Of a DNA stretch of 64,000 nt, positions 1 through 64,000 are shown piece after piece. Each line of letters starts with the position of its first letter. Within the stretch, counting starts at the first letter, position 1. Source of the stretch: Splendidivirga corallicola (GTDB taxonomy: Bacteria; Bacteroidota; Bacteroidia; Cytophagales; Cyclobacteriaceae); NCBI GenBank assembly GCA_030442035.1, contig JAUJEA010000001.1, positions 124,001 through 188,000 of the forward strand, written 5' to 3'. Made by a program: the position numbers and the translations under genes. The notes beneath the pieces are model-generated. The model made no database searches and was not told the DNA's origin. It worked only from the letters and a program-made list of their open reading frames with translations.

Positions 1-314
1 AACAGGATCCGGAATTTTTATTTATCAAATCTGATAAACGATTGGTGCAGGTAAACATCCATGATATTCAGTATTTGGAAAGTTATGGTAATTATGTAAA
101 AGTTTGGCAGGGAAAAGAATATCTACTTACGCCCAGAACACTGACCAGTTTCGAGGAGCAATTGTCCAATGAAATTTTCATACGTGTCCATAAGTCCTTC
201 ATAGTGAATAAAAATCACGTTGATTATCTGGAAGGAAATATGGTGATTTTGAAAAGTGGTGTGAGTATATCTGTTGGGAAAAATTATCGGGATGTGTTTA
301 AGAGGTTTTTCTGA
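1..314 (+). CDS. LytTR-domain response regulator, C-terminal part (partial)
   Basis: The reading frame is open from position 3, so the gene begins before the window and only its C-terminal part is present. It reads FLFIKSDKRLVQV, then DIQYLESYGNYVKV, then FIRVHKSFIVN. These are the typical strands of the LytTR DNA-binding domain, which binds promoter DNA in LytT/AgrA-type response regulators. The REC domain expected upstream cannot be seen. The first in-frame TTG (42) lies inside the domain and is not a start. A weak inverted repeat (CTGAGGT 311-317 / ACCTCAG 357-363) overlaps and follows the stop. The domain is clear; the regulated genes are unknown. Confidence 0.9.
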   Translation, partial: QDPEFLFIKSDKRLVQVNIHDIQYLESYGNYVKVWQGKEYLLTPRTLTSFEEQLSNEIFIRVHKSFIVNKNHVDYLEGNMVILKSGVSISVGKNYRDVFKRFF

Positions 315-521
315 GGTACTACGATTTAGATACGTTCGATGTCTTTAGTACATTGAACCTCAGAAGTTTTATTCGTTGTTAATAATTACGGAACTGGCAA
401 ACAGAGGTCTAAAGTGAAAAATACTTCTGGCAACTAGAATCAAAAAAGACAACAAGTCAACCAAAACAAATTCGATAAATATTTTTTCATTCGAATTTTA
501 TAACTAAGTTTATAGTTGACT

Positions 522-1322
522 ATGAAATTAAAAGCAGCAATCCCATTTTTTATAATACTTTCATGTTTTATCGCATGCGACTCACATCGTGAGCGGGCCA
601 GTGATTATTTTGAAGATGGCAACTATGAACTGGCCGCTTTGCATTTTGAAAAGGCTGCACGGTTGGCTCCTAATGATTGGGATCTAATGTATAACCTGGC
701 CCGGGCCGAAGAAGAACTCGAAAACTATGAAAGTGCCATCAAATGGTATACCGCCTGTTTGGGTAAGCGTCCAAAGCTAAAGGAAGCCTTTCTTGGGAGG
801 GCCAGATGTTATTATGCCAAAGAAGAACCGGCTAGTACTATAATTGATGTAAAGAATGTACTGAGCATCGATAAAAACAATATTGATGCCATTTACCTTC
901 GAGCCAAAGCCAACATGGCTGATAATCTTTATTTTGATGCTTTCATGGACCTGAACAGAGTTATTCATGAAAGGCCGGATGAAATTAACCCATACTATCA
1001 CCGGGCCATATGCAGGGGAAACATGGGAGACCGGTCCGGGGCATTGCGTGATTTTAATTATGTAATCGGTAAAAAGCCGGATATGGGTCGGGCTTATTTC
1101 AACCGTGGGATTATTTATCAAAGAGGTTTCAAAAACCGAAAAGCCATTAATGACTACACTAAGGCCATTGATCTTGATTATGAAAAAGAAGAGGTTTTTG
1201 TACGGCGGGGATTCTGTTACCTCAACATCAATGAAACCAATAATGCCTGCAAAGACTTCAGAAAGGTCAGAAGGTACGACAAGGAAAACTCGAAAAGACT
1301 TCTGAGAGAGTATTGTAAGTGA
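522..1322 (+). CDS. TPR-repeat lipoprotein
   Basis: A 266-residue protein with a short hydrophobic N-terminus ending in a lipobox (CFIAC), then a run of TPR-like helical pairs through to the end, e.g. YFEDGNYELAALHFEKA, MYNLARAEEELENYESA and YFNRGIIYQRGFKNRKA. TPR arrays are protein-binding scaffolds. With the lipobox this suggests an envelope-anchored adaptor. The start is taken at ATG 522 rather than TTG 516 because the signal peptide begins there. A hairpin plus T-run at 1324-1350 follows. The partner is unknown, and the gene appears monocistronic. Confidence 0.85.
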   Translation: MKLKAAIPFFIILSCFIACDSHRERASDYFEDGNYELAALHFEKAARLAPNDWDLMYNLARAEEELENYESAIKWYTACLGKRPKLKEAFLGRARCYYAKEEPASTIIDVKNVLSIDKNNIDAIYLRAKANMADNLYFDAFMDLNRVIHERPDEINPYYHRAICRGNMGDRSGALRDFNYVIGKKPDMGRAYFNRGIIYQRGFKNRKAINDYTKAIDLDYEKEEVFVRRGFCYLNINETNNACKDFRKVRRYDKENSKRLLREYCK

Positions 1323-1323
1323 T

Positions 1324-1350
1324 GCTAATTTGCATTAGCTGAGTTTTTTT
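1324..1350 (+). terminator. Probable rho-independent terminator of the TPR gene
   Basis: GCTAAT (1324-1329) and ATTAGC (1334-1339) form a 6-bp stem with a 4-base loop. A TGAG spacer and seven T (1344-1350) follow. The stem is short, so efficiency is uncertain. From 1351 to the next gene end at 1730 I see only a bulged inverted repeat (TTACGAG / CTCGTAA, 1390-1415) and no gene. Confidence 0.5.
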
Positions 1351-1729
1351 GAAACGCATCAAATAAATACATACCAACCCTTCTTCTGGTTACGAGCTTG
1401 TAAAAGCTCTCGTAATTTGGAATTTTCAATTGATCTTCAGCAGGGAACTGCCTTACAACAAATTTCTTATTATTAAACAACTACGCAAGGTGGGATTGAT
1501 GGGTTTGAAGGGAAAAGTGACGGTTTTCACCGCCACATTTCTTTTGCTGCAATTGAATTACAACAAGTTTAACTAAACCTGTAACTTCAAATGAGCGGGA
1601 ATATTATGAGAGGTCTAATAAAAATAATTGATGCCCATTTAAATTTTAATAACTGCTTTTCTTAACCCCAATATAGAAGGTGCCAATTCGAAACGGTAAT
1701 ATAAACCAATAACAATTGTATAATTGCTC

Positions 1730-2389
1730 CTAGACCTTTTCCAAATGAATATCAAACGCACCAACCCATCCATCTTTTCCCAGATCCCTGAAATCAATAT
1801 ATCGGCAATCTTCCGTATTCCTGTCCGTACGGTCATTCCGTTCTCTTTGATTACCCTTTTCATCCAACCAGTAGCTCTGAGTTATCAATGGCTTGTAACC
1901 TTTGGCTGTGATTTTGTAATGGATATGTCTTCTTCTTCCATAATAAACACCCGGTTTGATACTATGAAATGCATAAGCCCCATTTTCATCAGTAAAAACA
2001 GTTCCCCGTAAGGCAATTTCAGCATCATCATAATTGGAAATATCACCACTACCTTGGGGATGGTACTTTCCTTTGTGATCACAGTGCCATACTTCAATTT
2101 TGGCATCTTTGATGGGTTTCGATCCGCCCTTTCCTCCCAAAACTTTACCTGTTATTTTCATTGGGGTACCAGGCAAGTTGGTAAAATTTATATTAACTGA
2201 TTCCGGTGAATTCTTTACATAGAAAGGGCCAGCGGCGGCACTATTGGTATAGCCGCATTTCGAGGTATCTTGAATGTCATTGTCTTCCTTTGAGGAGGTG
2301 GCCATATTGATGGCCGCAAGCGGTGTCAGGACAAACCCCAAACCCGCCTGCTTAAGGAAGTTTTTGCGGGAAATGTGTTTCTTTTTCAT
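1730..2389 (-). CDS. Intradiol ring-cleavage dioxygenase-like protein, exported
   Basis: 219 residues. The N-terminus has a Tat-like SRKNFLK motif and a hydrophobic stretch, so periplasmic or lipid-associated export is likely. The body matches the catechol/protocatechuate 3,4-dioxygenase fold. IEVWHCDHKGKYHP gives the first iron Tyr (about Y109), PGVYYGRRRHIHYKI gives the second (about Y149) and both His ligands (H155, H157). Family members insert O2 between catecholic hydroxyls using Fe(III). No other aromatic-degradation genes are nearby, so this may belong to the secreted dioxygenase-like subfamily common in Bacteroidota, of unknown substrate. Ligands are complete and no damage is seen. 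Confidence 0.85.
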   Translation of the reverse strand: MKKKHISRKNFLKQAGLGFVLTPLAAINMATSSKEDNDIQDTSKCGYTNSAAAGPFYVKNSPESVNINFTNLPGTPMKITGKVLGGKGGSKPIKDAKIEVWHCDHKGKYHPQGSGDISNYDDAEIALRGTVFTDENGAYAFHSIKPGVYYGRRRHIHYKITAKGYKPLITQSYWLDEKGNQRERNDRTDRNTEDCRYIDFRDLGKDGWVGAFDIHLEKV

Positions 2390-2721
2390 GTCGGGTTTTT
2401 ATGATAGGTTCTTATCATTGAACGATAATTTCATGGCATTGGATATTTTCTGTTAAAAAGCCAAACGAATATAAACTTGCTTAAAACGGCTATCTTCTTG
2501 ATCCCTTTTTAATGCATTCCATTAATTATTCAATTTCATCAAAGCCCCACCTCAAATTATTTCATTGAAGTGCACTTACGTAATGTATTGTCACTTTTAC
2601 AGGTTGGGATGAACACATTACCCGTTAAATTTATTAATCCTCTATTACCTCAAACTGGTATTATAAAAATTACCAGCAGCTAAACCCCGAGCTGTTCAAA
2701 AACATATAATCAAGATCAATT

Positions 2722-4770
2722 ATGAAAAATCTTAAGCAAAGAATCACCTGCATGATGGGTGCTGTCTTATTAATTGTCTTTCTGAGTTGCTTTTTCGCTC
2801 AGGCTAAGGCCAATTCAGAAAAAACGGATCCCGCTCAGGCGTGGAACCTGCATTTCAAAAGTGCTATTCTGTGGCAACAGGTTACACCTCTTGGTGTCTT
2901 AGTAGTTAACACATTGGATGGATTGCATGGAATTGATCCCGAGCAGGGAAAAATTATCTGGAGTATTCCGGCATTGGGCAACATTCCTTTTGAAAGCTAT
3001 CAAATCCTTCCAAATACGCTTTTTACGCAGATTACATTGCAAGACAAGGTCATTGTTCTGGACCCATTGGAAGGTAAAATTTTAAGTGATTCAAAGCAAG
3101 CGGGGTTTAGCAAAGTCATTGTCAAAAATGTTTTATATGATGCCGGAGCCATTCTTGTTTATGGATTTAAGGACAAGCTTAAAGCGTATTTGAGTTTGTT
3201 TGACATCAATACCGGTAAAGAACTTTGGTCAAACTCCGAGATCTTTGGTACAAGCAAAGGTTTAGGAGGTCTGATGACAGCCATGCAGGCAACTTCACAG
3301 TTGAAAGAGAGCGAAGACGGACCGGCTTTTGAATTGATAGAGATCAATCAACAAGACTTTATTATTGCTACATCCAGTGGCATTTTTAAAATTCAAGCGC
3401 ATTCAGGAGAGCTTCTTTGGAAGGCAAACTTACCAAAGCCAAAAGGTATGGTATCGGCTTCAAATGAATCAAAACTAATCAAATCATCCAATAGCCCTTA
3501 TTTTTATTATGCCAAATCCAACTATATCATGGCTTATGATATGGCCAGTGGTAAACAGGTTTGGAATAGTGTTGTAAAGATCAATGGGATCGTAAATGAA
3601 ATTGTAAGTCATGAGAAGGGACTGATTCTACTACCCAAAATAGACCCGGTTAATAATATGGGTGGCGTTAAAGTAAATTTGGTCAATTATGAAACAGGGG
3701 AAACTTATTGGGGGAAAAAGGGGAATGGTATTAAAATTCCCGGCTCAGTACTTCATTATGATTTTATCGAAGGAGGCATAGTATTGGCTATGCAGAATGC
3801 GGAAAAATCGTTCCTGAATATCCTTGATGTTGAAATCGGCCAGTTGAAGTTTGATAAATCACTTAAGATTAAAGGAGAGCTCGAATACACAGAACTTACT
3901 AATAGTGGGCTGCTTTACATTACACGCCCTGATGTTAATTCACATGGTGAAGTTAATATTTTTGATTTGGCCAGCGGTACACCAAAATTCCCCAAATCAA
4001 TTAAGTCTGGAAAACCTGTAGACCAGTCAAATTACAATCCCTCAAAATATAGGTTGCTAAGAGCATTTGACGGTGACATTTTATATGTTTTTTCTAACAA
4101 GGAAAAGACTTTATATAAAATTGACCTGGCAACCGCTCACATAAAAATTCTATCGGAGGGAATAAGTTTTGAAGGCAAAGAACGCGCTTCTTCCATTGAA
4201 ATAAGAGAACAAGGTATTCTCTTAGGCTCCGAACAAAATCTTGTTATGATAGATTTTAATGGAGCAATTCAATTCCAAAAATATTATCCGGCACCTTCTC
4301 AGCCCGGCATATTAAAAGCGCTGTACACCATGAATTCCATCTCGGCTGCTTTGTATAGTGCCCAATCACAATTGATTTCATCATCCTTTGATCAGGCTGC
4401 CAGAAGTACTAACAATGAATTAGGTCGAGAGGTCTATGGAGAATTCTCAGCAGCCTATGATCAGGCCAGTCAGCAAGCCAGGGCCTATTCATCCGCTGCC
4501 ATGGCCGCCGCTAAGAGAAGGTTCAAGGCAAGTACTAATGCAGAAGATTTTGTATTCATGATGGTAGCATTGGACAAACAAAAAACCGGGATTGCCAAGT
4601 CTCTAGAAAAAAGAAATTTCGGTTTGATAAAGGTCAGTAAAAACAATGGTGAAATTATAGAAACCATCAACATGAAAGACGAAAAGGAGCCGAGTTATCA
4701 AGTAGATGATATCTCGAACATTCTTTACTACAGGATCAACCCAAGCGAAATTGTAAGTTATAAATTTTAG
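2722..4770 (+). CDS. Secreted PQQ-like beta-propeller protein
   Basis: 682 residues with a signal peptide (hydrophobic LLIVFLSCFFAQAKA, residues about 16-30). The body carries repeated blades of the PQQ/BamB type: LDGLHGIDPEQGKIIWS, SLFDINTGKELWS, AHSGELLWKANL and YDMASGKQVWN. Such propellers act as quinoprotein dehydrogenase cores or as non-enzymatic scaffolds. No cytochrome c CxxCH motif or clear PQQ-ligand set is visible, so a scaffold role is as likely as catalysis. The C-terminal third (about 530-640) is alanine- and glutamine-rich. It is followed by a strong terminator and stands alone. Confidence 0.75.
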   Translation: MKNLKQRITCMMGAVLLIVFLSCFFAQAKANSEKTDPAQAWNLHFKSAILWQQVTPLGVLVVNTLDGLHGIDPEQGKIIWSIPALGNIPFESYQILPNTLFTQITLQDKVIVLDPLEGKILSDSKQAGFSKVIVKNVLYDAGAILVYGFKDKLKAYLSLFDINTGKELWSNSEIFGTSKGLGGLMTAMQATSQLKESEDGPAFELIEINQQDFIIATSSGIFKIQAHSGELLWKANLPKPKGMVSASNESKLIKSSNSPYFYYAKSNYIMAYDMASGKQVWNSVVKINGIVNEIVSHEKGLILLPKIDPVNNMGGVKVNLVNYETGETYWGKKGNGIKIPGSVLHYDFIEGGIVLAMQNAEKSFLNILDVEIGQLKFDKSLKIKGELEYTELTNSGLLYITRPDVNSHGEVNIFDLASGTPKFPKSIKSGKPVDQSNYNPSKYRLLRAFDGDILYVFSNKEKTLYKIDLATAHIKILSEGISFEGKERASSIEIREQGILLGSEQNLVMIDFNGAIQFQKYYPAPSQPGILKALYTMNSISAALYSAQSQLISSSFDQAARSTNNELGREVYGEFSAAYDQASQQARAYSSAAMAAAKRRFKASTNAEDFVFMMVALDKQKTGIAKSLEKRNFGLIKVSKNNGEIIETINMKDEKEPSYQVDDISNILYYRINPSEIVSYKF

Positions 4771-4793
4771 TTTAATAATGATTTAGCATCATC

Positions 4794-4822
4794 AGGAGGT
4801 CTTGTACAAGACCTCCTTTTTT
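4794..4822 (+). terminator. Strong rho-independent terminator
   Basis: An 11-bp perfect stem, AGGAGGTCTTG (4794-4804) with CAAGACCTCCT (4807-4817), has a 2-base loop TA. The T-run (4817-4822) overlaps the end of the stem. It ends the propeller gene transcript, 24 bases after its stop codon. Confidence 0.9.
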
Positions 4823-5316
4823 ATGGATTGACCTATAAACCGTCCTCCCTGAAATCAACAATAATTTTTATAAGATCACCGGAAGATTTAGCCTTGAGTT
4901 GGCTACAAAATGGTGAATTCGGTAACACACCCAATATTCGTGAGTGATAATTTGTTTCAGACGTATTTCAGACAGAAACTTTAATTTGTGACCTCATTTC
5001 CACTTTCCTCCCCTTACAGGGTGGAACACCAAGATCTGAAAAATCATATAAATCCTGCGTACGGCATCGTACAAAAAAGTTCATCAATGAACGATGATCA
5101 AATTTGTGATCATCGAAAAAAACAAGAATAGCCAGCTTACGGATTTGGCACGTTTATTGGCAAATAATGGCCGATTATTTTGATTTCAGAACCCTTTTTC
5201 GAAAGGCGAAAGAAATTAAAGTAAACACACCACAATTTTCCTCAATTCAATCGACGTTTGTTAATTGTTTGGAGTGCGCTTCCCCGCACTCCAAATTTCC
5301 CTTAATTAGTGTGAGA
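4823..5316. other. Gene-free spacer with two adjacent hairpins
   Basis: About 490 bases without a convincing gene. Two perfect inverted repeats lie next to each other: GTTCAT-CA-ATGAAC (5079-5092) and CGATGATCA-N6-TGATCATCG (5092-5115). The second is followed by seven A on the plus strand, so it is not a terminator in either direction. A 66-codon frame at 5167-5367 lacks family likeness, overlaps the end of the opposite-strand gene and was rejected. Confidence 0.5.
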
Positions 5317-5904
5317 TCACCATCTATTATAGAAAAACACGATCCACACGAAACTTATGAAATATAGCAACCTTTGAATAAGCCCAATATTTGAATCAAG
5401 TGCTCCAAAAATTACAGAAGTCCCCACGACCATGGCCAGAAAAAGCAAATGGATCGTTCTACTTTTCAAAGTAGGAGCTGTTAATCCGAAAAGTAAGATA
5501 CTAACTGAGAAACCAATGCCAGCAATCATGGCAAAGATTGAGTGAATCTTGGCATACAAATTGGAAAATTCTATTCCATCTATAAAGGGTTTTTCACAGA
5601 AGATTCCTGTCATAAAGATTGATCCCGCATAAACCATCATTAAAAGTTCAGCTGCCATTCTTCCACGTTTTACCGGAACTGTCACAAGCTTCAGAACAAT
5701 ACCAATATTTAGAATGGCACCAAACAAAATAAACCCCACTTGCATGATCCACTTCTTATCGTAACCTTGAGAAGCAAGCTGGCTTATAGTGTGATCCCTC
5801 CAATTGTAGTCTACCGGTGTTAATACCTGTGCAAGAGCAATGATGAAAATAAAGGTAGCCACACCAATCCAATTATACTTGCTTATAGTTTTATCTATAT
5901 TCAT
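5317..5904 (-). CDS. DUF998-family membrane protein
   Basis: 195 residues with about six predicted membrane segments (YNWIGVATFIFIIALAQVL; MQVGFILFGAILNIGIVL; LLMMVYAGSIFMTGIF; IHSIFAMIAGIGFSVSILLF; HLLFLAMVVGTSVIFGAL; RLLYFISFVWIVFFY). The pattern W-x-DHTISQLAS after the first segment and HSIFAMIAG in the fourth is characteristic of DUF998. Its biochemical role is unknown. It sits in the inner membrane. The start ATG at 5904 opens directly before the first segment. Monocistronic as far as can be seen. Confidence 0.75.
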   Translation of the reverse strand: MNIDKTISKYNWIGVATFIFIIALAQVLTPVDYNWRDHTISQLASQGYDKKWIMQVGFILFGAILNIGIVLKLVTVPVKRGRMAAELLMMVYAGSIFMTGIFCEKPFIDGIEFSNLYAKIHSIFAMIAGIGFSVSILLFGLTAPTLKSRTIHLLFLAMVVGTSVIFGALDSNIGLIQRLLYFISFVWIVFFYNRW

Positions 5905-6079
5905 CCAACAAATTGCAGCATCATTACCAAATTGATAATAGCTTTAAAATCAATATTTATCTGGAACAAAATAAGTAAAAACGGCCAGCCATGTTTAGGG
6001 ATGTACATCAGCTTATGTTTATTCTTTCAGTTTTTTAATTCAAAACTCAAAATTACTAAAATCTACAAAACAAATGGGA

Positions 6080-6100
6080 GAACCCCATTTAAAGGGGTTC
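6080..6100 (-). terminator. Hairpin after the STAS-like gene (weak terminator candidate)
   Basis: GAACCCC (6080-6086) and GGGGTTC (6094-6100) form a 7-bp GC-rich stem with a 7-base A/T loop. It lies 18 bases beyond the stop of the minus-strand gene ending at 6119. The following minus-strand sequence is only moderately U-rich, so termination is uncertain. Confidence 0.4.
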
Positions 6101-6118
6101 CTGACAAAGTTATTTGGT

Positions 6119-6514
6119 TTATTCCTCAAACCATGCATCTACATCTGCTCTTTCAGAGAAGAATCGAGTGTCAAAATTCGCTACAGGTGATTTCGGTGGA
6201 TCTTGTGGTGGTAATTGAGATGCATCACCCCAAAATGCAAATTTCAGCACTCCGGCTTCATTATATTTCGGAAAAACCTCTTTATCTCTCCATGTCGTTA
6301 ATTCATCCGACATAGCGCCACCAAACCGAAAGTGGTGAATATGCACTAATAAATTGTGCACCTGGTATTCAATGGCAAAACCAGCATAAACATATAATGT
6401 GGCTTTGAAATCCCAATCTACCATATTACCTGTTTCTTCCTTCCATATAAGTTCCAAGGTCTGACTTTCCGGTAAATGATTAATAATCATAAATTCGCTT
6501 TCATAAACTTTCAT
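6119..6514 (-). CDS. STAS/SpoIIAA-like protein
   Basis: 131 residues, soluble, no signal peptide. The opening strand pair (VYESEFMIINHLPESQTLELIWKE), the middle VHNLLVHIHHFRFGG and the late EVFPKYNEAGVLKFAFWG follow the layout of small SpoIIAA/STAS-like proteins often seen in Bacteroidota. These are thought to bind partners or small ligands. It is the last gene of a minus-strand group with the ECF sigma factor (76-base gap), so a role in the same stress or signalling response is an inference from position. Confidence 0.55.
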   Translation of the reverse strand: MKVYESEFMIINHLPESQTLELIWKEETGNMVDWDFKATLYVYAGFAIEYQVHNLLVHIHHFRFGGAMSDELTTWRDKEVFPKYNEAGVLKFAFWGDASQLPPQDPPKSPVANFDTRFFSERADVDAWFEE

Positions 6515-6589
6515 AATGTCATTTTTAGTTTTTAATCAATTGTTTTTAGTAAGACAATTGAGCGAATCAAAATGATTGTCGTGGGTGAA

Positions 6590-7405
6590 TTAATCGTATT
6601 TATTCACTTTCTTGAGATGTTCCATTAAATGGTGGTGCAGGTCAGTCCCTACTCCCCTCAAGGGGTGCAATGCTTGCAGCAGCTTTGTGCGAGATTTTAA
6701 AGCACCGTTCTCAGTAGGATTAGTTTCGTTTTTTGTTAGACTTTGGTAGGTTTTAGCGCAATCATGCTTTTCACCGGTAAAAATTTCATTCAGTTCATCA
6801 CATTGATAACAAACTCCTTTTTTATTGACCAATGAACATCGGTGTTGGTATATTTTGGATAGTTTGGTTCTTGCCTTGTGCAAATGATGCTTAACAGAAC
6901 CAGTTGAATAGCCTGTTATCTCTACGATCTCGTCAACTTTGAATTGATGAACATCTTTCAAAATAAGTACCAGTTGTTGTTCCATTGAAAGTGTCTTACC
7001 TAAACAGGTAAAACAAAAATCCAAATGCTCAATCATTTCAAATTGCTTATATGGAGAACTCTGGATTTGGTTTACCAATGCACTTTGATCTTTCGGAGAA
7101 GAAACTAATGAATCCCTGCAAACATCCTGGGCATCAACATGCCATCTTTTTTTCCTGGTCAAAATATTTTTTGTGTGATTAGCAGTAATACTAAAAAACC
7201 ACGATTTTATATTGACTGATTTGCCCTTAAATGAGGCAATATGCTTGTGTGCCTTGATGAAAACCTCCTGTAATATGTCCTGAGTCTCTTCCCTGTCAGC
7301 AGTAAGTCGATAAGTGAAAGATTCCAGCTTAGGTCTGAACGCTTCGTACAAAGTTTGAAAGGCTACCATGTCGCCTTTTTTTGATTTTTCAATCAAATCA
7401 TCCAT
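6590..7405 (-). CDS. ECF-type RNA polymerase sigma factor with Cys-rich C-terminal extension
   Basis: 271 residues from ATG 7405. Sigma2 is seen in LYEAFRPKLESFTYRLTADRE followed by DILQEVFIKAHKHI, and sigma4 in VDEIVEITGYSTGSVKHHLHKARTKL (helix-turn-helix). Beyond sigma4 lies an extension of about 80 residues with C-x8-C-x2-C (CSLVNKKGVCYQC), then another Cys (HDCAK) and HHH near the end. This could be a metal- or redox-sensing tail. The longer in-frame start at 7468 would overlap the upstream gene by 20 bases and adds no conserved sequence. Upstream is a four-TM protein that could act as partner or anti-sigma-like regulator, although it lacks a recognisable anti-sigma domain. Confidence 0.85.
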   Translation of the reverse strand: MDDLIEKSKKGDMVAFQTLYEAFRPKLESFTYRLTADREETQDILQEVFIKAHKHIASFKGKSVNIKSWFFSITANHTKNILTRKKRWHVDAQDVCRDSLVSSPKDQSALVNQIQSSPYKQFEMIEHLDFCFTCLGKTLSMEQQLVLILKDVHQFKVDEIVEITGYSTGSVKHHLHKARTKLSKIYQHRCSLVNKKGVCYQCDELNEIFTGEKHDCAKTYQSLTKNETNPTENGALKSRTKLLQALHPLRGVGTDLHHHLMEHLKKVNKYD

Positions 7406-7448
7406 ACTAATGAAATTAATAGTTGATAACCTTTTTAACGAGTTACAG

Positions 7449-7862
7449 CTATTTTTTGTGCGATGCAAACATGAGCCTGGTTAAGCCATGTATAACAGTC
7501 CCTGCAGCTATAAAGTAAATGCCAAATCTGGCCATCAATCTTTCTAACTGATCAGTAGGTAACTCTATAAAAAAACTGCCTATAAAAAGCATGGGAGCCA
7601 CAATGATCAATACAGAACCGATAAGCTGAAGAATCTGATTACCTTTTTTCTCATTTAAAGTAAAATACCCCCCTAGGGTCACATTAATGAGACCGCTGAA
7701 TAAAATATAAATATGTCCGGCACGAAAGATCATCCTTGGTGCAGGTTCCATGTTCTTTAGATGATCATAAAAGTGATGCATGTATTGACCTGTTAAGGTG
7801 AATATGACAATTACTGTTATTCCAAAATAAAAATGAATGTTTTTGATGATAGCTCCGTTCAT
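7449..7862 (-). CDS. Small four-TM membrane protein, unknown function
   Basis: 137 residues, almost entirely hydrophobic, with about four membrane spans: IHFYFGITVIVIFTLTGQYM, IYILFSGLINVTLGGYF, ILQLIGSVLIIVAPMLFIGSFF and FGIYFIAAGTVIHGLTRLMF. Conserved-looking polar residues inside or near membrane segments include the H-x-HHF pair region after TM1 and H46/H50-type positions (RAGHIYI). These would suit a heme or metal site but this is inference. It lies directly upstream of the ECF sigma factor (43-base gap) and is probably co-transcribed with it. I do not recognise a named family. Confidence 0.6.
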   Translation of the reverse strand: MNGAIIKNIHFYFGITVIVIFTLTGQYMHHFYDHLKNMEPAPRMIFRAGHIYILFSGLINVTLGGYFTLNEKKGNQILQLIGSVLIIVAPMLFIGSFFIELPTDQLERLMARFGIYFIAAGTVIHGLTRLMFASHKK

Positions 7863-7912
7863 ATTAGAATATTTTATATTAGATCAGGATGAAAGCAAAT
7901 TACATCTCCAAA

Positions 7913-8032
7913 TCAGAACAACTGATCAAAAACCGTAATTAATTTATCTACCTCTTCCAGCGTATTATAATGCACCATACTTACTCTAACCACACCTTGC
8001 TTATCAACAATATCAAGGTCTTCTATTATCTT
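7913..8032 (-). pseudogene. C-terminal remnant of a class V aminotransferase (cysteine desulfurase-like)
   Basis: On the minus strand an open run of 39 codons ends in TGA at 7913 and reads ...GVVRVSMVHYNTLEEVDKLI... This is the hallmark C-terminus of cysteine desulfurase-like class V PLP enzymes (VRxSxxHYNTxEEVD). A stop lies immediately upstream (8033-8035) and no further matching sequence is visible up to 8250. Only the tail of the gene therefore survives. It is a decayed gene or the leftover of a rearrangement. A palindrome remnant (about 8110-8158) lies just beyond it. Confidence 0.75.
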
Positions 8033-8109
8033 TTACGCTATTATAAAAAGGATAACTTGAAAGGTATATTAAGTTTTAACTGATTCATTTGAATGAATTA
8101 CGAAACTAC

Positions 8110-8158
8110 CATACTCAGGCATAGACAAACTAAACACTGAGACCTAAAATCTAATACC
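8110..8158. repeat. Degenerate copy of the CCTGAA-type palindromic repeat
   Basis: CTCAGGC... and ...CACTGAGACCTAAAATCTAA, ending TACCTGAAAGCTTT, resemble the better preserved palindromes at 46793-46862 and 51560-51641, including the shared right end CCTGAAAGCTTT. The inverted arms are decayed. Confidence 0.4.
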
Positions 8159-8249
8159 TGAAAGCTTTTTATTGAATATCAATCAGCTTTAATGGTTGAG
8201 ATATAATAACTTTAACAAAGTTAACACTTAATTTCTTCAGCGCTTTCAA

Positions 8250-9020
8250 ATGGAAAATACCAAGCTTATAGATGTAACACCTGACAATGTTAATGATACG
8301 GGTATTTATTGTATCAAAGATAAAAAAGCGGAGGGTTCTCAGGCCAAGATAAGTTGGTTTAAAAAAAGATATGATGAAGGTCTTAGAATAAAATTGGCTA
8401 TTGATCATGAAGATACCCAAATAGGTTTCATTGAATATACGCCTTCCGAAGTCGCCTGGCGTCCTATTGAGGCGGATAATTATCTCTTCATACATTGCAT
8501 TGTCATATTCAGTAAAAAAGTAAGAAACAAAAATGTAGGTTCTGATCTCATCAAAGCCTGCGAGCAGGACGCCTTGGCCAGTAACAAATCCGGAATTTGC
8601 GTCATGACCAGTGAAGGCTCCTGGATGGCAAACAAATCGATCTTTGCAAACAATGGATTTGCTGAGGTCGGTCAACTGGAACGGTTTGAATTGATGGCCA
8701 AAAAACTTGATGATCGAAGCCCTACACCCTATTTGATAAACTGGAAGGAACAACAGGCAAAATACTCCGGATGGCATCTGGTTTATGCTGATCAATGTCC
8801 ATGGCATGAAAAATCTATCCATGCTCTAACAGCATCGGCCAAGGCCCATGGTATCGATCTGAAAATAACAAAACTCAATAACCCTTCCGAAGCAAAAAAA
8901 GCACCCTCAGGTTTTGGCACTTTTAGTCTTTTAAGGGATGGCCGATTGATCGAGGATCACTACTTAAGTAAAACAAGGTTTGAGAATATATTGAGGAAGG
9001 AGTTGAGCAAGCACTTCTGA
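8250..9020 (+). CDS. YoaP-like N-acetyltransferase with C-terminal thioredoxin-like domain
   Basis: 256 residues. Residues 1-150 are a GNAT domain (FIHCIVIFSKKVRNKNVGSDLI acetyl-CoA strand/loop, then FANNGFAEVGQ). Residues about 165-256 fit the YoaP C-terminal domain: YADQCPWHEKSIHAL with a CPWH thioredoxin-fold motif, then GFGTFSLLRDGRLIEDHYLS. YoaP-type proteins acetylate an unidentified small substrate. The second domain is thioredoxin-like but has a single cysteine, so it is not a standard disulfide reductase. Complete, monocistronic; no neighbour explains its substrate. Confidence 0.8.
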   Translation: MENTKLIDVTPDNVNDTGIYCIKDKKAEGSQAKISWFKKRYDEGLRIKLAIDHEDTQIGFIEYTPSEVAWRPIEADNYLFIHCIVIFSKKVRNKNVGSDLIKACEQDALASNKSGICVMTSEGSWMANKSIFANNGFAEVGQLERFELMAKKLDDRSPTPYLINWKEQQAKYSGWHLVYADQCPWHEKSIHALTASAKAHGIDLKITKLNNPSEAKKAPSGFGTFSLLRDGRLIEDHYLSKTRFENILRKELSKHF

Positions 9021-9171
9021 ACTTGCCCCTAAGTTTTAATGCTTTCAATCAATAAAAATTACCATTAATATTGCATAGCTTGAAAGAGGTCCATTATTAT
9101 TGTAAAGGAAAAATGATATTTTCGAATACCAGCGATTATTGAAAGATAATTTATTAAACTAATTTAACGAC

Positions 9172-10410
9172 ATGCCAAAAGAGCGTATTTACATTGAAAA
9201 TTTTGCAGGAATTAAAAAGCTTGAAATGGATTTCAGTGATGTAAACCTTATCATTGGTCCGCAAGCTTCTGGTAAAAGTGTCACTGTTAAGCTATTATAT
9301 TTTTTTAAATCCTTCTTCAATGAAATTTTAATAGAGATCTTGAATGGAAAATCAAAAAGCGATATTGATAAAGGGCAAAAAGAAAAATTCATCAGATACT
9401 TTCCTAGAGAATCTTGGCCAAGATCCTCATTTGAGATCGAATATTCAATAAACGATTCTTTCCTGAAAGTCTCAAAGTTGCCCTCAGCAAAGAATATCGT
9501 TTTTACATACTCCGAAAGCGTTGAAGGTTTAATTAAAGATTCTCAAAATTATGTTAAAGCTAGACCTGAGGAATCGATGAAAGGTTTTATAAGTGAGGTT
9601 GTGTACAGTAACGAACTGGATGATCTTATTGAGCAAAAAATTTCTAATCAAGGATTATTCGATCAATTATTTGTCCCTGCTGGCCGAAGCTTTTTTTCAA
9701 GTTTTCAATCAACCATTTTTTCTATTATTAAACAAAATATACCTTTAGATCCATTTTTAATTGAATTTGGTTCCTATTATGAAAATGTTAGGGGCAGAAA
9801 AATTCAAAAATCCAAACAAAAACGGAACCAAGGATTCTATGAGTTGGTAGATGAAATTCTTTGTGGAGAATATATACGAGAAAAAGGCAAGGATTTTTTA
9901 TTTCATAATGATGAAAGAAAGGTGAATTTATCACATGCATCCTCAGGACAGCAAGAAATCCTTCCTTTGTTACTTGTTTTGAACTCTTTCATTAACAATC
10001 CTACATTAGGAAATGGAATAACCCTATATATTGAAGAACCCGAAGCACATTTATTTCCAATCGCTCAGAAGAGAATTGTTCAACTGCTCGCAAGAATTAT
10101 TAATGAAGGCAATTGTAAATTTCAAATTATAGTGACTACCCATAGCCCTTATATTCTAACTGCTTTCAATAATTTAGTACAGGCAGGAAAACTAAAAGCG
10201 TCAAAGGAAATTTCCAATGATCAATTATTTAAAATTATACCGGAAAAAGAGATTATCAATCCAAATCTTGTTAGAGCTTATTCCATGAAAAATGGAAGAA
10301 AAGAGAATATCATAGACAACGAAAATCAGCTAATTTCTCAGAATATTTTAGACTCCGTATCCAATGAAATAGCCAAGGAATTTGGTGATCTCCTGGATCT
10401 GGAATTTTAA
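9172..10410 (+). CDS. OLD/ABC-type AAA ATPase of a two-gene module
   Basis: 412 residues. It has an N-terminal half-domain with Walker A GPQASGKS (residues 29-36), an ABC-like signature SHASSGQQE (about 254-262), Walker B LYIEEPEAH (about 285-293) and an H-loop TTHSPYIL (His about 324). The layout (short N lobe, inserted helices, C lobe) is that of AAA_15/AAA_21 SMC/OLD-like ATPases used in many anti-phage systems. There is no TOPRIM domain after the ATPase core, unlike OLD or GajA. Only 7 bases separate it from the nuclease-like gene downstream. The region looks AT-richer than its neighbours (14 G/C in the 60 bases 9301-9360), which suggests acquisition. Function in defence is inferred. Confidence 0.85.
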   Translation: MPKERIYIENFAGIKKLEMDFSDVNLIIGPQASGKSVTVKLLYFFKSFFNEILIEILNGKSKSDIDKGQKEKFIRYFPRESWPRSSFEIEYSINDSFLKVSKLPSAKNIVFTYSESVEGLIKDSQNYVKARPEESMKGFISEVVYSNELDDLIEQKISNQGLFDQLFVPAGRSFFSSFQSTIFSIIKQNIPLDPFLIEFGSYYENVRGRKIQKSKQKRNQGFYELVDEILCGEYIREKGKDFLFHNDERKVNLSHASSGQQEILPLLLVLNSFINNPTLGNGITLYIEEPEAHLFPIAQKRIVQLLARIINEGNCKFQIIVTTHSPYILTAFNNLVQAGKLKASKEISNDQLFKIIPEKEIINPNLVRAYSMKNGRKENIIDNENQLISQNILDSVSNEIAKEFGDLLDLEF

Positions 10411-10417
10411 CATCGGC

Positions 10418-10822
10418 ATGAAAATGAAAGAAATGTGCATTGAAGAACGCAGTGATTCTAAAATTGTATGTTCTGAAAATAATCGTAAAATCATCTTTAA
10501 TAATCCTTCACGAAATACAGTAAAAAAAATTAAAGTAGATGGTTGCCAGATTACAACTGGCATTCGTTGTGATTTTTTGGTAATTGAAACAAATAAAAAT
10601 GAACACTTTATTGAACTCAAAGGACAGAATATTAAACATGCATTTGAGCAATTAAAAAGAAGCATACAACTACTCAGTGAATCTGATAAAAAAACTTGTT
10701 ATGTGATTTGTTCTAAATCACCTTTGACATCCGCTCAAATTCAAAATGAAATGCTAAATTTTAGAAAACTACATAATTCCAAATTAGTTGTACGAAGCGG
10801 AAGTTTCGAAGTGGATATATAG
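10418..10822 (+). CDS. Small PD-(D/E)XK nuclease-like protein, partner of the ATPase
   Basis: 134 residues from ATG 10418, 7 bases after the ATPase stop; the longer TTG start at 10382 would overlap the ATPase. The core reads RCDFLVIET (Asp52), then HFIELKG (Glu66-x-Lys68), then a helix with AFEQLKRSI (Gln78). This is the order expected of a PD-(D/E)XK phosphodiesterase fold: D, E-x-K, and a following helix with Q. A late strand YVICSK follows. I do not recognise a named family. The alternative is a catalytically silent nucleic-acid-binding relative. No signal peptide or TM segment. Confidence 0.65.
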   Translation: MKMKEMCIEERSDSKIVCSENNRKIIFNNPSRNTVKKIKVDGCQITTGIRCDFLVIETNKNEHFIELKGQNIKHAFEQLKRSIQLLSESDKKTCYVICSKSPLTSAQIQNEMLNFRKLHNSKLVVRSGSFEVDI

Positions 10823-10981
10823 TCTACATTTCGACGCACTAACAATAGACCTTAATCCATTTCTTGAATTCTATTAAAATAATAATAGGTGTAACCGCAT
10901 AATTTAACTGTAAAATCACGCAATCTACTTTATTATCCTAGGAATTGATTATGTTGTAGTTCCAATATAATTATTCAGGTT

Positions 10982-12280
10982 ATGCAACAATTCGCCCAAA
11001 CAACCCATTGGAATTTTGGTCAAAAACTGGCCTTTAGATTTATCAGCGTATTTTTCGCTCTATTCATTTTTCCTTTTCCTCTCAACATCATTCCCGGGAT
11101 CAATGAGATTGTAGAACCCTATAATGATCTATGGAGCTGGATGGTCAGCTGGGTAGGCAGCAATATATTGGGAATTGAACAGACAATAACCCTTGTATTT
11201 ACCGGGAGTGGGGATAAGTTATATGATTGGGTTCAAAACTTTATCATCCTTTGCCTGACATTGATCATCGGAATAGTTTGGACAATATTGGATAGGAAAA
11301 GACCAAACTATGAGAAGCTGAAACAATGGTTCGTGCTGTTCCTCACTTATTACCTGGTGTACTTCATGTTTGTCTATGGCATCATCAAGCTCTTTTACTT
11401 GCAATTTGTTCCACCTAACCTGGAGCGTCTGATGCAAACTTTCGGACAGGCCTCTCCTATGCGGCTTATTTGGACTTTCATGGGATTTTCCGAAAGCTAT
11501 ACTATGTTCTCTGGTTTTAGTGAAACAATGGCCGGTGTTTTACTTATGTTCAGAAGGACAAGAACCCTTGGTGGTCTGGTAGCTTTTGGGGTCATGTTAA
11601 ATGTATTTATGATGAACATGAGCTATGATGTTCCGGTGAAATTATTTTCAGCGCAACTCATGCTTATGGGGCTTTATATTGCTTGTCTTGATTTCAAAAG
11701 ATTGATGAACTTCTTCATCTTCAATAAAACTGTTGGACCAAGTATCCATAAACCATTGTTTAAATCAAAAACAGGACAAATCATTTTGTTGGCGATTCAG
11801 GTTGTTTTGATAGGTTATATCATCATTAACCAGGTGATGGTATCCATGGAAGGACGGGAGCGGTATGGGTCGGAAAGAGAAAAGCCGGCTTTTTACGGTG
11901 TTTATAATGTAGAAACTTATATTAGTAATAGCGATACGATCCCTCCTTTAACGACTGATAGTGTCCGTTGGGAACATATGTTGGTGGACTATCCGGCATT
12001 CACTTCCATTATTAAAATGGACGGAAGGCTGCAACGTTATAATTCGAAAATCGATACAGTCAATCAAAAGTTTGTTTTTACACTTCCTTCCGATACGGTC
12101 AATCAATATGAATTGTACTATAAGCTAAAAGATAAGGACATCCGGTTATCAGGTATCCTGCAAGGGGATACCATCAATGTTGATCTGAAATATTATCCTT
12201 TGGAAAATTTTGCCTTGTTGAACAGAGGGTTTAACTGGGTAAATGAAGTTCCTTATAATAGGTATAATTATGATCATTAG
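10982..12280 (+). CDS. DoxX-like multi-pass membrane protein
   Basis: 432 residues. The N-terminal about 290 residues hold seven or so membrane spans (FRFISVFFALFIFPFPL; FIILCLTLIIGIVWTIL; WFVLFLTYYLVYFMFVYGI and others), with the DoxX-like pattern SETMAGVLLMFRRTRTLGGLVAFGVMLNV. The C-terminal about 140 residues are soluble (KPAFYGVYNVETYISNSD to the end) and look like a beta-rich extracytoplasmic domain. DoxX relatives take part in membrane redox or sulfur chemistry in some bacteria, but this long Bacteroidota form is uncharacterised. Single gene, no clear partner. Confidence 0.65.
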   Translation: MQQFAQTTHWNFGQKLAFRFISVFFALFIFPFPLNIIPGINEIVEPYNDLWSWMVSWVGSNILGIEQTITLVFTGSGDKLYDWVQNFIILCLTLIIGIVWTILDRKRPNYEKLKQWFVLFLTYYLVYFMFVYGIIKLFYLQFVPPNLERLMQTFGQASPMRLIWTFMGFSESYTMFSGFSETMAGVLLMFRRTRTLGGLVAFGVMLNVFMMNMSYDVPVKLFSAQLMLMGLYIACLDFKRLMNFFIFNKTVGPSIHKPLFKSKTGQIILLAIQVVLIGYIIINQVMVSMEGRERYGSEREKPAFYGVYNVETYISNSDTIPPLTTDSVRWEHMLVDYPAFTSIIKMDGRLQRYNSKIDTVNQKFVFTLPSDTVNQYELYYKLKDKDIRLSGILQGDTINVDLKYYPLENFALLNRGFNWVNEVPYNRYNYDH

Positions 12281-12468
12281 TTTAAGAAGTGCTGAGGTAT
12301 TAAGATAAAGAAGTTATCGGAAACGATAGTTTATTGGTCAAAACCTCCACAATTTTCAACTTAACTTCTATCTGAGACAAATGTCCAAACCAAAGGAACT
12401 TTTGTCCATTTCTCATGATAAAAAACTGATACAATTTTGCATTGTAAACATTTAAGAATTTTAGAAAC

Positions 12469-12843
12469 ATGAGAAAATTAACATTTGTTGCATTAGTTCT
12501 AGTATTAGGATTTGTAACGGTTCAAAATGCATCTGCACAAAAGGTCATCAAACTAAACCAGGTTGAAGGAGAATTTACAACCAAGCACCTGGACCTAAAA
12601 CCTGGTGACTATATTTTTAAAGTCACTAACAAAGGAGCCGATAAAGAAGTTGGTTTTGTATTAGCTCCCCAGGAAAACAATGGTGCTGCAGGAGAACATA
12701 TCAAAGAAGCTTATCTTCAAAAGACTATCAATAAGGGTGAAACATCCGAATCTAAGGTAGTAACATTGAAAGAGGGTACATATAATTATTTCTGTCCTCT
12801 GAATCCGACACCGCATTATACAATCACAGTTAGCAGTAAATAA
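12469..12843 (+). CDS. Small secreted cupredoxin-like protein
   Basis: 124 residues with signal peptide (LTFVALVLVLGFVTVQNASA). The mature part is all-beta with the cupredoxin layout: GDYIFKVTNKGADKEVGFVL, then KVVTLKEGTYNYFCPLNPTPHYTITV. Cys109 and His116 match the usual Cys-x-n-His ligand loop. The N-terminal His and the axial Met of classical blue copper proteins are not visible. It may bind copper differently or have lost the site. Followed by a terminator; single gene. Confidence 0.7.
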   Translation: MRKLTFVALVLVLGFVTVQNASAQKVIKLNQVEGEFTTKHLDLKPGDYIFKVTNKGADKEVGFVLAPQENNGAAGEHIKEAYLQKTINKGETSESKVVTLKEGTYNYFCPLNPTPHYTITVSSK

Positions 12844-12941
12844 ATTTACATAGGCTGTCAGCAATTATTGATTGAGGCGAACGCTACCAATGATTGATAT
12901 AACACTATCCATGATTGGTACTAAGTTAGGCAGTAATGTTG

Positions 12942-12982
12942 GAACCGTCTAAAGGATTACTATCCTGGACGGTTCTTTTTTT
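12942..12982 (+). terminator. Rho-independent terminator
   Basis: Outer stem GAACCGTC (12942-12949) / GACGGTTC (12968-12975), inner stem AGGAT (12953-12957) / ATCCT (12962-12966), then seven T (12976-12982). It sits about 100 bases after the cupredoxin-like stop. Confidence 0.85.
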
Positions 12983-12994
12983 ATTGTTAATTTT

Positions 12995-13696
12995 CTAGAG
13001 AGAATTATAATAGTTCACCAGTTTAACAAGATCAAGCTGATTGCGTGTGGAAAGTTTTTCGGCTTTAATGAATGCAGCCATTAGCTCTTGTTTGTCTTCA
13101 AAAATAGCTGATAACTTCTTTTTCCCTGGTATTCTAATGGCCAGTTTATTATCAACTTTGATGAACAGTACATCTTGTTGACGATCAAATTGAGCCGGTT
13201 GTTCCAAAAGAATTCCTGTTGAAGCCTTTTTCTCTTTAAAAATTGTATTCATTTTAATTAATAAACTGGCCTTTCCTCGTACCAAAGATTTAAAATATCT
13301 TTGTTTTACAGTTTCTCTTTCCAGGTAAGTCAAATAAACAAACGTATCCAGACCAATAACTACCTGATCAATATGAATTTTCGAGCCAAGTGCAAAAACC
13401 TGCCCATCCTTTTCAAATTCAATATCATCATTATAGATATTATAGCGTAGCGGTACATCCTTATATTTTGATTTGCTTTTCAGGTGTACCTCACCCCTAA
13501 TAAATTCTTTTGAAAGATATGGGCTACCTTGAACATCCTCAGGCAAATTGGATGATCTCTGTTTAAATTTTACTTCATCAACTAATTGCCTTACTTCTCC
13601 AAATTCATGATTTATTTGCTGGTTTTGAGCCCTTACTCCAGGTATAGATAGATAAAAGAGGAGCAAAAAGGCTATGCTTTTGATTGTTGCGTTCAT
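12995..13696 (-). CDS. Secreted protein of unknown function
   Basis: 233 residues with a signal peptide (SIAFLLLFYLSIPGVRAQ). The mature protein is predicted beta-rich, with FIRGEVHLKSKSKYKDVPLRYNIYNDDIEF resembling the opening of a Bacteroidota family of periplasmic proteins whose role is unknown. The C-terminal about 60 residues are Lys-rich and helical (KKKLSAIFEDKQELMAAFIKAEKL). Complete. Convergent with the cupredoxin-like gene and the terminator between them. Confidence 0.6.
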   Translation of the reverse strand: MNATIKSIAFLLLFYLSIPGVRAQNQQINHEFGEVRQLVDEVKFKQRSSNLPEDVQGSPYLSKEFIRGEVHLKSKSKYKDVPLRYNIYNDDIEFEKDGQVFALGSKIHIDQVVIGLDTFVYLTYLERETVKQRYFKSLVRGKASLLIKMNTIFKEKKASTGILLEQPAQFDRQQDVLFIKVDNKLAIRIPGKKKLSAIFEDKQELMAAFIKAEKLSTRNQLDLVKLVNYYNSL

Positions 13697-13850
13697 TTTT
13701 CAAGGGTATTGTGTGTTGTTTATAAAAAATTAAAAAGACTAGCTGAGATCTATTCAAAGGCTATCCTCAAGAAGCAGGCAAGATAAAAAAATCGATAATT
13801 ATTTGAAAGCGTCCATATTATCTAAATGATCGACAAATCATTATCGCCGT

Positions 13851-13989
13851 CATTCCAGAATTTCTGGAATGAAATGTAAGAAATATCTGGAATCCCCTTG
13901 TGCTGCGTGATGTGAAAGGAACACCCCCAAGGGACTGTTAGAGGCTCTTTTTGGGAGATCCCTGATCTTCGCTACGCTATGTCAGGGAT
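13851..13989. repeat. Intergenic palindrome pair between trp operon and the secreted-protein gene
   Basis: Two inverted repeats sit in the 350-base spacer: CATTCCAGA (13851-13859) / TCTGGAATG (13863-13871), and ATCCCTGA (13958-13965) / TCAGGGAT (13982-13989) with loop TCTTCGCTACGCTATG. This looks like a dispersed intergenic repeat rather than a terminator, as no U-run follows on the trp (minus) strand. Confidence 0.5.
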
Positions 13990-14047
13990 GATGTTTTGTT
14001 ATTTAATTTGGAAAATACTATCCACCGAAAGGTAATAAAATCAAAAG

Positions 14048-15058
14048 CTACAACCGCTCTCTCAAATTATAGACTTCTGTCATTTTTCTGATCAGGTCTT
14101 TTGATTCCTGGAAATTCAATGTTTGTTGTCCATCCGAATAGGCTCTCTCAGGTACATGATGAGATTCATAGATAACACCATCCGCCCCAGCCATAATGCT
14201 TGCCAATGCAATGGCCTCAACATGGTGACGGATACCAATACCATGTGAAGGATCAGCAACCACCGGTAGGTGAGTCTTCTCTTTCAGAATAGGAATCGCA
14301 TTCAGGTCCATTGTATTCCTACTCGCCGTTTCATAGGTTCTGATACCTCTTTCACACAGGATGAGTTTTTCATTACCTCCCGAAAAGACATACTCAGCAG
14401 AATAGAGTAATTCATCAATAGATCCGGAGATTCCCCGTTTGATCATCACTGCTTTATCTACCTTGCCCAGTTCGTCCAATAAATTAAAGTTTTGGGTATT
14501 CCTGGCTCCCACTTGAAAAATATCCACATAGTCGTGCATTTCTTCAATTTGTGAAACCTGCATTACCTCCGTGATAATCTTGATACCAGCTTCTTTGGCC
14601 GCGTCATGCCATTGTTTTAGTCCTTCAATACCTAATCCTCTGAATGAATATGGGGAGCTCCTTGGTTTATAAACACCTCCCCGCATGATCTTTACACCAT
14701 TTTCCTTGAGGTGATCAATGGTTTGACATATTTGATCTTCTCCTTCAATGGAGCAAGGGCCAGTCATAATAGCAAATTTACCTGATTCGATGGTCACACC
14801 ATCTCCCAAATCTATAGAAGTTGGTCTTACCTTCCATTTCTTGGAAACCAATTTATAACTATCAGAAACAATATGGATATCTGAAATGCCTTCCATATGC
14901 CCAATTTCCCTTATATCAAATTCGGCCTTACCAATACCAATGAGATAATCACCTTTTTGGGTTTTGACAGGATTGGTTTTGTATTTTAATTGGTTGATCT
15001 TATCGATAATCTCTGTTCTCTGCTCAGCGGTAATGTCTTTTTGTAGTTGAACTATCAT
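14048..15058 (-). CDS. aroF: 3-deoxy-7-phosphoheptulonate synthase (DAHP synthase, type I-beta)
   Basis: 336 residues. It condenses phosphoenolpyruvate and erythrose 4-phosphate in the first step of the shikimate pathway. The first about 70 residues form a ferredoxin-like regulatory domain (MIVQLQKDITAEQRTEI). The barrel follows with MTGPCSIEG, MRGGVYKPRSSPYSFRGLG, QVGARNTQN, MIKRG and VVADPSHGIG, all hallmark PEP, phosphate and metal site segments. No chorismate mutase domain is fused. It is the last gene of the trp group, feeding chorismate into Trp synthesis, and would share the leader's Trp control. Confidence 0.95.
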   Translation of the reverse strand: MIVQLQKDITAEQRTEIIDKINQLKYKTNPVKTQKGDYLIGIGKAEFDIREIGHMEGISDIHIVSDSYKLVSKKWKVRPTSIDLGDGVTIESGKFAIMTGPCSIEGEDQICQTIDHLKENGVKIMRGGVYKPRSSPYSFRGLGIEGLKQWHDAAKEAGIKIITEVMQVSQIEEMHDYVDIFQVGARNTQNFNLLDELGKVDKAVMIKRGISGSIDELLYSAEYVFSGGNEKLILCERGIRTYETASRNTMDLNAIPILKEKTHLPVVADPSHGIGIRHHVEAIALASIMAGADGVIYESHHVPERAYSDGQQTLNFQESKDLIRKMTEVYNLRERL

Positions 15059-15089
15059 AATAGTTAGGAATTAGAAATTGCGAATTATG

Positions 15090-15115
15090 AATTACGAAAA
15101 TTGTTCGTCGTAATT
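15090..15115. repeat. AATTACGA palindrome in the trpA-aroF spacer
   Basis: AATTACGA (15090-15097), ten-base loop, TCGTAATT (15108-15115). The same arms and loop length recur at 17371-17396 between trpF and trpB. Confidence 0.6.
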
Positions 15116-15120
15116 TGTAA

Positions 15121-15921
15121 TTAATCATTGTTTCTGATTGATTTAATGAACTTATTTATATCTGTTTTTAAATCCGTTGATTCCGAAAGTAATTTTATAA
15201 ACGCGCTTCCAATAATGGCTCCGGAGGCGTAATCACAGGCTTTTGCAAAAGTTTCATGGTTGGAAATACCAAAGCCAATCATCGTTGGGTTCTTCAGTTG
15301 CATGGTCTTCACGCGTTCGAAGTATTCAATCTGTTCTGTAGCTATACCACTTTTTGCACCGGTAGTACTTGCTGATGAGACCATATAAATGAACCCATTA
15401 GTATTGGCATCAATCTCTTTGATTCGTTGTTCTGATGTTTGTGGAGTGATGAGGAAAATGTTATAAAGCCCATATTGATCAAACAATGTTTTATATTCCT
15501 CCATGTACTCCTGCATAGGTAAATCCGGAAGGATCAAGCCATCAACACCTACCTTCTGGCAATCCTTACAAAAATCCTCAATACCATATTGTAATACAGG
15601 ATTTACGTAACCCATCAGAATAATAGGCGTGTCGATTTTTGATCTTATTCCTTGTAATTGACTGAACAATAATTTCAGGCTCATACCATTGTCCAATGAT
15701 TGCTGATTGCTTTGCTGAATGGTGGGGCCATCGGCAATAGGATCGGAGAATGGAATGCCGATTTCAATAATATCAGCACCAGCTTCCTGGAGATACTCAA
15801 GGATAACAGCTGTATCATTTAAACCGGGAAACCCTGCACTAAAATAAACGGACAAAACATGGTCCTTTTTCTCTTCAAAAACCTTATCTAATCTATTTGA
15901 CTTTTCTATTATAGTGTTCAT
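15121..15921 (-). CDS. trpA: Tryptophan synthase alpha subunit
   Basis: 266 residues. It cleaves indole-3-glycerol phosphate to indole and glyceraldehyde 3-phosphate and passes indole to TrpB. The TIM barrel shows the catalytic Glu in DIIEIGIPFSDPIADGPTIQ and the catalytic Asp in GVDGLILPDLPMQE, and phosphate-binding GFGISNHE and GAIIGSAFIK. Full length for the family. Spacer to trpB contains an octamer tandem repeat and two palindromes; see the separate entries. Confidence 0.97.
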   Translation of the reverse strand: MNTIIEKSNRLDKVFEEKKDHVLSVYFSAGFPGLNDTAVILEYLQEAGADIIEIGIPFSDPIADGPTIQQSNQQSLDNGMSLKLLFSQLQGIRSKIDTPIILMGYVNPVLQYGIEDFCKDCQKVGVDGLILPDLPMQEYMEEYKTLFDQYGLYNIFLITPQTSEQRIKEIDANTNGFIYMVSSASTTGAKSGIATEQIEYFERVKTMQLKNPTMIGFGISNHETFAKACDYASGAIIGSAFIKLLSESTDLKTDINKFIKSIRNND

Positions 15922-15929
15922 GTTCTCAA

Positions 15930-15961
15930 GTGTTGATGTGTTGAGGTATTGATGTTAGATT
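15930..15961. repeat. Octamer tandem repeat upstream of trpA
   Basis: Four degenerate 8-base units in a row: GTGTTGAT, GTGTTGAG, GTATTGAT, GTTAGATT. Similar octamer runs occur before trpB (17305-17344) and after the 28638 gene. Confidence 0.55.
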
Positions 15962-15983
15962 TCAGTATCCTGTTAATTGTTAG

Positions 15984-16010
15984 TCCTCCCCCTTCCCCCT
16001 CCTGAGGGGG
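15984..16010. repeat. CCCCCTC(A/C)GAGGGGG-type G/C-rich hairpin, trpB-trpA spacer
   Basis: Two C-rich runs precede CCTGAGGGGG. The reverse complement (CCCCCTCAGGAGGGGG followed by AAGGGGGAGGA) matches the element at 19101-19129 between trpD and trpC, in the opposite orientation. Confidence 0.6.
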
Positions 16011-16082
16011 ACATTGCTTGTAGTTGATCATTTATCCATATCCTTTAAAATTCAATATGTATCAACATGACAAATCAGAACT

Positions 16083-16114
16083 AATTAATAATTACTCATT
16101 ACTAATTATTAATT
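16083..16114. repeat. AT palindrome next to the trpB stop
   Basis: A perfect 12-bp inverted repeat AATTAATAATTA (16083-16094) / TAATTATTAATT (16103-16114) with an 8-base loop lies 3 bases past the trpB stop codon (16117-16119). Confidence 0.65.
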
Positions 16115-16116
16115 AT

Positions 16117-17298
16117 TTAATACCCTCCCCATTTAATATAAGTACCAAGATCTTTATCACCTCTGCCAGAGAGGTTAAGTACCACCACATCATCGGATTT
16201 AAATTCAATGAATTCAAGACCAGCCAATGCATGGGCACTTTCGATGGCAGGAATAATACCTTCCAATTTGCTCAATAACAAACCTGCTTCCATGGCTTCC
16301 GAGTCGGTGGCACTATAGAAATGTGCCCTGCCCGATTCAAATAAATGTGCATGTACCGGACCAATACCAGGATAATCCAAACCTGCTGAAATGGAATAAG
16401 GCTCGATCACTTGCCCGTCTTCAGTTTGCATCAACAATGTTTTACTACCATGCAACACGCCCGGATTTCCCAATGCAGTTGTGGCCGCCGATTCATCAGT
16501 GTCTACACCTTTACCAGCTGCCTCCACCGCGATGAGTTTTACATCCTTTTTGTCCAAATAATGATAAAAGGCACCGGCTGCATTACTACCACCACCCACA
16601 CAGGCTATAATGTAATCAGGATCTTCGCCCCCTGTTTTTTCCAGTAACTGGGCTTTCATTTCCTCACTAATGACTGATTGAAATCTGGCCACCATATCCG
16701 GATATGGATGAGGGCCTACCACTGAACCAATAATGTAATGTGTATCTACCGGGTGGTTAATCCAATGACGCATAGCTTCATTGGTGGCATCTTTGAGTGT
16801 TTTATTTCCTGAATGTGCCGGAACAACTTTTGTCCCAAGAATTCGCATGCGTTCAACGTTGGGCTGTTGCCTTTCCATGTCCAAAGCACCCATATACACA
16901 ATGCATTCCATACCCATCAATGCGCAAACAGTAGCAGTAGCTACTCCATGCTGACCAGCTCCTGTCTCAGCAATGATCTTTTGTTTACCAAGTCTTTTTG
17001 CCAATAAAATCTGTCCGATGGTATTATTAACTTTGTGTGCTCCCGTGTGATTGAGATCTTCTCTTTTCAGAAAAATTTTAGCACCGTATTTTTCAGACAA
17101 ACGTTTCGCGAAATAAAGAGGAGTCGGCCTACCAACATAATCGCTCAATAACTCATTGAACTCTTCTTGAAAAGAATCCTCCTCAATGATCTTCAAATAT
17201 TGTTGTCTGAGTTCCTCTACATTGGGATATAACATTTCGGGAATATAAGCGCCTCCAAAACTTCCGTAATATCCCTTTTCATCTACGTTATAAGTCAT
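16117..17298 (-). CDS. trpB: Tryptophan synthase beta subunit
   Basis: 393 residues. It joins indole and serine to make tryptophan with [12 protein letters not shown] carries the PLP-binding Lys (about residue 85), GGGSNAAG is the phosphate-cup, EAAGKGVDT and [10 protein letters not shown] flank the active site, and [11 protein letters not shown] is the normal N-terminus. Typical TrpB1 length. It is preceded by an octamer repeat that starts 6 bases before its ATG and by an AT-rich palindrome spacer. Confidence 0.97.
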
Positions 17299-17304
17299 TT
17301 TATA

Positions 17305-17344
17305 AGTGTTAAAGTGCTAAAGTGTTAGAGTGTTTAAGTTTTAA
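17305..17344. repeat. Octamer tandem repeat directly upstream of trpB
   Basis: Five units with exact 8-base period: AGTGTTAA, AGTGCTAA, AGTGTTAG, AGTGTTTA, AGTTTTAA. On the trp (sense) strand these read as TTAACACT-like units ending just before the ribosome entry region of trpB. Confidence 0.7.
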
Positions 17345-17370
17345 AATTGTAAAGAGAATAACGAATGAAT

Positions 17371-17396
17371 AATTACGAATTCGGTCAATCGTAATT
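17371..17396. repeat. AATTACGA palindrome in the trpF-trpB spacer
   Basis: AATTACGA (17371-17378), ten-base loop, TCGTAATT (17389-17396). Same arms and loop length as 15090-15115; AT-rich near-repeats (ATTCGTAATT) continue to about 17415. Confidence 0.6.
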
Positions 17397-17465
17397 CGTA
17401 ATTTAAAATTCGTAATTAATTCAAAATTCATAGCTCAAAATCAAAAATCATAAAGAGACTGAAAC

Positions 17466-18131
17466 CTAATTCGATGACATTAATATTTTTTTCAACTTTT
17501 TTAATTTTTCCACCTCTTTCAATCCAGGTTCCAATTCAAACCTACTATTGACGTCGATGGCGTGTATATTCAATCCTTTCAATTGAGCGATCTCGCTTAT
17601 GTTTTCAAGATCAATCCCACCGCTAAGAAAAAATGGCACCTCGTTGTCATATTGCTTCAAAATACTCCAGTCAAAAGCAATACCATTTCCTCCATAATCT
17701 TTTCCTTTAGTGTCGAATAAAAAGAAATCCACATGAGGCTTGTAAGGTTCCAGCACGTCAAAATCAAATTGCTCACCCACTGAGAAAACTTTAATAACAG
17801 TCAGTCCTTCCTTTTTTAATGTTCTGCAATCTTCTATTGGCTCGTTTCCATGCAACTGAACGGCATCTAATGAAAACACCTTTACTTTTTCTCTGATGCT
17901 TTCTATATCCTCATTTACAAATACACCGACTCGTTTGATATTGGAAGAAAGTTCATCAAGAAATGATCCGGACAAATGATCTGCCACAAAACGAGGAGAT
18001 TTTGAATAGAATATAAAACCCATATAATCCGGAGCAAGGCCCATTACTTCCTGAATGTTTTCAGGATGCTTCATGCCACAAACCTTCAATTTTATTTTTC
18101 TTTGACTCATTTTTCCGGATTCAGTCTCCAT
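17466..18131 (-). CDS. trpF: Phosphoribosylanthranilate isomerase
   Basis: About 221 residues. It isomerises PRA to CdRP in Trp synthesis. KLKVCGMKHPENI holds the catalytic Cys, GFIFYSKSPRFV, AVQLHGNE, FLFDTKGKDYGGNG (catalytic Asp) and FFLSGGIDLENI follow in barrel order. ATG 18131 (28 bases after trpC) and ATG 18110 are both possible; the second begins MSQRKIKLKVCG, closer to family N-termini. The first codon of the longest frame (18134) is GTG and unlikely. Confidence 0.95.
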   Translation of the reverse strand: METESGKMSQRKIKLKVCGMKHPENIQEVMGLAPDYMGFIFYSKSPRFVADHLSGSFLDELSSNIKRVGVFVNEDIESIREKVKVFSLDAVQLHGNEPIEDCRTLKKEGLTVIKVFSVGEQFDFDVLEPYKPHVDFFLFDTKGKDYGGNGIAFDWSILKQYDNEVPFFLSGGIDLENISEIAQLKGLNIHAIDVNSRFELEPGLKEVEKLKKLKKILMSSN

Positions 18132-18159
18132 CACTATTCGTCGATCACCTTGAATTTAT

Positions 18160-18987
18160 CTATTTTATGGTTTCAACAGGTTTAGTACTTCCCTGCTTCA
18201 ATACTTTCAATTCATGAATAAAATCATAACAAGCTTTTTCCGGGCGGCTATGATGCATAAAATGCTCTCCCATCAAAAAACCCTGAAAGCCATGATTACT
18301 TAATTCTACTATTTTCTGCGGATCTGAAATACCACTTTCGGAGACCTTGATATATTGCTCCGGTATCAGTGGTGCCAGCCGTATGGAGTTCTCAATGCTT
18401 ACCTCGAAAGTCTTCAAATTCCTATTATTCACACCTATCAGGTCCACACTTTCAATGATGTTGCTCTGAAGCTCCTCTTCATTATGCACCTCCATCAACA
18501 CTTCCAGGTCAAAAGATTTTGCAAATTCAGCCAGTTGTTTTAATCGTTCTGGAGTTAAAGCCGCCGCTATCAAAAGAATCACATCTGCACCAATAGATTT
18601 TGCCTCTATGATCTGATATTCATCAATAATAAAGTCCTTTCTTAAAATCGGGCAAAAATTGAATTTTCTGGCTGTCTTGAGGTCTTCGTTAGTACCCCCA
18701 AAGAATTCATAATCTGTCAACACAGATAGGGCAGAAGCCCCAGCCTGCATATAACCTATAGAAGTTTTTTCAATGGACACATACGGATTAATGTTTCCCT
18801 TTGAGGGTGATTTACGTTTGATCTCAGCAATAATACCGGACTTGTCAGGTCTTAGAATATACTTTTTTAAAGACACAGGTTTACCAGTAAAATAGGTACT
18901 TTGTTCTAACAGTTTTGTTGGAAAAAGTCCTTTGCGCTCTTCAACTTCTTTTTGTTTATGCAATAAAATCTTATCGAGTATATGCAT
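18160..18987 (-). CDS. trpC: Indole-3-glycerol phosphate synthase
   Basis: 275 residues. It closes the indole ring from CdRP. Markers are IIAEIKRKSPSKGNI (catalytic Lys), ALSVLTDYEFFGGT, PILRKDFIIDEYQI, EVLMEVHNEEEL, GVNNRNLKTFEV and VSESGI. Monofunctional, not fused to TrpF as in enterics. Starts at ATG 18987 after a spacer that holds a G/C-rich hairpin and an octamer-like TTAGTTTT run. Confidence 0.97.
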   Translation of the reverse strand: MHILDKILLHKQKEVEERKGLFPTKLLEQSTYFTGKPVSLKKYILRPDKSGIIAEIKRKSPSKGNINPYVSIEKTSIGYMQAGASALSVLTDYEFFGGTNEDLKTARKFNFCPILRKDFIIDEYQIIEAKSIGADVILLIAAALTPERLKQLAEFAKSFDLEVLMEVHNEEELQSNIIESVDLIGVNNRNLKTFEVSIENSIRLAPLIPEQYIKVSESGISDPQKIVELSNHGFQGFLMGEHFMHHSRPEKACYDFIHELKVLKQGSTKPVETIK

Positions 18988-18989
18988 CC

Positions 18990-19031
18990 TTTAGTTTTTA
19001 GTTTTAAGTCTTGAGTTCTTAGTTTTTTGAC
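18990..19031. repeat. TTAGTTTT octamer-like run before trpC
   Basis: Degenerate 8-base units (TTAGTTTT, TAGTTTTA, AGTCTTGA, GTTCTTAG) run from just upstream of the trpC start. A similar run lies at 28876-28907 after another gene. Confidence 0.45.
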
Positions 19032-19100
19032 TAGTCCTTTTTTTCATATTTGAGTAAAATACTACAGACTTATAATTCTGCTATAAGCCATCAACATATT

Positions 19101-19129
19101 TCCCCCTCAGGAGGGGGCTAGGGGGAGGA
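19101..19129. repeat. G/C-rich hairpin in the trpD-trpC spacer
   Basis: CCCCCTCAGGAGGGGG forms a nearly perfect hairpin and is followed by CTAGGGGGAGGA. It is the inverted counterpart of the element at 15984-16010. Confidence 0.65.
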
Positions 19130-19145
19130 TAAAATCAAAAACCAT

Positions 19146-20132
19146 TTAATTACTTATCAATTTCTTGAACGTAGCCAAAGCTTTACCTGATTCAAGGGAC
19201 TCCCTGGCTGCTGCTAAGGAATCCTCAAGACTTAATCCTTTGCCGCAATGAATGGCCAACCCGGCATTGGCAACGACCACTTCTTTCTGGGCTTTGGTTC
19301 CTTCACCATTTAATATATTAGTAAATATCCTGGCAGATTCCTCCACTGTTTCCCCTCCGTAAAGCTCTTCAGGTGCCCAGCGATTCAAGCCAAGGTCCTG
19401 AGGCTGTAATATCTTTTCATGTCCGTTTGAGATCATTTTAAAAGCACCGGTTAAAGACACTTCATCATATCCGTCAAGCGAATGGAGCACCACAAATTTC
19501 TTATCAGTCTTTTGATGGAGATAGGCGTATAATCGAGCCAGCTCCAGACTAAACACACCAACCAATTGTTTTTTAGGAAAGGAAGGATTTACGATCGGGC
19601 CAAGCATATTGAAAAAAGTCTTCACACCGAGCTCCATTCTTATTGGAGCAACATTTTTCATAGCAGGGTGGAATAAAGGAGCATGTAAAAAACAAATTCC
19701 CGCTTCCTCAATACTCTTTTTCAACTTGTCTTTGTCATTGGTGAATTCATATCCAAAATGTGCCAACAAATTGGATGATCCGCAAACCGATGAAACACCA
19801 TTATTACCATGCTTGGCAACACGTTGCCCCGCTCCTGCTACAACAAAGGATGAAAGCGTGGATATATTAAAAGTATTTTTTGCATCACCACCGGTACCAC
19901 AAAGGTCAATAGCATCGTACTCCTCAATTTCCAATGGGATGCAAAGCTCAAGCATAGCATCTCTAAAACCCTCAAGTTCCTCAACTGTGATGCTTCTCAT
20001 CAGATATACGGTAAGAAAGGCTGCTACCTGACTGTTGTTGTATTGGCCCTGGGCCAGATTCATTAGAATTTCTTTGGACTGTTTTTTGTCCAAAGATTTA
20101 TATTCAAATAAATTATTTAGGACTGCTTTCAT
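19146..20132 (-). CDS. trpD: Anthranilate phosphoribosyltransferase
   Basis: 328 residues. It transfers phosphoribose from PRPP to anthranilate. IDLCGTGGDAKNTFNIST is the PRPP/Mg loop, RVAKHGNNGVSS the anthranilate/PRPP loop, FNMLGPIVNP follows, and GYDEVSLTGA carries the second Mg-binding segment. Family length and standalone, not fused to TrpG. Spacer to trpG is about 50 bases and includes a GTGTTGATG octamer-like motif. Confidence 0.97.
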   Translation of the reverse strand: MKAVLNNLFEYKSLDKKQSKEILMNLAQGQYNNSQVAAFLTVYLMRSITVEELEGFRDAMLELCIPLEIEEYDAIDLCGTGGDAKNTFNISTLSSFVVAGAGQRVAKHGNNGVSSVCGSSNLLAHFGYEFTNDKDKLKKSIEEAGICFLHAPLFHPAMKNVAPIRMELGVKTFFNMLGPIVNPSFPKKQLVGVFSLELARLYAYLHQKTDKKFVVLHSLDGYDEVSLTGAFKMISNGHEKILQPQDLGLNRWAPEELYGGETVEESARIFTNILNGEGTKAQKEVVVANAGLAIHCGKGLSLEDSLAAARESLESGKALATFKKLISN

Positions 20133-20182
20133 TTTTTCAATTGTTGAAGTATGAGGTGTTGATGTTCATCTATTCCAGTGGC

Positions 20183-20755
20183 TTATTTTTTTAACCAATT
20201 CTCTATCATTTTTGGTCCATGTTCTGTTAAGATCGATTCCGGATGAAATTGTACGCCTTTAACATCCAGTTGCCTATGACTGAGTGCCATCACATTGCCA
20301 TGTTCATCTTCAGCGGTTACTTCCAGGTTGCCATTCATTGTATCTTTTAATACCGACCATGAATGATATCTACAAGCCATAAAAGATTTTGGTATGCCTT
20401 CAAAGATCGGTTCATCCTGTTTGATGATCTTTGTCTCATTAGCAACACCATGCAACACAATGGGCATATTGAAAATTTCTGCTCCAAAAGCCTCCGCTAT
20501 ACCCTGGTGCCCCAGGCAAACACCCAAGATTGATTTAGATGCGGCATATCTCTTTATTAAATCCTGCATAATACCCGCTTCCGATGGAATTCCAGGTCCC
20601 GGAGAAAGCAATATCTTATCATATTTTTCTACTTCCTCAATGGCAATTTTATCATTCCGAAAAATGTCCATTTGCTCTCCATATCCCAATTCATTGATGA
20701 TATGCACCAGGTTATAGGTAAATGAATCGTAATTATCTAAGACTAATAGTTTCAT
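20183..20755 (-). CDS. trpG: Anthranilate synthase glutamine amidotransferase subunit
   Basis: 190 residues from ATG 20755 (MKLLVLDNYDSF). It hydrolyses glutamine and channels ammonia to TrpE. LLSPGPGIPSEAG, the nucleophile elbow GVCLGHQGIAEAFG (Cys) and VQFHPESILTEHG (His, Glu of the triad) are intact. A longer in-frame start at 20821 would begin inside the neighbouring hairpin repeat and was rejected. Could also serve PabA function. Separated from trpE by an inserted four-helix-bundle gene. Confidence 0.96.
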   Translation of the reverse strand: MKLLVLDNYDSFTYNLVHIINELGYGEQMDIFRNDKIAIEEVEKYDKILLSPGPGIPSEAGIMQDLIKRYAASKSILGVCLGHQGIAEAFGAEIFNMPIVLHGVANETKIIKQDEPIFEGIPKSFMACRYHSWSVLKDTMNGNLEVTAEDEHGNVMALSHRQLDVKGVQFHPESILTEHGPKMIENWLKK

Positions 20756-20761
20756 ATTGGT

Positions 20762-20817
20762 TTTAGGTTTCGGGTCACAGGTTTCAGGTTGATAACTTCC
20801 AACCTGAAACCTGCAAC
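20762..20817. repeat. Flanking hairpin repeat, copy 1 (trpG side)
   Basis: Contains the perfect 11-bp inverted repeat GTTTCAGGTTG (20780-20790) / CAACCTGAAAC (20799-20809) with an 8-base loop, then CTGCAACT. It matches copy 2 (21192-21259) closely and shares the block CACAGGTTTCAGGTTG. Together they bracket the four-helix-bundle gene. Confidence 0.75.
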
Positions 20818-21183
20818 TCACCTACTTTTTAGGTATTTGATGAAAGTTGCAATACGTTTTGAAAGTATCAGTAACTCTTCATGTTTTTCTTTATAAAATG
20901 ATTCTTCAATAAATTCAGCTCTAAATAGGGTATAAAGTTGGCTTCTTAACTCACCAGCAGAACCCTTTGCATATTTTAAAAATCTTATGAAATCTTTATT
21001 GTTATCATATTCAAATCCTTCTGCTATATTACTTGCAATTGATAGTGCAGCCCTTCTCACCTGATCTTTCGTTCCAAAGTCTTTTTCAAATCTCGTCAGT
21101 CCCGAAATCTCAAATACATCGACTGCTATTTCACTTGCCTTTTTCCATATTTCCAAATCTTCAAATCTCTTAATACTTCCCAT
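20818..21183 (-). CDS. Four-helix-bundle protein (23S rRNA intervening-sequence / S23 family)
   Basis: 121 residues, all-helical. FEDLEIWKKASEIAVDVFEI, then RRAALSIASNIAEGFEYDNNKDFIRFLKYAKGSAGELRSQL and a final helix match the IVP/S23 family. Members are encoded in rRNA intervening sequences or as stand-alone genes, and they resemble Avd proteins of diversity-generating retroelements; no reverse transcriptase is present here. It interrupts the trpE-trpG junction and is bracketed by two near-identical hairpin repeats. It is probably a late insertion that remains in frame with operon transcription. Function unknown. Confidence 0.85.
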   Translation of the reverse strand: MGSIKRFEDLEIWKKASEIAVDVFEISGLTRFEKDFGTKDQVRRAALSIASNIAEGFEYDNNKDFIRFLKYAKGSAGELRSQLYTLFRAEFIEESFYKEKHEELLILSKRIATFIKYLKSR

Positions 21184-21191
21184 AGCTTTAT

Positions 21192-21259
21192 TAGTTTCAG
21201 GTTTAAGGCCACAGGTTTCAGGTTGATAACATGCAACCTGAAACTTGTAACCTGCAACT
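21192..21259. repeat. Flanking hairpin repeat, copy 2 (trpE side)
   Basis: Contains GTTTCAGGTTG (21215-21225) / CAACCTGAAAC (21234-21244) with an 8-base loop, then an extra TTGTAAC and CTGCAACT. It is homologous to copy 1 at 20762-20817 in the same orientation, and its end abuts the trpE stop. Confidence 0.75.
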
Positions 21260-22673
21260 AACTTATTTCTTCCGCCATTTTTATGGCTTGTCTCAACGCT
21301 CCTAGTTTATTATGAACTTCTTGCAGTTCACTATTGATATCAGACTTATCAACAATTCCGGCACCAGCCTGGTAAAATAGTTGGTTGTCTTTACTCAAAA
21401 ATGAACGGATCATAATGGCATGGTTAAAATCACCATCAAAACCCAGAAAGCCTATGGCTCCCCCATAATAGCCACGATTGGTATTTTCATATTTATTAAT
21501 TAATTGAAGTGCCATATGTTTTGGAGCACCTGAAAGTGTACCAGCCGGAAAAGTGTCTGCCACAATCTTAATCGGAGAAGTTCCTTCTTTTAACTTGCCA
21601 GTCACTTTAGATACTAAGTGAATCACATGGGAGTAGTATTGAATCTCTTTAAAGGTTTCAACTTCCACATCTTCACAATTCCTGGACAGATCATTTCTGG
21701 CCAGGTCAACTAGCATGACATGCTCTGAATTCTCTTTGGGATCATCGTATAATTTTTGAGCCAGCTCAGCATCAGCCTGATCATGTCCGGTTCTTTTGAA
21801 AGTTCCCGCAATTGGATAAATAATGGCCTCACCTTTTTTAACTACAATCTGTGCTTCGGGAGAGGATCCAAAAATTTTATAGCTGCCGTAATCAAAATAA
21901 AAAAGATATGGTGAAGGATTAATTGATCTAAGTGCCCGGTACACGTTGAACTCATCTCCCTTGAAAGCCGATTGAAATCGCCGTGATAAAACAATTTGAA
22001 AGACATCACCACGATGGCAGTGTGATTTACCCTTGGCTATGATATCCAGGAACTCCTCATCGGTTAAATTAGAGTGTTCCTCATTTTCGATATTAAAGGA
22101 ATAACCAGGGTGATTTTTATTATCGATCAAAGAAGCCACCTGATCAATGCCTGATCCGTTCTGCTCGCCTTCTAAATGATGCTCAAAAATGTGTAATTCA
22201 TTCTTGAAATGATCAATGGCTATGACATAACGATATACATTGTAACAAATCTCAGGAATCCTTTCTTCTCCATTTTCTTTAATTTCTACTTCAACATCTT
22301 CGAAATACTTAACGGCATCAAAGGCCATATAACCGAATAGCCCGTTGTTGATGAAATCAAACTCGTTTTCACTCACTTCAAATGCACTTGAGAATTTGCT
22401 TAAAGCATCTACCGCATCTCTCTTTTCCTCAAGTGTTTCCTCCGTTATAGTTCCATCGGGAAATTGCTGTTTTAACTGGTTGTTGCTCAATATAAAACTG
22501 GCAATAGGTTCGAAACAGATATATGAAAAACTGTTTTCGTTACCATGGTAGTCGGAGCTTTCCAGCATGATTGGATTCATGTATCTGTCCCGTAGTTTCA
22601 GATAAATGCTTACCGGTGTCACTGTATCGGCCAGTAATCTTTTATGGACAGAATTAAGTGTAAATTTTTTCAA
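21258..22673 (-). CDS. trpE: Anthranilate synthase component I
   Basis: 471 residues. It makes anthranilate from chorismate and ammonia. LESS (residues 37-40) is the Trp feedback-binding motif. IVLSRRFQS, GSSPEAQIVVKKGEAIIYPIAGT, HVMLVDLARNDLSR, GTLSGAPKHMAL and YQAGAGIV line the chorismate site. The start is TTG 22673: upstream in frame is a stop, and the next ATG (residue 32) would cut the conserved N-terminus. The gene begins 27 bases after the leader terminator, so expression depends on readthrough of that attenuator. Confidence 0.97.
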   Translation of the reverse strand: MKKFTLNSVHKRLLADTVTPVSIYLKLRDRYMNPIMLESSDYHGNENSFSYICFEPIASFILSNNQLKQQFPDGTITEETLEEKRDAVDALSKFSSAFEVSENEFDFINNGLFGYMAFDAVKYFEDVEVEIKENGEERIPEICYNVYRYVIAIDHFKNELHIFEHHLEGEQNGSGIDQVASLIDNKNHPGYSFNIENEEHSNLTDEEFLDIIAKGKSHCHRGDVFQIVLSRRFQSAFKGDEFNVYRALRSINPSPYLFYFDYGSYKIFGSSPEAQIVVKKGEAIIYPIAGTFKRTGHDQADAELAQKLYDDPKENSEHVMLVDLARNDLSRNCEDVEVETFKEIQYYSHVIHLVSKVTGKLKEGTSPIKIVADTFPAGTLSGAPKHMALQLINKYENTNRGYYGGAIGFLGFDGDFNHAIMIRSFLSKDNQLFYQAGAGIVDKSDINSELQEVHNKLGALRQAIKMAEEIS

Positions 22674-22700
22674 GTTCCCGAATATTTAAGGTTATAAACG

Positions 22701-22728
22701 AAAAAAGCTCACTGTGAACAGTGAGCTT
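22701..22728 (-). terminator. trp operon attenuator terminator
   Basis: On the minus strand AAGCTCACTG / CAGTGAGCTT (plus 22719-22728 and 22705-22714) form a perfect 10-bp stem with a 4-base loop and a U-run from 22706 to 22701. It stands between the leader peptide and trpE. Its loop region (22714-22720) can instead pair with 22765-22771. Confidence 0.92.
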
Positions 22729-22768
22729 GTATTAATCTATTTCTTTTAATTTACAAAGCTATTGTGTT

Positions 22769-22791
22769 CACTTAACTTGTTAAGTTAAGTG
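22769..22791 (-). promoter_or_regulatory. Leader hairpin 1:2 of the trp attenuator
   Basis: CACTTAACTT and AAGTTAAGTG form a perfect 10-bp stem with a 3-base loop. The 5' arm (minus strand 22791-22782) starts right after the third Trp codon, and the leader's stop codon (22780-22782) is at the loop. A ribosome stalled at the Trp codons would cover this arm and free the 3' arm and its extension (22765-22771, GTGAACA) to pair with the terminator (TGTTCAC). Confidence 0.85.
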
Positions 22792-22830
22792 CCACCACCA
22801 ATAGTTTATATGTAAATTGATCTTTCTCAT
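22780..22830 (-). CDS. trpL: trp leader peptide (16 residues, three tandem Trp)
   Basis: ATG 22830 opens a 16-codon frame encoding MRKINLHINYWWWHLT and ending TAA at 22780-22782. Three consecutive TGG codons (22792-22800) are a classical ribosome-stalling sensor for charged tRNA-Trp. The frame ends in the loop of the following hairpin, and an intrinsic terminator lies 52 bases further on, before trpE. Too short for normal gene calling. The peptide itself has no expected function beyond translation-coupled control. Confidence 0.9.
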   Translation of the reverse strand: MRKINLHINYWWWHLT

Positions 22831-22838
22831 TGAGGCTA

Positions 22839-22869
22839 CAATTATAGGAAAGGTTTTTTTAATTGCAAA
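22839..22869 (-). promoter_or_regulatory. Probable trp operon promoter (Bacteroidota type)
   Basis: On the minus strand TTTG (22869-22866), a 19-base spacer and TATAATTG (22846-22839) resemble the Bacteroidota -33/-7 boxes TTTG / TAnnTTTG with one mismatch. The leader ATG follows after only 8 bases, so the transcript would be nearly leaderless. A promoter further upstream cannot be excluded. Confidence 0.5.
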
Positions 22870-22953
22870 TAAGAAGTTTGATTTTTTTGTTTTTAAGTCT
22901 CGGAAGAAATTTGACTAATGAAAATTATCAGGAACCTTAATATTCCAACCACC

Positions 22954-22984
22954 GGTGTCAGACATTTTTGGAATGTCAGACACC
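22954..22984. repeat. REP palindrome copy 1
   Basis: GGTGTCAGACATT, five-base loop, AATGTCAGACACC. The stem pairs except for one central A/A mismatch. It is followed by TTGATTC, as are copies 3 and 5. Confidence 0.85.
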
Positions 22985-23095
22985 TTGATTCCACAAAGCA
23001 CCAATATCTCCTTACCTGAATTTCTAGGACTGGAATTTTTAAAAGTCACAAAGAAAAGTTTCTATAATATCATTTTTAGGTAATTGAGATACTAA

Positions 23096-23126
23096 GGTGT
23101 CTGACATTTTGCAAATGTCTGACACC
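23096..23126. repeat. REP palindrome copy 2
   Basis: GGTGTCTGACATT, loop TTGCA, AATGTCTGACACC with one central T/T mismatch. It lies 406 bases before copy 4, its duplicate partner. Confidence 0.85.
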
Positions 23127-23155
23127 GATCCCTATTTAAGTTTTAAGCAAAAAAA

Positions 23156-23352
23156 TCAAAAAATGTTTTGCAATTCCATTAACTCTGCAAGACCATAAGA
23201 ATCCCCATATAAACTTTGCTTGTTAATATCTGAAAATTCTGCTGCTATATTTTGATTATATAAACCCTCTTTTTTTATCAATGTATTCTCTAAAAGATGA
23301 GAATTCCTAATCTTCCATTTTATTAACCAATCCGTCTTCAATGGGATTCTGA
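23156..23352 (-). pseudogene. Duplicated, decayed 3' end of the RAYT transposase
   Basis: Minus-strand sequence ending ...EGLYNQNIAAEFSDINKQSLYG... and MELQNIF matches the C-terminus of the intact transposase (EGLCDQNIAARFLDIDKQSFYS and MELKNIF). The match reaches back to the NPLKAGL region, but a one-base deletion shifts the frame inside it and no HUH domain is present. It sits 407 bases from its counterpart, as part of a tandem duplication that includes REP copies 1-2. An apparent 99-codon frame here (to 23455) runs on through REP copy 3 and is not a gene. Confidence 0.85.
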
Positions 23353-23359
23353 TAACACC

Positions 23360-23390
23360 GGTGTCAGACATTTTAGAAATGTCAGACACC
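23360..23390. repeat. REP palindrome copy 3
   Basis: GGTGTCAGACATT, loop TTAGA, AATGTCAGACACC with one central mismatch, followed by TTGATTC. Exactly 406 bases after copy 1. Confidence 0.85.
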
Positions 23391-23501
23391 TTGATTCCAC
23401 AAAACACCAATATCTCCTTACCTGAATTTCGAGGAATGGAATTTTTAAAAGTCACAAAGAAAAGTTTCTATAATATCATTTTTAGGTAATTGAGATACTA
23501 A

Positions 23502-23532
23502 GGTGTCAGACATTTTGCAAATGTCTGACACC
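23502..23532. repeat. REP palindrome copy 4 (perfect)
   Basis: GGTGTCAGACATT, loop TTGCA, AATGTCTGACACC. This copy is a perfect 13-bp hairpin. It lies 30 bases past the stop of the transposase gene and 406 bases after copy 2. Confidence 0.88.
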
Positions 23533-23562
23533 GGTTCTCATTTGAAGTTTTAAGCAAGAAAA

Positions 23563-24156
23563 TTAAAAGATATTTTTTAACTCCATCGGCTCTATTAAAC
23601 TATAAGAATCACTATAAAAGCTCTGCTTGTCAATATCCAAAAATCTTGCTGCTATATTTTGATCACATAAACCCTCTTTTTCTTTATCAATATATTCTCT
23701 GAAAGACGAGAATTCCCAATCTTCCATTTTCTCTACTAACCCGGCCTTTAAGGGATTTTGATGTATGTAGTGAAAACATACAATGGGATAATCATTATAT
23801 GGAGAGCTCAAAGTCAGGCATTTATATTTAGTCTTTTGCCTGAAAAGAGAGCCTGATCTATTTTCTTGCTTATTGATTGCCTTGGAATACGAACTTAGAA
23901 GCAATCTAAATCCATTTGAAAGTTGGTTAACAATCAAGCTTCCAACCCTAAAATTTTCTTGAGATCTTTTGTTGGCCATGACCAAAAAATGAAAATGGTT
24001 TGGCATCAAACAATAGGCTAATATCTCACAATTTTCCTGAACATGTATTTTAACTTTTTTAAGAAAATAAATATAATTATCCTGCTTTCGAAAGATGGTT
24101 TCCCTATTATTGCCCTGGTTATAAATGTGGTATAATTCACCTGGTATGAATTCCAT
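23563..24156 (-). CDS. REP-associated tyrosine transposase (RAYT, Y1/HUH)
   Basis: 197 residues. The N-terminus (ELYHIYNQGNNRETIF) and YCLMPNHFHFLV (HUH metal motif H54-F-H56) are followed by SYSKAINKQENRSGSLFRQ, where Y90 is the likely nicking tyrosine. The end HYIHQNPLKAGLVEKMEDWEFSSF is typical. RAYTs cut and join single-stranded REP hairpins; they are related to TnpA of IS200/IS605 but are usually not self-mobile. REP hairpins flank it (copies 3-4 downstream, copy 5 upstream). Intact, with no frameshift. Confidence 0.93.
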   Translation of the reverse strand: MEFIPGELYHIYNQGNNRETIFRKQDNYIYFLKKVKIHVQENCEILAYCLMPNHFHFLVMANKRSQENFRVGSLIVNQLSNGFRLLLSSYSKAINKQENRSGSLFRQKTKYKCLTLSSPYNDYPIVCFHYIHQNPLKAGLVEKMEDWEFSSFREYIDKEKEGLCDQNIAARFLDIDKQSFYSDSYSLIEPMELKNIF

Positions 24157-24207
24157 AGCCGTCTTAACTTTATTTCAGATTAATTTATTGGATTAAATTA
24201 AATACCT

Positions 24208-24238
24208 GGTGTCAGACATTTTTGGAATGTCAGGCACC
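24208..24238. repeat. REP palindrome copy 5, overlapping the end of the aminotransferase gene
   Basis: GGTGTCAGACATT, loop TTTGG, AATGTCAGGCACC. The minus-strand reading of this palindrome supplies the last codons GGT GCC and the TGA stop (24230-24232) of the aminotransferase gene. It also lies upstream of the RAYT start. Confidence 0.85.
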
Positions 24239-25084
24239 TTGATTCTTTGAAATGCCCGCAACATAAGCATCTTCAAAATCACTAAAGAGTCTGCTTAAAT
24301 CTTTTGTAACACTTCCTGGCTTTCCATCTCTGATTAAATGATTGTCGATCTTTACAACGGGCATTAATCTTTTCAAAGTACTGGTAATAAATGCTTCATC
24401 CGCTCCCGAGATTTCATCCAATCTCAATGATCTCTCTTCGACTTCATAGTGTTCTCTTGCCAGATGTAAAATTTTGCTTCTGGTGATCCCGGACAATATA
24501 CCTTGATCAGGCGTAATGATCACCTTGTTCTTTACTATGAAGAAATTACTTCGCGATAGTTCCGATATTATTTCTCCATTATGGTACAACACCTCCACTG
24601 CGCCTTCTTCCTGACACTTCTTTAACAACATCAAAGAGGTGATATAATTGATACTTTTAACTTCCGGAAATTCCCTGGTATAAAGATGTGTCAGGATTTT
24701 GACCCCATTTTGATAAACATCAGTCCCTGGTAGCTTCAGGTCATTGATCAGGATCACAAAATTAGATTTAGTCGGTATATATCCATTTTCCGAATAACCA
24801 CCTGTCATCACCAGCTTTATTCCCGATTCCTGATAGCCATTCAGGTTAATCAGTTCCTCAATTTTTTGTTTGATGAAATCCGGATGATAAGGATGATCCA
24901 AACCAAACAATTCAGCCGATCTCATAAAACGCCTGATGTAATCATCTATAAATAAGGGGATTCCTTGATGTGTTCTGAAAAAATCAAACACGCCATAACC
25001 TCTTAGTATTGAAAGATCCGAAACGTGCAACCTTGCCTCTTCACCAGGGACAATACGGTCATTTAGCAAATAATATTTACTCAT
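24230..25084 (-). CDS. Class IV PLP aminotransferase (BCAT / aminodeoxychorismate lyase type)
   Basis: 284 residues. LNDRIVPGEEARLHVSDLSILRGYGVFDFFRT is the class IV opening, EVKSINYITSLML has the PLP Lys (about residue 150), EVLYHNGEIISELSRSNFFIV and GILSGITRSKIL follow. It could be a branched-chain or D-amino-acid aminotransferase or PabC; the sequence alone does not settle which. The C-terminus is set by the REP palindrome, so the protein may have lost or gained a few residues. THX follows its start on the same strand upstream. Confidence 0.88.
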   Translation of the reverse strand: MSKYYLLNDRIVPGEEARLHVSDLSILRGYGVFDFFRTHQGIPLFIDDYIRRFMRSAELFGLDHPYHPDFIKQKIEELINLNGYQESGIKLVMTGGYSENGYIPTKSNFVILINDLKLPGTDVYQNGVKILTHLYTREFPEVKSINYITSLMLLKKCQEEGAVEVLYHNGEIISELSRSNFFIVKNKVIITPDQGILSGITRSKILHLAREHYEVEERSLRLDEISGADEAFITSTLKRLMPVVKIDNHLIRDGKPGSVTKDLSRLFSDFEDAYVAGISKNQGA

Positions 25085-25101
25085 AATTTAAAATTGTGGA
25101 T

Positions 25102-25130
25102 AAAAAAATAACCGGATTTCCCGGTTATTT
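25102..25130 (-). terminator. Terminator overlapping the THX stop codon
   Basis: AAATAACCGG (25106-25115) / CCGGTTATTT (25121-25130) form a 10-bp stem with a 5-base loop; A25102-25108 gives the U-run on the minus strand, and T25128-25133 gives one on the plus strand, so it may act both ways. The TAA of THX (25125-25127) lies inside the stem. Confidence 0.85.
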
Positions 25131-25250
25131 TTTAGTCTCTTCTTTTTTCCCTTTTGTATCTTCGGCTACTTTCTTTTTCTTGGGTCTGGAATTGCCAAAG
25201 GTACCTTTGGTTATTTTACCTTTCCTGGTTTTTTTATCACCTTTTCCCAT
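25125..25250 (-). CDS. 30S ribosomal protein THX-like small basic protein
   Basis: 41 residues, found by reading the minus strand; too short for ORF calling. It starts MGKGDKKTRKGKITKGTFG, continues NSRPKKKK and ends in a Lys/Glu-rich tail. The opening GKGDKKT(R/K)KGKI and SRPKKKK match the bacterial THX protein of the 30S subunit, common in Bacteroidota. A terminator overlaps its stop codon. The next minus-strand gene (aminotransferase) begins 41 bases downstream, so the two are not simply co-transcribed. Confidence 0.88.
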   Translation of the reverse strand: MGKGDKKTRKGKITKGTFGNSRPKKKKVAEDTKGKKEETKK

Positions 25251-25309
25251 AATTAAGCTGTTAGTGAATCGATTAAGTTACGATTTGACCTAAACAAATA
25301 TAAAAATAT

Positions 25310-27379
25310 TTACCAAATCTTCACCCTCACACTATCAGCTCGATACATACCATCGCCTGGTTGTACGTTAAATGCTTGATAGAACTCTTCCATATTGGAA
25401 ATTGGTCCGTTGGCACGAAACATTCCAGGTGAATGAGGATCTGTATTGATCTGTGTTCTTAAGGTTTCGTCACGATATTTAATTCTCCAAATGGTGCCCC
25501 AAGACATGAAAAAGCGTTGCTCTGGTGTTAATCCGTCAATATTTTCCGGTCTTCCGTTTTCTTTCAAATGTCGTTGTAGGCCATCATAAGCAACCGAAAT
25601 TCCACCAAGATCTCCAATATTCTCTCCGAGTGTAAATTCACCATTCACAAAAACACTATCAAGTGCTTCGTATCCACTGTATTGCTCAGCCAACAAGGTA
25701 GTTTTACCCTTGAATTTTGTCAGATCCTCTTCCGACCACCAGTTCCTAAGATTTCCATCAGCATCAAATCGACTTCCCTGATCATCAAAGCCATGAGATA
25801 TCTCATGACCTATTACAGCGCCAATACCTCCGTAGTTCAACGCTTCATCGGCCTTATAATCATAGAAAGGAGGCTGTAATATGGCTGCTGGAAAAACGAT
25901 TTCATTGTTTAAAGGATTATAGTAGGCATTGACCGTTTGAGGGGTCATTTGCCATTCCTTTTTATTCACAGGCTTGCCAAGCTTTGATATCTGATAATCA
26001 AATCCGAATTTGGTGGCATTCATCACATTCTGAATATAGGAGGCTTTTTCAGCTTCTTTTTCCACTACCAAGCCGGAATAATCCCTCCATTCATCAGGGT
26101 AACCTATTTTTACTGTGAAGGTACTCAGTTTTTTCAATGCCATTTCTTTGGTGGAATCAGACATCCAATCCAATTGTCTTATTCTTTCTCCAAAAGCAAC
26201 CTTTATATTGTCAACCATTTTGAGCGCGTTTTCTTTGGCCTCGGGTGGAAAAGTTTCATCGACATATAATTTTCCAATGGCTTCCCCAAGCGCACCACTT
26301 GCCATACCCAGAACTCGCTTCCATCTTGGACGCATTTCTTCAGTACCTCTTAGTTCTTTACCATAGAAATCAAAATTGGCACTAACAAATTCATGATTAA
26401 GATAACCCGCTGCTCCGTTGATGGCAGACCATCTAAGGTATTCTTTCCATTGATCAATAGGTGTGGATTTGAGTATTGCTTCAAACTCTTCCATAAATTT
26501 TGGCGCTGTCACGATAAGAGTATCTTCGCTTACACCCAAATCAGTCAGATAGGCCTTCCAATTGATAGATGGATTGATCTCTGTCAGCTGATCCAAGGAC
26601 ATTTTGTTGTAAAGCAGAGGAATATTTCTTCTTTCTACATTAGTTAGGGATGCATTTGCCAGGCGTGTCTCGAGTGCCATAATATTATCAGCTTGCCTTG
26701 CAGCGTCTTCAGGGGTATCGCCTAAGAGGCCCAACATTCTGGCAATATGCTTAACATACTTCGCTTTTATTTCCTCCGATTTTTCATCAGTTTTTGTGTA
26801 ATAATCTCTATCAGGGAGTCCCATACCTCCTTGCCCTAGATAGGCCGCCATTTTTTTACTGTTCTTCAGATCAGCCAGGATAAAGAATGAAAAGAAAGCG
26901 CCACCTCCATACGTTTCTTGCTCTGCCAGATATTCCTGAAGGTCCTGTGTATTGGTAATACCGGCAATTTGGTCGAAAATTGGCTGTAATGGTTTGGTTC
27001 CTACCGATTCTGCTAAAAGAGAATCCATACCAACACTAAAAAAATCAGCTGCTTTTCTCTGATCACTTCCGTCTGCATATTGCTCATTGGCACCTGCCTT
27101 TTTCAAAACTTCTAATACAACATCATTGTTGTCTTCTCTTAATTCATTAAAACTACCCCATCTTCCCTGATCTGCAGGGATTTCAGTATTTTTAATCCAG
27201 TTACCATTTACAAAGGCGAAGAAATCATCTGCCGGACTTATGGTAGAATCTATGTTCGTAAGGTCCAATCCATGATGTGTTTCCTCTTCAGTTCCTTTTT
27301 GATAGTCAGTGCAACTAAAAGAAAACAGGGTGATTAAGAGTAAGATGTAAATAGAAAATCTCTTTGGGTTTGTGTTCAT
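25310..27379 (-). CDS. M13 family zinc metallopeptidase, lipoprotein (PepO-like)
   Basis: 689 residues with a lipoprotein signal (LLLITLFSFSC). Neprilysin-type features: NAYYNPLNNEIVFPAAIL, the zinc motif GHEISH (H525, H529), ENIGDLGG (third ligand E586) and FFMSWGTIWR near the end. M13 enzymes cleave short peptides outside the cytoplasm. Full length for the family. No operon partner; the divergent gene at 27541 shares a 160-base spacer. Confidence 0.95.
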   Translation of the reverse strand: MNTNPKRFSIYILLLITLFSFSCTDYQKGTEEETHHGLDLTNIDSTISPADDFFAFVNGNWIKNTEIPADQGRWGSFNELREDNNDVVLEVLKKAGANEQYADGSDQRKAADFFSVGMDSLLAESVGTKPLQPIFDQIAGITNTQDLQEYLAEQETYGGGAFFSFFILADLKNSKKMAAYLGQGGMGLPDRDYYTKTDEKSEEIKAKYVKHIARMLGLLGDTPEDAARQADNIMALETRLANASLTNVERRNIPLLYNKMSLDQLTEINPSINWKAYLTDLGVSEDTLIVTAPKFMEEFEAILKSTPIDQWKEYLRWSAINGAAGYLNHEFVSANFDFYGKELRGTEEMRPRWKRVLGMASGALGEAIGKLYVDETFPPEAKENALKMVDNIKVAFGERIRQLDWMSDSTKEMALKKLSTFTVKIGYPDEWRDYSGLVVEKEAEKASYIQNVMNATKFGFDYQISKLGKPVNKKEWQMTPQTVNAYYNPLNNEIVFPAAILQPPFYDYKADEALNYGGIGAVIGHEISHGFDDQGSRFDADGNLRNWWSEEDLTKFKGKTTLLAEQYSGYEALDSVFVNGEFTLGENIGDLGGISVAYDGLQRHLKENGRPENIDGLTPEQRFFMSWGTIWRIKYRDETLRTQINTDPHSPGMFRANGPISNMEEFYQAFNVQPGDGMYRADSVRVKIW

Positions 27380-27540
27380 CTTGTCAATTTTTAGTGAGAG
27401 TTTTAAAGTTAAAAAAATTTCATTGGCTACCGCATTCTTTTACAACTGCGGTCAAAAAAAGGTATATTTAGTAAATAAAACAGTATTTGGTTTGAACCAT
27501 ATTTGGTTCCATATTGTCAAACGGTTTAATAACATAATTC

Positions 27541-28008
27541 ATGGCGAAGGCGAATCTTAATCTTATTGAGGCTATCAGAAAAGCAGCTCAAAAAATAAAA
27601 AATTCGAAACATTATCAGTGGGGACATATGGGATCATGCAATTGCGGACATCTGGCACAGGAAATCACCAAATTGTCAAAATCACAAATCCATGAATATG
27701 CTATGCGAAAATATGGCGACTGGACCGAACAGTGTATGGATTACTGCCCGACCAGCCGCTATCCAATGGATCTGGTTATTTCAACCATGCTTGATGCAGG
27801 GCTTGACATTGATGATTTGAAAAACCTGGAAAGATTATCTGACAGAGAAGTGCTTAAAACATTTCCAATAGAAGAAAGAAACCTTCGTCACAATGTCAAA
27901 CAAGATGTTGTCAAGTATATGATGGCCTGGGCAAAACTGTTGGAAGAACAATTAATTCAGCATATTTCTTTACCAAGTGTACAAATCAAAGATGGTGTGA
28001 CAGGTTAG
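27541..28008 (+). CDS. Cys/His-containing protein of unknown function
   Basis: 155 residues, soluble, no signal peptide. GSCNCGHLAQ (about 32-41) and QCMDYCPTSRYPMD (about 64-77) give four Cys and a His that could form a metal site. The rest is helical, including a long amphipathic end (NVKQDVVKYMMAWAKLLEEQL). I do not recognise a family. ATG at 27541. Neighbours (M13 peptidase, GNAT) give no functional hint. Confidence 0.6.
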   Translation: MAKANLNLIEAIRKAAQKIKNSKHYQWGHMGSCNCGHLAQEITKLSKSQIHEYAMRKYGDWTEQCMDYCPTSRYPMDLVISTMLDAGLDIDDLKNLERLSDREVLKTFPIEERNLRHNVKQDVVKYMMAWAKLLEEQLIQHISLPSVQIKDGVTG

Positions 28009-28025
28009 GCGGTGAACATTTATAC

Positions 28026-28571
28026 TCAATCTTTATTAAGAACAAAGCACAAACAGTCTTTCGCGCGATTTTCCTGATTTATGAACTTGCACCAATTTCT
28101 CAGAACTCCTTCCCTTTCCATACCCGCTTTTTCCAGGACTCTTACAGAGGCGATATTATCCATATCACAAACGGCCCAGATTCTATAAACTTCAGGTTGC
28201 TCCTTAAGCCAGTTATTCAATGCTATCACTGCTTCTGTTGTATAACCCTTTCCTGAATATTGATCATTGATAATATATCCAATAGAAACTTTGCCTTCTT
28301 CATTGATGAAACCCGTAGAACCAATCAATTCATTTTCGTTTTTTAATAGAATAGCATAAGCATAATCAGTACCTTTTTCCCAGGCTTCCAATGCATATGC
28401 TAAAAATGCATTTGTATCTTCAATGTCCTTATGCGTCGGCCACGACACGTATTTTGTAAGATGAGGATGTTTGGCATACTTATGAAAAATATCAGCAGCA
28501 TCACTCATTTTCAACTTCCGGACAATGAGCCTTTCCGTTTCAAATACCTGAGGAGGATTTAATTTATTCAT
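28026..28571 (-). CDS. RimJ/RimL-type GNAT N-acetyltransferase
   Basis: 181 residues. ETERLIVRKLKMSDAADIF opening, GSTGFINEEGKVSIGYIINDQYSGKGYTTEAV (acetyl-CoA loop), YRIWAVCDMDNIASVRVLEKAGMEREGVLRN. Transfers acetyl groups, probably to an N-terminal amine or small molecule; substrate unknown. Convergent with the 27541 gene (17 bases) and nearly divergent from the 28638 gene. Confidence 0.9.
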   Translation of the reverse strand: MNKLNPPQVFETERLIVRKLKMSDAADIFHKYAKHPHLTKYVSWPTHKDIEDTNAFLAYALEAWEKGTDYAYAILLKNENELIGSTGFINEEGKVSIGYIINDQYSGKGYTTEAVIALNNWLKEQPEVYRIWAVCDMDNIASVRVLEKAGMEREGVLRNWCKFINQENRAKDCLCFVLNKD

Positions 28572-28637
28572 ATCAAAATGATATTTTTGATCAGCAATAT
28601 ATCATCGAACTGTCTCTACAACTCCAAATTGTCATCA

Positions 28638-28874
28638 ATGAATCCTAACGTAGTACATCAATATTATAAAAAAACCTTGGGCGAATTTACCATTCTTGTC
28701 AGAGTGGACCCTGTTACTTTTGATGGATTGGAGCTCATTGTACACAAAAATGGCGAGATTCAAAAAACAGAACGAACATTTGATGAGGAAATTTATGAAG
28801 ACCTTGATGCCGATGAATTTGAAGAAGCCAGCCCACTTGAATTTAATCTCTATTTAAAAGGTCTTGTTAAGTGA
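28638..28874 (+). CDS. Small acidic protein of unknown function
   Basis: 78 residues from ATG 28638 (MNPNVVHQYYKKTLGEF). Mixed alpha/beta with an acidic patch (FDEEIYEDLDADEFEEAS). No recognisable motif, signal or TM segment. The longer frame from 28578 lies in the spacer and lacks conservation signs, so the later ATG is preferred. Resembles small hypothetical proteins common in Bacteroidota; function unknown. Confidence 0.6.
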   Translation: MNPNVVHQYYKKTLGEFTILVRVDPVTFDGLELIVHKNGEIQKTERTFDEEIYEDLDADEFEEASPLEFNLYLKGLVK

Positions 28875-28875
28875 A

Positions 28876-28907
28876 GTTTTGAGTTTTTAGTTTTGAATTT
28901 TGAGTCG
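28876..28907. repeat. Octamer-like run after the 28638 gene
   Basis: AGTTTTGA, GTTTTTAG, TTTTGAAT, TTTGAGTC in series, beginning 2 bases past the stop. Same style as the runs before trpC, trpB and trpA. Confidence 0.45.
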
Positions 28908-28934
28908 TTGACAAGATACTTTTAGAAGAGGCCG

Positions 28935-30173
28935 CTATCCAGCCAATTGTTTTACTACATTCAACAATACATTAGCTCCGGCTTCGATATCTTCTTCACT
29001 GCTGAACTCATTAACATTATGACTTATACCATTTTTACTCGGTATAAATATCATAGCCGTAGGACAAATGGAAGCCATCATTTGCGCATCATGGCCGGCA
29101 CCGCTAACCATTTTTTTACAACCAAGACCAAGTTCTACGGCAGTATTCTCAATTAAATCAGCAATCCCTTGATCAAAATTCACAGGAGCAAATCTAACCA
29201 GCTCCTTTTTTACAAAAGAGGTTCCCTCCTCAACTGATATTTTATGGATATAATCATCAAGTTTTTGTTGTGCTTTTTCAAGCAATCCTTTGTCAGGATT
29301 TCTCAGGTCCACTGTGAATCGGGCCTGCTCTGCCACTACATTAATTGCATTGGGCAAGAGTTCTACCAATCCTACCGTTCCTACTTGCCCGTTACCAATC
29401 TCCTTGGTTAGATTTCTAATGAACCGGGTAACCATGGAAGCCACATAAGCTGCATCTTTCCTCAATTGCATTGGCGTTGTACCGGCATGGCTTGCACTTC
29501 CGGTTACAACATACTCAGTCCAGAATATACCTTGCAATCTTTCAACCGCTCCGATTTGCAATCCTTCATTTTCCAAAATTGGTCCCTGCTCAATATGGAG
29601 CTCAATAAATGCCTTCGCCTGAAAGGGCTTAGACCAAGGCTCTCCATGATAACCGATCCTATTTAATTCGTCCTTTAGGATTACACCTGGGTTTGCCAGA
29701 TCTCGTGCTTTAAGGAGTGTATCTATGTTTTCAGCACCACTTAATGCAAGGCTTCCCATCATATCAGGTGTAAATCTCGCCCCTTCTTCATTTGTAAAGT
29801 TGATCAACGCAATTGGGTGTTTTGTTTGAATACCTTGTTCGTTTAATATCTCTATCACCTCTAATCCTGCCAAAACTCCCAGACTACCATCATATTTGCC
29901 ACCAGTAGCAACAGTATCCAGATGAGATCCGATCGCTACAGGGGGTAGATTTTTCTGTCCTGTTCGTAATCCAACCATATTACCAATAGCATCAACTTTA
30001 ATCTCCAATCCTTGCTCCTTCATCCATTCTGAAAAGAGATCCCTGGAAATTTTGTCTTCATCCGTCAGGGCTAATCGGCAAACACCTCCACCCTCGATGG
30101 CACCGATTTCTGCCATTTGCATCATGCGTCCCATCAGGCGTTTTATATTTATCATTGATTGTTTGATCTTCAT
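28935..30173 (-). CDS. M20-family amidohydrolase (N-carbamoyl-amino-acid / allantoate hydrolase type)
   Basis: 412 residues. AIGSHLDTVATGGKYDGSLGVLAGLEV gives the first metal His and bridging Asp, NFTNEEGARFTPDMMGS the catalytic Glu and metal Glu, LHIEQGPILE a further metal His, and GAGHDAQMMA a late His. This is the HyuC/AmaB/AllC subfamily of M20 enzymes. The true substrate (ureido acid or allantoate) cannot be read from sequence, and no purine or hydantoin genes are adjacent. Confidence 0.9.
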   Translation of the reverse strand: MKIKQSMINIKRLMGRMMQMAEIGAIEGGGVCRLALTDEDKISRDLFSEWMKEQGLEIKVDAIGNMVGLRTGQKNLPPVAIGSHLDTVATGGKYDGSLGVLAGLEVIEILNEQGIQTKHPIALINFTNEEGARFTPDMMGSLALSGAENIDTLLKARDLANPGVILKDELNRIGYHGEPWSKPFQAKAFIELHIEQGPILENEGLQIGAVERLQGIFWTEYVVTGSASHAGTTPMQLRKDAAYVASMVTRFIRNLTKEIGNGQVGTVGLVELLPNAINVVAEQARFTVDLRNPDKGLLEKAQQKLDDYIHKISVEEGTSFVKKELVRFAPVNFDQGIADLIENTAVELGLGCKKMVSGAGHDAQMMASICPTAMIFIPSKNGISHNVNEFSSEEDIEAGANVLLNVVKQLAG

Positions 30174-30317
30174 GTTAAGGGTATTTCACTGCTTTTTTAA
30201 CAAACAACTCCATTGGAAACTATCCAAATCTATGGAAAAATTAAACATCAAATAGACTAATTCGTAATGAAGATAAGTTGTTTATTGTAAAAATTAGTAG
30301 CACTTAAATACCCCAAA

Positions 30318-30620
30318 ATGTCTAAGTTTTATGATTTAATCAATCACTCGGAAATTCCTGTTCTGGTTGATTTTTATGCTGATTGGTGTGGCCCGTGCAA
30401 AACCATGTCCCCGATTGTACAGGACTTTGCCAAGGAAATGAGTGGAGAAGTGAAAGTACTGAAAGTGGATGTTGACAAAAATCAACAAGTGGCTATGAAG
30501 TATCAGATACAAGGGATTCCAACACTTATTTTATTTCATAAAGGAAAAATCCTTTGGAGACAAAGTGGTGTCGTACAAAAACCTCAATTAATACAAGTGA
30601 TAAAAAGTTTTGCTACTTAA
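30318..30620 (+). CDS. trxA: Thioredoxin
   Basis: 100 residues, a minimal thioredoxin fold with WCGPC (residues 23-27) in VDFYADWCGPCKTMSP, then IPTLILFHKG with the cis-Pro. No signal peptide, so it is cytoplasmic. It reduces disulfides using thioredoxin reductase. Monocistronic, oriented away from the M20 gene. A 33-base imperfect palindrome (30700-30732) lies in the spacer to the next gene. Confidence 0.95.
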   Translation: MSKFYDLINHSEIPVLVDFYADWCGPCKTMSPIVQDFAKEMSGEVKVLKVDVDKNQQVAMKYQIQGIPTLILFHKGKILWRQSGVVQKPQLIQVIKSFAT

Positions 30621-30780
30621 TTTATAATTTAGCAACTTAATCAATAAACCAAAATAAAAACCGAACGGGCTATATTCGAGATTCCGATTAATCAGGGCAA
30701 TACGTACTTTCCCAGCTTGCTGGAAAGCGTATGGTCAAACTAATATTTGATATCTCAACAGCCGATAAATTTTCAAACAA

Positions 30781-31146
30781 ATGAAGAAGAATATCCTGAC
30801 GCTTAGTTTATTATTTGCCATTTCTCTTTGTCTTTCTTTTATTCCGGCAGAGCAAAAATTTTTACCTACCTCGCTGAGAATTACCATTATTAATGAGCTT
30901 GGAAATGTTGAGGAGGGGGCAAAGGTAATCCTGTATAAATCCAAGGAAGATTACAATCAAGAAAAAAATGCCATTGGCGAACCACAAACGACAGATAAAA
31001 AAGGCAGGGTCACCTTCAAAAAACTTGAGCCTGTTGTGTATTTCGTTCACGCAGAAAAAGGCGATAGAAATAATTATGGAGCTGGTGTTCAAACTGACAC
31101 GTTACAGGAAGGTAGGATCAACAAAGTCAATATTGTGATCGAGTAG
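30781..31146 (+). CDS. Secreted protein with a regulatory-like beta-sandwich fold
   Basis: 121 residues with signal peptide (NILTLSLLFAISLCLSFIPAE). The mature domain LRITIINELGNVEEGAKVILYKSKED followed by TTDKKGRVTFKKLEPVVYFVHAEKG matches the CarboxypepD_reg/CNA-B-like beta-sandwich used as a folding or binding module. No enzyme or anchor motif. Probably periplasmic. Function unknown. Confidence 0.6.
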   Translation: MKKNILTLSLLFAISLCLSFIPAEQKFLPTSLRITIINELGNVEEGAKVILYKSKEDYNQEKNAIGEPQTTDKKGRVTFKKLEPVVYFVHAEKGDRNNYGAGVQTDTLQEGRINKVNIVIE

Positions 31147-31251
31147 TCATGCACCATTTTCATTTCACAATAAGACATCACCTGAAATGAATATTTGATA
31201 AACTTATCATTCAAAGATTCTCATCATACTTAATCAAATTCATAGTCTCCG

Positions 31252-32322
31252 TTGAAGCTTCCAACTGATACAAGTGACATCTTAATTTATGGTTCCTATG
31301 GATATACAGGCACCTTAATTGCTGAGCAGGCTGTTGAAAAAGGGCTTTATCCTCTATTGGCAGGAAGAAATGAATCAAAAACAGCATTCCTTGCCAACAG
31401 ATTAAATCTCCCGTATATCGCATTTGATTTGGACAATAGTCAAACACTTCATGAGGTTTTGGATAGGGTGAAACTAGTGCTTAATTGTGCAGGTCCTTTT
31501 TCTGAAACCGCTAAACCAATGGTGGAGGCATGTATAGCAAAAGGTGTCCATTATCTTGATATAACGGGTGAAATCGAGGTTTTTGAATACATTGCTTCAA
31601 AAAATAATGAAGCTAAAGAAGCCAAGATCATGCTTATGCCTGGCGTGGGTTTCGATGTAGTACCTACAGATTGCCTGGCCTCCTACCTCAAACAGCAATT
31701 ACCGGATGCCAATGAACTGGAACTTGCCTTTAAGGGAGCCAATAAGATCTCCAGAGGTACTGCTTTGACTATGGTCAAGAATATTCACAAAGGAGGAGCT
31801 ATCAGGTCAAATGGTCAAATTATACCAGTGCCAGCCGGGTTCAAAACAAAGTTAATTGATTTTGGAAAGGGTGAACGTAGCACCGTTAGCATTCCATGGG
31901 GTGATGTTTCTACTGCCTATCACAGTACTAACATTCCTAATATTATTGTATATACTTTTACAAATAAAGGAACCATAAGGTTTCTGAAATTGAGCAATAA
32001 AATAAAGTGGTTGCTTGGTTCTCGATGGGTCCAAAACTTTCTCCGAAATAGAATTAACAAAAAATTGACCGGTCCGGATACACAAACGAGAAACACATCC
32101 TTTTCCTACATATGGGGTCAGGTTAAGAACCTTGAGGGTAAAAAAAGAACCGCATTGCTTAAAACAGCAGAAGGTTATAGACTAACTGCCGAAGCTGCGG
32201 TGCTGGCAATGGAAAAAGTGTTGGCAGGAAATATTTTTCCCGGTTTCAAAACACCTTCCATAGGCTTTGGCTATGATTTTGTGATGGAACTTCAGGATAC
32301 GGAAAGAAGGCTGTTGGATTAG
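31252..32322 (+). CDS. Saccharopine dehydrogenase-like NAD(P)-binding protein (enoyl reductase type)
   Basis: 356 residues starting at TTG 31252; a stop precedes it in frame and no ATG precedes the nucleotide site. IYGSYGYTGTLIAEQAVEKGLYPLLAGRN is the Rossmann dinucleotide loop, VLNCAGPFSETAKPMVEACIAKGVHYLDITGE the saccharopine-dehydrogenase core. Such proteins include trans-acting enoyl reductases of lipid synthesis. It is followed after 27 bases by a thioesterase, which fits a lipid role. Confidence 0.85.
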   Translation: MKLPTDTSDILIYGSYGYTGTLIAEQAVEKGLYPLLAGRNESKTAFLANRLNLPYIAFDLDNSQTLHEVLDRVKLVLNCAGPFSETAKPMVEACIAKGVHYLDITGEIEVFEYIASKNNEAKEAKIMLMPGVGFDVVPTDCLASYLKQQLPDANELELAFKGANKISRGTALTMVKNIHKGGAIRSNGQIIPVPAGFKTKLIDFGKGERSTVSIPWGDVSTAYHSTNIPNIIVYTFTNKGTIRFLKLSNKIKWLLGSRWVQNFLRNRINKKLTGPDTQTRNTSFSYIWGQVKNLEGKKRTALLKTAEGYRLTAEAAVLAMEKVLAGNIFPGFKTPSIGFGYDFVMELQDTERRLLD

Positions 32323-32349
32323 TTCCTCGCTTTAAATGATACATAAAAT

Positions 32350-32769
32350 ATGACAGGTAAATTTAAATACAATAAAGAAATTGAGGTAAGATGGGTTGAT
32401 CTGGATGCATTAAATCATGTGAACAATGCTAATTATCTGACTTATATAGAACAGGCTCGTCTTTATTATTTGCATGAGGTTTGTCAATGGGATCCCAGAA
32501 AAAGCGGAACAGTATTGGCCAATATAAAAATTGATTTTAAGCAGTCAATTATGCTAAGGGACTCACCTGTTGTATTTGTTCGATGCAATCGCATAGGCAA
32601 TAAAAGCTTCGATTTGGAGTATTTAATTATAGAAAAAGATGATCACGAAAAGATTTATGCAACTGGTTCTACAACCATGGTAACGCTTGATCTTGCCACG
32701 GGAAAAACCGAACGTGTACCGGATGTCTATCGAGAAAGACTCAGCGCTTTTGACGGCATACCAGGTTAA
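32350..32769 (+). CDS. Hotdog-fold acyl-CoA thioesterase (4HBT family)
   Basis: 139 residues. VRWVDLDALNHVNNANYLTYIEQARLYYL is the 4HBT signature with Asp and His at the thioester site. IKIDFKQSIML and the late strand MVTLDLATGK complete the hotdog. Hydrolyses acyl-CoA or acyl-ACP thioesters. Located directly downstream of the saccharopine dehydrogenase-like gene (27 bases), probably one transcription unit with it. Confidence 0.92.
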   Translation: MTGKFKYNKEIEVRWVDLDALNHVNNANYLTYIEQARLYYLHEVCQWDPRKSGTVLANIKIDFKQSIMLRDSPVVFVRCNRIGNKSFDLEYLIIEKDDHEKIYATGSTTMVTLDLATGKTERVPDVYRERLSAFDGIPG

Positions 32770-32818
32770 AAATTCTGAACATAATTAAACTAATCCTAAA
32801 TACTATTACCCTTACAAC

Positions 32819-33337
32819 ATGAGACTCTCACTATCGATTCTGTTGATCCTTTGTGCCGTTCTTAACGTTGCGGCCATGCAAGAAAGGGAGCTTGATCAAT
32901 TACTTGATGAGCGTGATGAGCTTTATGAAAAATATAAAGTTTACAAAAATAAAAAGAGTTCTTTTTGGGGAACACAATCAAAAAAGGACCTTCGAAGAAT
33001 TGTGGAAACATTAAAGGAAATTATTGCCAAGGACACCGAGATAGTTATGGCAATCAGAAGTGAAAATGCACAGAGTAATCAATCCTTAAAAAGTGAAGGA
33101 AAAAATGCAGCACTAAAAATTGCTGAGCTGGAAGAAGAGGTACGTGCCAGGATCAATGTGGCTGCCAATAAACAAAAAGAAGTATATGATCTTAATGATG
33201 AATTGAAATTTGCCAAGAAACAAAAATTTGGGGCGCATGTCACAATTACGATACTGATAATCTTATTGGCCGCTTCAATTTTTTACAGTTATAATCTAAG
33301 GAAAAAGCTCAAAGGGTACAATTTCCATAAGACCTAG
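32819..33337 (+). CDS. Envelope coiled-coil protein with C-terminal TM anchor
   Basis: 172 residues: signal peptide (LSILLILCAVLNVAAM), then helical coiled coil (LDQLLDERDELYEKYKVYKNKK; LEEEVRARINVAANKQKEVYDLNDEL), then one membrane segment (VTITILIILLAASIFYSYNL) and a short basic tail. Placed in the membrane with the coil outside. No motif suggests an enzyme. Runs 49 bases behind the thioesterase; functional link unknown. Confidence 0.6.
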   Translation: MRLSLSILLILCAVLNVAAMQERELDQLLDERDELYEKYKVYKNKKSSFWGTQSKKDLRRIVETLKEIIAKDTEIVMAIRSENAQSNQSLKSEGKNAALKIAELEEEVRARINVAANKQKEVYDLNDELKFAKKQKFGAHVTITILIILLAASIFYSYNLRKKLKGYNFHKT

Positions 33338-33355
33338 AGATATAAAATAAAAAAA

Positions 33356-33381
33356 GGAGAAGCCAATAGCTCCTCCCTTTT
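33356..33381 (+). terminator. Candidate terminator after the coiled-coil gene
   Basis: GGAGAAGC (33356-33363) / GCTCCTCC (33369-33376) pair with one A/C mismatch over a 5-base loop, followed by CTTTT. The short T-run makes it uncertain. Confidence 0.4.
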
Positions 33382-34136
33382 ACCCATGAAGTATATAGTT
33401 AAATTATTGGTATTATTTTATATCTTCCCTTAAACTATTTAAACCTTAAAACACTCGTTTGATTTAGATAGTAAAATTCTGCACCAAACGAATACTCACT
33501 TGCCATCTGCTTATTCAATACCGAACTATACTTCAATATCGTTCGAAATAACACCTGTTTAACACTTTCTCGAACGTTTTAATTACTTATACAAATATGT
33601 TCAAAGCTTTTCATTTCTCAATCTTGCAATATATGGTTTCCTATCTCAGGTAAGGTTTGAATATCTTACCTCAGGGAATAAGTCAGTACATTATTCTTGA
33701 AAAATTACCATTTCAATCATATTGGCATTTAGAAACACTTTTTTTCTTTGAAAGATCAGAGCTCATTTTATTGTGGAGATGTAAGAAAAAAATAGTCTTT
33801 CATCAGGATGACGAGCCAGGCATCAATAGCGCTTTTCTTCGCACTAAAAATCACATTTTATTGGAAAAAATACTATTCGCCGGAATTACAAAATATAAAT
33901 ATTTCAAGACAGAAAACATTTCATCTCTTGGCACAAGCTTCGTATTCCTTCTGGCTACATAAGAATCTCCAATAGGGGATTTCACTTTTTCAGTGTATAT
34001 AAAAGAAAATCGACTCTAAAAAAATGTGTCTAAAAAAGTCACTTTTATAAAATTAAAACAGGCTTAAATCTGTTACTACATAATAATAAGTTCTACTTAT
34101 TTTTAGATATATTTAGGTTTATTCAAATCACTATCC
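33382..34136. other. Long spacer without a gene
   Basis: About 750 bases. It holds one imperfect inverted repeat (CTCAGGTAAG 33645-33654 / CTTACCTCAG 33665-33674, one mismatch) and no convincing coding region. A 101-codon frame at 33657-33962 has no family likeness and odd composition; rejected as a gene. Confidence 0.5.
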
Positions 34137-36962
34137 ATGAAGGAAAAATTACGCACCATTCTCTTTACGCTTATTATCATCTCTTCTATTCTTATCATCG
34201 TTGAAAGTAACAAAAATACTGAAAGTGACATAAGTGAATGGGCTTATTATGAACCTTTGGATCTTTCCCTGGTGGAGGCAAAATCAGAATACGAAACCAA
34301 GGAAAATCCGCAAGCCCGACTGGCATATGAGACTGCTATGATCGTTGATCCAAGAACTGGTTCTGTTCCTGAGGATTTCAGAAGAAAAGAAATCGGCTTT
34401 AACCACACACTCCCTACAAGAGGTAAGTCCGATCGAAATACCAGAAGGAAGGGACTCAGAGAAATTTCAGCTACTCCCTGGCAAGCCAGAGGACCTGAAA
34501 ATATCGGAGGCAGAACACGAGCACTAGCCATAGATATTGCCAATGAGAATATCATTTTAGCCGGTGGAGTATCCGGAGGTATGTGGAGATCGGAGAATGG
34601 GGGGCAATCATGGAATAAAGTAACAGGCCTGGAGAGTCTTCAAAGTGTTACAAGCATTGCACAGGATATTCGTCCGGGAAAAACTAACATATGGTACTAT
34701 GGAACTGGTGAATTAAGCGGTAACTCTGCCAGAGGTGGCGGTGGCGCTATTTTCAGAGGTGATGGCATTTTCAAATCAACTGATGGAGGTATCACCTGGA
34801 ATCTCCTAACATCAACCAGTGGTGGTGAACCCAATCAGTTTAGCGAAGCTTTTCAATTTGTTTGGAATATCAAAGTCAACGAGAACAATCCGTTTCAAGA
34901 CGAAGTGCTGGCCGCTACATTTGGAGGAATTCAAAGATCGACAGACGGGGGAAACACCTGGTCTTTTGTTTTAGGAGAGGAAAGTAATGACGGTTCTTTT
35001 TATACCGATATTGCAATATCCAGTGGAGTCATGATCGCTACACTAAGCCAGTCCTCGATCGCTGGTACGGCCACCACAAGAGGTGTTTTTCGATCAACAG
35101 ATGGCTCCAACTGGACTAACATAACCCCTCAAAGCTGGCCACAGGAATTTGACCGCACTGTGGTTGCCATCGCCCCATCAAATCCCAATGTTGCTTATTT
35201 TATATCAGATACAAATCCTAATCATCTTTGGAAATATACCTATCTCTCCGGAGATGGAACAGGTGCAGGAGGCAAATGGCAAGATCTCAGCAGCAATATT
35301 CCTTCTTTTGGTGGTGAAGTAGGAGACTTTGACTCTCAGGGATCCTACAACATGTTGTTAAAGGTACACCCAACCAATGAGAACATGGTCTTTCTGGGAG
35401 GAACCAACCTTTATGTGTCCGATGATGGATTCGCCTCTCCACAAGGAATAGGTTGGATAGGTGGTTATAACATAACAAATGATATTTCTCAATATCCTAA
35501 CCACCATGCTGATCAGCATGCATTGGTATTTTTCCCCTCCGACCCCCGGAGGGCAATATCGGGACATGATGGTGGCATAAGTTTCACCGATAATATCAAT
35601 AATGTCAGTGTTAATTGGCAAAGTCTCAATAATGGTTATATCACCTCCCAGTTTTACGCATTAGATATTGATCAAACACCCAACAGCCAAATTATTGTGG
35701 GAGGAATGCAGGACAATGGCAGCTATATAGCAAATGCAAGCGGTAATTGGATTAGTTTACTAGGAGGAGATGGCGCTTACAGTGCAGTCGGTAATAATGG
35801 CAAGAACCTGTATGTCTCATCACAAAATAGCCGCATTATACGATATTTCGATGATGGATCTCAATTGATCCCGGTGTCCAGAGTGGATCCTATAGGAGCA
35901 GGAAACGTACAGGATCAGGAATATCTGTTTATCAATCCCTTTGTTTTAGATCCTGTAAACAATGGCAAGATGTATCTTGCCGGTGGTGACAAAATATGGA
36001 GAAATAACAATGTGCCACAAATACCTGGCACCAGTGATTCAACTTCGGTCAATTGGTCAGATCTTCCTACCACAACAATTCAGTCCGGACAAATAAGTTC
36101 ATTGGCCATTTCGAGAGAGCCCAGAAATGTACTTTATTTCGGTACAACCGAAGGAGAAGTCTATAGAGTGGATAATGCCCATTCAATAAAAGAAACTACT
36201 ACTAACATTACAAGCAATATTTTTCCCGAAGAAGGATATGTCTCTTGTGTGGAAATTGATCCACTCAATGCTAATAATGTCGTGGTTATTTTCTCTAATT
36301 ACAACGTTCAAAGTATTTTTTACTCACAGGATGGTGGAAACAATTTTCAATCAATTAGTGGTAATTTGGAGGAAAATCAGGATGGAAGTGGTAATGGCCC
36401 ATCGATAAGGTGGGCTAAAATAGTTCCTCTTCAAGGCGAACAATATCTCTACCTAATAGCTACCAGCACAGGGGTTTATTCTACCACACAACTTAATGGA
36501 GATCAGACAGTATGGGCTCAGGAAGGTCCGGATATTATTGGTAATGTGGTAGTGAACATGATCCGATACCGCTCATCTGATGGTACTGTGGTAATTGGCA
36601 CGCATGGTAATGGTGTTTACAGTAAAGTATTTGATAATGTTTTGGACCTTTCAATGGAGACAAGCGATCCTGTCTATAGCCTGGATCAAAACTTTCCTAA
36701 CCCATTTTCCGAACACACAACCATTAAATTCAGTTTACCATCTGAAAGTGTAGGTAGAATAAAAATCTTTGATGCGCAAGGTAAAAGTATCAGGACCATC
36801 TTGCTGGCCAGACAATTTCCCGGAGAAAACGAAGTAATCTGGGATGGGAATGATGCTGAGGGCACACCGGTGGCCAATGGTGTTTACTATTACCGGTTAG
36901 ATTTCGGGATCAATACATTCAACAGCGAAAAACTAACAAAAAAGATGATACTCGTTCGATAG
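34137..36962 (+). CDS. Secreted propeller protein with T9SS sorting domain
   Basis: 941 residues: N-terminal signal or anchor (ILFTLIIISSILIIV), then sortilin/BNR-like repeats (GGMWRSENGGQSWNKV; IFKSTDGGITWNLL; IQRSTDGGNTWSFV; YSQDGGNNFQSI), and a type A T9SS C-terminal domain (FPNPFSEHTTIKFSLP, then DAEGTPVANGVYYYRLDF). It is exported by T9SS and attached to or released from the outer membrane. Such propellers resemble glycosyl hydrolase-like or adhesive proteins; no catalytic residues are evident. It ends 9 bases from the convergent gene. Confidence 0.88.
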   Translation: MKEKLRTILFTLIIISSILIIVESNKNTESDISEWAYYEPLDLSLVEAKSEYETKENPQARLAYETAMIVDPRTGSVPEDFRRKEIGFNHTLPTRGKSDRNTRRKGLREISATPWQARGPENIGGRTRALAIDIANENIILAGGVSGGMWRSENGGQSWNKVTGLESLQSVTSIAQDIRPGKTNIWYYGTGELSGNSARGGGGAIFRGDGIFKSTDGGITWNLLTSTSGGEPNQFSEAFQFVWNIKVNENNPFQDEVLAATFGGIQRSTDGGNTWSFVLGEESNDGSFYTDIAISSGVMIATLSQSSIAGTATTRGVFRSTDGSNWTNITPQSWPQEFDRTVVAIAPSNPNVAYFISDTNPNHLWKYTYLSGDGTGAGGKWQDLSSNIPSFGGEVGDFDSQGSYNMLLKVHPTNENMVFLGGTNLYVSDDGFASPQGIGWIGGYNITNDISQYPNHHADQHALVFFPSDPRRAISGHDGGISFTDNINNVSVNWQSLNNGYITSQFYALDIDQTPNSQIIVGGMQDNGSYIANASGNWISLLGGDGAYSAVGNNGKNLYVSSQNSRIIRYFDDGSQLIPVSRVDPIGAGNVQDQEYLFINPFVLDPVNNGKMYLAGGDKIWRNNNVPQIPGTSDSTSVNWSDLPTTTIQSGQISSLAISREPRNVLYFGTTEGEVYRVDNAHSIKETTTNITSNIFPEEGYVSCVEIDPLNANNVVVIFSNYNVQSIFYSQDGGNNFQSISGNLEENQDGSGNGPSIRWAKIVPLQGEQYLYLIATSTGVYSTTQLNGDQTVWAQEGPDIIGNVVVNMIRYRSSDGTVVIGTHGNGVYSKVFDNVLDLSMETSDPVYSLDQNFPNPFSEHTTIKFSLPSESVGRIKIFDAQGKSIRTILLARQFPGENEVIWDGNDAEGTPVANGVYYYRLDFGINTFNSEKLTKKMILVR

Positions 36963-36971
36963 GATAGATTG

Positions 36972-38054
36972 TTAATCGGTAGTTGCTGGTGGCTCATCAC
37001 TGATCACCTTCGAACTTCCCATCAATCTAACCAACAGATTGGCATCCGGTATTTGGACCAGAATTACTTTTATGAGTACCAATAGAGGCACGGAAAGGAT
37101 CATACCTGTCACTCCCCACAAATAACCCCAAAATACCAATCCGAATATTACTGCTACTGTGTTAAGAGACAAGCTGGATCCCATGAGCCTCGGCTCCAAA
37201 ACATTTCCAAAAAATAGTTGTATTCCAATGAGAACTAAAAGCAGGGCAATCAACGCTCCGGCAGAATCAACCTGGATAAGGCCCAGGAGTATCGGGGGAA
37301 CAGTAGCAACGATAGAGCCAACCGTAGGAATAAAATTTAAAATAAAAGCTAAAAACCCCCAGAAAAGAGCAAAGTCAATTCCGAATAACCAGCAAGTGAC
37401 ACCATATCCCAAACCAGTTAACAGACTCATGAAGAATTTGATTTTAATGTAGGTTACAATGGAACCTTTCACCTGCTCAAAACCTTTAAGAATATTGCTT
37501 TCCTTTATATCATTCCCCTCTTCCAGATAGTGTATATATTGCTCATATTTTAATATTCCACCGAGAAATGCTACGAGGTAAAGGGAGGTCATTACAAATA
37601 CACCTGTAAAATCTCCCAGGAAACCAGCCAGCGTACCAGATGACTTAATAATCCAATCTGTAGACATCATTTGTGATAATGTCTCGGTGATATCAGAAGA
37701 TTGGATTTGTATGCCACTCAGTCCTTCAAACCAATTCAGGATTCCATGCAACTTCACATTGATCTGCCCCAGTAATTTTTCTTTTTGTTTTACCAGGCTA
37801 ACACCGGTCTGGTAGATCAGCATACCAATCAAAGAAACAGTACCCAATGAGGTAACATATATCACAATTAAACTCAATCCGAAAGGCCATTTCTTTCTTT
37901 CAAACCAAGCCAAAATGGGTTGGAGCAATATGGCAAAGAATAGTGCCAGAGCCAGTGGAATTAATATATTGGAAAGAACACTGATGAGATAAGCCACTAC
38001 AATTCCTAAAAATACCAACAGTGTATTTTTAATCGTTTTGATATTATTTTCCAT
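36972..38054 (-). CDS. AI-2E transporter-like (PerM/UPF0118) membrane protein
   Basis: 360 residues from ATG 38054 (MENNIKTIKNTLL); the longer frame starts with TTG at 38066 and is less likely. Eight or so membrane segments with IPLALALFFAILLQP, FWGFLAFILNFIPTVGSIVATVPPILLGLIQ and FWGYLWGVTGMILSVPLLVLIK match the AI-2E/PerM family, used for export of small molecules or ions. Convergent with the propeller gene. Confidence 0.88.
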   Translation of the reverse strand: MENNIKTIKNTLLVFLGIVVAYLISVLSNILIPLALALFFAILLQPILAWFERKKWPFGLSLIVIYVTSLGTVSLIGMLIYQTGVSLVKQKEKLLGQINVKLHGILNWFEGLSGIQIQSSDITETLSQMMSTDWIIKSSGTLAGFLGDFTGVFVMTSLYLVAFLGGILKYEQYIHYLEEGNDIKESNILKGFEQVKGSIVTYIKIKFFMSLLTGLGYGVTCWLFGIDFALFWGFLAFILNFIPTVGSIVATVPPILLGLIQVDSAGALIALLLVLIGIQLFFGNVLEPRLMGSSLSLNTVAVIFGLVFWGYLWGVTGMILSVPLLVLIKVILVQIPDANLLVRLMGSSKVISDEPPATTD

Positions 38055-38216
38055 AAATTGTGTCAATAGGAGAGCTAAGATGCATATTTTTTCTCAAGAT
38101 TTAAAAATAGATATTTTACCGGAATAGAATTGAATTTGAAATAGTCACAGATTCCGGCTGATTTAATTTATGAGAAGAGTCGAAATTAAAAAACCTGTTA
38201 TCTTCTTAACTTATTT

Positions 38217-38260
38217 CATAAAAGAGGCGCTGCCTGATAACTGGCAGCGCCTCTTTTATG
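38217..38260 (-). terminator. Strong terminator (18-bp perfect stem)
   Basis: CATAAAAGAGGCGCTGCC (38217-38234) and GGCAGCGCCTCTTTTATG (38243-38260) form a perfect stem with an 8-base loop. The AT-rich ends give U-runs on both strands. It ends the DUF5916 gene and may also block transcription the other way. Confidence 0.9.
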
Positions 38261-38299
38261 AAAATCTCAAAACGATTTAGTTTCTATTAAGATGCCTCA

Positions 38300-40543
38300 C
38301 TAGACATTCAACCAATACGAAAGTTTCAATACCAGTGCCCTGTTTTTCACCCTGAAATTACCAGGGAAGTAATTATCGGTGTATACAATAAAGAAATCCG
38401 AAACAGGTTTGTAACGCCATTGAATCCTGGAATTAATATTGAGATTATCTCGCTGATCATTGTACTGGATGAACGTAGTGAAGAAAATTTTATCGGTAAA
38501 AGTAAGATCGATCCTTGGTCCTATCAATATGAAATCCGCATCATTAAAAGGTTCAGGTAAATCGATCTTATTGTATGAAAAATTCATTGAAAAATTCCCG
38601 TAGGGTTGATACCGATAATTTACTTGTGCCTGGAACTCAATCCGGTTACCGTTAAAGAACCCTCCGATAGATGAAGACAATTCATAATTGAACACTTTAC
38701 GTCCGTCAGACTCATATCCAATACCAAATCTGGTCCAGTTATATTCTTTTCCAGCCTCCAGTTCAGGGCCATCTGTATTGGTGGGATCAAAGGAATCAGT
38801 CAGAATAACTGAGTTATTTTCCACTTCGATTTGCAGTTCACTGGTATTGGTGAAATTGATTCCTACTTCCGCCGAGTACTCCCGGTCCAGAACATTGAAA
38901 TCTATATCAGTTGTATAACCAGTCCTGAATTCCGGTTGAATGGTCACAATTTTATCGGACTTAGGAAAGAATATTGGCTCGATCCCTAAAAAACCCCTTG
39001 CAAAACCAGTACGTCGTACAAAGCCTACTTCCGCGTTGTAGTTTTCTCCTACATAATTGTGGAACCAGAACGCTCTGATATTGCGGGCTGTATAACTAAG
39101 AAAGCCTCCGTGTGCAAAGCTTTTATCATTGTTTCCCGGATCAACGGATCTATGATAAAAAATGTCGCCCGACCATTTATTGTTTTTTGAAACCAAATTA
39201 TAATCCAATCCGAATACCCTGTTATATTTGGTTCCTTCATAATTAGCTTCTCTGTCATCAAAATTGACGGCTTGCCTATTGACGAATATGCCACCAATAG
39301 TTGATCCCGAAAATACTCTCCGGTTGAAAGTGGTCACCGTATAGTTTTGTCCGAGAATTCCCAAATCACCATCACTCGCCGTTTGCATATTTAGGAGACC
39401 TACTCTCCAATTTTGATCCAGATTACCACTTAGCCTTGCTCCAAAAACAATGGGTATCTGTACTATATTATCAGCTGTATCCCTTGCTATACCTATTCTT
39501 CGAGAGAAAAATGGTCGTGCCGGAGGAACACCTGCTTGTGAAAACAGGTCAGAATTTTCCAGAAAGAATTGCCTTTTCTCAGGAAAGAATAATTCAAATC
39601 GATCGAGGTTGGTCACTTGCTCATCTACTTCAACCTGCGAAAAATCCGGATTCACAGTTAAATCAAGATTCAATGAAGGGGTAATTCCTATTTTAGCATC
39701 AAAACCTGCCTCTAAGTTGTAGTCCGTATTTTCTCCTTCTTCGTGATTTTTTGTAACGCGCGAGGAGACATAAGGAATAACCGATATATTAGGCCCTGTT
39801 TTAGGCGGAGGGCTTTCCCATAATAACTTACCGGCATACAAAATATTATTTGGTCTGAATTGCCTGGGAACCTTCGCCCATGTGGTTCTCTCATTATTCT
39901 TAAGATCAAACCTTAAGAAATTGATATTCCAGGTTTTATTGTCTTCGCTATACCTGAGTGTTTTAAAGGGAATCGCCATTTCCAACACCCATTTATCCGG
40001 ATAATTTGTCACCTCAGAAAACCACTTATTATCCCAATCTGAAGATACTCTTCTCCTTTCGGAAAATAATCCCTCCCGTTGAATACCCAATGGAGAAAGC
40101 CCAAAGGTAAAGCCGTTGGTCAGGTCATTATAGGGATCAATGTAAACATTGAAGCTTTCAGTATTGAAGGGGACATAATCTCTTTTTAAGGAAGCGACGA
40201 TATATTTATCATCCTGAGCATAACAAACAGCAGCTATATATAAGTAGTTATCGTCAAAGGTGAGCATTACCTCCGTATCCGCAGTGGCTGGCAATGAATC
40301 AGTTGGAAAGTTTTGGTAAAAGTCACCGGCTTTATCCGCAATTTGCCAGGCTTCTTCATCCAAAACACCATCTACATTAATCGTAGTACCGGACTTTTTA
40401 ATATTAATAATCGCATCCTCCCTACTATGTTGGGCGCTAACCGATTGCACGCTCAATAACAAGGCTGCGAAACACAATAGGCCATATCTATTAAAATTTT
40501 TCTCGGAAAGTTTTAAAAAGGGGTAATTAATTTTTATCATCAA
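38300..40543 (-). CDS. DUF5916-family outer-membrane protein with CBM9-like N-terminal domain
   Basis: 747 residues with signal peptide (LLCFAALLLSVQSVSAQ). Residues about 45-220 form a carbohydrate-binding CBM9-like sandwich (INVDGVLDEEAWQIADKAGDFYQNFP; VMLTFDDNYLYIAAVCY). The rest is the DUF5916 beta-barrel portion (LDLTVNPDFSQVEVDEQVTNLDRFELFFPEKRQFFLEN), ending in Y/F-rich strands. Predicted outer-membrane, of unknown substrate; carbohydrate binding is inferred from the N-terminal fold. Preceded by a hydrolase transcribed divergently. Confidence 0.85.
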   Translation of the reverse strand: MMIKINYPFLKLSEKNFNRYGLLCFAALLLSVQSVSAQHSREDAIINIKKSGTTINVDGVLDEEAWQIADKAGDFYQNFPTDSLPATADTEVMLTFDDNYLYIAAVCYAQDDKYIVASLKRDYVPFNTESFNVYIDPYNDLTNGFTFGLSPLGIQREGLFSERRRVSSDWDNKWFSEVTNYPDKWVLEMAIPFKTLRYSEDNKTWNINFLRFDLKNNERTTWAKVPRQFRPNNILYAGKLLWESPPPKTGPNISVIPYVSSRVTKNHEEGENTDYNLEAGFDAKIGITPSLNLDLTVNPDFSQVEVDEQVTNLDRFELFFPEKRQFFLENSDLFSQAGVPPARPFFSRRIGIARDTADNIVQIPIVFGARLSGNLDQNWRVGLLNMQTASDGDLGILGQNYTVTTFNRRVFSGSTIGGIFVNRQAVNFDDREANYEGTKYNRVFGLDYNLVSKNNKWSGDIFYHRSVDPGNNDKSFAHGGFLSYTARNIRAFWFHNYVGENYNAEVGFVRRTGFARGFLGIEPIFFPKSDKIVTIQPEFRTGYTTDIDFNVLDREYSAEVGINFTNTSELQIEVENNSVILTDSFDPTNTDGPELEAGKEYNWTRFGIGYESDGRKVFNYELSSSIGGFFNGNRIEFQAQVNYRYQPYGNFSMNFSYNKIDLPEPFNDADFILIGPRIDLTFTDKIFFTTFIQYNDQRDNLNINSRIQWRYKPVSDFFIVYTDNYFPGNFRVKNRALVLKLSYWLNV

Positions 40544-40581
40544 CTATTCTTATGATTTCAACAAACGACTGATTAATTAAA

Positions 40582-41418
40582 TTGAGTGGATCAAAATCAA
40601 ATGATTTCATATATCCGGGAAAGGTAGGCTTAGGTTCCGCAGAGCTCCACTATCAAGTCATGGGAAAAGGAAACGAAGCGTTGTTGGCTTTTCATGGTTT
40701 TGGTCAAAATAGTTCTCATTTTTCTGGGTTTTCAAATATTGTACAGGGTGAGTATACGGTATATAGCTTCGATCTGTTCTTCCATGGGATGAGTAATTGG
40801 CCGGAAAAAGGTACATCATTGGAAAAAGAGCAATGGAAACATTTGATTATCAACTTTTTAATTAAAAATAAAATTGAAAAATTTTCTCTGATAGGCTATA
40901 GTTTAGGCGCCAAATTTGTATTGGCCACTTTGGAAGCTTTCCCTGATCGTATAAAACAAATCACGCTAATCGCGCCAGATGGCATCAAGACTAACTTCTG
41001 GTATAGCCTTGCCACTTATCCTGTAATACTGAGGTATTGGTTTAAATCTTTTATCAAAAACCCATCACCATTCTTTTTATTCCTGAAATTTATGAGAGCA
41101 CTTGGCTTTGTTGATAAGGGCATAGCCAGGTTTGCTTCAAGACAAATGGACACTGAAGACAAAAGAAAAAGAGTATATCTTTCCTGGGTCATTTTCCGTC
41201 ATCTGAAATTTAATATGTCTGACATCTCCGGGTTGATCAACCGGCAGTCCGTTAAACTAGAGATGTTCCTAGGTAAATACGACAAAATAATGACGGAAAG
41301 AAATATGGCGAGATTATTAAACAAGGTAGAAAAATATCAACTCCATATCCTTGAAACAGGGCATAATACATTGATCAATGATGTGGCAAATTTTTATAAA
41401 GGAAAGAAATATAAATAG
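40582..41418 (+). CDS. Alpha/beta hydrolase
   Basis: 278 residues starting at TTG 40582; the first ATG (residue 29) would remove the first strand. LLAFHGFGQNS is the oxyanion loop, GYSLGAKFVLATL the nucleophile elbow (Ser), LGKYDKIM the acid region, and ETGHNTL carries the His. Substrate unknown; the overall layout is that of small-molecule esterases. Divergent from the DUF5916 gene, 38 bases apart. Confidence 0.85.
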   Translation: MSGSKSNDFIYPGKVGLGSAELHYQVMGKGNEALLAFHGFGQNSSHFSGFSNIVQGEYTVYSFDLFFHGMSNWPEKGTSLEKEQWKHLIINFLIKNKIEKFSLIGYSLGAKFVLATLEAFPDRIKQITLIAPDGIKTNFWYSLATYPVILRYWFKSFIKNPSPFFLFLKFMRALGFVDKGIARFASRQMDTEDKRKRVYLSWVIFRHLKFNMSDISGLINRQSVKLEMFLGKYDKIMTERNMARLLNKVEKYQLHILETGHNTLINDVANFYKGKKYK

Positions 41419-41455
41419 ATAAGGATGGATTAAATTGATATCAATTGAAGCTTCT

Positions 41456-42592
41456 CTAGAATAAACTAAACAAATAAATGGTGAACATACCCCAGGCTGT
41501 TCCGGATACCATGCTCAAAATAGCAAGTAAAATAGCATGAGGCATCCATTCATCATTATAGGCCGAGGTAACAGCGGGAGCAGTAGATATTCCACCAAGA
41601 TTTGCCATACTGGCAATTGGCACCCAAGCCATATGCACTTTCAATAATCTGGCAACTACAATCATGATCAAATAATGTAAAATGAGCCAGATCAAGACTA
41701 TCACAACAAATGAAGTGGGCAGGGAAAGTCCGTTGAAGTTAAGCTTAAGTCCTAAAATTGCCATAATCAAAATGATCAGTACCCCTCCTATCTTTAGGAC
41801 CAACGCATGATTCCATTTGGCTATGAAATTACCTAACCCAAGTCCCATAATAGAAAGTATAATGATTTTCCAAAGAAAACTTTCTATGAACCAGTTGATA
41901 AGCACCGTAACAAATATAATTGAGGCCAAAGTAATTAAGGTTGATGATCTGGCCCTGCTTGAAAAATTCGGTTCATTCGGAACAAAATCCGGGATCTGAT
42001 CATCAATATGAAAGAATTTATTTAGTTGGTCGCTTCTTTGAATAAACTGAAACATCAAAATGGTCCAAATGTTAACCAGGATATTGTCTAAAACCAGAAC
42101 AGCCAAAAACAAGGATTCAGGGGTCTCGACCAGCTCTTTAAGAACTAATTGACTGGTACTCCCGCCAATCCAGCCACCAACAATAGGAACCAGGCCTTTC
42201 CAGTATTCCTGCTGAAAAAATAAATCTTTGCTATCAGGAAATGTGATCATTGAAGCTGAAACCAGAAGTACTGGTAGAACGGCAATAGCCAAAGAACCTG
42301 CAACAAATAAAATGATAGGTTTTGCTCCGATAATCTTTAATTGAGGTATTGAAAGTGCACTCATCACGGTAAGAATAGCAAACGGTATAATCCACTCCTT
42401 GCTTATCTCATGCAGATAAACCTGTGACAAATTGAAGTGCGTCAAATGCGTGATAACAGCTGGGATAACATAGGCAAATAAGATTGCAGGAAACCAATCA
42501 AGCAGTTTCTTAATCCAGAAAGTTTTTTGTTGGTTCAACCAGATGACAGCCAAAACAGTGATCGTCACGATGAGCGTAGCAATAATTGACAT
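41456..42592 (-). CDS. DUF819-family membrane protein
   Basis: 378 residues with about ten membrane segments. GGWIGGSTSQLVLKELVETPESLF in the middle and WVPIASMANLGGISTAPAVTSAYN near the end are the internal repeats of DUF819, related to anion symporter folds. Transport function is likely but the solute is unknown. It starts 1 base after the M20 peptidase stop, so the two are almost certainly co-transcribed; a peptide or amino-acid role is inferred. Confidence 0.85.
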   Translation of the reverse strand: MSIIATLIVTITVLAVIWLNQQKTFWIKKLLDWFPAILFAYVIPAVITHLTHFNLSQVYLHEISKEWIIPFAILTVMSALSIPQLKIIGAKPIILFVAGSLAIAVLPVLLVSASMITFPDSKDLFFQQEYWKGLVPIVGGWIGGSTSQLVLKELVETPESLFLAVLVLDNILVNIWTILMFQFIQRSDQLNKFFHIDDQIPDFVPNEPNFSSRARSSTLITLASIIFVTVLINWFIESFLWKIIILSIMGLGLGNFIAKWNHALVLKIGGVLIILIMAILGLKLNFNGLSLPTSFVVIVLIWLILHYLIMIVVARLLKVHMAWVPIASMANLGGISTAPAVTSAYNDEWMPHAILLAILSMVSGTAWGMFTIYLFSLF

Positions 42593-42593
42593 A

Positions 42594-44126
42594 TTACTTC
42601 ATCTCCTCCGTGAGCACTCCTAGACACATTTGTATACCTTCTAAAAAATTTCCCAATCTTAAGTTTTCGTTTGGTGCATGAATATTGTTATCCGGATTAG
42701 GAATTCGCAGAGAGACTGCGGGTATTCCTAAAGTATTAATAAATGGTGCTATGGGCTGAGAGCCTCCTGTGGTGCTCATTCTTACAAATTTATCTCCGAA
42801 GGTTCGCTGCATTGCGCTACTCAGCCATTTTCCGATTGAAGAATCAAAATCCGTTCTGAAAGGTTTGGACCCAATTCGATATTGAAAAGAAGCCAGTTTT
42901 GCATATTGCCTTCTTTCTTCGGCGGTAGGAATAGAGTCGACAAGATGGTAGCCCTGATTCAACACATAATTTCTGAGTAAAGTGATCTGCCTCATAGCCC
43001 CGGACTCCGGGACAAGACGCATATCAATTTCAGCAATGGCCAAAGAAGGAATCAAAGTTCGTACCTCTTCACCTACCCAGGCTGCCCTCAATCCTCTGAC
43101 ATTCAATGAAGGATACTGTAAAGCTTCCTGGTAAGTTTCTCCAACGCGGTCAATATCTGCAATCCCCAATGATTTCTTTATTTCAAGGAGATCCTCAGGC
43201 ACATCATTGATCTTATCTTTCCGCTCCTGGCTTAAATTAATGCCATCGTAAAATCCTGGAATGGTTACTTTACCCTCTTCATCTTTCATACCGGCAATCA
43301 ACTTTGATAACTTAAACACAGGATTTGGAGCAAAATTCCCGTATTGTCCGCTATGCAGGTTTCTTTTGGCACCAAAAACCTTTATGGTAACGGTGGCAAT
43401 ACCTCTTGCACCAAATGTTAAAGTAGGCAAATTGGACAAATGGCGTGTACCATCCATGATAAGAAGCATCTCCGATTGCAATAAAGCTCTGTGTTTGTCT
43501 ACAGTAGTCGCTAAAGTTGGTGAACCTAGCTCTTCCTGAAAATCCATAATAACCTTAATATTAAAATCAGGTTGAATAGCTCGTTTGTTCAGGATATCCA
43601 GGGCTGTCATAAAAGCGATAGCAGGTCCTTTCGAGTCAGAGGCTGACCTGGCAAAAATCCGCCAATCCGGATTGAATTCCTGCTTCAGCTTATCCCAGTC
43701 AATTTCTTCCCAAACTTCCTTTTTTAAAACCTTGAGGACAGGTAAATACGGGTTTTCCTGATTCCAAAAGGATGTATCCACCGGTTGCCCATCGATTTGC
43801 AAATAAAATAAAAGACTCTTTAAACCTGGATCATATATCCTTTCGGCATATAGCTGTGGTGCTCCTTCCGTTGTTAGTATTTTTGTATCAAATTGTATTG
43901 ATTGAAACGTATTTTTACACCATTCCAAATTGCTTTGGATATGTTCAGGAAAGTTGCCATTGTTTGGAATTTTTAAAAAATTCCTGAGTTCTTCAAGGCT
44001 GGAAACCACACTTTCCTCTGCGGCTTGATGAATCTGCTCCCGGTTCATTTTTTGAGCATTTACATTAGTATCAAAGCGGCAGAAAATGCATAACAATACT
44101 ATGATCAGATGTGGCATTCGACTCAT
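42594..44126 (-). CDS. Exported M20/M25/M40 family dipeptidase
   Basis: 510 residues with signal peptide (HLIIVLLCIFCRF...NAQ). ARSASDSKGPAIAF holds the bridging Asp, IMDFQEELGSPTL the catalytic Glu pair, GARGIATVTIKVFGAKRNLHSGQYG the dimerisation-domain His, and NIHAPNENLRLGNF the last metal His. It hydrolyses dipeptides or acylated amino acids outside the cytoplasm. DUF819 follows 1 base later. Confidence 0.9.
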   Translation of the reverse strand: MSRMPHLIIVLLCIFCRFDTNVNAQKMNREQIHQAAEESVVSSLEELRNFLKIPNNGNFPEHIQSNLEWCKNTFQSIQFDTKILTTEGAPQLYAERIYDPGLKSLLFYLQIDGQPVDTSFWNQENPYLPVLKVLKKEVWEEIDWDKLKQEFNPDWRIFARSASDSKGPAIAFMTALDILNKRAIQPDFNIKVIMDFQEELGSPTLATTVDKHRALLQSEMLLIMDGTRHLSNLPTLTFGARGIATVTIKVFGAKRNLHSGQYGNFAPNPVFKLSKLIAGMKDEEGKVTIPGFYDGINLSQERKDKINDVPEDLLEIKKSLGIADIDRVGETYQEALQYPSLNVRGLRAAWVGEEVRTLIPSLAIAEIDMRLVPESGAMRQITLLRNYVLNQGYHLVDSIPTAEERRQYAKLASFQYRIGSKPFRTDFDSSIGKWLSSAMQRTFGDKFVRMSTTGGSQPIAPFINTLGIPAVSLRIPNPDNNIHAPNENLRLGNFLEGIQMCLGVLTEEMK

Positions 44127-44397
44127 AATGAAATATACTAAAATATAAGTATTGAGGCATCAGGAAGTTAATTAAATGCAAGCAGTAACTTATTCCGGAT
44201 CAGTTATCATCATATTTTTATATACTAACCGTATTAAGTAGGTCATAAAAGAGATAAACTTAATGTAGTGAGGACTGAACGAATATTTCATTTCTATTAT
44301 ATGAACAAACCGATTTTTACCCCTAAAGTGCTGAAAAAATCCTCTTGATAAAGATCAAAATACAAGAAATTGCCAATTCAATTTAACAAATCACACA

Positions 44398-45705
44398 ATG
44401 AAAAAAACCTCATTTTTCTTATTGATATTTACTATAAATATTGCTTGCAACGGCCAGAAAGAAACTCAAACACCTCTACCACAATTAGAAACTAATATCA
44501 ATATACCCATTGCAGGTAACAGCTGGGTGATTAATGATAGAAATGCTACAAAGAAGATAATTTCAGATACGGGAATAAAGAATTGGAGCAATGGCGACGT
44601 AAAGATTGGCACCTTTGCCAGATTTGGTTTGGAGGGAGACGTTAACATCGCCTTGCGTGTGAGAGTAAGTTCCGGAAAGTCAAAAATCAAATTCAGTCAT
44701 GGTAGTGAATCCAAAGAAATAGAAGTTTCCAATTCGGACTTCCAGGTTATTCCTGTGGGTACATTCGCTATAAAAAGGGAAGGTTATCAACGTTTTGATC
44801 TGCAGGGAATTGAAAAATCCAGTGCTACATTTGCTGAAGTAACAGACATTCTTATTGGTGGACCAGCTACGAAGAAGGACTTATACTATGTCAAAGATGA
44901 ATTCTATTGGGGTAGACGCGGTCCATCTGTCCATTTATCTTACCAACTGCCTAATGAGGACATGGCCGTGCAATGGTTCTACAATGAAATAACCGTTCCC
45001 GAAGGCGAAGATGTGATTGGTTCTTATTTTATGGCCAATGGTTTTGGTGAGGGTTATTTTGGCATCCAGGTCAATTCAGAAACAGAGCGTAGAATACTAT
45101 TTTCCGTGTGGAGTCCATATCGAACTGATAATCCGAATGAAATACCGGAGGAGGACCGGATTCAATTGTTAAAAAAAGGAAAGGATGTCAATACCGGAGA
45201 GTTTGGGAATGAGGGATCAGGTGGACAGAGTTTTAAAAGATACTTTTGGAAAGCAGGAACAACCTATCGTTTTTTACTGAAAGGGGAACCCAACGGGGAC
45301 AATTCAACCGATTATACAGCCTATTTTTATGCACCGGAAATTGGGACATGGGAGTTGATCGCTAGTTTCAAACGACCAAAAACCAATACACATCTTACCA
45401 GGTTATATTCGTTTTTGGAAAATTTTACTCCCGAAACAGGAGACATCAGTCGTAAGGTATTTTTCTCCAATCAATGGGTATATGATATAAATGGTCAATG
45501 GCACGAATTAACAAAAGCTCAGTATACTGCTGATGCTACGGCCAGAAAAAATGCCAGAATGGATTATGCAGGGGGTAGTGAGCAGAATAGGTTTTTTCTT
45601 AAAAATTGTGGCTTCTTTAGTGAAAGAATAGCATTTGATCAACCATTTACCAGAAAGGTCTCAGGTAAAAATCCTCCAAATATAGATTTCTCAGCCTTGC
45701 CATGA
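44398..45705 (+). CDS. DUF3472 / DUF5077 lipoprotein
   Basis: 435 residues with lipobox (FTINIACNG). The N-terminal DUF5077-like strand set (IPIAGNSWVINDRNATKKII) leads into DUF3472 (VHLSYQLPNEDMAVQWFYNEITVPEGEDVIGSYFMANGFGEGYFGIQVNSETERRILFSVW), a beta-sandwich probably binding carbohydrate. Surface-exposed. Followed by a 26-codon open tail (45701-45781) of coding-like composition and then a spacer. Confidence 0.82.
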   Translation: MKKTSFFLLIFTINIACNGQKETQTPLPQLETNINIPIAGNSWVINDRNATKKIISDTGIKNWSNGDVKIGTFARFGLEGDVNIALRVRVSSGKSKIKFSHGSESKEIEVSNSDFQVIPVGTFAIKREGYQRFDLQGIEKSSATFAEVTDILIGGPATKKDLYYVKDEFYWGRRGPSVHLSYQLPNEDMAVQWFYNEITVPEGEDVIGSYFMANGFGEGYFGIQVNSETERRILFSVWSPYRTDNPNEIPEEDRIQLLKKGKDVNTGEFGNEGSGGQSFKRYFWKAGTTYRFLLKGEPNGDNSTDYTAYFYAPEIGTWELIASFKRPKTNTHLTRLYSFLENFTPETGDISRKVFFSNQWVYDINGQWHELTKAQYTADATARKNARMDYAGGSEQNRFFLKNCGFFSERIAFDQPFTRKVSGKNPPNIDFSALP

Positions 45706-45875
45706 TCGAGATATCGAATTGGTATTGGCGGATATGGATAATGCCAGGCAAGATAAGTTATTGGATTTTCTTTGGGAATAATTAATTGTACTTAAACTGG
45801 CATTTGAAACATTCTTATGTTAAGATTGTTGTTTCCTAATGATTAGGAAGAACATTTACTCCTTAACTTTTTGGA

Positions 45876-46757
45876 ATGAACAATGAAAAGCTAACCCTGG
45901 AACAGGTGTTATCCATGGACCTGCCCAATATTATCTTGTATGCTGCCCCTGTAATGATTATCCTGGTTGCCCTTGAATGGATCATAAGTTTTTATAAGAA
46001 AAAGGACTATTATGATGGCAAGGACACATTTGCTGCGACAACCATAGGTATTGTCAATGTAGCAATTAGCGCTTCCATTAAGCTCATTACATTTGGTATT
46101 ATTTTGTTTTTTTACAATCTGGTGCCCTGGCGCATACCCGACACATGGTGGTCATTTATTCTTTGCTTGGTATGGATTGATTTCTGGAGATATTGGGCCC
46201 ACCGCATAGCACATGAAAACAGGTTTTGGTGGGCTACACATGTTACACACCATTCATCCGAGAAGTATAACTGGTCGGTATCTTTCAGGCTTGGCTGGAC
46301 ACAACACATTAAAATTGTTTTCTTCATCCCTGTTGCTTTGTCAGGTTTTCATCCGGTTGTATTCTTCATTTGTCACCAAATAGAAGTATTATATCAATTC
46401 TGGATACACACGGAGTATATTAGAAAATTACCCAAACCTATTGAGTATATTTTTACAACCCCTTCGCATCATCGGGTGCATCACGCCAGAAATGATAAAT
46501 ATCTGGATAAGAATTACGGTAGCACATTTATTATTTGGGACAGGATATTCGGTACATTCCAACCGGAAGAAGAACAAGCTGACTATGGTATCACCAGGCC
46601 GGTAAAATCATATAACCCTGTGTATTTATGCTTCCATGAATGGATGGACATCATTAAAGATATCCGGAATTCCAAGTCCCTGAAAGAAGTCTATGCAATG
46701 ACCTTTGTACGCCCCAGCCGGCTGGAGGAAAAAAGAAAGTCATTCAGGGATAAGTAA
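45876..46757 (+). CDS. Sterol desaturase / fatty acid hydroxylase family protein
   Basis: 293 residues with about four membrane segments and the diiron His boxes: HRIAHENRFWWATHVTHHSSEKYN and PSHHRVHHARN. Uses O2 to hydroxylate or desaturate lipids. Substrate (sterol, hopanoid, carotenoid or fatty acid) cannot be told. Full length with all boxes. Stands alone on the plus strand. Confidence 0.9.
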   Translation: MNNEKLTLEQVLSMDLPNIILYAAPVMIILVALEWIISFYKKKDYYDGKDTFAATTIGIVNVAISASIKLITFGIILFFYNLVPWRIPDTWWSFILCLVWIDFWRYWAHRIAHENRFWWATHVTHHSSEKYNWSVSFRLGWTQHIKIVFFIPVALSGFHPVVFFICHQIEVLYQFWIHTEYIRKLPKPIEYIFTTPSHHRVHHARNDKYLDKNYGSTFIIWDRIFGTFQPEEEQADYGITRPVKSYNPVYLCFHEWMDIIKDIRNSKSLKEVYAMTFVRPSRLEEKRKSFRDK

Positions 46758-46792
46758 ATCAATAGTAATTTATCTAATTAAGCCTTTAGATA

Positions 46793-46862
46793 TCAGGTTT
46801 CAGGTATCAGAAAATCTTTTGTCAGACTGAAAACATCATAGAGGTTGAGACCTGACACCTGA
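46793..46862. repeat. CCTGAA-type palindrome between sterol desaturase and propeller genes
   Basis: TCAGGTTTCAGGTATCAG at the left and GACCTGACACCTGA at the right form inverted arms, preceded by AAGCCTTTAG and followed by ATGCTTT. Same family as 51560-51641, including the AAGCCTT(T/C)AG lead. Confidence 0.55.
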
Positions 46863-46907
46863 ATGCTTTGTGATTTTCTTCTAAACTAAGCGGCACTGAT
46901 TTATCAA

Positions 46908-47990
46908 CTATCGGTTTGTTCTCACTACCTTCATGATCTCCCTTTCACTGGCCACATATATTTCTGACTGATACTCGTCTAACCAGGCAAAATATTGATT
47001 GAGTGGTAATTCATCATTGACACCGGAGTAAACAGTGAATTGACCTTGTTTGTCCATTAGACCAATACCCGAAATGCAGTCTATACAGAAAGGATCATCC
47101 GGGGTAGTGATGAACCATATATCTCCGGAAGAAGTTACTTTTAAACCTTTAATCCTATTCGATAGCAGCTTGGTATCGTACGGAAAAAAGGACTCTACCT
47201 TTTCATTTGATAAACTAATTTTCTGAAGGCCTCCGTCAGCAATGCCGGTCATATTGATATATGGAATACTATAACCCAACCAAACTTCCTGTTCATTCAC
47301 CTCAATATGATCAACTGCGTTGTATAAAAGTTCGGATTGATCTTGCGAGTAAACCTGCCGAATCTCTCCGTCGCTTAATTTAGTAAGCCCTCCTGATCCC
47401 TGAAACATCGCTGTGCCTATCCAAAAATCACCGTTGGCATCAGTCTCTATTTCATTAATGATACTGCTGGGAAGTGCTGAATTCCCAGGAGTAATGCCTT
47501 TCCATTCACTACCATCAAAGAATGACAATCCGCCTCCGATCGAGGAGCCATTCCCTACAAGTATTTGACCTTTTTTGTTAATACAAATTTCAGATATAAG
47601 ATCTCGAAATAGCGGTACATTGACCATATTATAAGTCAACCAGCTATTTTCCTTGAATACGGAAAATCCCAGATCAGTCCCTACCCATACCTGATTCTCA
47701 TGATCAATGAAAAGATCGTTAATCATATCACCCGCTATAGTTGAATTAGACGTGTTATATGCAACAACATTCCCGTTCTCTACTCTAAGCAGTCCGTTAT
47801 TGAAAGTTGCAATCCATAAAACCCCGTTCCGGTCGAAACTAAATTGTACAATGAAATTACCCTCTTTGATTTCATCAAAATGATAAACTGCTTCTAGGTT
47901 TAAAACCGCGTTCTTTGGTTCAAAGTCCGCTTCTTTACAACTGAGAATCAAAGAGCTGAAGAGAAGACATAAATAATAGAAATGTTTCAT
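46908..47990 (-). CDS. Two-component regulator propeller-type lipoprotein
   Basis: 360 residues from ATG 47990 (MKHFYYLCLLFSSLILSC, lipobox); the longer frame from 48026 lies upstream of the signal. The rest is a beta-propeller of the Reg_prop type (FDRNGVLWIATFNNGLLRVENG; DHENQVWVGTDLGFSVFK; INKKGQILVGNGSSIGGGL; TSSGDIWFITTPDD). No kinase or anchor domain is attached, so it is a free sensor-like or scaffold propeller. Role unknown; 95 bases from the class III enzyme gene. Confidence 0.75.
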   Translation of the reverse strand: MKHFYYLCLLFSSLILSCKEADFEPKNAVLNLEAVYHFDEIKEGNFIVQFSFDRNGVLWIATFNNGLLRVENGNVVAYNTSNSTIAGDMINDLFIDHENQVWVGTDLGFSVFKENSWLTYNMVNVPLFRDLISEICINKKGQILVGNGSSIGGGLSFFDGSEWKGITPGNSALPSSIINEIETDANGDFWIGTAMFQGSGGLTKLSDGEIRQVYSQDQSELLYNAVDHIEVNEQEVWLGYSIPYINMTGIADGGLQKISLSNEKVESFFPYDTKLLSNRIKGLKVTSSGDIWFITTPDDPFCIDCISGIGLMDKQGQFTVYSGVNDELPLNQYFAWLDEYQSEIYVASEREIMKVVRTNR

Positions 47991-48084
47991 AGCAATCCAT
48001 CTGATACTGATCCGAGGACACATCAAATCGAAAGAAAGATGGAATGATTTTACGATTACCTTTACTAAATATATTTTCTCAGGA

Positions 48085-49440
48085 TTAACTAATTCTATCC
48101 AATGCTTTTTTTAAGGTTGCTATGATAAAATCACAATCATCTTTAGTAATAACCAGGGAAGGCCTCATGGTAATGATATTTCCTTCGATAATCTTAAAAG
48201 CCACTCCCTCCTTCAAACAATAGTACATAATCCTTTCAGCCTCTTCTATAGCTCTTTCCTTCGTTTCTCTATTTTTGACAAGGTCGATACCAATATGAAA
48301 TCCCTTTCCGGCAACATTTCCGATCAAATCATACTGATCATATAATTCCCATAATTGGTTAATAAGATAATCTCCTAATAATTCCGCATTAGCCACTAGA
48401 TTGTGTTCCTCAATATACTCTATTTCCGCGAGGCCCGCGGCTGAGCAAAGAGGATTTTTTTCATGCGTGAAATGTCCAATCGATCGATGCTGTAGAACAT
48501 TATACTTTTCCTTAGTTACAATTCCTGCGAACGGAACTACCCCACCACCAAGTGATTTTCCCAGCACCAGCACATCGGGTGTGATGAAATGTTCGGAAGC
48601 AAACATTTTTCCGGTTCTTCCGAACCCTTCAATGATTTCATCAAATATGAGAAATATGTCATATTGCTCACACAGGTATTTGATCTCCTGCCAATATTCC
48701 AAAGACGGAACCACCGGTGTAGCGGAGATAGGTTCGGCAATAATAGCTGCAACATCCGGGTTCCTTTTAAGGATATTCCGGATCTGTCTTAAATACTCCT
48801 GATCAATGTCTTGCTGGTTTTTATAGCCCCATGGATTTCGATAATAGTTAGGAAATTCAACGTGAAAAGCCCCAGGTACCATTGGACCATTTCCCACTGT
48901 AAAATGTTCCTCTCCTCCAATACTGGAGGCCTGAAAACCTGTTCCATGATAGGAATCCCAATAGGATATGGTCTTCCACTTACCCGTAATTTGTTTTGCC
49001 AGCATGATAGCCATTTCTATGGCTTCTGAACCACCAGGGCAAAACAACACCCTATTTAATCCCCCGGGCGTTATATCAACTATTTTTTTCGCAAGATTTA
49101 TGGCCGGAATATTCGTATATCTACGCGGGGTAAAGGCCAGGCTCATATCTAGTTGTTTTTTAACGGCGTCTATTACCCGGGGATTGCTGAATCCTGCATT
49201 GTGAACACCATTCCCATGAAGGTCCAGATATTTTTTACCATTGACATCCACTATATAAGCACCTTCGGTTTTTGAAAGTACATTCATAACCGGAGTAGAA
49301 AGGGCCTGATGAAGGAAATACTTCGAATCTTCCTCTATCCAGTATTTGGTTTCTTTATCCAGGTTTTCATAATAAGTCTTTCTGTTTGCAGTAGCATTGT
49401 TATCACCCTGCTCCCTGGATACAATTTCTTCTATGTTCAT
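48085..49440 (-). CDS. Class III aminotransferase-fold enzyme, PbfA-like
   Basis: 451 residues from ATG 49440; the longer frame begins with TTG. The N-terminus REQGDNNATANRKTYYENLDKETKYWI and FLHQALSTPVMNVLSKTEG resemble (R)-1-hydroxy-2-aminoethylphosphonate ammonia-lyases (PbfA) more than ordinary class III aminotransferases. The PLP fold is standard: CPGGSEAIEMAI, IFDEIIEGFGRTGK and the PLP Lys in VLGKSLGGGVVPFAG. No other phosphonate genes are visible here, so the reaction is open: PbfA-type lyase or a transaminase. Confidence 0.78.
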   Translation of the reverse strand: MNIEEIVSREQGDNNATANRKTYYENLDKETKYWIEEDSKYFLHQALSTPVMNVLSKTEGAYIVDVNGKKYLDLHGNGVHNAGFSNPRVIDAVKKQLDMSLAFTPRRYTNIPAINLAKKIVDITPGGLNRVLFCPGGSEAIEMAIMLAKQITGKWKTISYWDSYHGTGFQASSIGGEEHFTVGNGPMVPGAFHVEFPNYYRNPWGYKNQQDIDQEYLRQIRNILKRNPDVAAIIAEPISATPVVPSLEYWQEIKYLCEQYDIFLIFDEIIEGFGRTGKMFASEHFITPDVLVLGKSLGGGVVPFAGIVTKEKYNVLQHRSIGHFTHEKNPLCSAAGLAEIEYIEEHNLVANAELLGDYLINQLWELYDQYDLIGNVAGKGFHIGIDLVKNRETKERAIEEAERIMYYCLKEGVAFKIIEGNIITMRPSLVITKDDCDFIIATLKKALDRIS

Positions 49441-49572
49441 TTTCAAGTTTATAGTTTAATATGCCTAAGCCGGTTTAAACAATAATAAGTTTTTAGATCC
49501 ATTATGCTGTAAATCACATCATATGAGATAGGAGCTAAAAATGGAATAGGCATAATATTATGTATTTTAACC

Positions 49573-51429
49573 TTACTTCGTCAACTCCAGAAAATCTTTT
49601 AATTTACCATCAAGGTCATACATTTTAAAGGAGAAAATATTATCAAAAATATCCACTTTACAATAATGATTGCCACGCTGGGTTTTGTTCGAGAACCAGG
49701 AATGTGTAGGTGTGAAATCCTCCAAATGACCTCCAGCACCTCCGCTCTGAACATAGATGACACCATTTTCCCTATCAATCTTTCCATCTTTCAATGGCCA
49801 TGAACGCTCATAGGCATGCACATGTCCATAAAAAACAACATCTACTCCGGCAGTTTCATATAATTTCTTTAAATCATCGAACTTGGGATCTCCCAAATTA
49901 GATGTCTCTCCTTTCCAGGTATTACCATAATCATTCTCATCAGAGGAAACAGGGCAATGATGATGTGCAACGAACTTCCATTTAGCCTTTGAATTTGTCA
50001 GTTTCTCCTCAAGCCATGCATATTGTTTACCTCCCTTTTTGAGCTCTTCATTCTCATTACTGTTCAGCATAAAAAACTGAGCATTTCCATAGTTAAATGT
50101 ATAGAAAGCCTCAGGTTCAGGCAAACGATGATAACGGTTGTACCAGTACAGATCACTTTCTCCGTTTCCAGGTACCGGGAAAACCGGTATACGACTTGCT
50201 ACCGGTGTGATCCCGGTGAAATATTCGTAGTTCCATTCAAATTTATGAGGCTCTTTCCCACCATCTGTAACATCTCCCAGATGAACAATAAAGTTTGGTC
50301 GCTCTTCCCAAATCATTTCTCCCAAATGATGGTTAATATGGGGACGGCTCTCTGTGTCGCCAATAATACAAAATGAAAAAGCAGCCTCCTCCTTTACACC
50401 TGTGCCGAAGGTTAAAACACCGGATTTCATTTCAGTACCATCCTGAGCAATTGCCGTGATCTGATAATAATAGGGTGTTTCAGGGACGAGGTTTTCCAGG
50501 GTAACTTCCTGAATATAGGCGGCATTCGTAATTTTCTTTTTGTTCGTAAGTGGTAGCTGGCGACCATATTCAACAACGGCTTGGGTCAATCTATCTGTTT
50601 CCCATACTATGTTAATACTGTTTTGTGTAGCAAAATGAAGGTATGGACCAGCATTAAAATGAAAGGTATCCTGAAACAGCTTACCGGCATCAACAAGCGT
50701 TTGAAGTTCCATAAACCGGCTCTTGATTTCTTTCTGATCTAAAGCACCATCATATAAACGAGAAGCTTTCACCAGATTCGCGATTTTCATATAAGGTTCA
50801 TTCTTGAAGTAACCTGCTAATTCAATTTGATGGTAATCCGGAAATACGATATCTCCCTGTACTTCTGATGAAGAAGTCAGAAGAACTCCATTTAAATATA
50901 ATTTCATAGTTTCTCCATCGTATGTCCCTACCAAATGTCCCCAATACTTTTTCCAGCCTTGTTCTACCTTAGCTGTAATTGATTTGGCGCCCCCTTGCCT
51001 GGAATTTACGTGAAAGATCACCTCATCACCGTAATAGCCAAGTAACCAGGCCGGATTATGCAGTGTTGATTTTCCCTTATCGGTGATTAATGCACCTACC
51101 GGTAGATTTACATGATTGAGAAGCCAAAGCTCAATGGTAAATTTGCTTTGAGGAATTTTCGAGCTTTCCACGAAATCAGTAATTCTTTCCGTAGGTGATT
51201 GCTCATAAAAAATAAGCGGTTCACCAAGCGTCTTAAAGCGCTCAAACCGACTTTTAGGAGGTTCAATCTTTTGTCCCGGATAGTTTTGAGCATCTCTTGC
51301 AAGGGTATAATTTGGATGAAAGGTCCAATCCCCTACAATATCTTCTCCAATTCCTTGCGAATAAACTTTAGTAAAAGCAAATACAAACAGGTGCAGTGCA
51401 AATATTAGCTTGAGCAATTGTTTCATCAT
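49573..51429 (-). CDS. Exported LamG plus purple-acid-phosphatase-like phosphoesterase
   Basis: 618 residues with signal peptide (LKLIFALHLFVFAFTKVYS). Residues about 30-250 form a LamG/concanavalin sandwich; 270-340 a FN3-like domain (FHFNAGPYLHFATQNSINIVWET; LENLVPETPYYYQITA). Then the metallophosphoesterase core: IGDTES, HLGDVTDGG, PVPGNGES, FVAHHHC and YGHVHAYERS. The usual GNH motif reads GNG here, so the catalytic His is replaced by Gly; activity may be altered. Co-oriented with the PbfA-like enzyme (132 bases), possibly linked in phosphorus or glycan use. Confidence 0.85.
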   Translation of the reverse strand: MMKQLLKLIFALHLFVFAFTKVYSQGIGEDIVGDWTFHPNYTLARDAQNYPGQKIEPPKSRFERFKTLGEPLIFYEQSPTERITDFVESSKIPQSKFTIELWLLNHVNLPVGALITDKGKSTLHNPAWLLGYYGDEVIFHVNSRQGGAKSITAKVEQGWKKYWGHLVGTYDGETMKLYLNGVLLTSSSEVQGDIVFPDYHQIELAGYFKNEPYMKIANLVKASRLYDGALDQKEIKSRFMELQTLVDAGKLFQDTFHFNAGPYLHFATQNSINIVWETDRLTQAVVEYGRQLPLTNKKKITNAAYIQEVTLENLVPETPYYYQITAIAQDGTEMKSGVLTFGTGVKEEAAFSFCIIGDTESRPHINHHLGEMIWEERPNFIVHLGDVTDGGKEPHKFEWNYEYFTGITPVASRIPVFPVPGNGESDLYWYNRYHRLPEPEAFYTFNYGNAQFFMLNSNENEELKKGGKQYAWLEEKLTNSKAKWKFVAHHHCPVSSDENDYGNTWKGETSNLGDPKFDDLKKLYETAGVDVVFYGHVHAYERSWPLKDGKIDRENGVIYVQSGGAGGHLEDFTPTHSWFSNKTQRGNHYCKVDIFDNIFSFKMYDLDGKLKDFLELTK

Positions 51430-51537
51430 GGTTCTTTTAGCTGAGGCGCTAAGCTAGATAAAAGTCTTTTTCGTTAGAAGCACGGTAATTTAAGTTTTTG
51501 TGAAGTTTTCCCGATCACGTAAATCCTTTAAATTAAC

Positions 51538-51677
51538 ATTTAGTGCCATTAAGATAAGCCTTCAGGCATCAGGTCTTAGGTGTCAGATAATTTTCTAACA
51601 CAATAGAAAACATCTGAAATCTGATACCTGATGCCTGAAAGCTTTCAAAATATTTCCTTAACTTAATGGCATTAAAT
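51538..51677. repeat. Long nested palindrome (140 bases)
   Basis: Outer arms ATTTAGTGCCATTAAG (51538-51553) / CTTAATGGCATTAAAT (51662-51677), one mismatch. Inner arms CTTCAGGCATCAGGT (from 51560) / ACCTGATGCCTGAAAG (to 51641). The centre TTTTCTA-N6-TAGAAAA forms a small loop stem. It lies in the 283-base gap between the phosphatase and the DUF4434 gene and shares sequence with the elements at 46793 and 8110. Confidence 0.7.
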
Positions 51678-51712
51678 TAACATTCCTCTTACGAAGCAAA
51701 TGATCAGGCCCG

Positions 51713-52660
51713 CTAGTTGTTTTCTCGATGGGAAATATTCAGATATTCAAGATACCTATTGTACAAATGTCCGGCTTGTAAATAAGCAGATTGAGGGCTC
51801 ATAAAATGTGAAAACTCAAAAGTAATAGCTTGTTCTATTCCTGTCTTTTCTGCCAGCTGCAATTTCCTCCAAAGCTTTTCCCATTTAATTGGAAGGAATT
51901 TGATGGGCATATCCCGGTCGAACGTTTCCGAATTGGTCCAGCATCTTAATCCGTGTTTATCGGCCAGACTTTTGTTCATCCTTAGAAAATCTTCCAGATC
52001 TTCCATGTCCACATGACCGTCTTGAAAGGCAACAATATCCACGGCCTCTTTGATCCCTTGCAGTATTGCATCCCATTCTTTTCTGTGGATATCCAGTGCT
52101 ATGCCGCTTTCCTTCCTGGCCTGTGTGGTATATTGACTAACATTCCTTGGTCCGTCAATATAAGGTGAAATTAAGACTGGAAGGCCATCCGAAACTGCTT
52201 TGCAATGTGTACCCAATCGGTTATATAGCGGGATAATATTTTTTATTCTTCTACTGCACTCTTGTGAAAGATACCAACCCTTAAACGCAGGCATATCTCC
52301 ATAAGACCTCCAGGTTTCCTCAATCACGTAATGATTGATTTCTACTTCTTTTTCATAATCACCCTGCAGCCAATATTTTCCGGAATCATATAAACCAAAG
52401 TAAAAAGCCATGTCATACTTCTCGCTTAATTCAAGAAACATCTTGACAAGATCCACAGGTGGTTCCCATGAGCCCATTTTTTTTTGTAGAAACCTGGAGG
52501 GATAGGTAAGCCATTGCTTATAACCGCTTCGGATCAAAATAACCATATCAATTCCTGCTTTTTTCATGAAGTCGAAATCCCGATCCCACTCTTCCCTGCC
52601 CCAGTTTTGATGTGGAATATCATGACTTATTTCATCTAAAAATGTACCTTTGATTTTCAT
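51713..52660 (-). CDS. DUF4434-family glycoside hydrolase-like protein
   Basis: 315 residues, no signal peptide seen. IKGTFLDEISHDIPHQNWGREEWDRDFDFMKKAGIDMVIL is the DUF4434 opening of a TIM barrel, GLYDSGKYW and KGWYLSQECSRRI give acidic residues suited to a retaining or inverting site, and VAFQDGHVDMEDLEDFL follows. DUF4434 relatives are predicted glycosidases. Follows the symporter on the minus strand (84 bases), so it likely acts on the transported sugar. Confidence 0.82.
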   Translation of the reverse strand: MKIKGTFLDEISHDIPHQNWGREEWDRDFDFMKKAGIDMVILIRSGYKQWLTYPSRFLQKKMGSWEPPVDLVKMFLELSEKYDMAFYFGLYDSGKYWLQGDYEKEVEINHYVIEETWRSYGDMPAFKGWYLSQECSRRIKNIIPLYNRLGTHCKAVSDGLPVLISPYIDGPRNVSQYTTQARKESGIALDIHRKEWDAILQGIKEAVDIVAFQDGHVDMEDLEDFLRMNKSLADKHGLRCWTNSETFDRDMPIKFLPIKWEKLWRKLQLAEKTGIEQAITFEFSHFMSPQSAYLQAGHLYNRYLEYLNISHRENN

Positions 52661-52744
52661 CTATTTATATCGTGCGCTAAAGTTCCTTCTCCTTATTTTT
52701 CACATTCGTCATTTGTAGGTTTCATTGACTATGATCCTAGTCCG

Positions 52745-54583
52745 TCATTTCACATGTTTTAATCTGTTATACCAATTCATTTTCAGAAAAATTGAACTCA
52801 CGACAAAAATGAACAAGCCGATAAAAAAAGATTGATGATCCTTGATCAGTAAATACATAGGCATAATAACCATAGTCATTTGCCAGATGATACCTACTAC
52901 CACATTTACCATGTTCTGCTTAAACTCGTTATTTCTTCTAAACTTAGGATCCTCTCTGACCAATTCCTCGTATACGGGTTTCCAAAACCCCCATGGCCTT
53001 GTTTGTCTGTAGAATTTCTTCAAAGTTTCCATATTCTCCGGTTTAGTCAGATACGTGCCCACTATACAAAAAGCGATTGACATCACCAGAATGGCTGGAA
53101 AAATATAGATATCAATAACTCCGGGAAACCAAAGCCTGATCGAGGGAGGAAGTACGGTTGAGCCAATCAGGCCTCCAAGCATACCAAAGAAATATCCATA
53201 ACCATTGAATCTCCACCAGATCCATTTCAATACATTTGCAGCCGCATAACCACCATACAAAGAGGCGGTTATCCACAGGGTAAGCGAATTAAGGGAGCCT
53301 GCAAAAAAACCGAATACGATCCCTATCAGTACCAGGGCTATAGAGGACAAATAGCTATAGGAAACCAGCTTTTTATCGGAAGCCTTGGGGTTTATATACT
53401 TCTTGTACAAATCATTTACCAAATAAACGGGGGCAGCATTGATGAAAGCGGCAAAAGTTCCCATAAAGGCAGCCAGCAAACCAGCCAATAAAAGTCCCTG
53501 GAATCCGATAGGTATAAATCTTTTGATAGCCAAAGGCAGTACTGTTTCGAAATCCATGTTTGATCCTTGAGCAATAATTTCAGGTCTCAGGAAAACAAGG
53601 GCAAGTACTGCAAATCCTGCAATCATCAAATACCTCGGAAAGAACAATACCAACGGTGTTAATCCACTCATTTTAGCCGCCTCGGAGGGATTTTTAGTTG
53701 ATAATATTCTTTGCATGTCGTAGCTCGGAACGGGACCTGCGAGACTCGAAAAAATACCTTTGAAAAGCATAAGCATGATCAAAGGTCCAAATAGTCCAAA
53801 TCCATCGGTAGCAATCTTATCATTAAGTGCAGGAATTTTATCCGACCAGTCAAGTTCCAGTTGCCATCCAAAGAACAGATTTCCCCAATTATCCGGAACA
53901 GCCTCCTGAACCTGAACCGGGGTGATCAAACGATAGGCAATAACGGCCACTACTATACAGGAAATTGTCATGATTACAAACTGAAATATTTCGGTAGCCA
54001 CCACACTATAAAAACCACCCTTCAATGTATAGATCGTCGTGATGGCTATGATGACCAAGGCATAAGTTTGTGGTGATGAAATTTCAATCCCCAAAAAAGA
54101 CATGGAAAGATCCCACTGAAAGAATATAGCAGCGAATTTTCCAATACCTTCAAAAAAGTAAGCAATAAACCCTACTACAGAGATTAAAGCGAATATAACA
54201 ACAATGATGTGTGATAGTTTCCCTCCTTGCTCATCACCAAATCGAAAGGTTATCCATTGGGCACCTGTCATCACACCGGATCTTCTCATCCATATGGCCA
54301 GGAATACCATGACAAATATTTGATTCCAAACCGGCCATAGCCAAGGTATCCAGGCACTTTTCAAGCCATAAATAAAACATATTGTTACACTCCACATGAC
54401 CCCGGAAATATCGAACATACCAGAGGCATTGGATAAGCCCAGAAAATACCATTTAATACTATTTCCACCTAAAAAATAGGATTCGAGGTTTTTAGAAGCC
54501 CTTTTTGAAAGCCAGAAGCCTACGAATAGCGTTCCGATCAAGTACAATACGATAACAGCGAGATCAATCCAGCTTAATTGCAT
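52745..54583 (-). CDS. Sodium:solute symporter (SSS family)
   Basis: 612 residues from ATG 54583 (MQLSWIDLAVIVLYLIG); the longer frame starts with TTG. About 13 membrane segments, with FWLSKRASKNLESYFLGGNSIKWYFLGLSNASGMFD and GFQGLLLAGLLAAFMGTFAAFINAAPVYLVNDLY characteristic of SSS. Imports a sugar or organic anion with Na+. First gene of the minus-strand half of the ROK locus, divergent from the regulator; 145 bases of shared intergenic DNA. Confidence 0.93.
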   Translation of the reverse strand: MQLSWIDLAVIVLYLIGTLFVGFWLSKRASKNLESYFLGGNSIKWYFLGLSNASGMFDISGVMWSVTICFIYGLKSAWIPWLWPVWNQIFVMVFLAIWMRRSGVMTGAQWITFRFGDEQGGKLSHIIVVIFALISVVGFIAYFFEGIGKFAAIFFQWDLSMSFLGIEISSPQTYALVIIAITTIYTLKGGFYSVVATEIFQFVIMTISCIVVAVIAYRLITPVQVQEAVPDNWGNLFFGWQLELDWSDKIPALNDKIATDGFGLFGPLIMLMLFKGIFSSLAGPVPSYDMQRILSTKNPSEAAKMSGLTPLVLFFPRYLMIAGFAVLALVFLRPEIIAQGSNMDFETVLPLAIKRFIPIGFQGLLLAGLLAAFMGTFAAFINAAPVYLVNDLYKKYINPKASDKKLVSYSYLSSIALVLIGIVFGFFAGSLNSLTLWITASLYGGYAAANVLKWIWWRFNGYGYFFGMLGGLIGSTVLPPSIRLWFPGVIDIYIFPAILVMSIAFCIVGTYLTKPENMETLKKFYRQTRPWGFWKPVYEELVREDPKFRRNNEFKQNMVNVVVGIIWQMTMVIMPMYLLIKDHQSFFIGLFIFVVSSIFLKMNWYNRLKHVK

Positions 54584-54677
54584 GGCCAACAGTTATTTAC
54601 ACTTTACTACATTGTTGAACAGGAAGATATAAGACATAAAATCGATTCTATTTAAGAAATATTTTTAATTATATCAA

Positions 54678-54721
54678 TCAAGTAAATAAAATATTTTATT
54701 TATTATTGTCAAGTAAATAAA
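54678..54721. promoter_or_regulatory. Candidate ROK operator between symporter and regulator
   Basis: An 18-bp perfect palindrome AAATAAAATATTTTATTT (54684-54701) is overlapped and followed by two direct copies of TCAAGTAAATAAA (54678-54690 and 54709-54721), spaced 31 bases, about three helical turns. It lies in the divergent spacer, ending 11 bases before the ROK start. Confidence 0.6.
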
Positions 54722-54731
54722 CTCATCTAAC

Positions 54732-55949
54732 ATGATCAATAAATTGCTTGGAAAAGGTCTTGATGTTGAATCCACCAAAAAGCTTGACCATAAAAAAGCA
54801 ATCGTCAAGCTCCTTATTGACAATGAGAACACCATCCCGGAGATATGTCAGCATCTTCAGTTAAGTGTACCCACAGGCACTAAACTTATCCAGGAATTAT
54901 TGGATGGGGGTATTCTGCATAACCTTGGTAAAAAGGACGATGCAATCACTTCAGGCGGCAGAAGGCCAAAACTCTATGGAGTTAATACAAAAGATTATTT
55001 CATTATAGGTGTGGATATTCAGTTGCAAGAAATCAATATTGCCATACTGAACATGAAAAATGAGCTGGTCAAAAAGACCAGGTATACCTCATACAATCTC
55101 CAAAACAGCAAGGAATGCCTTCAGACGACTATCTCAATTATTGCAGATGAAATCAAGGCATTTGATATTGACAATAACAATATTTTAGGTATGGGTGTGG
55201 GAATCACTGGAAGAGTGAAAATTGCTACGGGTGATAGTTATAACTTCCTGCATATTGATAACAAGCCACTTTCACATCACTTCAAGGAATCGTTTGATTG
55301 CCCTGTTTACGTTGAAAACGACACCATGATTATGACCCTTGGTGAGCAATCTTTCGGACTGGGACAACAGCTAAGAAATTTTGTGTTTGTAAATCTAAGC
55401 AAAGGGTTAGGCCTTGGTATTATCTCAGAAGGAACCTTGCACACTGGCAAATCAGGTTATGCAGGAGAGTTTGGTCATACTCATTTTTTTGATAATAACC
55501 GCTTATGCATTTGCGGTAAAAAAGGATGTCTTGGCACGGAAGTTTCAGGACATGGCATGGAGGAAATATTCTATGAAAAAATTCAAAAAGGAGAACAATC
55601 AAAATTAAATCCTGCTGATTTCAAGAAAAGGATAAACTATCATCAAATAGTGAATGCAGCTATTGAGGGAGACATGACTTGTATGGAAATTATTCAGGAT
55701 CTGGGATTTAACCTTGGAAAAAGCCTGGCCGGCATTATCAATCTTTTGAATCCTGAAGCCATCATTCTTGGAGGAACCTGTGCTGAAGCAGGAGATGTAT
55801 TGAAACATTCGATACAAAGCGGGTTACAGCGATTTGCTTTGCCTATGCCATTGAAAGATTGTCAGATTATCATTTCCGAATTAGGGGCTAAAGCTTCTTT
55901 GATCGGAGCAGGACGCCTGGTATTAAATGAGATCTTAAACAATGGGTGA
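54732..55949 (+). CDS. ROK-family transcriptional regulator
   Basis: 405 residues: N-terminal winged helix-turn-helix (KKAIVKLLIDNENTIPEICQHLQLSVPTGTKLIQELLDGG), then a ROK sugar-binding domain with DTMIMTLGEQSFG, YAGEFGHTHFF and the zinc motif CICGKKGCLGTEVSG. ROK regulators repress sugar genes and release DNA on binding the sugar or its phosphate. Divergent from the symporter and upstream of the FAD oxidoreductase and epimerase, it is the likely controller of the locus. Confidence 0.93.
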   Translation: MINKLLGKGLDVESTKKLDHKKAIVKLLIDNENTIPEICQHLQLSVPTGTKLIQELLDGGILHNLGKKDDAITSGGRRPKLYGVNTKDYFIIGVDIQLQEINIAILNMKNELVKKTRYTSYNLQNSKECLQTTISIIADEIKAFDIDNNNILGMGVGITGRVKIATGDSYNFLHIDNKPLSHHFKESFDCPVYVENDTMIMTLGEQSFGLGQQLRNFVFVNLSKGLGLGIISEGTLHTGKSGYAGEFGHTHFFDNNRLCICGKKGCLGTEVSGHGMEEIFYEKIQKGEQSKLNPADFKKRINYHQIVNAAIEGDMTCMEIIQDLGFNLGKSLAGIINLLNPEAIILGGTCAEAGDVLKHSIQSGLQRFALPMPLKDCQIIISELGAKASLIGAGRLVLNEILNNG

Positions 55950-56107
55950 TGCCCTACCATCATTCCTAAATGCAAGTAACAATAACAAAAAACTGATATC
56001 CAATATGTATGTATTTCTTCTCAGGACCAATGGATGAGAATTGATCCATAGTAAAAGACTGGAACTGTCAGGATATAATGAAGGATCCAAAATTTCAATA
56101 TAATATT

Positions 56108-58006
56108 ATGTTGTTCCCCCGAATAAACTATCAATGTCTGATTGTTGCGCTTTCCATTGGCAGCATCATGAGTTGTTCAAATCCCAAAACCGTTGAAACC
56201 GAACTACTGATTGTTGGTGGTGGCACATCTGGTTTTTCTGCAGCCATTCAGGCAGCAAGGCAAGGTATCCAAGTAACCATAGTGGAAGAAACACACTGGT
56301 TGGGAGGAATGCTTACTGCGGCGGGTGTGAGTGCTACAGATGGCAATCATAAATTACCCTCTGGCATCTGGGGAGAGTTTCGATCTGAATTGTACAATCA
56401 TTATGGTGGATCAAAAGCAGTGGCCACGGGTTGGGTAAGTAACACACAGTTTGAACCCTGGGTCGGTGATAGCATCATGAAAGCCATGGTTGCTAAACAT
56501 CCGAACATCACTGTTTTCTATGGATATCATATCATTTCAGCAAGCAATCAAAATAACAAAGTTACCGGTGCCGTATTTGAAAATGAAGAAGGTCAAAAAT
56601 TAATAATCAATAGTGCTATAGCCATTGATGCCACTGAGTTAGGGGATCTTATGGCACTGGCTGGTTGTGAATATACCTTGGGTCAGGACGACCGGATGGA
56701 GACGGGTGAACCTTCAGCCTCAGATAAGTCAACTCCATTCATTCAGGACCTGACTTACGTAGCTGTATTAAAAGACTATAGTCCTGAAAAAGCTCCTCTT
56801 GTTATTTCACCAGTTAATTTTGACTACACTGAATTCCTTGGTACCTGCACCGCCTATGAATCCAATGAGTTTCCTGGAAAACACACCAGAGAACAGCTAA
56901 TTACCTACGGACAACTTCCCAATAAACACTATATGATCAATTGGCCAATCAGAGGAAATGATTCCTATATGAACCTGGTTGAACTGACATATGAAGAAAG
57001 GCAAGAGAGGTTGAAAGAAGCCAAAGAAAGAACTTTGGCTTATGTTCATCTCTTACAAACCGAATTAGGATTTGAAAATCTTGGTTTAGCTTCTGGCTTC
57101 AATACGGCAGACAGTCTTGCGATTATTCCTTATCATCGGGAGGGCCGGAGATTGCGGGGGATGGTGGATTTTAGATTGGACGATCTTTTGTTCCCTTTTC
57201 AGGATGAGGAGAGAGCGCTTTACAAACAAGGCATTTCCGTTGGAGATTATCCTTTGGATCATCACCACGATAAAAATGAGCTGGTAGTTCCGGAAAAATT
57301 TCCAAGCATCCCTTCTTTTAATGTTCCATATGGTTCATTGGTTCCTCAAAGTATAGATGGTTTATTAGTCGCTGAAAAAGGAATTTCGGCTAGTCATGTA
57401 GTTAATGGATGTACACGACTTCAGCCTTGCGTTATGCTTACGGGTCAGGCTGCCGGTCAGGCCGCTGCTATGTGCATACTTAACCGAGAACAACCTAGAA
57501 GTCTCAATCTAAGAGCATTGCAGCAAGGATTACTGGAAGCCGACTGCTGGTTAATGCCATTTGTTGACATTAATCCTGGTGATGAATATTTCCAATCAAT
57601 TCAACGTGTTGGCTTAGCCGGTTGGATGCGCGGAGAAGGAATATCCGTGGGCTGGGCAAATGAGACCAGGTTCTACCCCGATTCAATGGTCACAAGGAAA
57701 GCACTGATAGAAATCTTAAGAAGAATAGACGATAAGATTGAATTGAGTGAAGATCAGCAAAATACGGATCAAGCCATCACAATTAATAATTTTCTGGAAC
57801 TGGCCTTTGAAATGGTCCCGTCCGATGATGAAAATAGTGGTAAACAACAGCCTATTGAATATTTCATAGGTAAAAAATTAATTGAGCCTCTGTGGCGCGA
57901 AAAAACAGAAGAGGTCATACGACGCAAAGATCTCGCGTTGCTTTTAGATCAGATATTTCAACCTTTCCAGTACGATCTCTTTTTAAAGGATTCAATAATC
58001 AAATGA
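56108..58006 (+). CDS. FAD-dependent oxidoreductase, lipoprotein type
   Basis: 632 residues from ATG 56108 (ATG 56078 also possible); a lipobox (SIGSIMSC) precedes the enzyme. LLIVGGGTSGFSAAIQAARQGIQVTIVEETHWLGGMLTAAGVSATDG is the FAD-binding Rossmann fold with Gly motif, and IAIDATELGDLMALAGCEYTLGQDDR and GLLVAEKGISASHVVNGCTRLQPCVMLTGQAAGQAAAM complete the family pattern (FAD_oxidored). Its substrate is probably a sugar derivative. It overlaps the epimerase gene by ATGA, so translation is coupled. Confidence 0.88.
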   Translation: MLFPRINYQCLIVALSIGSIMSCSNPKTVETELLIVGGGTSGFSAAIQAARQGIQVTIVEETHWLGGMLTAAGVSATDGNHKLPSGIWGEFRSELYNHYGGSKAVATGWVSNTQFEPWVGDSIMKAMVAKHPNITVFYGYHIISASNQNNKVTGAVFENEEGQKLIINSAIAIDATELGDLMALAGCEYTLGQDDRMETGEPSASDKSTPFIQDLTYVAVLKDYSPEKAPLVISPVNFDYTEFLGTCTAYESNEFPGKHTREQLITYGQLPNKHYMINWPIRGNDSYMNLVELTYEERQERLKEAKERTLAYVHLLQTELGFENLGLASGFNTADSLAIIPYHREGRRLRGMVDFRLDDLLFPFQDEERALYKQGISVGDYPLDHHHDKNELVVPEKFPSIPSFNVPYGSLVPQSIDGLLVAEKGISASHVVNGCTRLQPCVMLTGQAAGQAAAMCILNREQPRSLNLRALQQGLLEADCWLMPFVDINPGDEYFQSIQRVGLAGWMRGEGISVGWANETRFYPDSMVTRKALIEILRRIDDKIELSEDQQNTDQAITINNFLELAFEMVPSDDENSGKQQPIEYFIGKKLIEPLWREKTEEVIRRKDLALLLDQIFQPFQYDLFLKDSIIK

Positions 58007-59196
58007 TGACTGACTTTTCCAAATCGTTCCTTGAAGAGCGGATTACCCTGTACAAACAAGACTTATTGAATGATATCGTTCCATTTTGGATTAAGCATGC
58101 TGTTGATCATGAAGATGGGGGATTTACTTTTTGCTTAAATAGAGATGGTGGCATTATCGATACGGATAAAGGAATTTGGCAAACTGGTCGGTTTACATGG
58201 CTACTGGCAACGCTGTGCAATGAAATTGAACCAAAAGAAGAATGGTTAAGTCTAGCCAGGCATGGTGCAAACTTCCTGGACAGGTATGGGTTCGATGAAG
58301 ACGGAAAGATGTTTTTTATTGTAGACAAAAAAGGAAACCCGGTCAGAAAAAGGCGTTATGCTTACTCTGAATCCTTCACTGCTATAGCTAACGCTGCATT
58401 GTACAAAGCGACCAAGGAGGAGTTTTATGCGGAACGGGCTATGCAGCTCTTTCATAATTACCGTAAACTCATCCATGAACCGGGTATTTTTCCTCCTAAA
58501 TTCTCGATGCACAGAAATATGAAAGGTATTGGCACCTTGATGATAGGCATTGTGACTGCCCAGGAGCTAAGGAAAAACCTCAACGACACAACATATACTC
58601 AATACATTCATAGTTGCATTGATGAAATCAGTCAAAATTTTATGAAGAGCGAATTTGAGGCACTGATGGAAAATGTTGCGGCTGATGGGTCATTTATAGA
58701 TCATTTCGATGGCAGAATACTTAATCCAGGTCATGCACTGGAAGCTGCCTGGTTTATTTTAGAGGAGGCCAGGGTCAATCACCATAATCCCAGCTTGATT
58801 GAATTAGGAACTACTATTCTCGATTGGATGTGGCGTTGGGGCTGGGATCAGGAATATGGTGGCATATTTTACTTCAGGGATGTCAAAGGACTGCCGGTTA
58901 CTGAGTACTGGCATGATATGAAATTTTGGTGGCCACAAAACGAAGCAATTATTGCCACATTACTGGCATATGAACTCACGCAAGATCCAAAATATGCAAA
59001 TTGGTATCAGCTCATTCACGACTGGGTTTTTGAACATTTTCCTGACCGGCAATATGGTGAATGGTTTGGTTACTTGCACCGGGATGGTCGATTATCCACA
59101 CCGCTGAAGGGAAATATTTGGAAGGGCCCATTTCACATTCCGCGAATGTATCTCATGGCCTGGCAAATAATGGAAAGGATAAAGGAAAAATTTTAG
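58003..59196 (+). CDS. N-acylglucosamine 2-epimerase (AGE) family protein
   Basis: 397 residues. The start is ATG 58003, which overlaps the preceding stop as ATGA; a second ATG (58006) follows. It is an alpha/alpha barrel with QTGRFTWLLATL, RFAYSES-type YAYSESFTAIAN, LNPGHALEAAWFI and MKFWWPQNEAIIATL. AGE enzymes interconvert N-acetylglucosamine/N-acetylmannosamine or epimerise cellobiose and mannose-type sugars. The earlier in-frame start at 57892 lies inside the oxidoreductase gene and was rejected. Operon partner of the FAD enzyme. Confidence 0.93.
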   Translation: MMTDFSKSFLEERITLYKQDLLNDIVPFWIKHAVDHEDGGFTFCLNRDGGIIDTDKGIWQTGRFTWLLATLCNEIEPKEEWLSLARHGANFLDRYGFDEDGKMFFIVDKKGNPVRKRRYAYSESFTAIANAALYKATKEEFYAERAMQLFHNYRKLIHEPGIFPPKFSMHRNMKGIGTLMIGIVTAQELRKNLNDTTYTQYIHSCIDEISQNFMKSEFEALMENVAADGSFIDHFDGRILNPGHALEAAWFILEEARVNHHNPSLIELGTTILDWMWRWGWDQEYGGIFYFRDVKGLPVTEYWHDMKFWWPQNEAIIATLLAYELTQDPKYANWYQLIHDWVFEHFPDRQYGEWFGYLHRDGRLSTPLKGNIWKGPFHIPRMYLMAWQIMERIKEKF

Positions 59197-59420
59197 GCTA
59201 TCAGGTATGTATGATGAGCCGGGTCCGTATACAATATTTTAACTCATTCCATGATCACATGCCAGTAATCGCCTCCCCACTTCGTAAGTTCTTCTTTCTT
59301 ATATCTCAAATAACGTGTGGCCATAGGATATCCTTGATAGGAAATTAACATAATAGCTATAGATGGAATAAAAAAGAATACCTGTTGCCTCAAACCCATT
59401 AAACTTTAAACTTAAATCAA

Positions 59421-59428
59421 TAAATTTG
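59421..59428 (+). promoter_or_regulatory. Candidate -7 box of purL
   Basis: TAAATTTG fits the Bacteroidota TAnnTTTG box and lies 45 bases before the purL ATG. A clear -33 TTTG is not seen at the usual distance, so the assignment is tentative. Confidence 0.4.
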
Positions 59429-59473
59429 CGGGCGAAAAGAAGACCCTGTTAAAATTTCATCAAACGATTCAAT

Positions 59474-62400
59474 ATGATCCTATTCTTCAAGAGTACTCCC
59501 ACCAAGTTTTATGCCGTAGGTACCAACACTGAAACCTCAGAGAATGATCTTGAAAAGTTAATCTGGTTATTCGGGAATGCACAGACGATAAACCAGCAAA
59601 GCCTCGCCGGGTATTTCATTGGCCCAAGGAAGGAGATGATCACGCCCTGGAGCACGAATGCTGTTGAGATTACGCAAAATATGGGCATCGAGGGTATAGA
59701 ACGTATTGAAGAATTTGAGCAGGTTGAAAACGATAAGGCTTCTTATGATCCTATGCTTCAGTCGTTATACCAAAATTTGGATCAGACATTATATACCATT
59801 GAAAAACAGCCCGATCCGATTATCCATATTGATGACATAGCTTCATACAATCAACAAGAAGGCCTGGCCTTAAGCAACGATGAAATTAGTTACTTGGAGG
59901 AAGTAAGTCAGAAAATTGGAAGAAAGCTTACCGACAGTGAAGTATTTGGATTTTCTCAAGTCAATTCGGAGCATTGCAGGCATAAAATTTTCAACGGCAC
60001 ATTCATTATTGATGGTAAGGAAAAAGAGGCTTCTCTTTTCCAGTTAATCAAAAAAACTGCAAAACAAAACCCGAACCGATTGGTTTCAGCCTATAAGGAT
60101 AACGTGGCCTTTATCCAGGGACCAACAGTAGAGCAATTTGCACCGAAAACACAGGATAAACCGGACTATTTTGAAACGGAAGATATTGAAACAGTTCTTT
60201 CCTTGAAAGCCGAGACACATAATTTTCCAACCACTGTCGAACCTTTCAATGGTGCCGCTACCGGTTCCGGGGGTGAAATAAGAGATAGAATGGCCGGGGG
60301 CACAGGGAGCATACCGTTAGCTGGAACCGCTGTTTACATGACCTCCTACTCAAGACTGGAAGAAGGACGTGACTGGGAGTCAAAGACCACATCCAGAAAA
60401 TGGTTATATCAAACACCAATGGAAATCCTTATCAAGGCATCCAATGGTGCCAGTGATTTTGGAAATAAGTTTGGTCAACCACTCATATCCGGCAGTTTAT
60501 TAACTTTTGAACATTTTGAGAATGATAAGAAATATGGGTTTGATAAGGTGATCATGCTGGCCGGTGGAGTCGGTTATGGCAAAGCAACCGGCAGTTTAAA
60601 AGAAACACCGGGAGAGGGAGACAAAATTGTCGTTCTAGGCGGTGACAACTACAGAATTGGTATGGGAGGCGGTGCTGTATCGTCAGTAGCAACTGGCGAG
60701 TTTGATAACAGTATTGAGTTGAATGCGGTACAGCGTTCCAATCCGGAAATGCAGAAAAGGGTATGCAATGCCATTCGGGCTTTAGTAGAATTAAAGCATA
60801 ATCCAATTGTTTCTATCCATGATCATGGTGCCGGTGGGCATTTAAATTGTCTTTCGGAACTTGTGGAAGAAACCGGAGGCACAATAGACCTCAATAAACT
60901 TCCGGTAGGTGATCCGACACTTTCTGCCAAAGAAATCGTTGGTAATGAATCCCAGGAACGTATGGGACTTATTATGAAAGAGGGGGACATTGAACTTCTG
61001 GATAAAATAGCTAACAGAGAAAGGGCACCACTTTACATAGTTGGCGAAACTACCGGCGATCAACATTTTAAATTTGAAGACAAAAAGAACGGGGCCAATC
61101 CTATTGATTGGAGTTTGGAACATATGTTTGGAAAACCTCCAAAGACCATCCTCGAAGATAAAAATACGGTTCAAAACTTTGAAGAAGTTCAATACGATCC
61201 TACCTTGATCGAGCATTACCTTGAGCAGGTACTGCAACTGGAATCCGTAGCTTGTAAAGATTGGCTAACCAATAAGGTGGATCGCTGTGTAACTGGCAAG
61301 GTCGCTAAACAGCAGAATGCCGGTCCCCTACAGTTACCGCTCAATAATGTTGGTGTTATGGCGATTGATTACAGAGGCAAAAAAGGAGTGGCCACCTCAA
61401 TCGGCCATGCACCTGTGAGCGCATTGATCGATCCTTTAGCTGGATCGACCTTATCGATTGCCGAGGCACTAACGAATATTATCTGGGCACCTATAGAAGG
61501 AGATTTAAAGGGCATTTCATTGAGTGCCAATTGGATGTGGCCGGCCAAAAATGAAGGAGAAGATGCTCGTCTATATGAAGCAGTAGAGGGAGTAAGTGAT
61601 TTCGCCTGTGCCTTGGGAATTAACATTCCAACAGGAAAAGATTCGCTTTCCATGACTCAAAAATATAGTGATGGCGATACCGTATATGCACCTGGCACGG
61701 TAATCATTTCTGCAGTTGGTGAGGTCTCAGATATCAATAAGATTGTTGAACCTGTTCTGATAAATCAGGTCCATACTTCTTTTATTTATATTCCATTTTC
61801 CAAGGATAGCTACAAGCTAGGTGGAAGTAGCTTTGCCCAGGTTGTCAACAAACTTGGTCAGGCTGCTCCTGGTGTGATAGACGCCGACTATTTTGCAAAC
61901 TGTTTCAACACCATTCAAGGATTAGTAAAAGATGAACTGATATTGGCTGGTCATGATATTTCTGCTGGTGGACTCATTACTACACTTTTAGAAATGAATT
62001 TTTCCAATGCCCAGAACGGCATAGTCGTTGATCTCAATGGTATTGATGAAGAAGACACCGTCAAACTTCTATTCAGTGAAAATCCTGGTGTGGTAATCCA
62101 GGTATCTCAATTGGATAAGGTTAAAACTCACTTGCAAAAAAATAATGTTGTTTATCATAAAATCGGGACTCTACAGTCCGAAAGAAAACTGAGTATCGAC
62201 CATCGTACCCAAAAATTAAACCTGGATATTGACACGCTTAGAGATAAGTGGTTTAAAACATCTCATTTACTCGACAGAAAACAAAGTGGTGAGCATTTTG
62301 CTGATACCCGCTTTGAACATTACAAAAAACAACCACTTGTTTATCAATTCAAAGAGGATTTCTCCGGCAAATTTGATCAATATGGTATCAGTGCAGACCG

Positions 62401-63181
62401 GAAAGAAAGAACGAGCATTAAGGCGGCCATTATCAGGGAAAAAGGAGTTAATGGTGATAGAGAAATGGCTTATGCCATGCACCTGGCAGGATTTGATGTC
62501 AAGGATGTTCACATGACTGACCTTATTTCAGGACGAGAGGATCTTTCAGATGTGAACTTCATTGTTTTCGTAGGAGGTTTTTCCAATTCTGACGTACTGG
62601 GTTCTGCAAAAGGTTGGGCGGGAGCATTTTTGTATAATGAAAAGGCGAAAAAGGCGCTTGATAACTTTTACAAAAGGTCCGACACTTTAAGCTTAGGAGT
62701 TTGCAATGGATGTCAATTGATGATGGAACTTGGGCTGCTTTATCCTGAGATGAAAGAACATCCCAAAATGCATCATAATGCCAGCGGTAAATTCGAATGT
62801 AACTTCCTCAATATAAATATCCCTCAGAATGATTCTGTTATGTTAGGTTCATTATCAGGAACCAGACTTGGAATATGGGTGGCGCATGGTGAAGGTAGAT
62901 TTGTTTTGCCGGGAAATGAAAATGATTATTGCGTTTCAGGCAAGTATAGCTATGAAGCCTATCCCGGAAACCCTAATGGCTCAGATTTCTCCGCAGCAAG
63001 CCTTCACTCGGCCGATGGAAGACATTTGGCTATAATGCCACATTTGGAACGATCCCTATTTCCCTGGAATTGGGCAAATTACCCTGACAATAGAAAGGGG
63101 GATGAGGTAAGCCCATGGATAGAAGGCTTTGTCAATGCCAGAAAATGGGTGGAAGATTCTATAGAGAAGGAAGCAATGTAA
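59474..63181 (+). CDS. purL: Phosphoribosylformylglycinamidine synthase (long form)
   Basis: 1235 residues, the single-chain form with a fused C-terminal amidotransferase. It converts FGAR and glutamine to FGAM in purine synthesis. [43 protein letters not shown] and [17 protein letters not shown] mark the synthase; [10 protein letters not shown] and [17 protein letters not shown] the second half; [14 protein letters not shown] has the amidotransferase Cys and [11 protein letters not shown] the His/Glu end. Full length and intact. A separate gene, not in a visible pur operon. Confidence 0.97.
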   Translation: [1235 protein letters not shown]

Positions 63182-63340
63182 ATTGGTTGCACTAAATTAA
63201 TGGGCTTATGCTCATTGAAACCATAGATCAAGTCAGTAGCCAAGGTCTCGGGCATTGAGCTACACATTTCTGTGATAGCTGATCACGCTAATCGAAGCGT
63301 TTCAGGGTGAGTTTGTTTATCACCAGAAAGCAGAATTCAA

Positions 63341-63715
63341 TTATTGGGTAACAAACTCAAATGGTAGTTCGAATATTCCTGCATATTCCTGACCCAGTTC
63401 TTCCGAATCTTCATCGTCCTCATAGTATATCCATTTTATAGATATTTCATGACCGCTCTGGTGAATCCCGTTTAAAATATTCAGGATATCCAACACCAAT
63501 TTTGAGGAAGCTGTATTCAAATACTCCAGCCCAAACTCAAAGACTGTTTTCGAATTAGGGTTTTTACTATAAGCATTTATCCAATCCATCACCGGCTTAT
63601 AGAAGGCAACAGCATCTTCCATAAAAGATTTGCCGGTTATTTTAAAAACCCCCTTATCCTTATCCAATATGACCGTAGGGATCTCATCGGAACCCTTGAT
63701 CGAAAGTTTTTGCAT
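63341..63715 (-). CDS. SiaC-family (DUF1987) regulatory protein
   Basis: 124 residues. MQKLSIKGSDEIPTVILDKDKGVFKITGKSFMEDAVAFYKPVMDWINAY and VFEFGLEYLNTASSKLVLDILNIL match SiaC. SiaC is phosphorylated on a Thr/Ser in this segment by SiaB and dephosphorylated by SiaA, and controls c-di-GMP signalling. Partners would be expected next to it, but the flank beyond 63716 holds no gene to the window edge, so pairing cannot be checked. Confidence 0.85.
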   Translation of the reverse strand: MQKLSIKGSDEIPTVILDKDKGVFKITGKSFMEDAVAFYKPVMDWINAYSKNPNSKTVFEFGLEYLNTASSKLVLDILNILNGIHQSGHEISIKWIYYEDDEDSEELGQEYAGIFELPFEFVTQ

Positions 63716-64000
63716 TTTAAATGTTTTATCTTTGATAGTTTAATCTATCTATGAACTTATAGGTAACCTCAATTATTGCTCTTTATTTGGTGAAAAATAT
63801 ATGGAGTGTAGTCTTTTCCATTTTTATCCAAACTTCCAATGAGTTGCCCTAACTTTTATACCATGTCAATTTAATCAGAAAACCTCAAGTATCTCTAATA
63901 TTTGTAAATCTATTTTGTGAATTGATTACTTTAAATTATACCGCCATAACAATCTCTTCGATTTTGACCTGCACTCTTACTCAAGAAAATTTAAAGGGAA
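63716..64000. other. Gene-free end of window
   Basis: 285 bases, AT-rich, with no convincing frame, hairpin or RNA gene. It presumably holds the promoter region of the SiaC gene and of a gene beyond the edge. Confidence 0.4.

Follow-up and report, generated by a model that had tools for sequence, protein, structure and literature searches.

The locus raises the question of how the trp operon of Splendidivirga corallicola is controlled, and whether the short stretch ahead of trpE works as a ribosome-mediated attenuator, as an initial annotation had proposed. In the window (the whole 64,000-nt stretch of DNA that was analysed), a leader ORF with clustered Trp codons precedes the trp genes and is followed by a terminator, an antiterminator that excludes it and an overlapping 1:2 hairpin, and the arrangement is conserved. 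Classical ribosome-mediated attenuation, with tRNA-Trp charging as its signal, agrees with how the parts are ordered, with the genes that follow and with the alternative pairings conserved in relatives; with a probability of about 0.92 the element would be a transcription attenuator in which the ribosome senses charged tRNA-Trp. The element is real and well conserved, was correctly read in the initial annotation and belongs to an ordinary kind. The interest comes less from the window itself than from general features that its relatives show.

The genes from trpE, the first, to the DAHP synthase gene are presumed, from gene order and strand, to form one operon (Table 1). TrpE and TrpF are recognised with clear E-values, yet their scores lie under the cut-offs of their best models. 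The best named relatives of TrpE are found in Cecembia, Fulvivirga, Rufibacter, Cyclobacterium and unnamed Flammeovirgaceae, which points to Cytophagales. A gene for a four-helix-bundle protein (TIGR02436) stands between trpE and trpG, at window positions 20818-21183.

The element is read from the minus strand and begins with a promoter-like pair of boxes. The -7 box TATAATTG has one mismatch to TAnnTTTG, which counts against the attenuator reading, and the leader ATG, at 22830, lies 8 nt past it; where relatives show TTTG or TTG, a spacing of 18-20 between this motif and the box is commonest. The three consecutive Trp codons of the leader ORF occupy 22800-22792, and the 5' arm of the 1:2 hairpin (10 perfect bp, AAC loop, -10.1 kcal/mol when folded alone) starts at the base right after the third TGG; this local fold is better than 100 of 100 mononucleotide shuffles. 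In the outer extension of the hairpin, AATTTACA (22818-22811) pairs with TGTAAATT (22755-22748) and CTATTG (22804-22799) with CAATAG (22764-22759), so that codons of the leader ORF ahead of the Trp codons pair past segment 2 and, in an RNA free of ribosomes, the Trp codons would lie inside one long 1:2 hairpin. The antiterminator joins 22771-22765 to 22720-22714 over 7 bp, and a further helix, of AGCTT (22760-22756) with AAGCT (22728-22724), was absent from the initial annotation. The terminator arms (22728-22719 and 22714-22705) form 10 bp, 5 of them GC, and run into six T at 22706-22701, 27 nt ahead of the trpE TTG start at 22673. The promoter-like TTTG-N19-TATAATTG, the 16-codon leader ending in WWWHLT, the perfect 10-bp hairpin straight after the third Trp codon, the 10-bp terminator with its U-run 27 bases before trpE and the 7-base antiterminator had all been picked out beforehand; in the sequence and the folds they lie where they had been placed, the first with the mismatch given above and the last lengthened by the AGCTT/AAGCT helix.

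Table 1. Features of the trp leader region and the genes downstream (window positions)
Feature	Position	Strand	Detail	Basis
Promoter-like boxes, Bacteroidota sigma-A type	22839..22869	-	TTTG 22869-22866, 19 nt, TATAATTG 22846-22839	sequence
Predicted 5' UTR, 4 nt	22831..22834	-	predicted TSS ~22834	box-to-TSS spacing of 4-5 nt in passages of PMC6847099, and sequence
Leader ORF	22780..22830	-	MRKINLHINYWWWHLT, 16 codons to 22783, stop TAA 22782-22780	sequence
1:2 hairpin (protector)	22769..22791	-	CACTTAACTT-AAC-AAGTTAAGTG, arms 22791-22782 / 22778-22769	fold
Outer extension of 1:2 hairpin	22748..22818	-		MFE fold
Segment 2, antiterminator 5' strand	22765..22771	-	GTGAACA	fold; GTGAAC kept in most A1 rows
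Segment 3, antiterminator 3' strand	22714..22720	-	TGTTCAC, inside terminator 5' arm and loop	pairing in relatives
Segments 3:4, intrinsic terminator	22701..22728	-	AAGCTCACTG-TTCA-CAGTGAGCTT	fold; covariation in relatives
trpE, first operon gene	21258..22673	-	TTG start	NCBIfam TIGR00564, E 3e-124, 415 bits, below model cut-off 518
Remaining presumed operon	14048..21183	-	four-helix-bundle gene, trpG, trpD, trpC, trpF, trpB, trpA, DAHP synthase	NCBIfam

On the attenuation model, RNA polymerase would start about 4 nt ahead of the leader ATG, and the ribosome would load almost at the 5' end of the RNA. With ample Trp-tRNA the ribosome would reach the stop codon in the 1:2 loop and cover segment 2, leaving 3:4 free to form the terminator, and trpE would go unread. 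With scarce Trp-tRNA the ribosome would stall on one of the three Trp codons before hairpin 1 and block 1:2; segment 2 (GTGAACA plus AGCTT) could then pair with segment 3 before segment 4 exists, and with the antiterminator formed the polymerase would continue into trpE-G-D-C-F-B-A and the DAHP synthase gene. Should translation fail altogether, the extended 1:2 hairpin would be expected to form, making termination the default.

Folding bears on the order of these steps. With the RNA ending at 22713 and a ribosome on the second or third Trp codon, the antiterminator fold is obtained (-13.1 kcal/mol). Adding the terminator 3' arm makes the terminator the fold of lowest energy at all three stall positions, a point against the model; as the antiterminator is lowest in energy only before that arm exists, its success would depend on its forming earlier, which the classical model demands too. 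In the window alone, 10 of 100 shuffles do as well as or better than the antiterminator duplex, and 49 of 200 do so for the outer stem; neither is significant, and support for both comes from relatives.

For the comparison with relatives, regions ahead of trpE were drawn from 80 named loci, from anonymous relatives and from members of the class. The criteria were fixed: a leader beginning with ATG, of at most 45 codons and containing WW or WxW, and, within 12-110 nt, a terminator of at least 8 bp, 4 GC and 6 T. A Trp-pair leader with a terminator was found at 145 of 176 loci, the window included, versus 0 of 1760 dinucleotide shuffles (ten per locus); these figures supersede an earlier count under other criteria, in which WW was found at 109 and WWW at 94 of 129 loci, with 0/2580 shuffles each. 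Loss of the leader, its Trp codons and the hairpins from relatives had been named in the initial annotation as one outcome that would speak against it, and in the comparison with relatives the reading did not fail. By group, the unit is present in 33 of 35 named groups and 62 of 86 anonymous genera, where unnamed assemblies form groups of their own and the named and anonymous sets may share species; a check for exact duplicates returned one pair. A class-wide draw gave a TrpE match at the chosen threshold in 49 of 158 genomes, so the conservation figures apply to genomes with a similar TrpE. Trp is kept while other leader residues drift (MKTIANKYWWWHS..., MTFSMTQQAWWWPYG..., MINQQVNIWRWQN..., MNTKHFYSVWHWYF...), in the patterns WWW, WW, WRW, WHW, WYW, WCW or WLW.

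The 31 loci without a unit under the criteria count against the reading. In thirteen of them a short ORF with a Trp pair is present but falls short in terminator, start codon or length (L002, L014, L022, L068, L091, L099, L119, L121, L135, L141, L147, L163 and L171); the remaining 18 were counted as having no leader, although one, L127, has a WW ORF that seems unrelated. Six rows had been dropped: L081, the window's own place, for which the window was used; L095, whose contig is shared with L008; L153 and L155, repeats of L120 and L121; and L023 and L157, with too short an upstream sequence. L033, identical to L032 in the upstream 200 nt, is counted among the 176 and excluded from the promoter-box test onward, and L170, a second trpE-like place in one genome, was retained. 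Two metagenome records (L048, L069) are titled Spirosoma fluviale, labels that may be wrong; the trp leader of L048 is nearly identical to Algoriphagus leaders. A search of the S. corallicola genome with the pattern TGGTGGTGG gave 130 matches versus 101 in a control, and was uninformative because flanking N were ignored.

These counts bear on whether the terminator is merely the end of an upstream transcript, with the leader ORF incidental to it. Intrinsic terminators alone are common, and a transposase gene lies upstream on the same strand; a promoter-like box nevertheless stands directly ahead of the leader, Trp leader and terminator recur together at 145 of the 176 loci and in none of the 1760 shuffles, and the terminator 5' arm pairs with the conserved segment 2, all of which makes an incidental leader very improbable.

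The pairings were followed in alignment A1, 19 near-relative leaders hand-picked from 23 units. The terminator is 99.5% paired in A1, with 6 of its 10 pairs changed on both sides somewhere; 28 cells are changed on both sides versus 10.3 in shuffles, and the covariation score was reached by 0 of 500 shuffles. Further pair types in the terminator were no more numerous in A1 than in shuffles (198/500). The 7-bp antiterminator is paired in 91.9% of cells versus 24-57% when slid, and its five core pairs are standard in 95.7% across the 19 sequences. Its columns are highly conserved, so that within-column shuffles reach 89.9% pairing and 26 of 500 are as high as observed, which counts against it; only 3 cells in A1 are changed on both sides (5 of 500 shuffles as high). 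When the AGCTT/AAGCT pairs are added pairing falls to 78.4%, because this inner helix is 59.6% paired in A1. Unit by unit, no more than 5 of 100 shuffles equal the antiterminator duplex in 69 of 146 units. The 1:2 hairpin differs in length between loci, cannot be aligned and was for that reason scored by per-locus folds; its local fold is as seldom equalled (5 of 100 shuffles or fewer) in just 37 of 146 units, a result that also counts against the reading. The outer stem reaches the 5% level in 39 of 142 units, and outer pairing like that of the window occurs in near relatives, for example L003, L007, L020, L101 and L107.

Might the leader act chiefly through translation, by re-initiation or Rho access, with no need of an intrinsic terminator? 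Four loci (L002, L022, L091, L099) have a Trp leader with no terminator found under relaxed criteria, and five leaders begin at most 9 nt from a bTHX stop codon, as if re-initiating. Against them stands a canonical terminator that in the window carries a T-run 27 nt before trpE and in relatives covaries, and control through translation in place of termination is very improbable. Least probable of all is a non-ribosomal sensor (T-box, TRAP-like protein or Trp-binding RNA) governing the terminator, after the manner of Firmicutes, whose trp operons are controlled by T-box, TRAP-like or similar sensors: Rfam at gathering score gives no match in the window, a T-box is absent from the 13 Rfam matches at E up to 10 in a 351-nt stretch, the leader by eye has only four scattered GAG/UAG triplets, too few for a TRAP site, and none of these sensors requires a conserved Trp-rich ORF. 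On the evidence above, T-box, TRAP-like control, a plain read-out terminator and chance were rejected.

If the element is a ribosome-mediated attenuator, how new is it? Vitreschak et al. are said to have predicted such attenuators in Bacteroidetes/Chlorobi already in 2004. Beyond the lack of any Rfam match in the window at gathering score, the window reaches 29.3 bits with RF01692 (Bacteroid-trp), below the cut-off of 49, and 32.9 bits with RF00513 (Trp_leader; E 4e-5 in the 351-nt search), below the cut-off of 41. RF01692 gave no match at E up to 10 among the 150 of 2009 first-look candidates scored in the S. corallicola genome. Upstream of trpE it scored above cut-off in 8 of 20 loci tested, L112 and seven from genera that we take to be Flavobacteriia, and the other 12 gave no match above cut-off; with the window and 12 loci under its cut-off, this branch lies outside the reach of the curated model and would be missed in annotation at the curated Rfam cut-offs. 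The element resembles Bacteroid-trp in its place before trpE and its leader with adjacent Trp codons; the consensus hairpin of the printed alignment spans those codons, as the outer stem in the predicted fold of the window may do. It differs in scoring under that model's cut-off. Like the E. coli trpL type of RF00513, it follows the 1:2, 2:3, 3:4 scheme and has Trp codons at the base of hairpin 1; its predicted 5' UTR of ~4 nt has no Shine-Dalgarno sequence, whereas that of the E. coli trp leader is ~26 nt with one. The below-cut-off scores with both models mark the window as a divergent representative of a known kind of attenuator.

The initial annotation is supported in its reading of Trp-codon attenuation logic in this phylum, and overstated its newness outside Proteobacteria: such logic is not a first in Bacteroidetes, where RF01692 and the passages of PMC9723704 on attenuation already point to it. 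In the part of Weinberg et al. 2010 concerned with it, RF01692 is listed for Bacteroidetes (PMC2864571), while a passage of the same year still confines the demonstrated leader-peptide systems to Proteobacteria and Actinobacteria (PMC2965389). Passages on the Flavobacterium psychrophilum transcriptome report strong clues for leader-peptide attenuation ahead of amino-acid biosynthesis operons (PMC9723704). Those attenuators are alike in being of the leader-peptide kind and in serving amino-acid operons; they are unlike in that the main text of PMC9723704 lacks the string 'trp' and its passages are silent on tandems and near-leaderless leaders. Short ORFs reminiscent of leader peptides are described in a passage on Bacteroides (PMC7366714).

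Ribosome-mediated attenuation demands tight timing between ribosome and polymerase. To our knowledge Shine-Dalgarno sequences are generally lacking in Bacteroidota, so how the two are timed there is a question. The distance from promoter to leader was measured in 144 leaders, the first unit of each locus, by looking up to 100 nt from the ATG for TAnnTTTG without mismatch. Such a box was found in 109, with a median gap to the ATG of 10 nt, and in 82 it lay 4-14 nt ahead of the leader ATG, where the background farther upstream is 0.0036 such boxes per 11 positions. Among 276 larger ORFs of named loci that served as a control, with start codons that are first-ATG guesses, an exact box lies within 100 nt of 15, and for one of these the distance is 14 nt or less. 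The 35 leaders without an exact box include that of the window (one mismatch, gap 8) and those of three Rufibacter loci, so counted because the strict criteria select their second leader. By group, and taking any in-frame ATG, the gap is 3-14 nt in 22 of 33 named groups and 37 of 62 anonymous genera; in Hymenobacter, by exception, the gap is 20-32 nt or an exact box is missing from the nearest 40 nt. The suggestion in the initial annotation that the leader could be translated nearly leaderless suits the sequence of the window, and the arrangement proves common in relatives, as the 82 of 144 attest.

In promoters of F. johnsoniae deemed probable, according to the passages concerned, the box precedes the start site by 4-5 nt (PMC6847099), from which 5' UTRs of 0-10 nt are predicted for the 82 leaders; of the transcripts of such promoters, 87% have leaders longer than 10 nt (PMC6847099). 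Passages elsewhere show short leaders to be rare, putting leaderless transcripts at 5.5% in F. psychrophilum (PMC9723704) and leaders under 10 nt at ~3.7% in B. thetaiotaomicron (PMC7366714), and in these passages of the two papers attenuation and leaderless starts are not joined. We would give even odds to the proposal that leader-peptide attenuators of Bacteroidota are near-leaderless transcripts, with the promoter box so placed that the AUG emerges at or within ~10 nt of the 5' end, and that this stands in for the Shine-Dalgarno loading by which E. coli keeps ribosome and polymerase in step, the trp unit being doubled or moved behind bTHX in some lineages. A conserved attenuator with its ATG almost at the predicted transcript start offers a compact, testable model of timing. 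The near leader-free start, together with tandem copies in some relatives, is unusual.

Two Trp leaders, each with a terminator, were found at 7 of 176 loci: L020 (Fulvivirga marina) and L124 under strict criteria, L004, L006 and L012 (all Rufibacter) under relaxed criteria, and L126 and L130, where the second terminator was identified by eye. Each of the seven has a promoter box ahead of its first leader, and within 40 nt of the second leader there is no box even when one mismatch is allowed. Such tandem trp copies are natural experiments in series control. The mgtCBR attenuators of Salmonella respond to signals other than Trp. Like L020, L124 and Rufibacter, mgtCBR has two serial attenuators before one operon (PMC3641672), and it is unlike them in that its leader ORFs differ. 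No trp tandem is evident from the titles and abstract openings of the papers found on tandem attenuators with leader peptides.

At five loci the leader ATG lies next to the stop codon of a small gene whose protein contains MGKGDKK or MGRGDKK, with stop-to-ATG gaps of 3 nt (L109), 6 (L116), 9 (L117), -1 (L120) and 3 nt (L147). Two such proteins were checked, and both match 30S ribosomal protein THX above cut-off (TIGR04560). No exact promoter box was found within 100 nt at L109, L116, L117 or L120, although L117 has one with a mismatch. The adjoining position of these Trp leaders and the bTHX stop suggests co-transcription or re-initiation.

Candidate attenuators of other amino-acid operons were also encountered. 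The S. corallicola genome has a His-codon leader, MRSFSTHHYHHHTTCHQARC, followed by a terminator before hisG (L218), with a TAnnTTTG box 16 nt ahead of its ATG. Among 30 hisG regions a His-rich short ORF was present in 21, with a terminator found in 10 of those (counts that stand without a shuffle control), and such leaders before hisG make trp look like one case of a wider use. Leader ORFs with Thr/Ile codons precede aspartate-kinase genes at 6 of 30 loci, 2 of them with a terminator; none precedes the one aspartate-kinase gene, of three matches, that was scanned in the S. corallicola genome.

Just upstream of the attenuator promoter, a gene for a REP-associated tyrosine transposase (23563-24156; NF047646, 62.5 bits versus a cut-off of 80) is surrounded by copies of a REP-like palindrome, GGTGTCWGACATT-N5-AATGTCWGACACC, of which the window holds five with 0-1 mismatch at 22954-24238 and 100 shuffles hold none. 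Another ORF, at 23156-23455, resembles this transposase by eye at its C-terminal end and is perhaps a truncated copy of it.
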